Source: a gamma proteobacterium SCGC AB-629-P17 (lineage in GTDB: Bacteria; Pseudomonadota; Gammaproteobacteria; PS1; Pseudothioglobaceae). From it: a stretch of DNA of 35,808 nucleotides. The notes beneath the pieces are model-generated. The model ran no database searches and was not told the origin of the DNA. It saw only the letters and a list, made by a program, of their open reading frames with translations. Made by a program: the position numbers and the translations under genes. Location of the stretch: the NCBI GenBank assembly GCA_000372785.1, contig KB889760.1:1-35808 (forward strand). The letters are read 5' to 3'. Below are positions 1-35,808 of this stretch, in pieces. Each line of letters begins with the position of its first letter. Positions within the stretch are counted from its first letter, which is position 1.

Positions 1-890
1 ACCACTTGCGTTTGGCTGATGCCGTTGAATTCTTCATTGGTCAAGGCTGTAAGGTTGGTCTAGGTGGTCACTTAATGGGACAAAAAGTAACCGACCAGGT
101 TGCAGAAATGCGTTCACTGCCAGCAGGTATTGACCAACGCTCTCCTGCAAGACATCCAGACTGGCTAGGTCCGGATGACTTAGCACTTAAAATTGAAGAA
201 ATTCGCGAAGCAACAGATGGGCAAATTCCTATTCAATTGAAGCTAGGTGCTGCACGTGTATACGATGACGTCCGTATGGCTGCTAAAACTGGTTGTGATA
301 GTATTTATATCGATGGTATGGAGGGTGGTACTGGAGCTGGTCCTCACTTGGCAACAGAGGAGACAGGTGTGCCAGGAATTGCTGCAATTCATCAAGCTCG
401 AAGAGCGATTGATGATGTCGGTATGACTGGCGAAATCACGTTGGTTTATGCTGGCGGTATCCGTAATGGTGGTGATGTTGCTAAGGCAGTAGCACTTGGC
501 GCTGATGCGGTTGCTATCGGTCACTCTGCTCTTATGGCTCTTAACTGTAACAGAGATACTCCTGAGGCAGATTATGAGGGTGAAATGGGAGTTAAAGCCG
601 GTGAATGTTATCACTGTCATACAGGACGTTGTCCGGTTGGTGTCGCGACTCAAGACCCAGAACTTAGAAAGCGTCTTGATCCAGATGCAGCTTCAGAGCG
701 TGTATACAACTTCCTACACACACTAGCAATTGAATGTCAGATGATGGCGCGTGCTTGTGGTAAGACAAATATACACTCTCTAGAGCCAGAAGATTTGGCT
801 GCTTTGACTATGGAGGCTTCGGCTTGTGCTCAAGTACCTATTGCAGGATCACAGCACACTGTTGGTCGCCCTGACATGACAAGATTTTAG
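1..890 (+). CDS. FMN-binding glutamate synthase-like protein, C-terminal part (MgsC/GlxD type), 5' end outside window
   Basis: About 295 C-terminal residues of a glutamate synthase large-subunit-like FMN (TIM-barrel) domain. The reading frame is open to the left edge, so the apparent TTG start at base 6 is internal. Visible family features are QIPIQLKLGAA, the glycine-rich DGMEGGTGAGP segment, YAGGIRNGGDVAKAVALGADAV (phosphate/FMN-binding strand and helix) and a Cys-rich CYHCHTGRCPVGVATQ segment matching the iron-sulfur region of glutamate synthases. No glutaminase domain is present, so this is the stand-alone FMN subunit seen in N-methylglutamate synthase (MgsC) and in the GlxBCD-type sets. 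A methylamine role fits the neighbouring betaine and sarcosine genes, but the partner subunits would lie left of the window. A general glutamate synthase-like role is the alternative. Confidence 0.85.
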   Translation, partial: HLRLADAVEFFIGQGCKVGLGGHLMGQKVTDQVAEMRSLPAGIDQRSPARHPDWLGPDDLALKIEEIREATDGQIPIQLKLGAARVYDDVRMAAKTGCDSIYIDGMEGGTGAGPHLATEETGVPGIAAIHQARRAIDDVGMTGEITLVYAGGIRNGGDVAKAVALGADAVAIGHSALMALNCNRDTPEADYEGEMGVKAGECYHCHTGRCPVGVATQDPELRKRLDPDAASERVYNFLHTLAIECQMMARACGKTNIHSLEPEDLAALTMEASACAQVPIAGSQHTVGRPDMTRF

Positions 891-903
891 ATAAGGAGTT
901 ATT

Positions 904-1290
904 ATGAGTACTAATGAAGAAACATTTGTAGTTGGAGCTGATGGCTTAGATACCGATCGTGAACAAGAAATTGGACAACATATTGGTTATAGATATGATG
1001 TGAACTTAGTTCCTGACCTTAAATTTATAACACCATTTCTACAATCATATATTGACAAGATGGGTTGGAAGGACCTTAACTGGTTAGAAGATGTCCATAT
1101 GGGTTACGAGGGAGATCAGGCTGCTGTTTTTGATAGAAACATCAATGGCTGGGTAACGATACCTGACACGATTACACTTCCAGACAACCAGCAAGAGCGT
1201 GACATGATTGCACGTGAACTATTGATTAAGTTTCAAATGTCAGAAAACCATCCAATGGTTGATCTGAACAACGCTTATCGTAAGTTTTAA
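904..1290 (+). CDS. Conserved-looking small acidic protein of unknown function
   Basis: A 128-residue protein starting 13 bases after the FMN-domain gene, with a good ribosome site (AAGGAG) before the ATG, so it is almost certainly in the same operon. I do not recognise the family. It is soluble: no signal peptide, no membrane segment and no cysteine. It is acidic and rich in Trp/Asp/Asn (KDLNWLEDVHMGYEGD, NGWVTIPD), followed by a helical C-terminus (QQERDMIARELLIKF). Position directly after an MgsC-like subunit suggests an accessory or regulatory role in that enzyme, which is inference only. The strong SD, base composition like the neighbours and compact spacing argue for a real gene. Confidence 0.8.
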   Translation: MSTNEETFVVGADGLDTDREQEIGQHIGYRYDVNLVPDLKFITPFLQSYIDKMGWKDLNWLEDVHMGYEGDQAAVFDRNINGWVTIPDTITLPDNQQERDMIARELLIKFQMSENHPMVDLNNAYRKF

Positions 1291-1309
1291 TTTACTGTAA
1301 GTAGTTTTA

Positions 1310-1400
1310 GGGGACAAACTGAGTGCTGCAAACTAGCAGCCTTTAAGTTTGTTTCCTTAGTTTTACGGCATCTCTCCCCCTGAGATGCTGTTAAAACTAA
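1310..1400 (+). promoter_or_regulatory. Two consecutive stable hairpins (terminator or structured RNA)
   Basis: Hairpin 1: an arm at 1310-1320 (GGGGACAAACT) pairs with 1345-1356, enclosing an inner stem GCTGC/GCAGC (1325-1329 with 1336-1340). Hairpin 2: an 18-base arm at 1357-1374 pairs almost perfectly with 1382-1400 around a C-rich loop (1375-1381), followed by a T-rich run. The octamer TAGTTTTA occurs at both 1303-1310 and 1358-1365, and either copy can pair with the TAAAACTA near 1392-1399, so two alternative folds are possible. The simplest reading is a terminator of the upstream operon. An attenuator or ligand-binding RNA is possible; I could not match it to a known riboswitch class. 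Confidence 0.6.
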
Positions 1401-1478
1401 ATTTCTTTTCACAATTAGATCCAAAGTAGACTTTAATTTATTGCTAATTTTTTCATAATAAAGTGAATTTTTTCAACA

Positions 1479-1508
1479 TTGACTCTTGATATGCTTGTTC
1501 AGTATAAT
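1479..1508 (+). promoter_or_regulatory. Sigma-70 type promoter of the DUF1989-GcvT gene
   Basis: TTGACT (1479-1484), an 18-base spacer and a perfect TATAAT (1503-1508). The predicted start of transcription near 1515 leaves a leader of about 20 bases before the ATG at 1535, with no purine-rich ribosome site in it. Confidence 0.7.
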
Positions 1509-1534
1509 TCGCCTATTTGTGAATATGTATATAT

Positions 1535-3835
1535 ATGAGACTATCCAATATTAGATATACTGATGACTGTGAGACCTACCAAATACTTGGTGGTGAAGCG
1601 GTTTCAATTGATTTGCAAAGCGGAGACTCTGTTGAAGTTATTGACGTAGAAGGTGACCAGAAATGCAGCCTTTTAGCGTTTGACTCGAAAGGCTCATCGG
1701 TGATGGATGCACTTGACTGGAACACTCAGCCAAGCAGCAATTCTTCAAAAGTCTCTATTGAAGATTGTTCTGATATGCTTAAGGCGATCTTAGGTCATAA
1801 CAAGATTAAAACTAATAATTTAACAGGCGCTGATCTTTTTTCAGCTGCAAGTCCTGCTGACTCGCGTCAATCTTTTCGTATTGATAAGGACACCTTATGC
1901 ATATTTGACGCAAAAGGTGGACCTATGATTGTCGATGAACATGACGCACCAACTGAGATTTTGATAAACGTTTCTCGCGCAAATCCAACCAAACCATCTG
2001 AACGACTTCCAGAGCCTCTAGCAAAAAACGCTCAGGAGATTAGGGTAAATAACAGTACAGCAAAGGCTTATAAAGTCAAGGCAGGTGAATATATACAGGT
2101 TATTGATGTTGAAGGGCATCAATGTTCAGATTTTCAAGCCTTTTTAGTTGAAGACTTAAAAAACAATAGGGAACTGAATCTGGACCCAACGGTAACAAGA
2201 TCACACATGCTTAAAAGTTACCCTGAGCCAGGATGTCATGACAAGTTTTATAATCAGAATTCAGTTCCGCTTGTCGAAGTTGTTCGAGACTCTGTTTGCA
2301 GGCATGACACATTTGGTCTAGCTTGCAACGCTAAATATTATGAGGATAGAGGTTTTCCAGGACATGTCAATTGTAATGAAAACTTCAACAAATCTCTCGC
2401 AGAGTATGGAGTCGCGCCACGAAAGAATTGGGTGGCCGTGAATCTATTTTTCAATACAGCAATTGAAGAGTGCCATGCACTCTCTGCAGATGTTTCTTGG
2501 TCGAGACCAGGTGACTATGTTTTATTTAAGGCTTTGGATGACTTGGTATGCGTGTCATCAGCATGCCCAGACGACACCTCCTCTGCTAACAATTGGAATC
2601 CAACCGATATCCATGTTAGGATATACAATAATAGTAACAATTTTTCACCAGCGACGGCCTTTAGGCCTGACCCACAATCAATACCCACTATGACTAAAGA
2701 AACCGGTTTTCATAAAAACACTTCAAAATTAACCAAAAACTTTGACAACTATAATGGCTATTGGTTGCCACTTGATTACACTAATTTAGGAGCCATAAAG
2801 GAATACTGGCAATGCCGTGAAGGGGTTGTTATGATTGACCTAGCACCGCTCAGAAAGTTCGAGGTCTATGGTCAAGATGCAGAAACACTGATGCAATATG
2901 CAATAACTAGAAACGTTCGTAAACTGGCCGTCGGTCAGGTTGTTTATTCTGCTATGTGCTATGACAATGGATGTATGGTAGATGACGGAACCTTATACCG
3001 TCTCTGCGAAAATAATTTTCGCTGGGTCGGTGGTTCAGAGGAAGGTGGTAAATTATTGCGTAAAATTGCCAAGGAAAAGAATTTAGAAGTGTGGATCAAA
3101 TCTTCCACAGACCAACTTCATAATGTTGCTGTCCAGGGTCCAAAGAGTCGCGAGACTCTAGCCAAAATTATTTGGACACCAAGACTCCAACCTGATGTTG
3201 AGGAACTTAAATGGTTCCGATTTTCGATTGGACGTATCGGAGGTGAGTTTGGTATACCGGTGATGGTTTCTCGTACAGGATACTCAGGTGAGCTTGGTTA
3301 CGAGGTTTTTGCTCATCCCGATGACTGTGAAGCAGTTTGGGATGCCATTGCTGAGGCCGGTGAAGAATTTAATATATGTCCTCTAGGCCTTAATGCACTT
3401 GATATGTTAAGAATTGAAGCGGGTTTAATTTTCGGAGGTTATGAGTTCTGTGACCAGACGGATCCGTTCGAAGCCGGTATCTCATTTACGGTTCCATTGA
3501 AAACAAAAGAGGATGATTTTTCTGGAAAAGAATCTTTGATTCTTCGTAAGAATTCTCCCCAAAGAACCCTTGTTGGGTTAGAATTACACAACAATGAAGT
3601 TGCACTGCACGGTGATGGCGTGTATATTGGTAAGCAACAGGTAGGAATCGTTACAAGCGCAACACGTTCGCCTATATTAAAAAAGAACATTGCCTTGTGC
3701 AGAATTTCAGTTTCAGAGTCAGAAATTGGCACTGAAGTTGAGGTAGGAAAGTTAGATGGACATCAAAAGCGCCTAGCAGCGACTGTAGTTCGCTTTCCGT
3801 TTTATGATCCTGAGAAGACACGAGTTAGAATGTAA
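1535..3835 (+). CDS. DUF1989 (two copies) - GcvT/DmdA-like aminomethyltransferase fusion
   Basis: A 766-residue cytosolic fusion. Residues about 15-150 and 170-370 each look like a DUF1989 (urea-carboxylase-associated) module: both carry an IDVEG(D/H)Q(K)C core (residues 36-44 and 190-197). Only the second keeps the full Cys/His set (CSD 197-199, CRHDTFGLAC 255-264, HVNC 277-280). Residues about 395-766 form a GcvT-type folate-binding aminomethyltransferase, with CMVDDGTLYRL (480-490; Asp483/484 at the catalytic position), a VSRTGYSGELGYE segment and LGLNALDMLRIEAGL. GcvT-family enzymes move a methyl or methylene group from an amine or sulfonium to tetrahydrofolate. The gene has its own promoter and lies directly before a betaine-type importer, so a methylated-amine demethylase is the best guess; the substrate is unknown. 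No usual SD is visible at the start. Confidence 0.85.
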   Translation: MRLSNIRYTDDCETYQILGGEAVSIDLQSGDSVEVIDVEGDQKCSLLAFDSKGSSVMDALDWNTQPSSNSSKVSIEDCSDMLKAILGHNKIKTNNLTGADLFSAASPADSRQSFRIDKDTLCIFDAKGGPMIVDEHDAPTEILINVSRANPTKPSERLPEPLAKNAQEIRVNNSTAKAYKVKAGEYIQVIDVEGHQCSDFQAFLVEDLKNNRELNLDPTVTRSHMLKSYPEPGCHDKFYNQNSVPLVEVVRDSVCRHDTFGLACNAKYYEDRGFPGHVNCNENFNKSLAEYGVAPRKNWVAVNLFFNTAIEECHALSADVSWSRPGDYVLFKALDDLVCVSSACPDDTSSANNWNPTDIHVRIYNNSNNFSPATAFRPDPQSIPTMTKETGFHKNTSKLTKNFDNYNGYWLPLDYTNLGAIKEYWQCREGVVMIDLAPLRKFEVYGQDAETLMQYAITRNVRKLAVGQVVYSAMCYDNGCMVDDGTLYRLCENNFRWVGGSEEGGKLLRKIAKEKNLEVWIKSSTDQLHNVAVQGPKSRETLAKIIWTPRLQPDVEELKWFRFSIGRIGGEFGIPVMVSRTGYSGELGYEVFAHPDDCEAVWDAIAEAGEEFNICPLGLNALDMLRIEAGLIFGGYEFCDQTDPFEAGISFTVPLKTKEDDFSGKESLILRKNSPQRTLVGLELHNNEVALHGDGVYIGKQQVGIVTSATRSPILKKNIALCRISVSESEIGTEVEVGKLDGHQKRLAATVVRFPFYDPEKTRVRM

Positions 3836-3893
3836 GACTTTTCTCAGGTTAACAAACAATCTTAGAGAGTAATTTGTTCTAAGGATGTAAGTT

Positions 3894-3921
3894 TGATTTT
3901 TTTTTAACGTTAAAAAAATCA
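3894..3921 (+). promoter_or_regulatory. AT-rich palindrome upstream of the binding-protein gene
   Basis: TGATTTTTTTT and AAAAAAATCA arms around a central AACGTT. It lies just after the DUF1989-GcvT gene and about 20 bases upstream of a TTGACC element, so it could act as a terminator in either direction or as an operator. Sequence symmetry is the only evidence. Confidence 0.35.
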
Positions 3922-3940
3922 TTTTATAAAATTGTTTATT

Positions 3941-3971
3941 TTGACCGTTTCTTTTATTCGAAGCGTATACA
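3941..3971 (+). promoter_or_regulatory. Candidate promoter of the betaine binding-protein gene
   Basis: TTGACC at 3941-3946 and TATACA at 3966-3971 with a 19-base spacer, slightly long. A clear ribosome site (AAAGGAG, 3992-3998) follows 6 bases before the ATG at 4005, consistent with high expression of a periplasmic binding protein. Confidence 0.45.
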
Positions 3972-4004
3972 AAGTACTCAATGATAACTATAAAGGAGAA
4001 ATAA

Positions 4005-4961
4005 ATGAATAAGTTTACAAGTAAGGTAGCTGCAGCTGCTTTGTCGTTAACTTTGGCTTCGGTATCTGGTCAGGCTCTTGCGGCTGACTCGACAAAGCCA
4101 ATCGTTATACCAATTCACAACTGGTCAAGCCAAGTGGTTATGTCCTACGTGATTGGTGGTATTTTTGAGTCTATGGGTAACAACGTAGCTTACGTTCCTG
4201 CTGACTCGAACGGTGTATATGAATCGATTCGTCTTGGAGATGTTACTATATCTCACGAAGTTTGGGAAGGAGCCTTTGGCCACGCTTACTATACAGCCAT
4301 GGAGAAGGGCGGTCTAATAGAGGCTGGTACCCATTCTGCCTTGACTATTGAAGATATGGGCGTTCCTAACTTCGTAATAGAGCAAAATCTATGTCCTGGA
4401 CTTCCAGATTGGAATGCTCTTAAAGGTTGTGGATCAGTTTTTGCCACTGCCGATTCTGGTGGTAAAGGTGTTTTCTTAGACGGTCCTTGGCACGTTGATC
4501 CGGATACTGGAAAGAATCTATTTGAAGATCGTATTGGAGCTCTTGGTTTAGATGATGAATACACTTATAAACAAACTGGTAGTGCAGACGCTCTTTGGGC
4601 CGCTATTGATTCTGCAGAAGCTGCTGGAGAAGGTATAATTATATTTAACTGGACACCTAACTTTACGGATAGTGATGGTTTTTACTTCATAGAGTTTCCT
4701 CCATACTTCTATGGTTGCCGTGAAACAGAAGGTGGTGACGGGGCTTGTGGATCTCCTAGAGGTTGGTTGAAGAAAGCGGCGAACTATAAGTTCCCTAAGA
4801 CTCATCCAATGGCGTATAAGGCATACACTAAGATAGACTTCTCGACTGGACAAATCGGTCAGATGGCTGCTCTAGTTGATATTGATAAGATGTCTCATGA
4901 AGATGCTGCAGCTAAGTGGCTTGCAGATAACGCGGATGTTTGGGAGGCTTTCACAAAGTAA
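4005..4961 (+). CDS. Glycine betaine/proline betaine ABC transporter, periplasmic binding protein (OpuAC/ProX type)
   Basis: A 318-residue protein with a classical signal peptide: basic start, hydrophobic core to about residue 25, and an ALA-A cleavage site near 26-27. The mature part is an OpuAC-family quaternary-amine binding domain. The aromatic residues that usually cage the trimethylammonium group are candidates at Trp40 (HNW), Trp87 (HEVWEGAF) and Trp216 (FNWTP). Two paired-looking cysteine sets (CPGLPDWNALKGC and CRETEGGDGAC) suggest disulfides in the periplasm. It is first in the importer set, with a strong SD and a terminator-like hairpin after it, which fits higher expression than the ATPase and permease. 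Ligand specificity (glycine betaine, proline betaine, DMSP, choline) cannot be read from sequence alone. Confidence 0.92.
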   Translation: MNKFTSKVAAAALSLTLASVSGQALAADSTKPIVIPIHNWSSQVVMSYVIGGIFESMGNNVAYVPADSNGVYESIRLGDVTISHEVWEGAFGHAYYTAMEKGGLIEAGTHSALTIEDMGVPNFVIEQNLCPGLPDWNALKGCGSVFATADSGGKGVFLDGPWHVDPDTGKNLFEDRIGALGLDDEYTYKQTGSADALWAAIDSAEAAGEGIIIFNWTPNFTDSDGFYFIEFPPYFYGCRETEGGDGACGSPRGWLKKAANYKFPKTHPMAYKAYTKIDFSTGQIGQMAALVDIDKMSHEDAAAKWLADNADVWEAFTK

Positions 4962-5020
4962 TCCTTTAATCTAGAGCGCTCTTTATTCGAATAGAATGAG
5001 GGGTGTTTGTTAAGTACTAA

Positions 5021-5067
5021 GTACCCTTACCCTTAAATTAATTATAATAAGGGGGTAGGGGTATTTT
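5021..5067 (+). terminator. Hairpin with T-run between binding protein and ATPase genes
   Basis: The left arm, from GTACCCTTACCCTTA at 5021, pairs with TAAGGGGGTAGGGGTA (5049-5064), with some G-T pairs, and TTTTT follows at 5063-5067. It lies 60 bases after the binding-protein stop and before the ATPase. It probably ends most transcripts there, making the binding protein more abundant than the membrane components. Confidence 0.65.
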
Positions 5068-5113
5068 TGTATATACTGAGTGTTTTTTGTTTCAAAGAAT
5101 TTAGGAAGATATT

Positions 5114-6163
5114 ATGTCTGATCAGCAACCTGTAATTAAATGCGATTCCGTTTATAAAATATTTGGCAAAAATGCCGAAAAAATGCTTCAAGATGCCAAT
5201 GGCAAAGTTGTTGCTGCAGAATTTCAAAAAGCTGGCTGTGTGGTCGGTGTTAATAATGCCTCCTTCGAGGTTAACAAGGGTGAGATGCTTGTGGTTATGG
5301 GTCTTTCAGGCTCGGGCAAGTCGACCTTGCTTCGTTGTATTTCAAGACTAACCGATGCCACTGCAGGGAATATTTATATTGAGGGTGAAGATTTAACCTC
5401 AATGAGTGATAAGGAGTTGATAGAACTTCGTCGCAACAAGATGGGCATGGTGTTTCAGAGTTTTGCATTATTACCCCATAAAACCGTATTAGAAAATATT
5501 GCCTTTCCATTGCAAGTGAAAGGCAATAGCACAAAAGACAGCATGCAAAGAGCCAAAGACATGGTTGACCTTGTTGGCTTAACTGGTCGTGAGAATTATT
5601 TCCCAAGACAACTCTCTGGTGGTCAGCAGCAACGAGTTGGAATCGCACGCTCTCTAGCTGTTGAACCCGATATTTGGTTCTTGGATGAGCCTTTTTCGGC
5701 GCTAGATCCGTTAATTCGTAAAGAGATGCAAGATGAGTTTCTAAGGCTTCAGGGTGTCCTAAATAAGACCATTCTTTTCGTTACTCATGACTTTGATGAA
5801 GCACTAAGGCTTGCCGATCGAATTGCAATCATGAAAGATGGCATTATCGAGCAATTGGATACACCTGCAAATATCGTTCTTAATCCAGCAACAGAATACG
5901 TTCGCAAGTTTACAGAGGATGTTCCAAGGGAGAAGGTTCTTAAAATTAAATCAGTGATGGAGCCTGTTGGCGATGAAACAGACTTTAGTGATTTAAGGGT
6001 CTCCGAAGATGCCATTATTGAAACTGTTGCCGAAGCTGTGCTCGGCGACCCTAAATCAGTTCCCGTACTCAATGCAAATGATGATATTGTTGGTGTTGTG
6101 CATTCATCTAAAGTAATTCATGTGTTATTTGGTGAAAATTCAACACTAGAAAGCAACGCTTAA
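5114..6163 (+). CDS. Glycine betaine/proline betaine ABC transporter ATPase (OpuAA/ProV type)
   Basis: A 349-residue ABC ATPase. Walker A is GLSGSGKST (63-71), the Q-loop [10 protein letters not shown] (113-122), the signature [14 protein letters not shown] (167-180), Walker B WFLDEP (188-193), and the H-loop VTHDFDEA follows. The roughly 50-residue N-terminal extension ([10 protein letters not shown]...) is typical of the ProV/OpuAA branch. The C-terminus (about 270-349) resembles a single, possibly reduced CBS-type region ([21 protein letters not shown]... [13 protein letters not shown]), where osmotic or ligand sensing occurs in OpuA. The preceding SD is AGGAAG. The permease gene begins 10 bases after the stop. 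Confidence 0.92.
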
Positions 6164-6173
6164 GGCTAGCACC

Positions 6174-8618
6174 ATGAACTTTATCAATTATTTATCTGAA
6201 CGCCCTAAACTGACGCAATTGGGCATTGTCCTCATTGTGTTTTTTATTCTGATGTCAATGACAGGGCTCTACCATGATTTGATAGTAGAGCGTCATCTAT
6301 TTGCCAAGTCTGTTGTTAAGGGAGAAATACAATCTTCGGTTGGTTTTGCTGAATCCATGTCAATGATTCTGAATTGGCAACTTCCTCCTCAACTCGTTAG
6401 AATTCCTGAGCTGACTTTTTATCACCCTGTCATTAACACTTCCGCCACCTATGTTCTAATAGCTTTATTGGTAACTGCTGGGCTCTTATACAAAAGCTTT
6501 GCAGAGAGTGTCAATAAATCACAGTGGTTACGTGTCAATTGGTTTCAAATTATTAGCAAGGGCTTTGTTGGCATTATTGTGGGTCTTCTGTTTATACCTA
6601 CTTTGTATAACTGGTTTTTTGGTGAGGTGACAAGAAGTACGTTTTGGGAAATACCATTTATGTTGCAAGATTTTTCTCAGTACCTCATATTTGAATTTTG
6701 GCTGACACCAGTTTACGACCCAGAAATTGATGACTATGAAGACTATGGTCGAGTTCGATTATTTACCCGAGCTATTGGCGCCACTTTATTGTTTTTAATT
6801 AATTTAGTTCGGGAATTATTGATTGGTGGTTTTGAGACAGTCGTTTCACTTGCCAATGTTTTTAGTGATCAATCCGGCTGGGATTGGTTGAATGAAAATA
6901 AGGGTAAGTGGTACTCCAGTGTCCCTGCTATTCCTTGGACAGTATTAACTGCCGGTGCTTTTATTTTGGGTTATAAACTTCAAGGTGTGGGTCTTTCTAT
7001 ATTGGCTGGTTTTAGTTGTATTTACTTGGCTGTATTCGGCCAATGGGAACCCGCAATGCAGACACTCTCTTTTGTGTTGGTTGCTGCGCCGGTCTCTGTT
7101 TTATTTGGTGTTATCTGGGGTGTGCTTGCCTACAAGAGTAGAACGGTTGAGAGAGTAATAACGCCATTACTCCTCGTTGCACAAACGTTTCCACATTTCG
7201 CGTATTTGGTACCAATAATTGTGTTCTTTGGTATTGGTGACCATGCGGGTGCGGTTGCAACAATAATTTTTGCAACACCTCCGATGATTCGACTCACCTT
7301 GCTAGGTCTCAAAAGAGTCTCTCCTGAGGTTTTAGATGCAGGCAGGATGAGTGGTTGCCATAATTATCAACTGATGTTTAAAGTTTTGATACCTACTGCA
7401 AGGCGCGACATTTTAATTGGCGTCAACCAGGTAATTATGCAGTGCTTGGCTATGGCAGTGATTGCTTCTTTTATTGGAGCTATGGGCCTGGGTTTTAACT
7501 TATTACTCGCTCTAAACCAACTAAGGGTAGGTCAAGCGCTAGAATTAGGAGTATGTATTGTCCTGATTGCTGTAGTGTTAGATAAATTATCTTTAGCTTG
7601 GGCCAATAAGCAAACCGACTACTTTGCCGACCTTTCTTTTGTTGAGAGAAATAAAACAGCTCTTTTGTTTGTTGCAGTTTTCTTTGCCGCTCTTTTGTTT
7701 GCTTGGTTTGGTAACTGGATGTTTGCTGATACTGCAAAAGGTATTAATTATTTTTATTTGATTCCTCACAACAAAGGTATTACCACTGAGCCATTTTGGC
7801 AGGCAGGCGTTGACTACATGGTTTCAAATTGGAGAGCGGATATTAAAATATTTAACACGTGGTTACTGGTGGAAGTGTTGATGCCAATGAAAGCGTCTTA
7901 TCTGGCCATGCCAGCAATAGCAACTTTTGTTCTAACAATGGGTGTTGGTTACATTATCGGTGGCATTCGTTCTGCGATTGTCGTTGGTTCGTTTATGTTG
8001 TTTATTGCTCTAACACCCTGGTGGGAAAGAGCCTTGATAACTATGTATATGCTGACGTTTGCAGTCATTGTTTCTGTTGTTATTGGTACGATTGTTGGTG
8101 CAATCTGTGTGCAAAATAAGAGGGCAACCAAATTCATTCTTTTGGTTTGTGACACTTTTCAAACTTTTCCGTCGTTCATTTATCTTATTCCGGTGATTAT
8201 GCTCTTTGGTGTGACTGACACTTCAGTGTTAATTGCGGTCATTGTCTACGCTGTTATTCCGCCTACTCGCTACACCGTAGAAGGCCTGAGAAATGTACCA
8301 GAATCTTTGCTTGATGCGGCGGATATGTCGGGCGCAACAAAACTTCAGCGTATGTTTAAAATCGAGTTCCCATTAGCTTTCCCACATATTATGCTGGGCG
8401 TCAATCAGTGCGTTGTTTTTGCATTGTTTATGGTTATTATAGGTGCGTTTATTGGTACTGAAGATTTAGGCCAAGAAATAATGCAACAACTTTTTTCTGG
8501 AGGCAATATTGGAAGTGGTCTAATGCTTGGTTTATGCGTGGCGTTTATCGGTCTTGCAGTGGATCATTTAATCCAGACCTGGGCAACTAAGAGAAGACAG
8601 TTATTAGGGATTACTTAG
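6174..8618 (+). CDS. Glycine betaine/proline betaine ABC transporter permease, two fused permease domains (ProW type)
   Basis: An 814-residue multi-pass membrane protein, about twice the usual ProW/OpuAB length. It contains two binding-protein-dependent permease domains. The first is at about residues 300-480, with an EAA-type loop PEVLDAGRMSGCHNYQLMFK. The second is at about 630-814, with the matching loop PESLLDAADMSGATKLQRMFK. Each is preceded by extra hydrophobic segments, including a long N-terminal membrane region (about 15-170) and a segment around 495-640. One polypeptide therefore supplies both halves of the channel. The start is 10 bases after the ATPase stop with a short AAGG ribosome site, so the pair is co-transcribed. 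Confidence 0.92.
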   Translation: MNFINYLSERPKLTQLGIVLIVFFILMSMTGLYHDLIVERHLFAKSVVKGEIQSSVGFAESMSMILNWQLPPQLVRIPELTFYHPVINTSATYVLIALLVTAGLLYKSFAESVNKSQWLRVNWFQIISKGFVGIIVGLLFIPTLYNWFFGEVTRSTFWEIPFMLQDFSQYLIFEFWLTPVYDPEIDDYEDYGRVRLFTRAIGATLLFLINLVRELLIGGFETVVSLANVFSDQSGWDWLNENKGKWYSSVPAIPWTVLTAGAFILGYKLQGVGLSILAGFSCIYLAVFGQWEPAMQTLSFVLVAAPVSVLFGVIWGVLAYKSRTVERVITPLLLVAQTFPHFAYLVPIIVFFGIGDHAGAVATIIFATPPMIRLTLLGLKRVSPEVLDAGRMSGCHNYQLMFKVLIPTARRDILIGVNQVIMQCLAMAVIASFIGAMGLGFNLLLALNQLRVGQALELGVCIVLIAVVLDKLSLAWANKQTDYFADLSFVERNKTALLFVAVFFAALLFAWFGNWMFADTAKGINYFYLIPHNKGITTEPFWQAGVDYMVSNWRADIKIFNTWLLVEVLMPMKASYLAMPAIATFVLTMGVGYIIGGIRSAIVVGSFMLFIALTPWWERALITMYMLTFAVIVSVVIGTIVGAICVQNKRATKFILLVCDTFQTFPSFIYLIPVIMLFGVTDTSVLIAVIVYAVIPPTRYTVEGLRNVPESLLDAADMSGATKLQRMFKIEFPLAFPHIMLGVNQCVVFALFMVIIGAFIGTEDLGQEIMQQLFSGGNIGSGLMLGLCVAFIGLAVDHLIQTWATKRRQLLGIT

Positions 8619-8697
8619 TTATAAACTCAGCTTAAAATTCAATTGAAATAAACTAACAGTCTTCAAAAATTCATACTAAAGTGAAATTAATAAATAA

Positions 8698-8742
8698 TAT
8701 AATTTTTGTTTGCTACGATAATATCAATATTACAGTGATATT
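8698..8742 (+). promoter_or_regulatory. folD leader: -10 element and hairpin
   Basis: A perfect TATAAT lies at 8698-8703 with no good -35. Downstream in the predicted leader an inverted repeat AATATCA/TGATATT (8720-8726, 8736-8742) precedes an AGGGGAAAGG ribosome region before the ATG at 8763. Confidence 0.4.
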
Positions 8743-8762
8743 GAGAGAACAGGGGAAAGGCT

Positions 8763-9596
8763 ATGACAATAATTGATGGTAAAAAGCTTGCAGAAAACCT
8801 AAGACATAAAATAGCCAATGAGGTCAGACAGTTTTCTCGTCCACCAGGACTAGCTGTTATTCTTGTAGGAGATGACTCTTCCTCACAAGTCTACGTTAGA
8901 AACAAAACTAAAGCTTGCGTGGAGGTTGGCTTTTATTCTGATCAGATTCACAAGTCAGCAAACATTACTCAGGAAGAGTTGCTTTCTGAGATCCGCAGAC
9001 TTAATGACAATAAAACCATTGACGGTATCTTGGTGCAATTACCTTTGCCGCCTCATATTGATGCTGAAGTCATTATTGAGGCAATCGTCCCTGAAAAAGA
9101 TGTCGATGGCTTCAGTAGCGAAAATGTTGGCAAATTGATGCAAAATAAGCCCTTTTTAAGTCCATGCACCCCAAAAGGTGTTATGGCTATGTTGGCGTCA
9201 TTGAATTATGAGTTAAGGGGTAAGGATTGCGTTATTATTGGTGCATCGAAAATTGTTGGTAGGCCAATGTCGATGGAGTTATTGAATGCTGGTGCAACTG
9301 TTCTTGTATGTCACAAAGAAACGAAAGAAATCTCTGAAAAAGCAAGAATGGCTGATGTTATTATTGCAGCAGCAGGTGTCGCTAATCTTGTTAAGGCAGA
9401 CTGGGTAAAAGAGGGCGCTATAGTGATTGATGTTGGCATCAATCGTCTTGAGGACGGTACTCTGACAGGTGACGTTGATTTTGACGAGGTTAAAGATAAA
9501 GCCTCAGCTATCACACCAGTTCCTGGAGGTGTTGGTCCAATGACTGTTGCCATGTTGATAGAAAATACATTAGCAGCCTACAAAGCCAAACTTTAG
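8763..9596 (+). CDS. folD: Bifunctional methylenetetrahydrofolate dehydrogenase / methenyltetrahydrofolate cyclohydrolase
   Basis: A 277-residue FolD of normal length. It oxidises 5,10-methylene-THF to methenyl-THF with NADP and hydrolyses that to 10-formyl-THF in the cytosol. Motifs are YVRNKTKAC (44-52), with the catalytic Lys at 48 and the Tyr at 44, then VQLPLPPHI, DVDGF, SPCTPKGV, the Rossmann segment GASKIVGRPMS and the C-terminal PGGVGPMTVAML. It sits between the betaine importer and pntAB, which suggests that here it mainly burns methyl groups released from betaines rather than only serving biosynthesis. An obvious ribosome site (GGGGAAAGG) precedes the ATG. Confidence 0.96.
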   Translation: MTIIDGKKLAENLRHKIANEVRQFSRPPGLAVILVGDDSSSQVYVRNKTKACVEVGFYSDQIHKSANITQEELLSEIRRLNDNKTIDGILVQLPLPPHIDAEVIIEAIVPEKDVDGFSSENVGKLMQNKPFLSPCTPKGVMAMLASLNYELRGKDCVIIGASKIVGRPMSMELLNAGATVLVCHKETKEISEKARMADVIIAAAGVANLVKADWVKEGAIVIDVGINRLEDGTLTGDVDFDEVKDKASAITPVPGGVGPMTVAMLIENTLAAYKAKL

Positions 9597-9599
9597 CTA

Positions 9600-9674
9600 T
9601 GCATTAATAAACCCTCCCTCACACATCAAACGAAATTTGGGTTTTGGCTCAAGGTGATATACAATCATAGTATG
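9600..9674 (+). repeat. Promoter-bearing repeat, copy A (upstream of pntA)
   Basis: Shares CACATCAAACGAAATTTGG and the following ATATACAATCATAGTATG block with the copy at 12831-12909. It contains TTGGGT, a 17-base spacer and TACAAT, with the ATG of a 31-codon ORF exactly 7 bases after the -10 element. Confidence 0.75.
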
Positions 9675-9767
9675 TTGAAGGTGATACTCAAATACTCTTT
9701 TCTTATATTTGTATTCTTAATGTTTGCGAATTACATGGGTTGGGTTGAGCCTAACGAACTATTATGA
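9672..9767 (+). CDS. Putative 31-residue hydrophobic peptide overlapping the pntA start
   Basis: An ATG at 9672 opens a 31-codon frame: Met-Leu-Lys-Val-Ile-Leu-Lys, then a hydrophobic stretch [16 protein letters not shown], then VEPNELL and a TGA that overlaps the pntA ATG in an ATGA arrangement. The ATG is at the place where the promoter repeat predicts transcription to begin, so it would be read from a leaderless mRNA. It could be one membrane span, a leader that couples translation to pntA, or a remnant of a longer gene. The pntA ATG has no SD of its own, which supports coupling. No family is recognisable in so short a sequence. Confidence 0.5.
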
Positions 9768-11335
9768 AAATTGGAGCACTCAAAGAGATTTTTTCTGGTG
9801 AAAAGCGCGTCGCTCTAACACCAGATAGCGCCACTCATTTACAAAAGCTTGGTCATGAATGCCTGGTCGAGAAAGATGCAGGTCTGGCGGCTGGCTTTAG
9901 TGATGCGCAATATATAGCTGTAGGCGTAGAAATTTTAACTAACGCCGAAACTCTTACTGAGGCAAGTGATGTGATTGTTAAGGTACGTCCACCAAGTGCA
10001 GCTGAGATTAGTAGAATTTCCTCATCCAAGACGCTTATCTCCTTCTTTTATCCAAGTGCCAATGAATCGCTGATGGAACTAGCCAAGTCTAAAGAGGCTA
10101 GTGTGATCGCAATGGATATGGTGCCACGGATTAGTCGCGCTCAAAAAATGGATGCCCTATCCTCTATGGCCAATATCTCAGGTTATCGAGCCGTGATTGA
10201 GGCTGGTAATAACTTTGGCCGCTTTTTTACTGGCCAAATGACCGCCGCCGGCAAAGTGCCACCGGCAAAGGTCTTGGTCGTTGGAGCCGGTGTTGCTGGA
10301 CTTGCTGCGATTGGTACCTCTACCTCCCTTGGTGCGATAACCTATGCGTTCGACGTGCGCCCAGAAGTGGCAGAGCAGGTCGAGTCTATGGGCGCCGAAT
10401 TTGTCTTCCTTGATTTTGCGGATGAACAGGCTGATGGTGCCTCAACTGGCGGATATGCTGCAGTATCTTCGCCTGAATTTACTGCCGCTCAACTGGCCAA
10501 GTTTCGTGAGATTGCACCAGAAATGGATATTGTGATCACTACTGCCTTGATCCCCAACCGTGAAGCGCCTGAGCTTTGGACCTCGGATATGGTTGACAGT
10601 ATGAAGCCAGGCTCAGTAATAGTTGATCTGGCAGCTGAAAAAGGTGGAAATTGTAAGCTCACTGTTATCGATGAACGCATTGTCACAGACAACGGCGTTG
10701 TAATAATTGGTTATACGGATTTTCCAAGCCGAATGGCTGCGCAGGCTAGCACAATGTACGCCAGCAATATTCGCCACATGATTGCGGATTTGACCCCGGA
10801 AAAAAATGGAGTGATCGTTCATGACATGGAAGATGATGTTATCCGTGGAGCAACGGTTGTAAATGCAGGTGAAATCACTTTCCCACCTCCTCCTCCAAAG
10901 ATTCAAGCCATTGCAGCTAAGCCAAAAGAGAAGGCCCCGGATAAAACACCAGAAGAAATACGTGCTGATGAAATTACAGCATTTAAAAAACAAACTAAAA
11001 ACCAAATTATGTTACTGGTATTTGGGGCTGCATTAATACTCTTAGTTGGAAGCTATGCGCCGCCTAGTTTTATGCAGCACTTTATTGTGTTTGTGTTGTC
11101 TGTTTTTGTTGGATTTCAAGTGATTTGGAATGTCAGTCACTCGCTACATACTCCGTTAATGGCAGTGACCAATGCTATCTCGTCGATTATTATATTGGGA
11201 GCATTACTACAGATAGGCTCAACCAGCTTTCTAGTAATTCTACTTGCTGCAATTTCGGTGTTTTTTGCTGGTATCAATATATTTGGCGGCTTCCTCGTAA
11301 CAAGGCGCATGCTTACCATGTTCCATAAATCTTAA
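9764..11335 (+). CDS. pntA: Proton-translocating NAD(P) transhydrogenase, alpha subunit
   Basis: 523 residues, close to the 510 of E. coli PntA. The soluble NAD(H)-binding domain (1 to about 380) begins MKIGALKEI and contains [19 protein letters not shown] (126-143) and the Rossmann motif [11 protein letters not shown] (174-184). A charged, proline-rich linker (about 370-405, PPPPPK... [11 protein letters not shown]) leads to four membrane segments (about 410-515). This one-piece alpha subunit is the gammaproteobacterial layout; alphaproteobacteria usually split it. With PntB it couples hydride transfer between NADPH and NAD to proton movement across the inner membrane. pntB follows 12 bases downstream. 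Confidence 0.95.
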
Positions 11336-11347
11336 GGGGCTGGAATC

Positions 11348-12781
11348 ATGGAAATGGGTTTTACTTCCGCTGTTTATGTTGTTTCGGCCGTGTTGTTTAT
11401 ACTATCGCTTGGCGGGCTTTCTGGGCAGGAAAGTGCAAAACGCGCCGTTTGGTATGGCATTGCTGGGATGGCCTTGGCTGTTTCCGCTACCCTATTAGGG
11501 CCTGGATTTGGACTATGGTGGCTCTCACTTGTTCTGATTGCATCTGGTGGCTTGATAGGTTACCAGTTAGCTTCGAAAGTTGAAATGACTCAAATGCCAG
11601 AGTTAGTTGCTGGTATGCATGCATTGGTTGGTCTTGCCGCAGTGATTGTGGGTTTCAATACGCATTTTGAACTCGTCAATATTGCATCAATGGATGATAC
11701 CACCAAGAAAAGTCTTGAAGGATTTTCAGCATTACTCGCTAAAAAATCAAATGTTGAGATTAATATACTTCGCGTTGAGACAACTTTGGGTATCTGGATC
11801 GGCGCTGTTACATTTACGGGCTCAGTGATAGCTTATAGCAAATTGGCAGGCAAAATAACTTCGGTAGCAACTAAGTTGCCAGGAGGACACTTTCTCAATA
11901 TAACTGCGGCCATTTTGTCATTATTGTCAGTGTTTTGGTATTTAAATACTGGTGAACTATTGCCGATGATCATTTTGACGGCCATGGCTTTATTCATCGG
12001 GTATCACCTTATCATGGGTATTGGTGGAGCAGACATGCCAGTTGTTGTATCGATGCTGAACTCCTATTCTGGCTGGGCAGCTGCTGCGATTGGATTCAGC
12101 CTCGGCAATGACCTTTTGATCGTTGTTGGAGCGTTAGTAGGATCATCAGGTGCTATCTTATCCTATATCATGTGCAAAGCCATGAACCGGTCTTTTGTAA
12201 GCGTTATTCTTGGTGGATTTGGGGGCACATCTGGCCCACAAATGGAGATTAAGGGTGAACAAGTAGCTATTGAAGCTGAAGGTGTGGCTTCGGTGTTGAA
12301 TGTTGCTGACAGCATTATAATAATCCCAGGCTATGGCATGGCTGTAGCGCAAGCTCAACAATCGGTGTCTGAATTAGCTCGTAAGTTGCGAGCTCAGGGT
12401 AAAAGTGTACGCTTTGCCATCCATCCGGTGGCTGGACGCTTGCCTGGTCATATGAATGTTCTTCTGGCGGAGGCACGGGTGCCATACGACATCGTTATGG
12501 AGATGGATGAGATCAATGACGATTTCCCAGATACCGATGTGGCTATTGTGATTGGATCAAATGATATTGTGAATCCTGCTGCTCAAGATGACCCAAACAG
12601 TCCAATTGCTGGAATGCCTATCTTGGAATGCTGGAAAGCCAAACATGTGCTTGTATCTAAACGGGGTCAGGGAACAGGTTATTCTGGCATTGAAAATCCA
12701 TTATTCTTTAAGGAGAATACAAGAATGTTCTATGGGCATGCGAAAGAATCTCTCGAAAAACTCTTGCCAATGATCGACTGA
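11348..12781 (+). CDS. pntB: Proton-translocating NAD(P) transhydrogenase, beta subunit
   Basis: 477 residues (E. coli PntB is 462). The N-terminal two thirds has about nine membrane segments, including the conserved [17 protein letters not shown] loop and [20 protein letters not shown]. The C-terminal NADP(H)-binding domain has [37 protein letters not shown] (given here in pieces: [23 protein letters not shown]) and [16 protein letters not shown]. It is co-transcribed with pntA. Together with FolD upstream it would return NADPH from one-carbon oxidation to NADH, or run in reverse on the proton gradient. Confidence 0.96.
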
Positions 12782-12830
12782 TAGAATCTTTACTGGGCTA
12801 TATACATATGGAATAGTCAATTATTATATT

Positions 12831-12909
12831 TAGCATTAATTAATATCCTTCACTCTCACATCAAACGAAATTTGGACTTTAGTTCAAATTGATATACAAT
12901 CATAGTATG
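12831..12909 (+). repeat. Promoter-bearing repeat, copy B (upstream of the FG-GAP gene)
   Basis: Shares long identical blocks with copy A (ACATCAAACGAAATTTGG; GATATACAATCATAGTATG), with a variable stretch between. It contains TTGGAC, 17 bases and TACAAT, with ATG 7 bases after the -10 element. That ATG (12907) starts the FG-GAP protein. Confidence 0.75.
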
Positions 12910-15108
12910 AATAAACTATTCCTACTTTTAATTCTATCCTTCTTCTCAGCTCAAAGTTTTGCGGGGTCGTGCCCTGATGGCAGTGAGCCAGTAAAGAGTA
13001 TTTCTGCTGATGGTACTTATTTTGTATACAACTGCGGTGGGCAAGCATCTTCATCTAGTGGCAATTCAGGCATAAAAGCAGTAGCTGGTATTGATATTGA
13101 GAATGACCCCAATATTGACTTTTTCAAACCACCACAAAAGCCATATCCAACAGGAAAATTATACTATTTTGGACAAATGTGGCAGATGGCAGATTTTAAT
13201 AATGATGGATATAGCGATGTACTTTATATAGGCACTATGAATCCGGATAACGTTAATTGGACTGGAGAAGATACTAGTGGAATTTGCGGTGGTGGTGAGT
13301 GTAAAGGAAATAAACCATTGCCATCACTTTACTTGGGTAACGCAAAACACGAACTTACTTACGCACCTGAACTCCTTATTGATAACCGTGAAGACAGTGG
13401 AATGTCATTGGGGAGACAGCTTCTTGTTGCTGATTATAATAACGATAAGATTCTTGATTTTTATGTTGCTGACCACGGAATTGGTGGTGGTGGTTACGAT
13501 GGTTTTAGGGACAGTTACTTTTTAAGCCAACCGGACGGTACTTGGCTAGAGTCAAGTAACACCCATCTAAGTCATGATAACTTCAAGTTATTTGACCACG
13601 GCGGGGCTACGGGTGACATTGATAATGACGGCGATATGGATGTTGTTATCACTTCAGGCGACTATCAAACAGGAACGCTTTTCTGGTGTTTAATTAATGA
13701 TGGAACAGGCTTTCTAAAGAAACGCAAATGTGACGGAATTAATGCATTTGGACTAGAGCTGGCTGATATGGATGGTGATGGTGATTTAGACGCATTACTG
13801 GGCGCACACGAATATGATGAGTATAGTAACTTCACTGGCATTGTTTGGAATGATGGTAGAGGTAATTTCCCCAAAACAAACAACACCCCGTTACCTCAAC
13901 ACAAAAAGAAATGGGGCTCAATACCTGAGGTGTCTGCATCTGACCTAGACAATGATGGTGACCTGGATATTGTATACGGCAGAGCAGGATATTTATATGT
14001 TGGAACAGCCATACAAATTATAGAAAACTTAGGTAATAAGAAGTTTAAAGACCACGGAATATTTCCTTTAGTCGAAGCACCGGCTGACTACATACCTACC
14101 CACGAAGGAAATGAATGGAATGACTTCATCGAGATGATTAAATTTAGAGACCTGGATAAAGACGGGTTTATCGATATATATTTATCGAACTCTATGTCAC
14201 GAAAGACTAATGGTATGGTTTTGCTAAATCAGGGTGATTTTGCTTTTGAGTTATTGCTCCCTAACGTTGCTAAAAAGTACGTAACAATTGACTACAAAGC
14301 TCCCGCACCTGTCAGTGAAGAACAAAAGGCAGAAGAGCAAGCGATGGAAGATGAACTAGCGGCGTTTGAAGCAGAACTAGAGGCAGAACTAGCTGAAGAA
14401 AACAAAAGCAGTCCATTATTTGATGGACGATATCGTTTTAATTTATTTCGCTATGAAGATGATGAAGGCAGTATGAAAATTGGTAACGGTTTTGTTGAGA
14501 TTAGGAATGGTGAAGTAATTATAGAAAAAGACAATCGTGAACTAACAACAGGCTCAACAGACTTGTATGACGCTTTTAGTGGTCAAATTAATAAAGAAGG
14601 AAAAGTTTCTGCATCAATGGAGCTTGATGTTTTGCATGGAATAGATGTGCTTGAACTTTATTTATTTAATGGATCGATAAAAGATGAAAAGATATGGGGT
14701 GACCCACCTTATGAAAATTCCTTAAAGGCTTATCTGCTTTTGGAAGCTGTTGAAACTGTAGTAAGTAGTCCACTTTTTGATGGACGATATCGTTTTAATT
14801 TATTTCGCTATCATGATGATGAGGATTGGCAAGAGCTTGGCAATGGTTTTGTTGAGATTAGGAATGGTGATGTAACTATAGATAAAGACAATAGTGACTT
14901 AAAAACGGCTTCAACAGACTTGTATGACACTTTTAGTGGTCAAATTGATGAAAAAGGAAATGTTTCTGGCTCAGTTGAGCTCGCTTATTTATTTGGAGAA
15001 GATCACTCAGATGTTTTTACTTTAAGTGGACAAATAGACAAAAAGATATGGGGTGATAATCCTAGAGACGACTTCTTTAGGGTTTACATGGTACTAGTGA
15101 AAGAATAA
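12907..15108 (+). CDS. Secreted FG-GAP/VCBS-type calcium-binding repeat protein with duplicated C-terminal domain
   Basis: I start it at 12907, not at the upstream ATG at 12889. From 12907 the protein opens with a clean signal peptide (MNKLFLLLILSFFSAQSFA, cleavage before GS), and the start matches the end of the promoter repeat. Six or so Asp-rich calcium loops of FG-GAP/VCBS type follow: DFNNDGYSD, DYNNDKILD, DIDNDGDMD, DMDGDGDLD, DLDNDGDLD and DLDKDGFID, consistent with a beta-propeller. A glutamate/alanine-rich linker (EEQKAEEQ...EAELAEEN) leads to two tandem copies of a domain of about 115 residues starting SSPLFDGRYRFNLFRY. The product is probably periplasmic or surface-exposed. Function is unknown; such repeats occur in adhesins, integrin-like proteins and enzymes. 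Confidence 0.85.
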   Translation: MNKLFLLLILSFFSAQSFAGSCPDGSEPVKSISADGTYFVYNCGGQASSSSGNSGIKAVAGIDIENDPNIDFFKPPQKPYPTGKLYYFGQMWQMADFNNDGYSDVLYIGTMNPDNVNWTGEDTSGICGGGECKGNKPLPSLYLGNAKHELTYAPELLIDNREDSGMSLGRQLLVADYNNDKILDFYVADHGIGGGGYDGFRDSYFLSQPDGTWLESSNTHLSHDNFKLFDHGGATGDIDNDGDMDVVITSGDYQTGTLFWCLINDGTGFLKKRKCDGINAFGLELADMDGDGDLDALLGAHEYDEYSNFTGIVWNDGRGNFPKTNNTPLPQHKKKWGSIPEVSASDLDNDGDLDIVYGRAGYLYVGTAIQIIENLGNKKFKDHGIFPLVEAPADYIPTHEGNEWNDFIEMIKFRDLDKDGFIDIYLSNSMSRKTNGMVLLNQGDFAFELLLPNVAKKYVTIDYKAPAPVSEEQKAEEQAMEDELAAFEAELEAELAEENKSSPLFDGRYRFNLFRYEDDEGSMKIGNGFVEIRNGEVIIEKDNRELTTGSTDLYDAFSGQINKEGKVSASMELDVLHGIDVLELYLFNGSIKDEKIWGDPPYENSLKAYLLLEAVETVVSSPLFDGRYRFNLFRYHDDEDWQELGNGFVEIRNGDVTIDKDNSDLKTASTDLYDTFSGQIDEKGNVSGSVELAYLFGEDHSDVFTLSGQIDKKIWGDNPRDDFFRVYMVLVKE
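14410..15105 (+). repeat. Tandem in-gene duplication encoding two copies of a C-terminal domain
   Basis: Unit 1 begins at 14410 and unit 2 at 14767, both from AGTCCA. The first 40 or so bases (TTTGATGGACGATATCGTTT and onward) and the stretch GGTTTTGTTGAGATTAGGAA are identical or nearly so, while other parts differ strongly. The unit is about 357 bases, so the frame is kept. It is recent enough to see at DNA level. Confidence 0.85.
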
Positions 15109-15146
15109 ACCTTCTTCACACATCAAACGAAATTTGGACTTTGGCT
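15102..15146 (+). repeat. Promoter-bearing repeat, copy C (truncated, after the FG-GAP gene)
   Basis: Shares TTCACACATCAAACGAAATT and TGGACTTTGGCT with copies A and B, then diverges before the -10 block. It begins at the FG-GAP stop codon, so copies B and C bracket that gene as direct repeats. Confidence 0.7.
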
Positions 15147-15165
15147 AGGCTTAATTAGAAATAAT

Positions 15166-15387
15166 CTAATACCATCTCACCATACCAATAATTCCTGCTG
15201 TTGCGTAAAAGAACTGAAGAAAAAGTATCCCATTATGTCTACCAAGGTATGCCCAATATCCAATTGAAAAGGCTGACACTAGCAATAAAAGAAAACCAGT
15301 AAATTCGACACCAATGTTCAATGCAACTAACATTGAATACATTATTGCTGTAACAACACCAAACCATTCTAATGCTTTACTTTTCAT
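15166..15387 (-). CDS. Small membrane protein of unknown function
   Basis: 73 residues if started at the ATG at 15387 (MKSKALEWFG...), which has a GGGAG ribosome site about 8 bases upstream; a longer frame to 15408 lacks such support. There are two or three hydrophobic segments (VVTAIMYSMLVALNIGV, FLLLLVSAFSIGYWAYLG, ILFLQFFYATAGIIGMV). It follows the Rieske oxygenase gene within 30 bases on the same strand, so the two are likely co-transcribed. No family is recognised; the length and topology resemble small PnuC-like or accessory membrane proteins, but I would not assign it. Confidence 0.7.
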   Translation of the reverse strand: MKSKALEWFGVVTAIMYSMLVALNIGVEFTGFLLLLVSAFSIGYWAYLGRHNGILFLQFFYATAGIIGMVRWY

Positions 15388-15414
15388 AATAGTATCTCCC
15401 AAGTTCAATTTTTT

Positions 15415-16581
15415 TTAAGATCGGTAGTTCTTAACTAACTGGGCAACCCATTGATGAAAGCAGTGGGTAGCGCTATCCATTACTGGAGAGAACTTTCCTC
15501 CATCAAACATTAAGCCTTTTCTGCCTCGCTGCATTCCCTCAACTACGCCGACATCTTCCAAAAAAACTTCCTTCCAAAAATGTGCATTTGTGTCGATTAA
15601 GTTTTTTAAATGAGGCATTTCTTTTGGTTTTTTGGCATAGTATATTGAGACATGCTCAATCGACTTTTCTGAACTAATCGGTTGAATGATAATGGAATAC
15701 ACGTGATCTCGATGGACACCCAGGAGTACATTTGGGTATAACGCAATGTATTCGCTAGTTGTATCCCACTTGTTGGAAAGATCTTCAAAGTCAGGGAAAA
15801 CATCACCGCTTTCAGATTTCATTTGATTATAGACATGGGATCCTTGGCCAGAACAATGGCCAGGCTCTTCAATATGGTAATGGTCTTTTATACTTGAGGT
15901 GGTGTTAAGCTTTGGATGAATAGAGGGAAGATGATAGCTTTCACAGTAATTCTCTACTGCTAGCTTCCAGTTAGTATTAAGGTTAAGTGTGAAAGAAGAA
16001 CTGTCGCCACCGTGATGGAGCGGTTTTTCAAATTCTTTCCATCTTTCTATTGTTTTAGAAGCAGAATCTCTAAATTCTTGAGCATTGTTAGATATGTTAA
16101 CGAAGACGATATCTTGCCAAACTGCTGATCGAATCTTAAACAATCCCAATTCATCATGATTAATCGCTTCGTGAGTGTGTATACCTGTTCCACCGACCAT
16201 TGGAGTAGCACGAAGGTCTCCATTGAGCGAGTAGCACCATCTATGATAAGGGCATCGTATCGTTCCAGTAATATTTGTGGGTTCCTTAACTAGAATCATT
16301 CCACGATGACGACAAGTATTTTGAAAAACATTAATTTCACCATTTTTGTCACGAACCATTAACAGTGGCATGTCGACAAAGTTGATTGGTTTGGCGTCAC
16401 CTTCTTTAGGTATATCTTTGCCGAAACCGATAGCAGACCAGTTGTCAAATAGAATCGCTATTTTTTCTTCCTCGAAAACAGCATCACTAATATAGTGATC
16501 GTTGGGCAGACCTTTGGCTTTATGAATTGAAGTTAGGACAGAGTCAAGATTAGTGAGTGGGATTTTAGACACATCAGGCAC
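15415..16581 (-). CDS. Rieske-type ring-hydroxylating oxygenase alpha subunit, candidate glycine betaine demethylase (GbcA-like)
   Basis: 388 residues, GTG start at 16581. The Rieske [2Fe-2S] ligands are Cys90, His92, Cys110 and His113 (CRHRG ... CPYH). The mononuclear iron site has His217 and His222 in ENYCESYHLPSIHP, with a likely Asp ligand near the C-terminus (EDVGVVEGM). This is the family of choline monooxygenase, carnitine oxygenase, stachydrine demethylase and GbcA, which oxidatively remove a methyl group or hydroxylate quaternary amines. Context supports glycine betaine to dimethylglycine: LysR next door, then dimethylglycine/sarcosine dehydrogenase genes, and a betaine importer upstream. 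Choline or carnitine oxygenase activity is the alternative. No reductase partner (GbcB) is in the window, so electrons must come from elsewhere. Confidence 0.85.
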   Translation of the reverse strand: MPDVSKIPLTNLDSVLTSIHKAKGLPNDHYISDAVFEEEKIAILFDNWSAIGFGKDIPKEGDAKPINFVDMPLLMVRDKNGEINVFQNTCRHRGMILVKEPTNITGTIRCPYHRWCYSLNGDLRATPMVGGTGIHTHEAINHDELGLFKIRSAVWQDIVFVNISNNAQEFRDSASKTIERWKEFEKPLHHGGDSSSFTLNLNTNWKLAVENYCESYHLPSIHPKLNTTSSIKDHYHIEEPGHCSGQGSHVYNQMKSESGDVFPDFEDLSNKWDTTSEYIALYPNVLLGVHRDHVYSIIIQPISSEKSIEHVSIYYAKKPKEMPHLKNLIDTNAHFWKEVFLEDVGVVEGMQRGRKGLMFDGGKFSPVMDSATHCFHQWVAQLVKNYRS

Positions 16582-16688
16582 TTAAAGAAAAAAATGTTAT
16601 GATACAATTAATTTGACGCTAATTGTTTTAATTAAATTCTGTCAAAAAATTGAATAAATTTCACTAACTAATATTTCAAATTAAACAA

Positions 16689-17579
16689 TCAAGTTTTTGA
16701 AATTAGGAAATCTCTGAGGGCTTTGACATTGTTTGGTAAAAGGTCTTCTTTTTCACTCATAATATAGATTGCAGAGGGTGCAGGTATTGAAGTGTCACCC
16801 AGAACTACTAATTCACCGCTATCAATCTTTGGTTTGCAAAGATGTCTCCATCCGAGCACGATTCCTGTACCATCAGCAGCTGCTTGAAGTGCGATCATAT
16901 AGTTATTCACGTGTGTCCCTTGAGAAATTTTTCCTTTGTAGCCAAGGGCACTGAACCAAGAAAACCAATTGGACCAGTTTTTATCTTTGGCTCTAAGATG
17001 AATGAGCTGTAATTGTGCCAATTCATCTATAGATGGGTTTGGATGTTCTTTTGCAAAATGTGGGCTACAAACAGGCACCAATTCATCTTGAAACAGTGTA
17101 TGTTTTTGATTTGATTCGTTTTCCACAAAACCATAGCAGATTTTTAAATCAACTGCGACACCTTGAGAGTCTGGATTATCGGTGACATGTTGGTTGACTG
17201 GAATTTCAGGATGTTTTCTCCAAAACTGAGATAGACGAGGTGTCAACCAGAGACCAGAAACTGCGGTCGTTGCACTGATGGTAACTTCCTTGTCACTAGC
17301 TGAGCGTCTAAGATTGGCCAGTGTTGAAGAAACCGCTGTAAAACTACTTTGAAGAACGGCGAACAAGGATTCACCATGATCAGTTAAATTATTTCCGTGA
17401 TGCTTACGATCAAACAAAGACAATCCAAGTTCAGTTTCTAAAAATTTAATCTGGTGACTTACCGCACCAGGCGTCACACCTAGCTCTTCTGCAGCTCCCT
17501 TGAAGCTACGATGACGTGCAGCAGTCTCAAATGTTGCCAACGAAGTAAGTGGTGGCAATTTATAGTATCGACGTGACAT
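16689..17579 (-). CDS. LysR-type transcriptional regulator (GcvA-like)
   Basis: 296 residues. The N-terminal winged helix-turn-helix (about 10-70) reads LTSLATFETAARHRSFKGAA, then a recognition helix around TPGAVSHQIKFLE, then a wing with LFDRKHHGNNLT; this opening is typical of the GcvA branch. Residues about 90-296 form the periplasmic-binding-protein-like effector domain. It lies between the Rieske gene (same strand, downstream) and the divergent dehydrogenase/sox operon, the classical LysR arrangement. It therefore probably controls the betaine-to-glycine genes in answer to a pathway intermediate. A palindrome sits at its own promoter. Confidence 0.9.
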   Translation of the reverse strand: MSRRYYKLPPLTSLATFETAARHRSFKGAAEELGVTPGAVSHQIKFLETELGLSLFDRKHHGNNLTDHGESLFAVLQSSFTAVSSTLANLRRSASDKEVTISATTAVSGLWLTPRLSQFWRKHPEIPVNQHVTDNPDSQGVAVDLKICYGFVENESNQKHTLFQDELVPVCSPHFAKEHPNPSIDELAQLQLIHLRAKDKNWSNWFSWFSALGYKGKISQGTHVNNYMIALQAAADGTGIVLGWRHLCKPKIDSGELVVLGDTSIPAPSAIYIMSEKEDLLPNNVKALRDFLISKT

Positions 17580-17593
17580 GATATCTCCTAAAT

Positions 17594-17615
17594 GTTGAAT
17601 ATAATTATACTCAAC
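17594..17615 (-). promoter_or_regulatory. 22-base palindrome overlapping the lysR -10 element (autoregulatory operator candidate)
   Basis: GTTGA-N12-TCAAC with the interior also symmetrical (one mismatched pair overall). On the minus strand it contains TATAAT (17609-17604), about 25 bases upstream of the lysR ATG, and AGGAG lies between. A regulator bound here would block its own promoter. Confidence 0.6.
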
Positions 17616-17935
17616 TTTTTATTTTATTTGTTATACATCGCTATATTTAATTAATATAATATCGCCTAAATATTTATAACTATGAGTTCATTTTTCATCA
17701 TTTTTATCTTTTATATTGCTTTCTATGTAAGGTTTTTTAGAAAAATATTCATTTACTGAAGAAGCGAAAAACAACGGTGATACAGTGTGTTCATAATGGC
17801 AATAAATAAAATTTATTAATTTGTTAATTAATTTCACTTTAGTTTGAATTTTTTAACCATTCATGGCTTTAAATTTGAAGATAATAATGATAACAAATAT
17901 CATAGAAATAATTTTTTGATATGTATTGAAACACT

Positions 17936-17964
17936 TTGACACAATACAAAAAAGCCCATAGTTT
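17936..17964 (+). promoter_or_regulatory. Promoter of the dehydrogenase/sox operon
   Basis: A perfect TTGACA at 17936-17941, a 17-base spacer and a weak TAGTTT at 17959-17964. The weak -10 with a strong -35 fits an activator-dependent promoter. The ribosome site TAAGGAG (17975-17981) precedes the ATG at 17987. Confidence 0.5.
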
Positions 17965-17986
17965 AAAATTTTTTTAAGGAGTTAGT

Positions 17987-19333
17987 ATGTCATTACCCAG
18001 TCAAGCCGAATATGTCATTGTAGGCGCAGGTATCCATGGTCTATCAACAGCCTGGCGTTTAGCTGAGCGTTTAACAGCAGCAGGTGAAAGTGTCGAAGGA
18101 CGTATCGTGATCGTTGATAAGGCCGATAGAATAGCGGCGGGAGCTACAGGTATCGCTTGTGGTGTTGTTCGTAACAACTATTTTCAGCCAGCGATGCGCA
18201 AATTAATGGCGCATTCAGTTAGCATTTGGGAGAGCGATCCCGAGGCATTCAGTTATCACGCAAATGGCTATATGCAAATTTCTTGCGAAAAAATGCGAGA
18301 AGATGTTAAGCAAATTCATGCCGAACAGAAGGCGATTGGTTACGAAAGTGTTTTCATTGAAGGTGAAGAAGAGTCACGTGAATACATGCTAAATCTTTTT
18401 GATGACTGGCAAGCGCAGGGAATTACTTCAGTTCTTCATGAAAAGCCGGGCGGCTATGCTAATAATGTGAAGGCCATGGAAGGTCTATCTAAAAAAGTAT
18501 TTGATTTAGGTGTTAATGTTGTCCTTAACACTGAAGTAACAGGTTTTGTAAGCTCAGACGATGGTCAAAGGGTTACTGCCGTTGAAACAAGTCAAGGAAC
18601 CATTGAGTGTGATAAATTGGTTATTGGAGCCGGACCTTGGGTTCGTGATTTTTGGAAAATGCTTGGACTGCCCTCTCAAATCGAAGTAAAAGATTTGCAG
18701 GGTGAAGTGCACCAGAATGTCAATATGTGGCGTTTTTGGCAGCTTGAAGAAGGGGTTTTAGAGATACCCCCTGAAACCCTGGTGACTAATGATGGAAAAA
18801 TTCCACCTGTACTTCATGTAGATACTGACGCACCTTTGTATTCAACGGTTGACGGTTCTCTAATTACTGACCAAATGTGGGGTATTTACTATAAGCCTGA
18901 TTGGGGTTTTGGAGGTATTCAGGGAGGCGCTGCACCTTATACGGTTGATACACCAGTTGATGAAGTTGCAATCGACCCATACGGTCCTGCAAGTACTGAA
19001 TTTATTGCAAGTAAGGATTTTCCAGAAATGTGGGTATCTGCCTTAGCACATTGCCATAAAAGATTTGAAGGCTTGATGGATAGCTATCATCAAGAGCCTT
19101 CAGGAGGTATTGGCTGTATGACTGCTGACAGCTTCCCAGTGATTGATACATTTAATGATAATGTAACAGTCATTGCTGATAGTAATCATGGCTATAAAAT
19201 GCTCGGTGTAGGTTGCTTGGTAGCAGAAGAGTTACTGGGTGAAAAACAAGAACTCCTAGAACCTTTTAGGTTCTCTCGTTTCAAAGAGGGTAAACTGCAC
19301 CCAGTATCAAATAGTCCTTATCCTTGGAGCTAA
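17987..19333 (+). CDS. FAD-dependent amine dehydrogenase (DAO/SoxB family), candidate dimethylglycine dehydrogenase
   Basis: 448 residues. The N-terminal FAD-binding motif is VIVGAGIHGLSTAWRLAE (10-27, GxGxxG at 13-18), with a second dinucleotide contact in KLVIGAGPWV and a C-terminal FPVIDTFNDNVTVIADSNHGYK segment typical of glycine/D-amino-acid oxidases. It is the first gene of the operon, with soxB 4 bases after it. Because soxBDA(G) accounts for sarcosine, this extra dehydrogenase is best assigned to the preceding step, dimethylglycine to sarcosine. Unlike mammalian and Arthrobacter dimethylglycine enzymes it lacks a fused GcvT folate domain, so the methylene group must be captured by another protein or released. 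The substrate is inferred from context. Confidence 0.75.
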   Translation: MSLPSQAEYVIVGAGIHGLSTAWRLAERLTAAGESVEGRIVIVDKADRIAAGATGIACGVVRNNYFQPAMRKLMAHSVSIWESDPEAFSYHANGYMQISCEKMREDVKQIHAEQKAIGYESVFIEGEEESREYMLNLFDDWQAQGITSVLHEKPGGYANNVKAMEGLSKKVFDLGVNVVLNTEVTGFVSSDDGQRVTAVETSQGTIECDKLVIGAGPWVRDFWKMLGLPSQIEVKDLQGEVHQNVNMWRFWQLEEGVLEIPPETLVTNDGKIPPVLHVDTDAPLYSTVDGSLITDQMWGIYYKPDWGFGGIQGGAAPYTVDTPVDEVAIDPYGPASTEFIASKDFPEMWVSALAHCHKRFEGLMDSYHQEPSGGIGCMTADSFPVIDTFNDNVTVIADSNHGYKMLGVGCLVAEELLGEKQELLEPFRFSRFKEGKLHPVSNSPYPWS

Positions 19334-19337
19334 AATT

Positions 19338-20600
19338 GTGAGTAAAACCCGTTATTCGGCCTTCAAGGTCTTAAAAGAGGCTTTAACAGGACATAAAGGC
19401 TGGGAACCAACTTGGCGTGATGCTGAGCCAAAGGCTGATGGCTATGATGTCATTATTGTTGGCGGTGGCGGACATGGTTTGTCGACTGCTTATTATTTGG
19501 CAAAAAATCATGGTATTACAAATGTTGCTGTGCTCGAGCGTGGCTGGATTGGTTCTGGTAACGTTGGCAGAAATACGACCATAATTCGATCAAACTACCT
19601 TTTACCAGGTAACGAACCTTTTTATGAATTGTCGATGCAACTCTGGGAAAACCTCGAGCAAGATTTGAACTACAATGCAATGGTTTCACAGCGTGGCATT
19701 ATGAACTTGATCCATTCAGATGCACAGCGTGATGCATTTATTCGACGTGGTAATTCGATGCTATTTGCTGATGCGGGCTGTGAATACCTTGAAGCCAAAG
19801 AGGTTAAAGAGAGATATCCTTTCCTTGATATGGATAACGCTCGTTTCCCCATTAAAGCTGCGCTAGCACAGCCACGTGGTGGAACTGTACGCCATGATGC
19901 TGTCGCTTGGGGTTATGCTCGCGGTGCTAGTGACCTTGGTGTTGATATTATCCAGAACTGTGAAGTCACCGGTTTTAATATCGAAAACGGTAAATGCCTT
20001 GGCGTTCAAACTACTAAGGGTGATATTAAGGCGAATCGTGTAGGTGTCTGTGTGGCCGGTTCTTCGGGTCGTGTTATGGCGAAAGCTGGCATCAAGCTTC
20101 CAATCGAGAGTCATGTACTACAGGCTTTTGTAACTGAAGGCCTTAAGCCTGTCATGGATAATGTCATTACTTTCGGAGCGGGTCACTTTTATTGCTCTCA
20201 ATCGGACAAAGGCGGACTCGTCTTTGGCGGTGATATTGATTCCTATAATAGTTATGCCCAGCGAGGCAACTTGCCAGTTGTTGAGGATGTCTGTTCTGGT
20301 GGTATGGCAATTATGCCAATGATAGGGCGTGCAAGATTGTTGCGAATGTGGGGTGGTGTTATGGATATGTCTATGGACGGATCACCGTTTATTGATAGCA
20401 CAGAAGTTAAAGAGTTATTTTTTAATGGTGGTTGGTGTTATGGAGGATTTAAAGCGACACCTGCAAGTGGTTACTGTTACGCTCACTTATTGGCAACTGA
20501 CGTACCTCATGAAGTCGCAACTGCATACCGTCTAGATCGCTTCAGACATGGTGCAATGATCGATGAGAAGGGTGTTGGAGCCCAACCAAATCTACATTAA
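19338..20600 (+). CDS. soxB: Sarcosine oxidase, beta subunit
   Basis: 420 residues, GTG start 4 bases after the preceding stop. The FAD/sarcosine subunit of heterotetrameric sarcosine oxidase: DVIIVGGGGHGLSTAYYLAK (37-56), VAVLERGWIGSGNVGRNTTI (63-82) and GGTVRHDAVAWGYARGA (181-197). His186 is the likely counterpart of the histidine that carries covalent FMN in the corynebacterial enzyme, since it lies in the same RHD-VAW context. Length and motifs are normal for the family. It acts with SoxD, SoxA and SoxG to oxidise sarcosine to glycine while passing the methylene group to tetrahydrofolate. Confidence 0.95.
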   Translation: MSKTRYSAFKVLKEALTGHKGWEPTWRDAEPKADGYDVIIVGGGGHGLSTAYYLAKNHGITNVAVLERGWIGSGNVGRNTTIIRSNYLLPGNEPFYELSMQLWENLEQDLNYNAMVSQRGIMNLIHSDAQRDAFIRRGNSMLFADAGCEYLEAKEVKERYPFLDMDNARFPIKAALAQPRGGTVRHDAVAWGYARGASDLGVDIIQNCEVTGFNIENGKCLGVQTTKGDIKANRVGVCVAGSSGRVMAKAGIKLPIESHVLQAFVTEGLKPVMDNVITFGAGHFYCSQSDKGGLVFGGDIDSYNSYAQRGNLPVVEDVCSGGMAIMPMIGRARLLRMWGGVMDMSMDGSPFIDSTEVKELFFNGGWCYGGFKATPASGYCYAHLLATDVPHEVATAYRLDRFRHGAMIDEKGVGAQPNLH

Positions 20601-20612
20601 GAGGATAAGATA

Positions 20613-20903
20613 GTGATAATAAATCATCCGTTATTAGGCCCTCGTGATTCTGAGGAATTTGTATACCTAGGGTCGACAGATCTTATCGATAGACCTACAA
20701 ATTGGGAAGCAAGTGCTGCCCCCGAGGATTTCTATCAGTATCAATATATTAGAGAAAATATTGCTGGCGATATTCAAGAGCTTTGGTACCACGAACAAGG
20801 TGATCAATCATGGCTCGTTGTAACCCGTAATACTTTAACACACGAGATTAAAAATGTTGAGTTTGCTCAAGATTTCTCAAGAGCAAAGGGTCGTGGAAAA
20901 TGA
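20613..20903 (+). CDS. soxD: Sarcosine oxidase, delta subunit lacking the usual zinc ligands
   Basis: 96 residues, GTG start with AGAGG upstream. The tail (ELWYHEQGDQSWLVVTRNTL) and GPRDSEEF identify it as SoxD, and it lies between soxB and soxA as expected. SoxD of known enzymes starts with a CPxCGPR zinc motif and has a His-x3-Cys later. Here the start is HPLLGPRD, so both N-terminal Cys are gone, and HEQGD keeps the His but has Asp for the last Cys. The stop overlaps the soxA ATG (ATGA). The rest of the fold looks intact, so it is probably functional without zinc. Confidence 0.9.
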   Translation: MIINHPLLGPRDSEEFVYLGSTDLIDRPTNWEASAAPEDFYQYQYIRENIAGDIQELWYHEQGDQSWLVVTRNTLTHEIKNVEFAQDFSRAKGRGK

Positions 20904-23749
20904 GTCAAATCAATAGAATAGATGGCGGTTTAATCGATCAAGAAAAAGTTTTAAATTTTACTTTTAACGGCCAAATTTTAAAGGGTTATGAAGGTGATAC
21001 GCTTGCTTCTGCGCTACTTGCTAACAATAAGCACTTAATTGGGCGTTCTTTTAAATATCATCGACCTCGTGGTATCGTCACAGCGGGTTCGGAGGAACCA
21101 AATGCGATAATGGAGATAGGACACGGTGCATATAAAGATCCAAACACTCGTGCAACTGTCACCAGACTGTATAACGGGCTAGAGGCTAATAGTCAAAACC
21201 ATAGAGGCCCTCTAAGCTTTGACTTTATGGCTATTACTGATTTTCTCTCTCCTTTGCTTGGTGCAGGTTTTTATTACAAGACCTTTATGTGGCCTAAAGC
21301 ATTTTGGGAAAAGTTTTATGAGCCAGCAATTCGTAAGTCAGCTGGCCTAGGCACGCTTTCTACTGAAGCTGACCCAGACACGTACGATAAGGGTTTTCGC
21401 CATTGCGATATACTCATTATTGGTGCCGGTGCTACTGGTTTGTCTGCCGCATTAACAGCTGCAGAGTCAGGCGCAAAAATTATTCTTGCTGACGAAGACT
21501 TTGTTATGGGCGGTCGTTTAAATAGCGAAACCAATAAACTTGATGGTATTCCTGGAAATGAATGGGCTAAGAAGACAGTAGCTAAATTAGATGCAATGGA
21601 GAACGTTACTCTGATGTCTGATACGACGGTTTTTGGTGCCTATGACCACGGCATTTATGGTGCAATCGAAAATAGAGTATCTGAAGCTAGAGAGGATAAT
21701 GATAAACCTCGTCAAGTCAATTGGCGCATTTACACAAAGCGTGCAATTCTATTTGCTGGCGCTACTGAGAGATTAATTGCTTTTGGTAATAATGATCGTC
21801 CAGGAATTATGTTAGCTAGTGCGGTTAGAACTTACCTAAATAGGTTTGCGGTTGCCACAGGTCAAAGAATTTCTGTTTACACAAACAATGACGATGGTTG
21901 GAAAACTGCTAAAGATTTAAATACTAAAGGCTTCAGGGTAGCAGCCGTAATTGATTCACGCTCAATTAGTCCTGTAATGCGTGTTCCTGGCGCTGAAATC
22001 TTTATGGGTGTAAATGTTGTCGATACCAAAGGTCGAAGAGCACTTAAGTCAATACAGCTCTCCAATGGAAAATCAATTGAGACAGACACTCTTGCTGTTT
22101 CTGGTGGCTGGAATCCAAACTTGCATTTCACTTGCCACCACCGTGGTATACCAAAATGGAATGAGGAAATTGCTTCGTTTGTGCCAGATTCTTCACCACC
22201 AGTAGGTATGTCGGTTGCTGGTCGTGCTAAAGGCACAATGGTTCTTGCCGATGCAATTGTTGAGGGTCATAATCAAGGTTCTACTGTTGCAGCAGATCTT
22301 GGGTACAAAACTTCAGAGTCTAAACCGGCTTCAACACCAGTTGTTTCTTACAACATTTCAGCACACTGGGGTGTACCAAGCGGTAAAAATCGCGCTTGGG
22401 TTGATTTTCAGAACGACGTAACAGCGAAAGATATTAAACTTGCCAACCAAGAAGGCTTTAAGTCTGTTGAGCACGTGAAACGTTATACAACACTAGGTAT
22501 GGCAACAGACCAAGGTAAAACAGCTAATGTTCTTGCGATAGGTATTATGGCCGAGAACTTGGAGCAGACAATGCAAGATACAGGTACAACAATTTTCCGT
22601 CCACCCTATGTGCCAGTCGCGATTGGTGCTTTTGCTGGAAGAAGGCGTGGAATGGAATTCTATCCAACGCGCTATACACCCAGTCACAACTGGTCTGCTG
22701 AGCAAAATGCAATTTTTGTTGAAGTGGGTATGTGGTACCGTTCTCAATGGTTCCCACTACCAGGTGAAACCCATTGGCGTCAATCCGTCGACCGTGAAGT
22801 TAGGCAAACCCGCTCATCTGTTGGAATTTGTGATGTTACAACACTTGGTAAGATTGACATTAAGGGTACAGATGTTTCTGAATTCTTAAACAAAGTTTAT
22901 GCAAATGCTTTTGCGAAAGTTCCGGTCGGTAAAACACGTTATGGTCTGATGCTACGTGAAGATGGTATTGCTATGGATGATGGTACAACAGCGAGAATGT
23001 CCGAGGATCATTTTGTAATGACAACAACGACTGCCAATGCGGTTAGCGTGTATCGTCATTTGCAATTCTGTCACCAATGTCTTTGGCCAAACCTAGATGT
23101 ACATATGATTTCTGTAACTGAGCAGTATGCTCAGTACGCAGTTGCAGGACCTAATTCACGCAAATTACTTGAGAAGATTGTTGACCCTGAGTGCGATATA
23201 TCGAACGAAGCTTTCCCATTCATGGCTGCGGGTGAAATTACAGTTTGCGGAGGTAAACCAGCGAGATTATTTAGAATATCTTTCTCAGGTGAGTTGGCTT
23301 ATGAAATAGCCGTTCCTACACGCTATGGTGATTCACTAATGAGAGTTCTGATGGAAGCGGGAGAAGAGTTTAATGTAATACCTTATGGTACTGAGGCACT
23401 GGGTGTAATGAGAATAGAAAAAGGTCATGCAGCGGGTCCTGAACTTAATGGACAGACTAGCGCCTATGACTTAGGTATGGGCGGCATGATTTCTGGCAAG
23501 AAAGACTTTATAGGTTATACACTTGGTTTGCGTGAAGATTTACAGCGTGATGACCGTTTGCAAATGGTTGGCTTTAAGCCAGTTAATCCAAACGATTTAC
23601 TGCTTGCAGGTTCTCATCTGCTTGGATTGCGTGATAAGGCAACTACCGAAAACGATCAAGGCTGGATATCGTCTTGCATTTATTCTCCAATATTTCCCTC
23701 TTTTATATATACTCGCCATTATTATTGTGACAATTTTGTGACTAAATAG
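20900..23749 (+). pseudogene. soxA: Sarcosine oxidase alpha subunit, 3' end replaced at 23694 (broken soxA)
   Basis: An open frame of 949 residues, of which about 931 are native. The N-terminal ferredoxin-like region contains RSFKYHRPRGIVTAG (49-63). The NAD/FAD Rossmann motif is LIIGAGATGLSAAL (172-185). The C-terminal half (about 620-930) is the GcvT-like tetrahydrofolate domain (SSVGICDVTTLGKIDIKGTD; FSGELAYEIAVP). After ...ISSCIYSPI the frame runs into unrelated DNA and ends with 18 foreign residues rich in Tyr/Phe. The missing end (SPILGHYIGIGFIKSG... ERLRV) is present on the minus strand at 35560-35713. Joining the two would give a normal protein of about 982 residues. It may be a chimera artefact rather than a true pseudogene. 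Confidence 0.85.
23600..23694 (+). repeat. 95-base perfect inverted repeat, left copy (3' part of soxA)
   Basis: Bases 23600-23694 are identical to the reverse complement of 35714-35808, the last base of the window. Identity stops after CCAATATT: TCCCTC follows here and GGGGCA in the other copy. Confidence 0.95.
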
Positions 23750-23940
23750 TGACTTATTTTACCTAAATATCAATAAATATGTCAAATAATAATATATATT
23801 AAATAAGGGTAATAAATATAAATAACCCTCTATATTAGTGTTTTCAGTGTTCTCTGTCAAATTTCATCTATACTGAAAACAGTATAATAAACACTTTTGT
23901 AAGGGTGACTATTTTCATAGAAGTTATCACATTCTTGGTG
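23695..23940. other. AT-rich stretch after the soxA break, no gene
   Basis: Apart from the spurious 18-codon tail of soxA there is no coding sequence. An inverted repeat GTTTTCAGT/ACTGAAAAC spans roughly 23840-23880, and AGGGT/ACCCT arms lie near 23805-23830. Either could be a terminator or operator; I cannot assign them. Confidence 0.5.
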
Positions 23941-24660
23941 TTAACTTTGTGATACATCAAAATTTCCTTTGAGGTATAGGAGTCTTTCTTTTTTATCCAT
24001 GCGTTCAATGGAATATCTTAAAGTAATTCTTGGAATTTGCGCGTAGTTTTGCCTTAAGAATAGTTTTATAAGGCATTCATCTCTCTTGTAAACTTCACGT
24101 AGCATCCATCCCACAGCCTTGTGAATCAAGTCGTGGTCATCATGAAGGAGTAACTTTGCTATTTTAAGAGTTATGCTGAACTCATTATTTTTGATAAAAG
24201 TAAAGGTTGAAACGATACTGATGCGTCTAATCCAGAGGTTTTCAGATTGTGAAAGTTTTAATAAAATCTTTGTTTGTTCAGGATTGTTGTAGAGGTAGTC
24301 ACCAACAATGTAGGGTGCACTTGAGTCAACTAAATCCCAGTTATTAATTGAAGTCAAATGATCCATATAGTATTGAAAGATTTTACTGCTATCTTCTTTT
24401 TTATACTTATTAATTAATATGATGAGTGCACAAAGTCTTACCTCATGAATGGGATTTTGAATCAATTTTGTGAGTTCTTGTAAGGAAATCTCTTGACTAA
24501 ATTTTTTTGCAATCTTACGGATGTTCGGCATAGTTACGCCAAGAAAGATGTCACCATAACCGTATTCACCTTTTCCTGTTTTAAAGAACCATTCGTTTAC
24601 TTTACGTCGCTCTTCGGTTGCTATCAATTTCAAAGCATTTACGACTTCCTTTGCTATCAT
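23941..24660 (-). CDS. DNA alkylation repair protein, AlkD-like
   Basis: 239 residues, all-helical HEAT-like repeat protein. Family marks are the N-terminal YGYGDIFLGVTMPNIRKIAK, NNWDLVDSSAPYIVGDYL, the LWIRRISIVSTFTFI segment with conserved Arg, and DLIHKAVGWMLREVYKRD. AlkD-family glycosylases remove bulky or cationic N3/N7 alkyl purines from DNA. It starts 38 bases from the msrA start on the other strand, so the two share a divergent promoter region. Nothing links it to the betaine genes, and it lies in the block bounded by the two breakpoints. Confidence 0.88.
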   Translation of the reverse strand: MIAKEVVNALKLIATEERRKVNEWFFKTGKGEYGYGDIFLGVTMPNIRKIAKKFSQEISLQELTKLIQNPIHEVRLCALIILINKYKKEDSSKIFQYYMDHLTSINNWDLVDSSAPYIVGDYLYNNPEQTKILLKLSQSENLWIRRISIVSTFTFIKNNEFSITLKIAKLLLHDDHDLIHKAVGWMLREVYKRDECLIKLFLRQNYAQIPRITLRYSIERMDKKERLLYLKGNFDVSQS

Positions 24661-24698
24661 CGGATATACTATATTCTTTTATTAATAAGCAATCATAC

Positions 24699-25184
24699 AT
24701 GCAAACAGCTTACTTTGCCGGTGGATGTTTTTGGTGCGTAGAGGCTATATTCCAGCGCATCGATGGTGTCAAGGAGTTAACCAATGGCTATTGCAATGGA
24801 TCAACACAAAATCCAACCTATGAAGAGGTATGTAGTGGCCAAAGTGGTCACGCAGAAGTCTTAAAAATTAAGTTTGATGAGCAACACATTTCTTTTGCTG
24901 AGTTACTTGAGGTTTTTGTTGAGACTCACGATCCAACCAGCCTTAACCAACAGGGAGCTGATAGAGGTACCCAGTATCGTTCAGCAGTATTCTATACTGA
25001 TTCAAATCAAAGAGACCAAGCCGTATCAGTTATAAACTCGATACCAGATGCGGTAACCGAAATTAGCCCACTGGATGTTTTTTATCCGGCTGAGAGTTAC
25101 CACCAAAACTATTATAATAACAACCCTGATCAATCTTACTGTCAGTTAGTCATTTTGCCTAAGATTGATAAGTACTTCAAATAG
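24699..25184 (+). CDS. msrA: Peptide-methionine (S)-S-oxide reductase
   Basis: 161 residues when started at the ATG at 24699 (MQTAYFAGGCFWCVEAIF). An in-frame upstream ATG at 24618 would lie inside the alkD gene and adds a non-family extension, so I reject it. The catalytic motif GCFWCVE puts the active Cys at 10 and a second Cys at 13. Further family marks are GHAEVLKIKFD, HDPTSLNQQGADRGTQYRSA and AESYHQNYY. It repairs oxidised methionine in the cytosol. A TATACT element at 24665-24670 could be its -10; no SD is visible. The moeB/thiF gene follows 9 bases after the stop. Confidence 0.95.
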   Translation: MQTAYFAGGCFWCVEAIFQRIDGVKELTNGYCNGSTQNPTYEEVCSGQSGHAEVLKIKFDEQHISFAELLEVFVETHDPTSLNQQGADRGTQYRSAVFYTDSNQRDQAVSVINSIPDAVTEISPLDVFYPAESYHQNYYNNNPDQSYCQLVILPKIDKYFK

Positions 25185-25193
25185 AAAATTCAA

Positions 25194-25940
25194 ATGAACG
25201 ATCACGAATTACTGAGATACTCTAAGCAAATTATGTTGCCCCAGGTTGATATTGAGGGACAGCAGAAAATTAACGATTCTACAATACTTATAATTGGAAT
25301 GGGAGGTTTAGGGTCTCCGACTGCGCTTTATTTAGCAGCGGCCGGTGTCGGTCATCTAGTTATTGCTGATTTTGATCAGGTAGAGTTGTCGAATCTGCAG
25401 CGCCAAATTATTCATCGAACTGCAGATATAGGCGATGATAAAGTAAATTCTGCTAAGACTAAATTGCTTGAGTTAAATCCCAACATCAAGGTAACGATTG
25501 CCAATGAAATAATGCATAGTGATAATCTTGTCTCTTTAATAAAAGATGTGGACATTGTTTTGGATGGAACTGATAATTTTGAAAGTCGTTTTGAAATCAA
25601 CAAAGTATGTGTTGAATCTCAAAAACCGTTAATCTCTGCAGCAGTGATTCGTTTCGAGGGTCAAATATCAGTTTTTAAAGGGTATGAAGTCGATCAACCC
25701 TGCTATCAGTGTCTATACTCTGAAGAAGGAAATGGACGTGAAAGCTGCGTTGAAAATGGTGTTTTAGCACCGGTTGCCGGACTCGTTGGAACAATGCAGG
25801 CACTGCAAGCGATCAAAGTATTACTAGGAATAGGTGAGCAGCTTTGTGGGGAATTATTGTTGATTGATGGTTTAGACCTTAGTTTTAGAAAAGTTAAAAT
25901 TGCTAAAGATCCTGAGTGCCCTATATGTGGCTTGAATTAA
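25194..25940 (+). CDS. ThiF/MoeB/HesA-family adenylyltransferase (E1-like)
   Basis: 248 residues, full length for MoeB/ThiF. The ATP-binding motif is IIGMGGLGSPTALYL (33-47), followed by ADFDQVELSNLQRQIIH with the adenylation Arg/Gln, and DGTDNFESR (124-132). Structural zinc ligands are Cys170/Cys173 (CYQC) and Cys242/Cys245 (CPIC); Cys185 is a candidate catalytic thiol. The protein adenylates the C-terminal Gly-Gly of a sulfur carrier (MoaD for molybdopterin or ThiS for thiazole). Without neighbours from either pathway I do not choose between them. It probably shares a transcript with msrA. Confidence 0.9.
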   Translation: MNDHELLRYSKQIMLPQVDIEGQQKINDSTILIIGMGGLGSPTALYLAAAGVGHLVIADFDQVELSNLQRQIIHRTADIGDDKVNSAKTKLLELNPNIKVTIANEIMHSDNLVSLIKDVDIVLDGTDNFESRFEINKVCVESQKPLISAAVIRFEGQISVFKGYEVDQPCYQCLYSEEGNGRESCVENGVLAPVAGLVGTMQALQAIKVLLGIGEQLCGELLLIDGLDLSFRKVKIAKDPECPICGLN

Positions 25941-26015
25941 ATTGTTTAATGGACTTTTATCGGTAGGTAAAATGTAGTATTTTTTTTAAGTTTTAACAAA
26001 ATTGGAGTTTTTAGA

Positions 26016-26300
26016 ATGGGATTAATTGAAGTTTTTGCAGTAGTTGTTTCAGTTGGTTTTGGTTATCTTTTTTTTAGACTTATAAAGCCAAAAACAGACT
26101 CTGAGAACATAGCCTTAGACTATGCGCAGCTCTTTTTTGCCTGGAGTCTCTTTATATCAACTTCAGTTACGATGCCTCAATTCCTAATGACTCCGGATGT
26201 AGCTCATTTATTTATGTGGCTGTCAAGAACAATACCTTTTGGCTTAATAGCTTTTGTTGTTGGTTTTGCTTATGGAAAGTTTTTAAATAGAGAAAAATAA
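26016..26300 (+). CDS. Small membrane protein of unknown function
   Basis: 94 residues with an ATG at 26016 and a TTGGAG ribosome site. There are three hydrophobic segments (VFAVVVSVGFGYLFFRLI, YAQLFFAWSLFISTSVTM, IPFGLIAFVVGFAYGKFL) with a short charged loop. I do not recognise a family. It sits between the moeB/thiF gene and tRNA-Pro, and its codon use resembles its neighbours. Confidence 0.75.
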   Translation: MGLIEVFAVVVSVGFGYLFFRLIKPKTDSENIALDYAQLFFAWSLFISTSVTMPQFLMTPDVAHLFMWLSRTIPFGLIAFVVGFAYGKFLNREK

Positions 26301-26309
26301 TTGTCATTT

Positions 26310-26386
26310 CGGGGCGTGGCGCAGTCTGGTAGCGTACTTGACTGGGGGTCAAGTGGTCAGAGGTTCAAATCCTCTCGTCCCGACCA
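26310..26386 (+). tRNA. tRNA-Pro (anticodon GGG)
   Basis: A 77-base cloverleaf. The acceptor stem CGGGGCG/CGTCCCG has one G-T pair. The D-arm contains GCGCAGTCTGGTAGCGT, the anticodon stem-loop is CTTGA-CTGGGGG-TCAAG with GGG at positions 34-36, and the T-arm is AGAGG-TTCAAAT-CCTCT. The discriminator base is A and CCA is encoded. It reads CCC and CCU proline codons. Confidence 0.97.
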
Positions 26387-26398
26387 GCTATTTATTTT

Positions 26399-27274
26399 TT
26401 AGTCTAAGTATCCAAACTTTCCACTTTGAAAATCTTTAACAGCCTGCATAATTTCTTCATCGGTATTCATAACAAATGGTCCATATGATGCAATAGGCTC
26501 ATCAATCGGTTGACCGCTAAGCACAAGGACTAAGGCATCTTCATCAGCTCGAACAGTAAAATCTTCTCCCTTGTTTGTGAATAGCACAAAATGATCCGTG
26601 GGAGCTTTATCAGTATTATTAACAGTAATTCTACCCTCTATAACCAACAACGCAGTATTGTCGCTCTCAGCAAAACTGAACGAAATATCTCCATCCTTTT
26701 TAAGATGAACATTAAACAGATTAATTGCTGTAAATGTTGTTGCTGGGCCTTTACTATCACCATAACTTCCAGCAATAAGCTCCAAAGTTCCGGCACTATT
26801 TTCCAACTCTAGCTTTGTTATCTCTTCATTTTTTATGGCTTGGTATTTGGGTTCTGACATTTTGTCTTTTGCTGGAAGATTGACCCAAAGCTGAACCATC
26901 TGAAAGTCACCACCTTTCCTGCTATAACCTTCCTCATGGAACTCTTTGTGCAAAATACCTGAGGCTGCAGTCATCCACTGAACATCACCTTCACTGATCA
27001 CTCCACCACCGCCACTACTATCGTGATGAGCAACTTTGCCTTTGTAGGCAATGGTAACCGTCTCAAAGCCTCTGTGTGGATGCACACCAACACCTCTAGG
27101 TGTGTCTGAAGGTGGAAAGTTGACTTTGGCGTTATAGTCCAGCAACAAGAACGGACTCATACGTTTCATACTTAATGGATGCTTGCCAGGAATGAATCCA
27201 TGAACTCGAAAACCATCCCCCACAAAATGAGGTGTATTGGGTGGTATTACAGCTTCTACATTCTTAATTGCCAT
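26399..27274 (-). CDS. Pirin family protein
   Basis: 291 residues, two cupin domains. The metal-binding N-terminal cupin has HPHRGFETVT (His65, His67) and GILHKEFHEE (His109, Glu111), equivalent to the His/His/His/Glu site of pirin. The C-terminal cupin (from about 175) lacks these ligands, as is normal. Bacterial pirins vary from quercetin dioxygenase activity to regulatory binding, so the function is open. It stands alone on the minus strand and converges with tRNA-Pro, with a divergent promoter region shared with the subtilase gene. Confidence 0.9.
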   Translation of the reverse strand: MAIKNVEAVIPPNTPHFVGDGFRVHGFIPGKHPLSMKRMSPFLLLDYNAKVNFPPSDTPRGVGVHPHRGFETVTIAYKGKVAHHDSSGGGGVISEGDVQWMTAASGILHKEFHEEGYSRKGGDFQMVQLWVNLPAKDKMSEPKYQAIKNEEITKLELENSAGTLELIAGSYGDSKGPATTFTAINLFNVHLKKDGDISFSFAESDNTALLVIEGRITVNNTDKAPTDHFVLFTNKGEDFTVRADEDALVLVLSGQPIDEPIASYGPFVMNTDEEIMQAVKDFQSGKFGYLD

Positions 27275-27310
27275 ATATATTAAAAGTTGACTTCTTACTT
27301 ATATTAAACG

Positions 27311-27327
27311 GTACTAAATTATAGTAC
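27311..27327. promoter_or_regulatory. Palindrome in the pirin/subtilase divergent region
   Basis: GTACTA-N5-TAGTAC. Read on the minus strand it covers a TATAAT (27323-27318) that could be the pirin -10, so it may be a repressor site. Symmetry is the only evidence. Confidence 0.35.
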
Positions 27328-27381
27328 TCATTTAACATGTCATTACGGTATATTGTTTGGCAATCAATAATTGGTTTATAA

Positions 27382-29796
27382 GTGTTAGTTAACAGATTTA
27401 TTATTGTGTTTCTTTCACTATCCCTAATCGGTTGTTTTGGACAAGGGAGTAGCACAAACGTTGTTTCTTCAAGCAAACTGGACTCTGGGGCTAGCCAAAC
27501 CTACAATTCTTCGAACGCCACAACTCAAGCTGCGACAACAGAATTTCAATATTTCAACTACTCGAACGCTGCAAGTGCTCAGAACCCACTAGAGGTTATC
27601 AATGCTCACAAAGCATACGGCTATGGTCTGACAGGCTCAGGAGAGACAATCGCAATTATAGATGCCGGATTTAATACCAGCCACAATGAACTCAATGCCA
27701 AAACCATCACTCAGTACGGTACCCAGACTGCTGCAACTGGCGTCAACGCAACTGCTGACCATGGCTTGATAGTATCCAGTGTCGCAGCCGGAGAGGATGA
27801 CGGAACTGGCATGCAGGGAGTGGCTCCTAGTGCAAGCTTGCATTTAGCGAGTTACAACCAAAGTAATGGAAATACTTATTTTCCAACACATTGGGCTAAC
27901 GCGACTGACAATGCAAGTTCTGCTGTAGCTCAAAACAACAGCTGGGGAGTCAATTATCAGATTGATACACTCCAATCAGATATAAGCTCTAATAGCTGGA
28001 CCAACGCTTACGGAATAGCTCAAAAATTTCATTCAAGTGGTTTAACTGCAAATGAAGCATCAGCCAATGCATATATAACAGCTCTTAATAACTTTCAGGA
28101 TCACGGTGTTATCGTCTACGCCCTTTCGAACACAACATCCTATACCGATGCCGACTTCCAGGCTGCACTGCCAGTGTTGTTTCCACAACTTGAAGAAGCA
28201 TGGATTACGGCCGTTAATGTCGAAATTACTGGTTCATCTGGTAGTGAAACCTATACTAGAAAATCTGCACCATGTGGTTCCACTGGAAAATACTGCCTAG
28301 GTGCAGATGGTTACGAAATTGTTGGCGCTGCTTATGATGACTCTAATACCAGTTCTTACTGGGCTGGAGTTTCTGGTACCTCGTTTGTTGCCCCACAAAT
28401 TTCTGGCGCGATTGCGGTTTTAGCTGAGGCGTTTCCAAATCACACCCCGGCAGAGTTAACAGATAGGTTGTTGGCTTCAGCTGATAACACCTTCTTTTCT
28501 CATGATGCAGCAGTCACTTTTGGTAATGGAGTGTCTCATGGATATGACGATGAGTTTGGTCATGGAATATTGGATATTTATGCAGCTCTAAATCCTATAA
28601 CCACATCATCCTATACAAGGATATATACAGGTAAATCTACAGAGGTTGGTGAAGAGTATCAATTAGGAAATTCTAAACTATTAACTTCAAATTCATTAGG
28701 GGATTCTTTGCAAAGAGGTTTGATTGGTGAAGTTGGATATACTTATGATGATTTGGGTGGCGGCTTTAAGTATGACATGAGCTATCATGTTGATTTGGTG
28801 CCTAGCAAAGAACCATTAATCAATCTCTCATCTGAGTTGACCAGTCTTTCAAATCCATTAATTTTTTCACAAAACCTCTCATCACCTCATAAGATAGACA
28901 CGTCAATTACAGTTGGAACGAGCTCTTTACCTGTTCAAAGTTTTTTTAATTCCAATATTGACTCATCAATCAATCAATCAGATTATCAGATTCCATACTT
29001 AGGCTTTGGAGAGGGGGGTATTGGAGTCGGAGCCACTTATCAGTTGCCTAACTCTCGCTTATTACTCGGAGCGACAGCTCCTGTCAAAGTCGATACTGGT
29101 CAAACAATTGGTTCAAGAAAAACAATTGTAAGCTCATTGGAGTATGGAGATCCTTCAGTTCAATCTGTTACCTTAATGGCTGGGCTTAGCGAAGACAAAG
29201 ACAACCTGCTAGGTTCAACAGGTGCTAATGCGTTTTCTCTCTCTGGTGCTAAATCTACAACAACCTTTACTGCATTGAAGGGTCAAAAGCAATTTCTTGA
29301 TAATTTTTCATTAATAGGGATGGCAACACTAGCAAATACTAATATGTCGAGCCCAAATAATAGTTTTGTGGACTCAGCAAATGATGTTAAATCTTCCAGT
29401 GTTGCTCTAATGGCTAATATGAAAAACCTAACAGATGACGATCAACTCTCTTTATTTGTGAATCAACCTAATCGAGTTGATGACGGATCGATGGTTATTA
29501 AGATATCTAGCTTAGCCGATACTAATAGAAATATTTCCCAGACTATAAAACATATTAACCTTGAGTCAAGCTCTAGGCAACTGAATTATGGACTCTCTTA
29601 TCGCAAAGATTTGAATGAAGATTTGGCTTTCTCAGTTAAGCATATGATGACAAACAATCTAAATCATAGACAAGATTCTAACACTCTCCATTCAAGTTAT
29701 ATTGGTATGAACTATAAAGATGTCAAGTTTGGTTTTGTGACTAATTCTGCAGACTCATCTTTAGAAACGGAGCTCTCATATGCCATCACTTTATAA
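27382..29796 (+). CDS. Subtilase-family (S8) serine protease lipoprotein with C-terminal barrel-like region
   Basis: 804 residues from a GTG. The N-terminus is a lipoprotein signal (FIIVFLSLSLIGC, lipobox LIGC, acylated Cys18). The S8 protease domain (about 75-400) has the triad Asp94 (IAIIDAGFN), His127 (ADHGLIVSS) and Ser334 (SGTSFVAPQISGA), with a likely oxyanion Asn250 (YALSNTT). Residues about 500-804 alternate polar and hydrophobic positions, are rich in Ser/Asn/Gly and end in ELSYAITL, resembling an autotransporter barrel or surface-anchored tail. A lipobox combined with such a tail is unusual. The 3' end overlaps the next lipoprotein gene by 17 bases. The likely location is the cell surface or outer membrane. 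Confidence 0.85.
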   Translation: MLVNRFIIVFLSLSLIGCFGQGSSTNVVSSSKLDSGASQTYNSSNATTQAATTEFQYFNYSNAASAQNPLEVINAHKAYGYGLTGSGETIAIIDAGFNTSHNELNAKTITQYGTQTAATGVNATADHGLIVSSVAAGEDDGTGMQGVAPSASLHLASYNQSNGNTYFPTHWANATDNASSAVAQNNSWGVNYQIDTLQSDISSNSWTNAYGIAQKFHSSGLTANEASANAYITALNNFQDHGVIVYALSNTTSYTDADFQAALPVLFPQLEEAWITAVNVEITGSSGSETYTRKSAPCGSTGKYCLGADGYEIVGAAYDDSNTSSYWAGVSGTSFVAPQISGAIAVLAEAFPNHTPAELTDRLLASADNTFFSHDAAVTFGNGVSHGYDDEFGHGILDIYAALNPITTSSYTRIYTGKSTEVGEEYQLGNSKLLTSNSLGDSLQRGLIGEVGYTYDDLGGGFKYDMSYHVDLVPSKEPLINLSSELTSLSNPLIFSQNLSSPHKIDTSITVGTSSLPVQSFFNSNIDSSINQSDYQIPYLGFGEGGIGVGATYQLPNSRLLLGATAPVKVDTGQTIGSRKTIVSSLEYGDPSVQSVTLMAGLSEDKDNLLGSTGANAFSLSGAKSTTTFTALKGQKQFLDNFSLIGMATLANTNMSSPNNSFVDSANDVKSSSVALMANMKNLTDDDQLSLFVNQPNRVDDGSMVIKISSLADTNRNISQTIKHINLESSSRQLNYGLSYRKDLNEDLAFSVKHMMTNNLNHRQDSNTLHSSYIGMNYKDVKFGFVTNSADSSLETELSYAITL

Positions 29797-30253
29797 AATT
29801 AAAAAACATATATTTATTGTTTTGATGACAATGGCGCTTAGCTCGTGCTCTGTTATTTCTGAAGAGTTTTCTTGTGAGTTTTCTGAGATTGATTGTTACC
29901 GTTTTGATTATTCTTCGATGGATCAGTTCAAGGATTCGGTAACAGAGTATGCAGAAAAATGGAGCTTAAAAGATCCATCCATTGCACTATTTAAACTAAC
30001 AGTCAACAAAAGCCTTTCAATACAATCTGCTGAAGACTCTGAAGCACTCATCACAGCTTACCCTGAAGACATCTTTGTTTTGGGTCACTATATCAGCGAG
30101 AATCATGAAATTTTCTTTGAGCTTGTTTTTTTGCTTCAGCAACAATTATTTCAGGCCTGTCTTCAACAGCTGAAGGAAAAAAATCAACTTCTATCTGTTC
30201 AGCAAGAACTTTTAGTTGCTCAATGGCAGCAGGTCGATAGACATCGGCACTAA
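29780..30253 (+). pseudogene. Lipoprotein gene, 3' end lost at the junction with ffh
   Basis: Starts at an ATG inside the end of the subtilase gene and codes for a lipoprotein signal (MTMALSSCSVISEE, lipobox LSSC), then about 90 residues of a globular domain (FDYSSMDQFKDSVTEYAEKW...). From about base 30102 on the frame is simply the antisense of ffh (glutamine/leucine-rich tail FLLQQQLFQACLQQL), so roughly the last 45 residues are not native. The real 3' end lies elsewhere or was lost. The native family is not recognised. Overlap with the subtilase suggests coupled expression, perhaps as a partner or inhibitor, but that is guesswork. Confidence 0.75.
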
Positions 30254-30656
30254 CTAAGAGCACTTTTTTATTTTGTTGCTCCTTCAAATAGCGCGCTAGT
30301 TTTGCAATCGAAGTTGTCTTACCAGAACCTTGCAAACCAGCAACCATAATAACTGCTGGTGGTTGAATGGCAAGGTTGAGTTTTTCATTCTCACCACCAA
30401 TTATTTCGGTTAATTCGCTCTCAACAAGTTTTATAAATGCCTGTGAAGGAGTAAGTCCTTCGCTTACTTTCAGACCAATCGCTTTCGCTTGTACTTGATC
30501 AATAAAAACCTTGATCACTTCAAGAGCAACATCAGCTTCTAAAAGGGATCTTCTTACTTCACGAATTGCATCCTTAATATTGCTTTCAGACAGCTTGCTT
30601 TTTCCTTGCAAAGCCTTGAAGCTATTGGACAGACGGTCAGTTAAATTATCAAACAT
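30093..30656 (-). pseudogene. ffh: Signal recognition particle protein Ffh, N-terminal part only
   Basis: 187 codons of the usual 450 or so. The N domain (MFDNLTDRLSNSFKALQGK, then ALEVIKVFIDQV) and the start of the G domain are present: the P-loop GLQGSGKTTSIAKLA, then SADVYRPAAIEQLK. The frame is native to about KFHD (30102) and then ends in Ser-Arg-stop where the family continues with VLIVDTAGR. The rest of the GTPase and the whole M domain, which binds signal peptide and 4.5S RNA, are missing. Ffh is essential, so a real genome must carry an intact copy. This points to a rearranged duplicate or to a sequence chimera. The divergent YpjD-like neighbour is the normal gammaproteobacterial context. 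Confidence 0.9.
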
Positions 30657-30715
30657 TGCTTACGACTTGGATGAAATATCGTATTATATAATCTTTTACC
30701 TTAACAAAGAAACTG

Positions 30716-31504
30716 ATGCCGTTACTATACATTCTGCCCTTTGCTACCTATTTATTAGCTGCACTTCTATTAACTAGGTACTTTACGCTTGAAACAGTAA
30801 CCAATCAGCACTATACAAGTGTCAACCTATTACTCTTGATTGGTTGCGTCTCGCATGGCTATCTTTTGTTGGATCAATGGCAATATAATGGCGTTTTTTT
30901 TGGCTTAGCAACTAGTGCCTCTTTTGTTGCATGGGTTGTCGCGACAATGCTATTTGTTACTTCTTTTAGTAAACCCATTCATGCACTTGGAATTCTTGTC
31001 TATCCATTAAGCGCAATTACAGTGATTTTTTCACTATTTTTCCCCGATACTCAAAATAAGATAATCTCTATATCCATTGCGGCTCATGTTTTTTTATCTA
31101 TCGGTGCATACGCCCTTCTTGCCATTGCCGTTTGTCAATCGGTTTTATTAAACATACAAGAAAAGCGCTTACATGAACACAATATCAATACTTTTGTAAA
31201 GAAACTGCCAGCCTTACAAACAATGGAAGATTTTTTCTATCAAACACTAAAAATGGGGTTTCTACTGCTGACCTTGTCATTAATTTCAGGCTATTATTAT
31301 ATCGATGATTTCTTTACTCAAAAACTCACATATAAAACCATACTTTCGGTCATTGCTTGGATAGGTTTTGCAGGCATTGTCATTGGCCATAGGTTGTTTG
31401 GCTGGAGAGGAAAGCTTGTAACTTTAGCAACACAAATTGCTTTTGCAGTGCTTGTTTTATCGTACTTTGGGACTAAGTTTGTTTTAGAAAGACTGCTTTC
31501 CTAA
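30716..31504 (+). CDS. Cytochrome c assembly (CcsA/YpjD-like) inner membrane protein
   Basis: 262 residues, about eight membrane segments. The segment VFGLATSASFVAWVVATML-like region and HVFLSIGAYALLAIAVCQSVLL with a conserved His matches the heme-handling family that includes CcsA/ResC, HemX and E. coli YpjD. It is divergent from ffh, the arrangement common in gammaproteobacteria. The precise function of YpjD-type members is not settled; heme transport or cytochrome maturation is the family theme. Confidence 0.85.
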   Translation: MPLLYILPFATYLLAALLLTRYFTLETVTNQHYTSVNLLLLIGCVSHGYLLLDQWQYNGVFFGLATSASFVAWVVATMLFVTSFSKPIHALGILVYPLSAITVIFSLFFPDTQNKIISISIAAHVFLSIGAYALLAIAVCQSVLLNIQEKRLHEHNINTFVKKLPALQTMEDFFYQTLKMGFLLLTLSLISGYYYIDDFFTQKLTYKTILSVIAWIGFAGIVIGHRLFGWRGKLVTLATQIAFAVLVLSYFGTKFVLERLLS

Positions 31505-31558
31505 TCTATTTCTAAACAACTTCAGCTTTTAAATCAAAAGGAGCAACATAAAAACATT

Positions 31559-31960
31559 ATGAAGAACAAAAAAACATTAACAGGTGAATGCCTTTGTGGC
31601 AAAGTTTCATGGGAAATGAGCGGACCGTTCGAGTTCTTTGGTATGTGTCAATGCTCACGCTGTCGCAAAGTTACTGGTGCTGCCTTTGCGACCAACCTTT
31701 TTGTCAAGCCCGAACAATTTATCTGGCATTCCGGTAAGGATAATAGAGGTGAATATGTTATGGAATCACCCAACACGTTTGGTAACGCTTTTTGTAAAAC
31801 CTGTGGCTCAAGAGTTCCTAAAAATACTGCTCGAGGCTGGGTTTTAGCTCCACTCGGGAGCTCGATGGAATTACCTGGTATTGAACCAACTCTGGTTTGC
31901 CCAGAGGACCATACTGAATGGTTTACTGGTTTAGAATCGTTAATAAAGAGTCAAAAATAG
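31559..31960 (+). CDS. GFA/CENP-V family zinc protein
   Basis: 133 residues with the zinc motifs CLCGKVSW, MCQCSRCRKVTGA and FCKTCGSRVP typical of the GFA (glutathione-dependent formaldehyde-activating enzyme) family. Members include Gfa and many proteins of unknown role, so the name does not prove activity. Formaldehyde is a possible by-product of amine demethylation in this organism, but the gene is 8 kb from the sox genes and beyond two breakpoints, so a link is speculative. It converges with lepA, whose stop is only 2 bases away. Confidence 0.85.
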   Translation: MKNKKTLTGECLCGKVSWEMSGPFEFFGMCQCSRCRKVTGAAFATNLFVKPEQFIWHSGKDNRGEYVMESPNTFGNAFCKTCGSRVPKNTARGWVLAPLGSSMELPGIEPTLVCPEDHTEWFTGLESLIKSQK

Positions 31961-31961
31961 T

Positions 31962-33752
31962 TTATCTGTCTATATGCAACACAGCAAGAAATGCCTCTTG
32001 TGGAATATCTACTCTTCCGATAGAGCGCATCCTTTTCTTGCCCTTCTTTTGCTTTTCAAGAAGCTTTCTTTTGCGTGACACATCGCCACCATAACACTTC
32101 GCGGTTACATTTTTTCTGAGTGCTTTAACATTTGTTCTAGAAATGATTTTGGATCCAATACAGGCTTGGATAGCTACATCAAACATCTGCCTTGGAATTA
32201 ATTCCTTCATTTTAGTTGCAATTTCACGACCCTTGTGTTGGGAGTTATCTCGATGAATAATTAGAGCTAAAGCGTCAACAGGCTCACTATTTATGAGAAT
32301 ATCTAGTCGAATCAGATCAGCCACTTGATAGCGCTCAAAGTGATAATCCATTGATGCAAATCCTCGTGAGACTGATTTTAATTTATCAAAAAAATCAAGT
32401 ACAACCTCATTCAGTGGCAGCTCGTAGATAATAGAGACCTGACGTCCCATGTAATGAATTCCTTTCTGAACACCTCTCTTTTCAGTACAAAGATTTATTA
32501 CCGGTCCAACGTATTCATTGGTAACCAAAATATTGGCAGTAATAATTGGCTCCCTAAACTCTGATATTCCTTGATTGGATGGTAACTTGGATGGACTATC
32601 AATTCTATGTAAATTACCCTTGGTATCTAATATTTCATAAACCACAGTTGGGGCAGTAGTTATAAGATCTAAATCATATTCACGTTCTAGGCGTTCCTGG
32701 ATTATCTCCATATGAAGTAGTCCTAGAAATCCTATTCTAAATCCAAATCCAAGAGCATCCGAGTTTTCAGGTTCATATTGAAGCGCAGCATCATTTAAAC
32801 GAAGTTTTGCAAGCGCATCTCTGAATTTTTCATATTCCTCCCCTGAGGTCGGAAATAGTCCTGCAAAAACTCTTGGCTGTATTGGTTTAAAACCTTCAAG
32901 AGGACTATCCACTGGATTTTTACTACCTGTGATAGTATCTCCAACCGGAGCACCATCAATATTCTTAATACTAGCAATAAGGTAGCCAACTTCTCCTGCC
33001 TTTAGACTCTCAGTTTTGGTTCTTTTAGGGGTAAAGATACCTACCTCATCTACTAAATGTTCTTCACCATTTGAGAATATTTTTATTTTTGTTTTGGTTT
33101 TTATTTCACCATCAATAACTCTAATGAGTGAAACGACTCCTAAATAATTATCAAACCAAGAATCAATAATTAGGGCTTTAATTGAGGCTTTTGAATCACC
33201 TTTAGGTGCAGGAATTTTATCTATAATCTGTTCAAGTATATCTTCAATTCCTTCACCAGACTTAGCACTTGTATGGACAGCATCATGAGCTTCAACACCT
33301 ACAACATCTTCTATCTCGTCTACAACTCTTTCGGGTTCAGCTGCAGGTAAATCAATTTTATTTAAAACAGCAAGTACTTCAAGACCTTGTTCCATCGCCT
33401 TATAACAATTTGCAACAGTTTGTGCTTCGACGCCTTGCGATGCATCGACTATTAAAAGTGCTCCTTCACAAGCCGAAAGAGAACGTGAAACTTCATAGGA
33501 AAAATCTACATGTCCCGGTGTGTCGATAAAGTTTAGTAGGTAAGTCTGGCCATTCCTTGCGTTATATTCTAAGGAAACACTTTGTGACTTAATTGTGATA
33601 CCACGCTCTTTCTCTATATCCATCGAGTCAAGAACTTGTGAAGACATTTCACGATCACTAAGGCCACCGCAGTGCTGAATAAATCGGTCAGCAATTGTTG
33701 ACTTACCATGATCTATGTGAGCTATGATAGAAAAATTTCGGATGTTTTCCAT
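31962..33752 (-). CDS. lepA: Elongation factor 4 (LepA), ribosome back-translocase GTPase
   Basis: 596 residues from the ATG at 33752 ([19 protein letters not shown]), which matches the family start. A 9-residue upstream extension to 33779 is unlikely. GTPase motifs are G1 [10 protein letters not shown]3 [12 protein letters not shown] and G4 [10 protein letters not shown]. Domains II and III, the EF-G-like domain V and the LepA-specific C-terminal domain (ending [20 protein letters not shown]) are all present, so the gene is intact. Neither start has a good SD. Confidence 0.97.
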
Positions 33753-33805
33753 ATCAATGATAAAATGAATGCTTTTCAAATTTAAACGAAGAGATTATAT
33801 CGTAT

Positions 33806-34255
33806 ATGAATAAAGTGAACCCTATTACCTGTGTTGCTACAAGCAATCAGAAAGTTGAAATACCGGACAATCATGGCAGAAATATTGTTCTCTATTTTTA
33901 CCCTAAGGATGACACTCCAGGATGTACCATTGAAGGTAATGACTTTTCAGCACTAAATGAATCCTTTGCCGTCCAAAATACTGTAATTTACGGTGTTTCT
34001 AGAGACAGTATCGCTTCTCATGAAAAATTTAAGCAAAAATTTAACTATACAATTGATTTAATCTCGGATGAAGATGAATCACTATGCAATCAGTTCGATG
34101 TTATTAAATTAAAAAAGCTTTACGGTAAAGAATACATGGGTATTGTTAGATCGACTTTTGTCATTAATCCTAGTGGCGAAATCCTTAAACACTGGGATAA
34201 AGTTAAAGTAGATGGTCATGCTGAAGAGGTACTTGAATTCATCAGAGGTCTATGA
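33806..34255 (+). CDS. bcp: Peroxiredoxin, BCP/PrxQ family
   Basis: 149 residues, thioredoxin fold. The peroxidatic Cys40 lies in FYPKDDTPGCTIEGNDF. The resolving Cys that many BCP proteins have five residues later is absent (Asn45); Cys94 (SLCNQF) could serve instead, or the enzyme is 1-Cys. It reduces hydroperoxides in the cytosol with thiol donors. Divergent from lepA and overlapping ubiG by 4 bases (ATGA), so the pair is translated together. Confidence 0.93.
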   Translation: MNKVNPITCVATSNQKVEIPDNHGRNIVLYFYPKDDTPGCTIEGNDFSALNESFAVQNTVIYGVSRDSIASHEKFKQKFNYTIDLISDEDESLCNQFDVIKLKKLYGKEYMGIVRSTFVINPSGEILKHWDKVKVDGHAEEVLEFIRGL

Positions 34256-34956
34256 ATACCAACATTGACCATGAAGAGGTCGAGAAATTTTCTGCTTTAG
34301 CTGCCCGTTGGTGGGACGCTGGCTCAGAATTCAAACCGCTACATGATATAAATCCGCTCCGCTTAAACTATATTAAAGAGCAATGTGGAGGATCGCTAAA
34401 GGGTAAGCGCATTCTTGATATAGGTTGTGGTGGTGGTATCTTGAGTGAATCGTTAGCAGCTGAAGGTGCAATTGTAGTCGGTATCGATCTTTCTGAAGCG
34501 GGACTTGAGGTAGCAAAACTTCACTTACTGGAGTCTGGATTTGATATTAATTATCAACTCATTCCTGCAGAAGAGTTGGCTGACTCTGAGCCTGAATCTT
34601 TTGATATTATTACTTGTTTGGAAATGTTAGAGCATGTCCCTGATCCTTCATCAATTATCAGAGCTTGTGCAAAACTAGTCAAAACCAAAGGTCGAGTATT
34701 TTTCTCGACTATTAACCGAAATCCAAAGTCCTACTTCTTTGCAATTGTTGGGGCTGAGTATGTCCTTAATCTGCTACCAAAGGGGACTCATCATTATGAA
34801 AAATTTATCCGCCCAAGTGAGATAGATGGTTGGGCAAGAAGGTGTGGTTTGTCAGTTGCTTCAATGATTGGTATGACTTACAACCCAATCACTAAGAAAT
34901 ACAAACTTGAAGATGATGTCAGCGTTAACTTTATAGCACATTATTTGAAGTCTTAA
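34252..34956 (+). CDS. ubiG: Bifunctional ubiquinone O-methyltransferase
   Basis: 234 residues of the usual 240. The UbiG opening EEVEKFSALAARWWD is followed by the SAM-binding motif ILDIGCGGGILSESLAAEG, then ITCLEMLEHVPDP and RGVFFSTINRNPKS-like motif (here GRVFFSTINRNPKS). It carries out both O-methylations of ubiquinone synthesis using S-adenosylmethionine. Its start overlaps the bcp stop. It converges with soxG, 41 bases away. Confidence 0.95.
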   Translation: MNTNIDHEEVEKFSALAARWWDAGSEFKPLHDINPLRLNYIKEQCGGSLKGKRILDIGCGGGILSESLAAEGAIVVGIDLSEAGLEVAKLHLLESGFDINYQLIPAEELADSEPESFDIITCLEMLEHVPDPSSIIRACAKLVKTKGRVFFSTINRNPKSYFFAIVGAEYVLNLLPKGTHHYEKFIRPSEIDGWARRCGLSVASMIGMTYNPITKKYKLEDDVSVNFIAHYLKS

Positions 34957-34997
34957 TTCACTGAATTGTTTATTCAACCCAGAGATTTAATATCAAA

Positions 34998-35567
34998 CTA
35001 CAGAACGTTCTTTACAGAAACTTCAATCGCATGAAGCATTGAGCGTGAAAACGAACGCATTGTTAATAGAATGTATGAGTCATCGCCATCTCTAAAAATA
35101 ATGGTACCAATATGTTCCATAACTGTTCTTGAAACGCTACCCAATGTAAAGATATTGGGGTCCAAGTCAATTGGACAAATACGTTCTAACACTTCAAGAC
35201 TCCTTTCACCACTGACACGAATCATACCCCACGTATCAGATTGATCTGTGTAATATGCCGGTGCGTCAAATCTCTCTGCAAGATTTGCTTCAGCATCATC
35301 ACTTTCGTATGCAAAATAAGCCAATACTTGATTTTTTTGCAGTCGCCAAAGTGTCACTGAAGCATCAGAAGACCTGGTTGACTGACCCATCGCTGGTATA
35401 GATAAACCACAAGAGTTAGCTATTGCAGATTCGATATCTTCAGCTCGATCTCTTGGAAGAGCGACCATTACTAAAGAATGGTCAGTTACCTCAGTAACGG
35501 TTACCCCGTCGAACTCATGTTCTGCGCCACCTAAGGGTGACTCTTTTGTTAATTCATAATCAGACAC
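34998..35567 (-). CDS. soxG: Sarcosine oxidase, gamma subunit
   Basis: 189 residues from a GTG at 35567 that overlaps the soxA stop by 8 bases (reading VSDYELTKESPLGG). A longer frame to 35615 would extend into soxA. SoxG is a short GcvT-like subunit; visible marks are the SPL start, ...DTWGMIRVSGERSLEVLERICPIDL and the C-terminal SRTVMEHIGTIIFRDGDDSYILL with a RSFSRSMLHAI end. It bridges the folate side of the complex. Its place after soxA is normal, but in this window the pair is on the opposite strand and 11 kb from soxBDA. Confidence 0.92.
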   Translation of the reverse strand: MSDYELTKESPLGGAEHEFDGVTVTEVTDHSLVMVALPRDRAEDIESAIANSCGLSIPAMGQSTRSSDASVTLWRLQKNQVLAYFAYESDDAEANLAERFDAPAYYTDQSDTWGMIRVSGERSLEVLERICPIDLDPNIFTLGSVSRTVMEHIGTIIFRDGDDSYILLTMRSFSRSMLHAIEVSVKNVL

Positions 35568-35808
35568 GTAAACGCTCCCCTTCTGGATCGACAAAGTGTG
35601 GACTGCAAATTTCAACCTCTACATCGTTACCTCTAACTAAGTCAACTGCACGGACATTCTCACCTTTGCGGCTGTGTCCACTTTTAATAAACCCTATGCC
35701 AATGTAATGCCCCAATATTGGAGAATAAATGCAAGACGATATCCAGCCTTGATCGTTTTCGGTAGTTGCCTTATCACGCAATCCAAGCAGATGAGAACCT
35801 GCAAGCAG
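35560..35808 (-). CDS. soxA: Sarcosine oxidase alpha subunit, 3' end (continues beyond window)
   Basis: The last 82 codons of soxA, open to the window edge. Bases 35714-35808 repeat the left soxA copy exactly. Bases 35560-35713 hold the genuine C-terminus (LGHYIGIGFIKSG, then VRAVDLVRGNDVEVEICSP and EGERLRV), which the left copy lacks. The stop overlaps soxG. Confidence 0.93.
   Translation of the reverse strand: MLAGSHLLGLRDKATTENDQGWISSCIYSPILGHYIGIGFIKSGHSRKGENVRAVDLVRGNDVEVEICSPHFVDPEGERLRV
35714..35808 (-). repeat. 95-base perfect inverted repeat, right copy (end of window)
   Basis: Reverse complement of 23600-23694 with no mismatch. The window ends inside the match, so its true length may be greater, or the contig may end there because the assembler met a branch. 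Confidence 0.95.

Follow-up and report, generated by a model that had tools for sequence, protein, structure and literature searches.

A conserved two-hairpin RNA at the 3' end of an operon in Pseudothioglobus and its possible pairing with the operon leader

In a few model species, 3' UTRs of bacterial messages have been described as regulators of the operons to which they belong. According to the three reports concerned, the closest systems are the icaR message of Staphylococcus aureus, in which the 5' and 3' UTRs pair through a C-rich 3'-UTR motif and the Shine-Dalgarno region of one gene (PMC3868564), the OppZ and CarZ RNAs of Vibrio cholerae, which are RNase E products of operon 3' ends and pair with their own transcripts (PMC7398697), and the B11 RNA of mycobacteria, which uses C-rich loops to repress a 5' UTR that contains a G tract (PMC10470900). 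The RNA element described here recalls each of them. Its loop, (A/U)CCCCCU and mostly then G, invites comparison with icaR; the predicted partner is, however, a G-run 48 to 53 nt before the start codon at the head of a five-gene operon and not a Shine-Dalgarno region. Like OppZ and CarZ it lies at an operon 3' end, and it might pair with its own transcript; it has no conserved U-tail and is known here from sequence alone. With B11/6C it shares a C-rich hairpin loop set against a 5'-UTR G tract, but B11 has two C-rich loops while the element carries its C-run in the second hairpin only, and the Rfam results included no 6C match. The described systems would work alike, and the element is likened to them here but assigned to none. 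No description of such an RNA in this genus was found among the open-licence papers listed first by the searches, and the excerpt of PMC12478193 contains nothing on it.

The window, i.e. the whole stretch of 35,808 nucleotides that was analysed, comes from the gamma proteobacterium SCGC AB-629-P17, whose close relatives include Candidatus Thioglobus, Pseudothioglobus aerophilus and SUP05 cluster bacterium; by these names its genus is Thioglobus/Pseudothioglobus/SUP05. It opens on the plus strand with the 3' part of a glutamate-synthase-domain gene (3-890; Pfam Glu_synthase PF01645, E 8.7e-68), penultimate in the upstream operon, followed by the last gene of that operon, encoding 128 aa (904-1290, plus strand). 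The 128-aa gene has no Pfam or NCBIfam match and its product no PDB match better than E 0.17; at least 569 contig stretches encode a relative of this protein. Past the element, also on the plus strand, lies tdm (1535-3835), encoding trimethylamine N-oxide (TMAO) demethylase (NCBIfam NF053776, 1121.3 bits against a cut-off of 1100) and referred to in the earlier note as the DUF1989-GcvT gene. Genes for a glycine-betaine-type substrate-binding protein (SBP), an ATPase and a permease are found beyond tdm. The upstream operon, as seen in genome G028, comprises a GS-III-like gene, a class II glutamine amidotransferase gene, a 280-aa gene, the glutamate-synthase-domain gene and the 128-aa gene, separated by short gaps; the first of these scores under the GS-III cut-off (303.6 vs 469.6). 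From the gene order we infer a cluster of the N-methylglutamate or methylamine type.

The earlier note had pointed out two long successive hairpins at 1310-1400, and folding of the window sequence bore this out. The P1 hairpin (1309-1357, plus strand) and the P2 hairpin (1358-1399, plus strand) are contiguous, and the segment 1295-1420 folds at -46.9 kcal/mol (z -6.84), a stability reached by none of 200 shuffles. The reverse strand of the hairpin segment gives a weaker fold (-38.6, z -4.05). Among the 45-nt stretches of the window's plus strand P2 (1357-1401) is joint most stable and P1 ranks fourth. The P2 stem, AGTTT..CGGC against GCTG..AAACT, is capped by the apical loop TCCCCCT (1375-1381, plus strand), the proposed pairing site for the G-run of the operon leader. 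The RNA is assigned to the plus strand because one P2 position shows the pair types G-U, G-C and A-U. Directly past the stop codon stands a 5' motif, GTAAGT (1297-1302, plus strand), conserved in the alignment and the consensus fold, in which it may pair with GCTTAT of the last codons of the 128-aa gene. A hairpin spanning the stop codon (GCTTAC with GTAAGT) is present in the extended consensus fold, and both compatible and broken cases of it were seen by eye. In Rfam 15 a tRNA was the sole match of the window and nothing reached the gathering score for the element, which gave one sub-threshold match, sar (E 0.42; 18.2 bits, where 43 would be needed).

A homologue of the 128-aa gene was found in 28 of the 58 genomes searched, 26 of these being among the 29 of the window's genus; it was not found in the remaining three genus genomes, all of them incomplete. 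The element is present in all 24 genus genomes whose sequence continues past the 128-aa gene, in one copy and at the same place. The other two of the 26 reach a contig edge, G022 inside the 128-aa gene and G026 after 55 nt, which retain the 5' motif and part of P1. In genus g5 (G032, G073) P1 is lacking and P2 survives as a relic whose loop reads CCC, and genus g9 (G036) has no element at the corresponding place. Model R1 matched 25 of 83 genomes of the family, namely the 24 of the genus and G032. Of a sample of 369 class-level genomes, to which strict filters were applied, it matched none but that of the window; a pattern scan of viral contigs gave 0 matches. The P2-only model R2 found a single site per genome in 24 of the 29 genus genomes, on which ground a repeat or mobile element was rejected, and did not find the element in 18 wider (outgroup) loci. 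Its extra matches, beyond the element and its reverse strand, were in G001 (E 0.005) and in G010, G018 and G022 (E 0.3-0.9).

Conservation of the structure was assessed on a model-fitted alignment of 23 distinct rows. Alignment A1, also of 23 rows, omits L012, a duplicate of L011, as well as L022, which has no more than the P2 relic, and L025, L026 and L027, which are truncated or lack the element. The counted structure was partly set by hand (P1 pairs) and the model-fitted alignment was fitted to it, so the following figures lean towards structure. Paired states filled 95.1 % of the cells, 48 cells were changed on both sides compared with 17.9 after shuffling, and the covariation score was 0.305 compared with 0.183, neither value being equalled in 500 shuffles. 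Eight pairs showed two-sided change, a number reached by 2 of 500 shuffles, and one covariation measure, further pair types, did not rise above the shuffles (114/500). Slid controls all scored lower than the real structure. By hairpin, 3 of 7 modelled P1 pairs and 5 of 16 P2 pairs were changed on both sides, with 86.9 % and 98.6 % of the cells paired, respectively. From a plain MAFFT alignment RNAalifold recovered P2, with five pairs changed on both sides, but failed to recover P1; single-sequence folds of the relatives give both hairpins, P1 with a conserved base and a variable upper stem. The absence of compensatory base changes in homologues, which the earlier note had named first among its grounds for refutation, was thus not what was found, the eight two-sided pairs being an example of such changes. 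Mean pairwise identity in 19 genomes (L005, L012, L024, L028, L029 and the rows from outside the genus left out) was 84 % in P2 and 83.5 % in an 11-nt block at the 5' motif; the spacer showed 35 %, and fourfold sites in the adjacent gene 56 %. The comparison of these genomes makes it well supported, as to structure, that the hairpin pair is a real, evolutionarily conserved RNA of one ocean-bacterial genus.

Conservation of sequence also bears on another role for such a structure, that of a mere mRNA 3' end whose stable hairpins halt exonucleases or show where processing stops and pair with no other RNA. The high stability of the two adjoining hairpins and their place right after the last gene would suit it, but the P2 sequence is conserved while the upper stem of P1 varies freely, and a plain barrier has no need of a C-run. 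We regard this explanation as unlikely.

The position of the element was compared with both neighbouring genes. The 5' motif starts 1-6 nt past the upstream stop codon in 23 of the 24 genomes (in G016 the reading frame runs into the motif), and because this distance is kept the element is best assigned to the 3' UTR of the upstream operon and not taken as an attenuator of tdm. Between the stop codon and tdm lie 191-246 nt in 20 of 23 genomes; the three others have gaps of 292, 451 and 748 nt. In G001 and G019 the gap has grown to 451 and 748 nt, yet the RNA is still no more than 1-2 nt away from the stop codon, and in G021 no tdm follows 3' of the element on the contig. Where the gap grows the RNA is best read as tied to the upstream gene, those few genomes being the evidence.

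The earlier note had proposed the layout of an attenuator or riboswitch, steering tdm through alternative pairing, on the ground that TAGTTTTA occurs in two copies, each a possible partner of the 3' arm. In the window both copies indeed occur (1302-1309 and 1358-1365) and both are able to pair with TAAAACTA at 1392-1399, and a 9-bp alternative pairing is permitted. The first copy is, however, found in this one genome of the 24; in 18 others the stretch before P1 could form 3-7 bp with the 3' arm, counting G-U pairs, and two mutually exclusive conserved pairings were not found among the relatives. Where the note had placed a separate promoter, at 1479, there is indeed a promoter-like site of sigma-70 type, TTGACT-18-TATAAT (1479-1508, plus strand). 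The scan yielded 13 such sites in 5 kb, with 11.5 expected by chance, and ranked this one best; by eye, many relatives also have hexamers of this kind ahead of tdm. This site lies 3' of the RNA, between it and tdm; read-through transcripts may nonetheless carry the RNA ahead of tdm. With the long gaps of G001 and G019 and the lack of an Rfam match added, control of tdm by such a switch is hardly credible.

The note had also considered that the hairpins may serve only as a terminator, and their placement between two operons fits an intrinsic terminator of the upstream one. U-tails were scored (the P1 tail value of L024 left out). P1 tails scored about 2.4-3.2 throughout, near 2.6, and P2 tails ranged from 0.46 to 5.18, exceeding 4 in 4 of 23 genomes (G021, G017, G009, G010) and staying below 3 in 14 of 23; the hairpin between the SBP and ATPase genes, in comparison, reached 4.3 in 12 of 12. 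A hairpin followed by a U-tract conserved in the relatives was therefore not found, and as a general role for the element termination is very unlikely. The borderline value of P2 in the window, 3.83, is close to the 4.3 of the terminator-like hairpin, so P2 may terminate transcription in the window's own genome.

Complements of the P2 C-run were sought before tdm, in the SBP-ATPase gap and then in the upstream operon. The C-run numbers five C in 21 of the 24 genomes; the three others have six to eight. In the leader of the first gene of the operon AGGGG was found at -48 to -53 relative to the ATG in all 24 genus leaders, extended to AGGGGG in 21. Shortly 3' of this G-run come a small hairpin of A/U pairs, a stretch rich in U and then GGAGAG, the likely Shine-Dalgarno sequence, which is nearer the start and distinct from the G-run. 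In every one of the 21 genomes with both partners the G-run matched the P2 apex in an uninterrupted Watson-Crick run, of 7 bp in 9 genomes, 6 bp in 10 and 5 bp in 2. The pairing proposed for the window is based on the leader of the sister genomes G017 and G027, AGGGGGA.

At the variable base a loop A stands opposite a leader T in 6 genomes and a leader C in 10 (A against C), and a loop T opposite a leader A in 3 genomes and a leader C in G001 and G019 (5 bp only). The two-sided change counts as one event because the combination of loop T and leader A is confined to one clade; outside this clade the leader base alternates between T and C while the loop base remains A. Cognate duplexes were slightly more stable than those with shuffled partners (-13.15 vs -12.82 kcal/mol; p 0.0008 for 11 distinct combinations, relatedness ignored). 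The share of dinucleotide-shuffled leaders that matched the observed run was between 0.007 and 0.81, and was at most 0.04 in only 9 of 21 genomes. In the predicted leader folds the G-run is partly paired, with a mean unpaired probability of 0.43. The shuffles and the folds count against the pairing, as do the several regions examined before the leader and the presence of such a run in the SBP-ATPase hairpin as well. AGGGGG is a rare sequence in the genus, with 80-121 occurrences per strand in five genomes of 1.5-1.7 Mb, i.e. about 1 % per 200 nt. The G-run is absent at that place from the outgroup leaders of G036 and G073, the absence in G036 being less telling because AGGGGG is scarcer there (23 and 35 per strand), and from all 19 wider leaders, mostly richer in G+C, two of which contain AGGGGG at another position in the 200 nt. 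Of 18 records, 17 supplied the wider leaders, two of them with two genes each; the remaining one has no leader. Mixed as the statistics are, the match between C-loop and G-run points to a possible pairing of the message's two ends.

The leader of the GS-III-like gene (L165 8500-8790) has features of its own. A TTGACA..TATACT promoter is present in all 24 leaders, with 186-212 nt between the -10 hexamer and the ATG, and a consensus hairpin is formed in addition to the A/U hairpin and U-rich run before the Shine-Dalgarno sequence. No Rfam match reached the gathering score. The leader may be regulatory by itself.

We tentatively favour, at slightly under even odds but ahead of its rivals, a lineage-specific 3'-UTR RNA of the upstream operon, whose C-loop would pair with the leader and feed back on the operon. 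The P2 loop would base-pair with the leader G-run either in cis within one mRNA or via an sRNA released from the 3' end, and the pairing would act on expression of the operon, repression being a guess as to its sign. In position, and in position only, the element agrees with autoregulatory sRNAs that lie in the 3' UTR of the operon they regulate. If true, this would provide an example from an ocean genus known mostly through metagenomes and single cells, and one of discovery from sequence; the operon adjoins genes of TMAO breakdown, and the partner site is predicted to the base. A wider scheme seems to us a long shot. In it a new RNA family of Pseudothioglobus would link the ends of the approximately 5-kb operon mRNA, its C-loop docking as feedback on the leader G-run beside an A/U-rich hairpin and U-run and also contacting the G-run hairpin inside the adjacent TMAO transporter operon, and would so coordinate the two halves of methylated-amine use.

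The conserved loop could also belong to a trans-acting sRNA from the 3' UTR that binds several G-rich sites, the candidates being the operon leader, the SBP-ATPase intergenic hairpin and the start region of tdm. The C-run is kept in the loop in 24 of 24 genomes, AGGGGG occurs in 15 of 22 SBP-ATPase stretches (one of these, L169, merely shows the reverse strand of the element), the sole AGGGGGT on the window's plus strand, at 5050, is in this stretch, and 7 of 24 rows have AGGGG in the last 40 nt ahead of tdm; mycobacterial B11 offers a precedent of C-rich loops acting on a G tract (PMC10470900). Nevertheless, the U-tail is not conserved, terminator-like hairpins here commonly contain G-runs, and exact complements of the 5' motif are not enriched. 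Hence several targets in trans are improbable, and feedback on the element's own operon is retained as the preferred reading.

Other partners were tried and set aside. The search for trans targets of the 5' motif (AAATCACTTAC) gave 41 matches in 29 genomes compared with 45 for the reversed control, 9 of the 41 being the element itself. AGGGG at the P1 base was considered as a pseudoknot partner of the P2 loop and rejected since the 17-bp P2 stem seems too long to bend back, on reasoning and not computation, and G023 has no more than AGG there. Pairing of the 5' motif with AAATCTT in the leader is lost in several genomes (by eye).

The transporter region was noted in its own right. The SBP gene (4005-4961) is of two types in the genus, with 91-98 % or 68-72 % identity to that of the window, and the types do not track tdm or the 128-aa gene: in G017 tdm shows 93 % and SBP 69 % identity, in G002 79 % and 95 %, respectively. 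This pattern suggests that transporter genes have been exchanged. The SBP-ATPase gap of the window (approximately 4974-5072) holds a second hairpin pair, of which the second hairpin bears AGGGGGTAGGGGTATTTTT and has the terminator-like tail of 4.3. Similar pairs are present in relatives with the same SBP type, the second hairpin being doubled in G027 and G008. On contig 128 of G021 (L005 and L169) the element is followed by an inverted SBP gene instead of tdm, and this contig is possibly a chimeric single-cell assembly.
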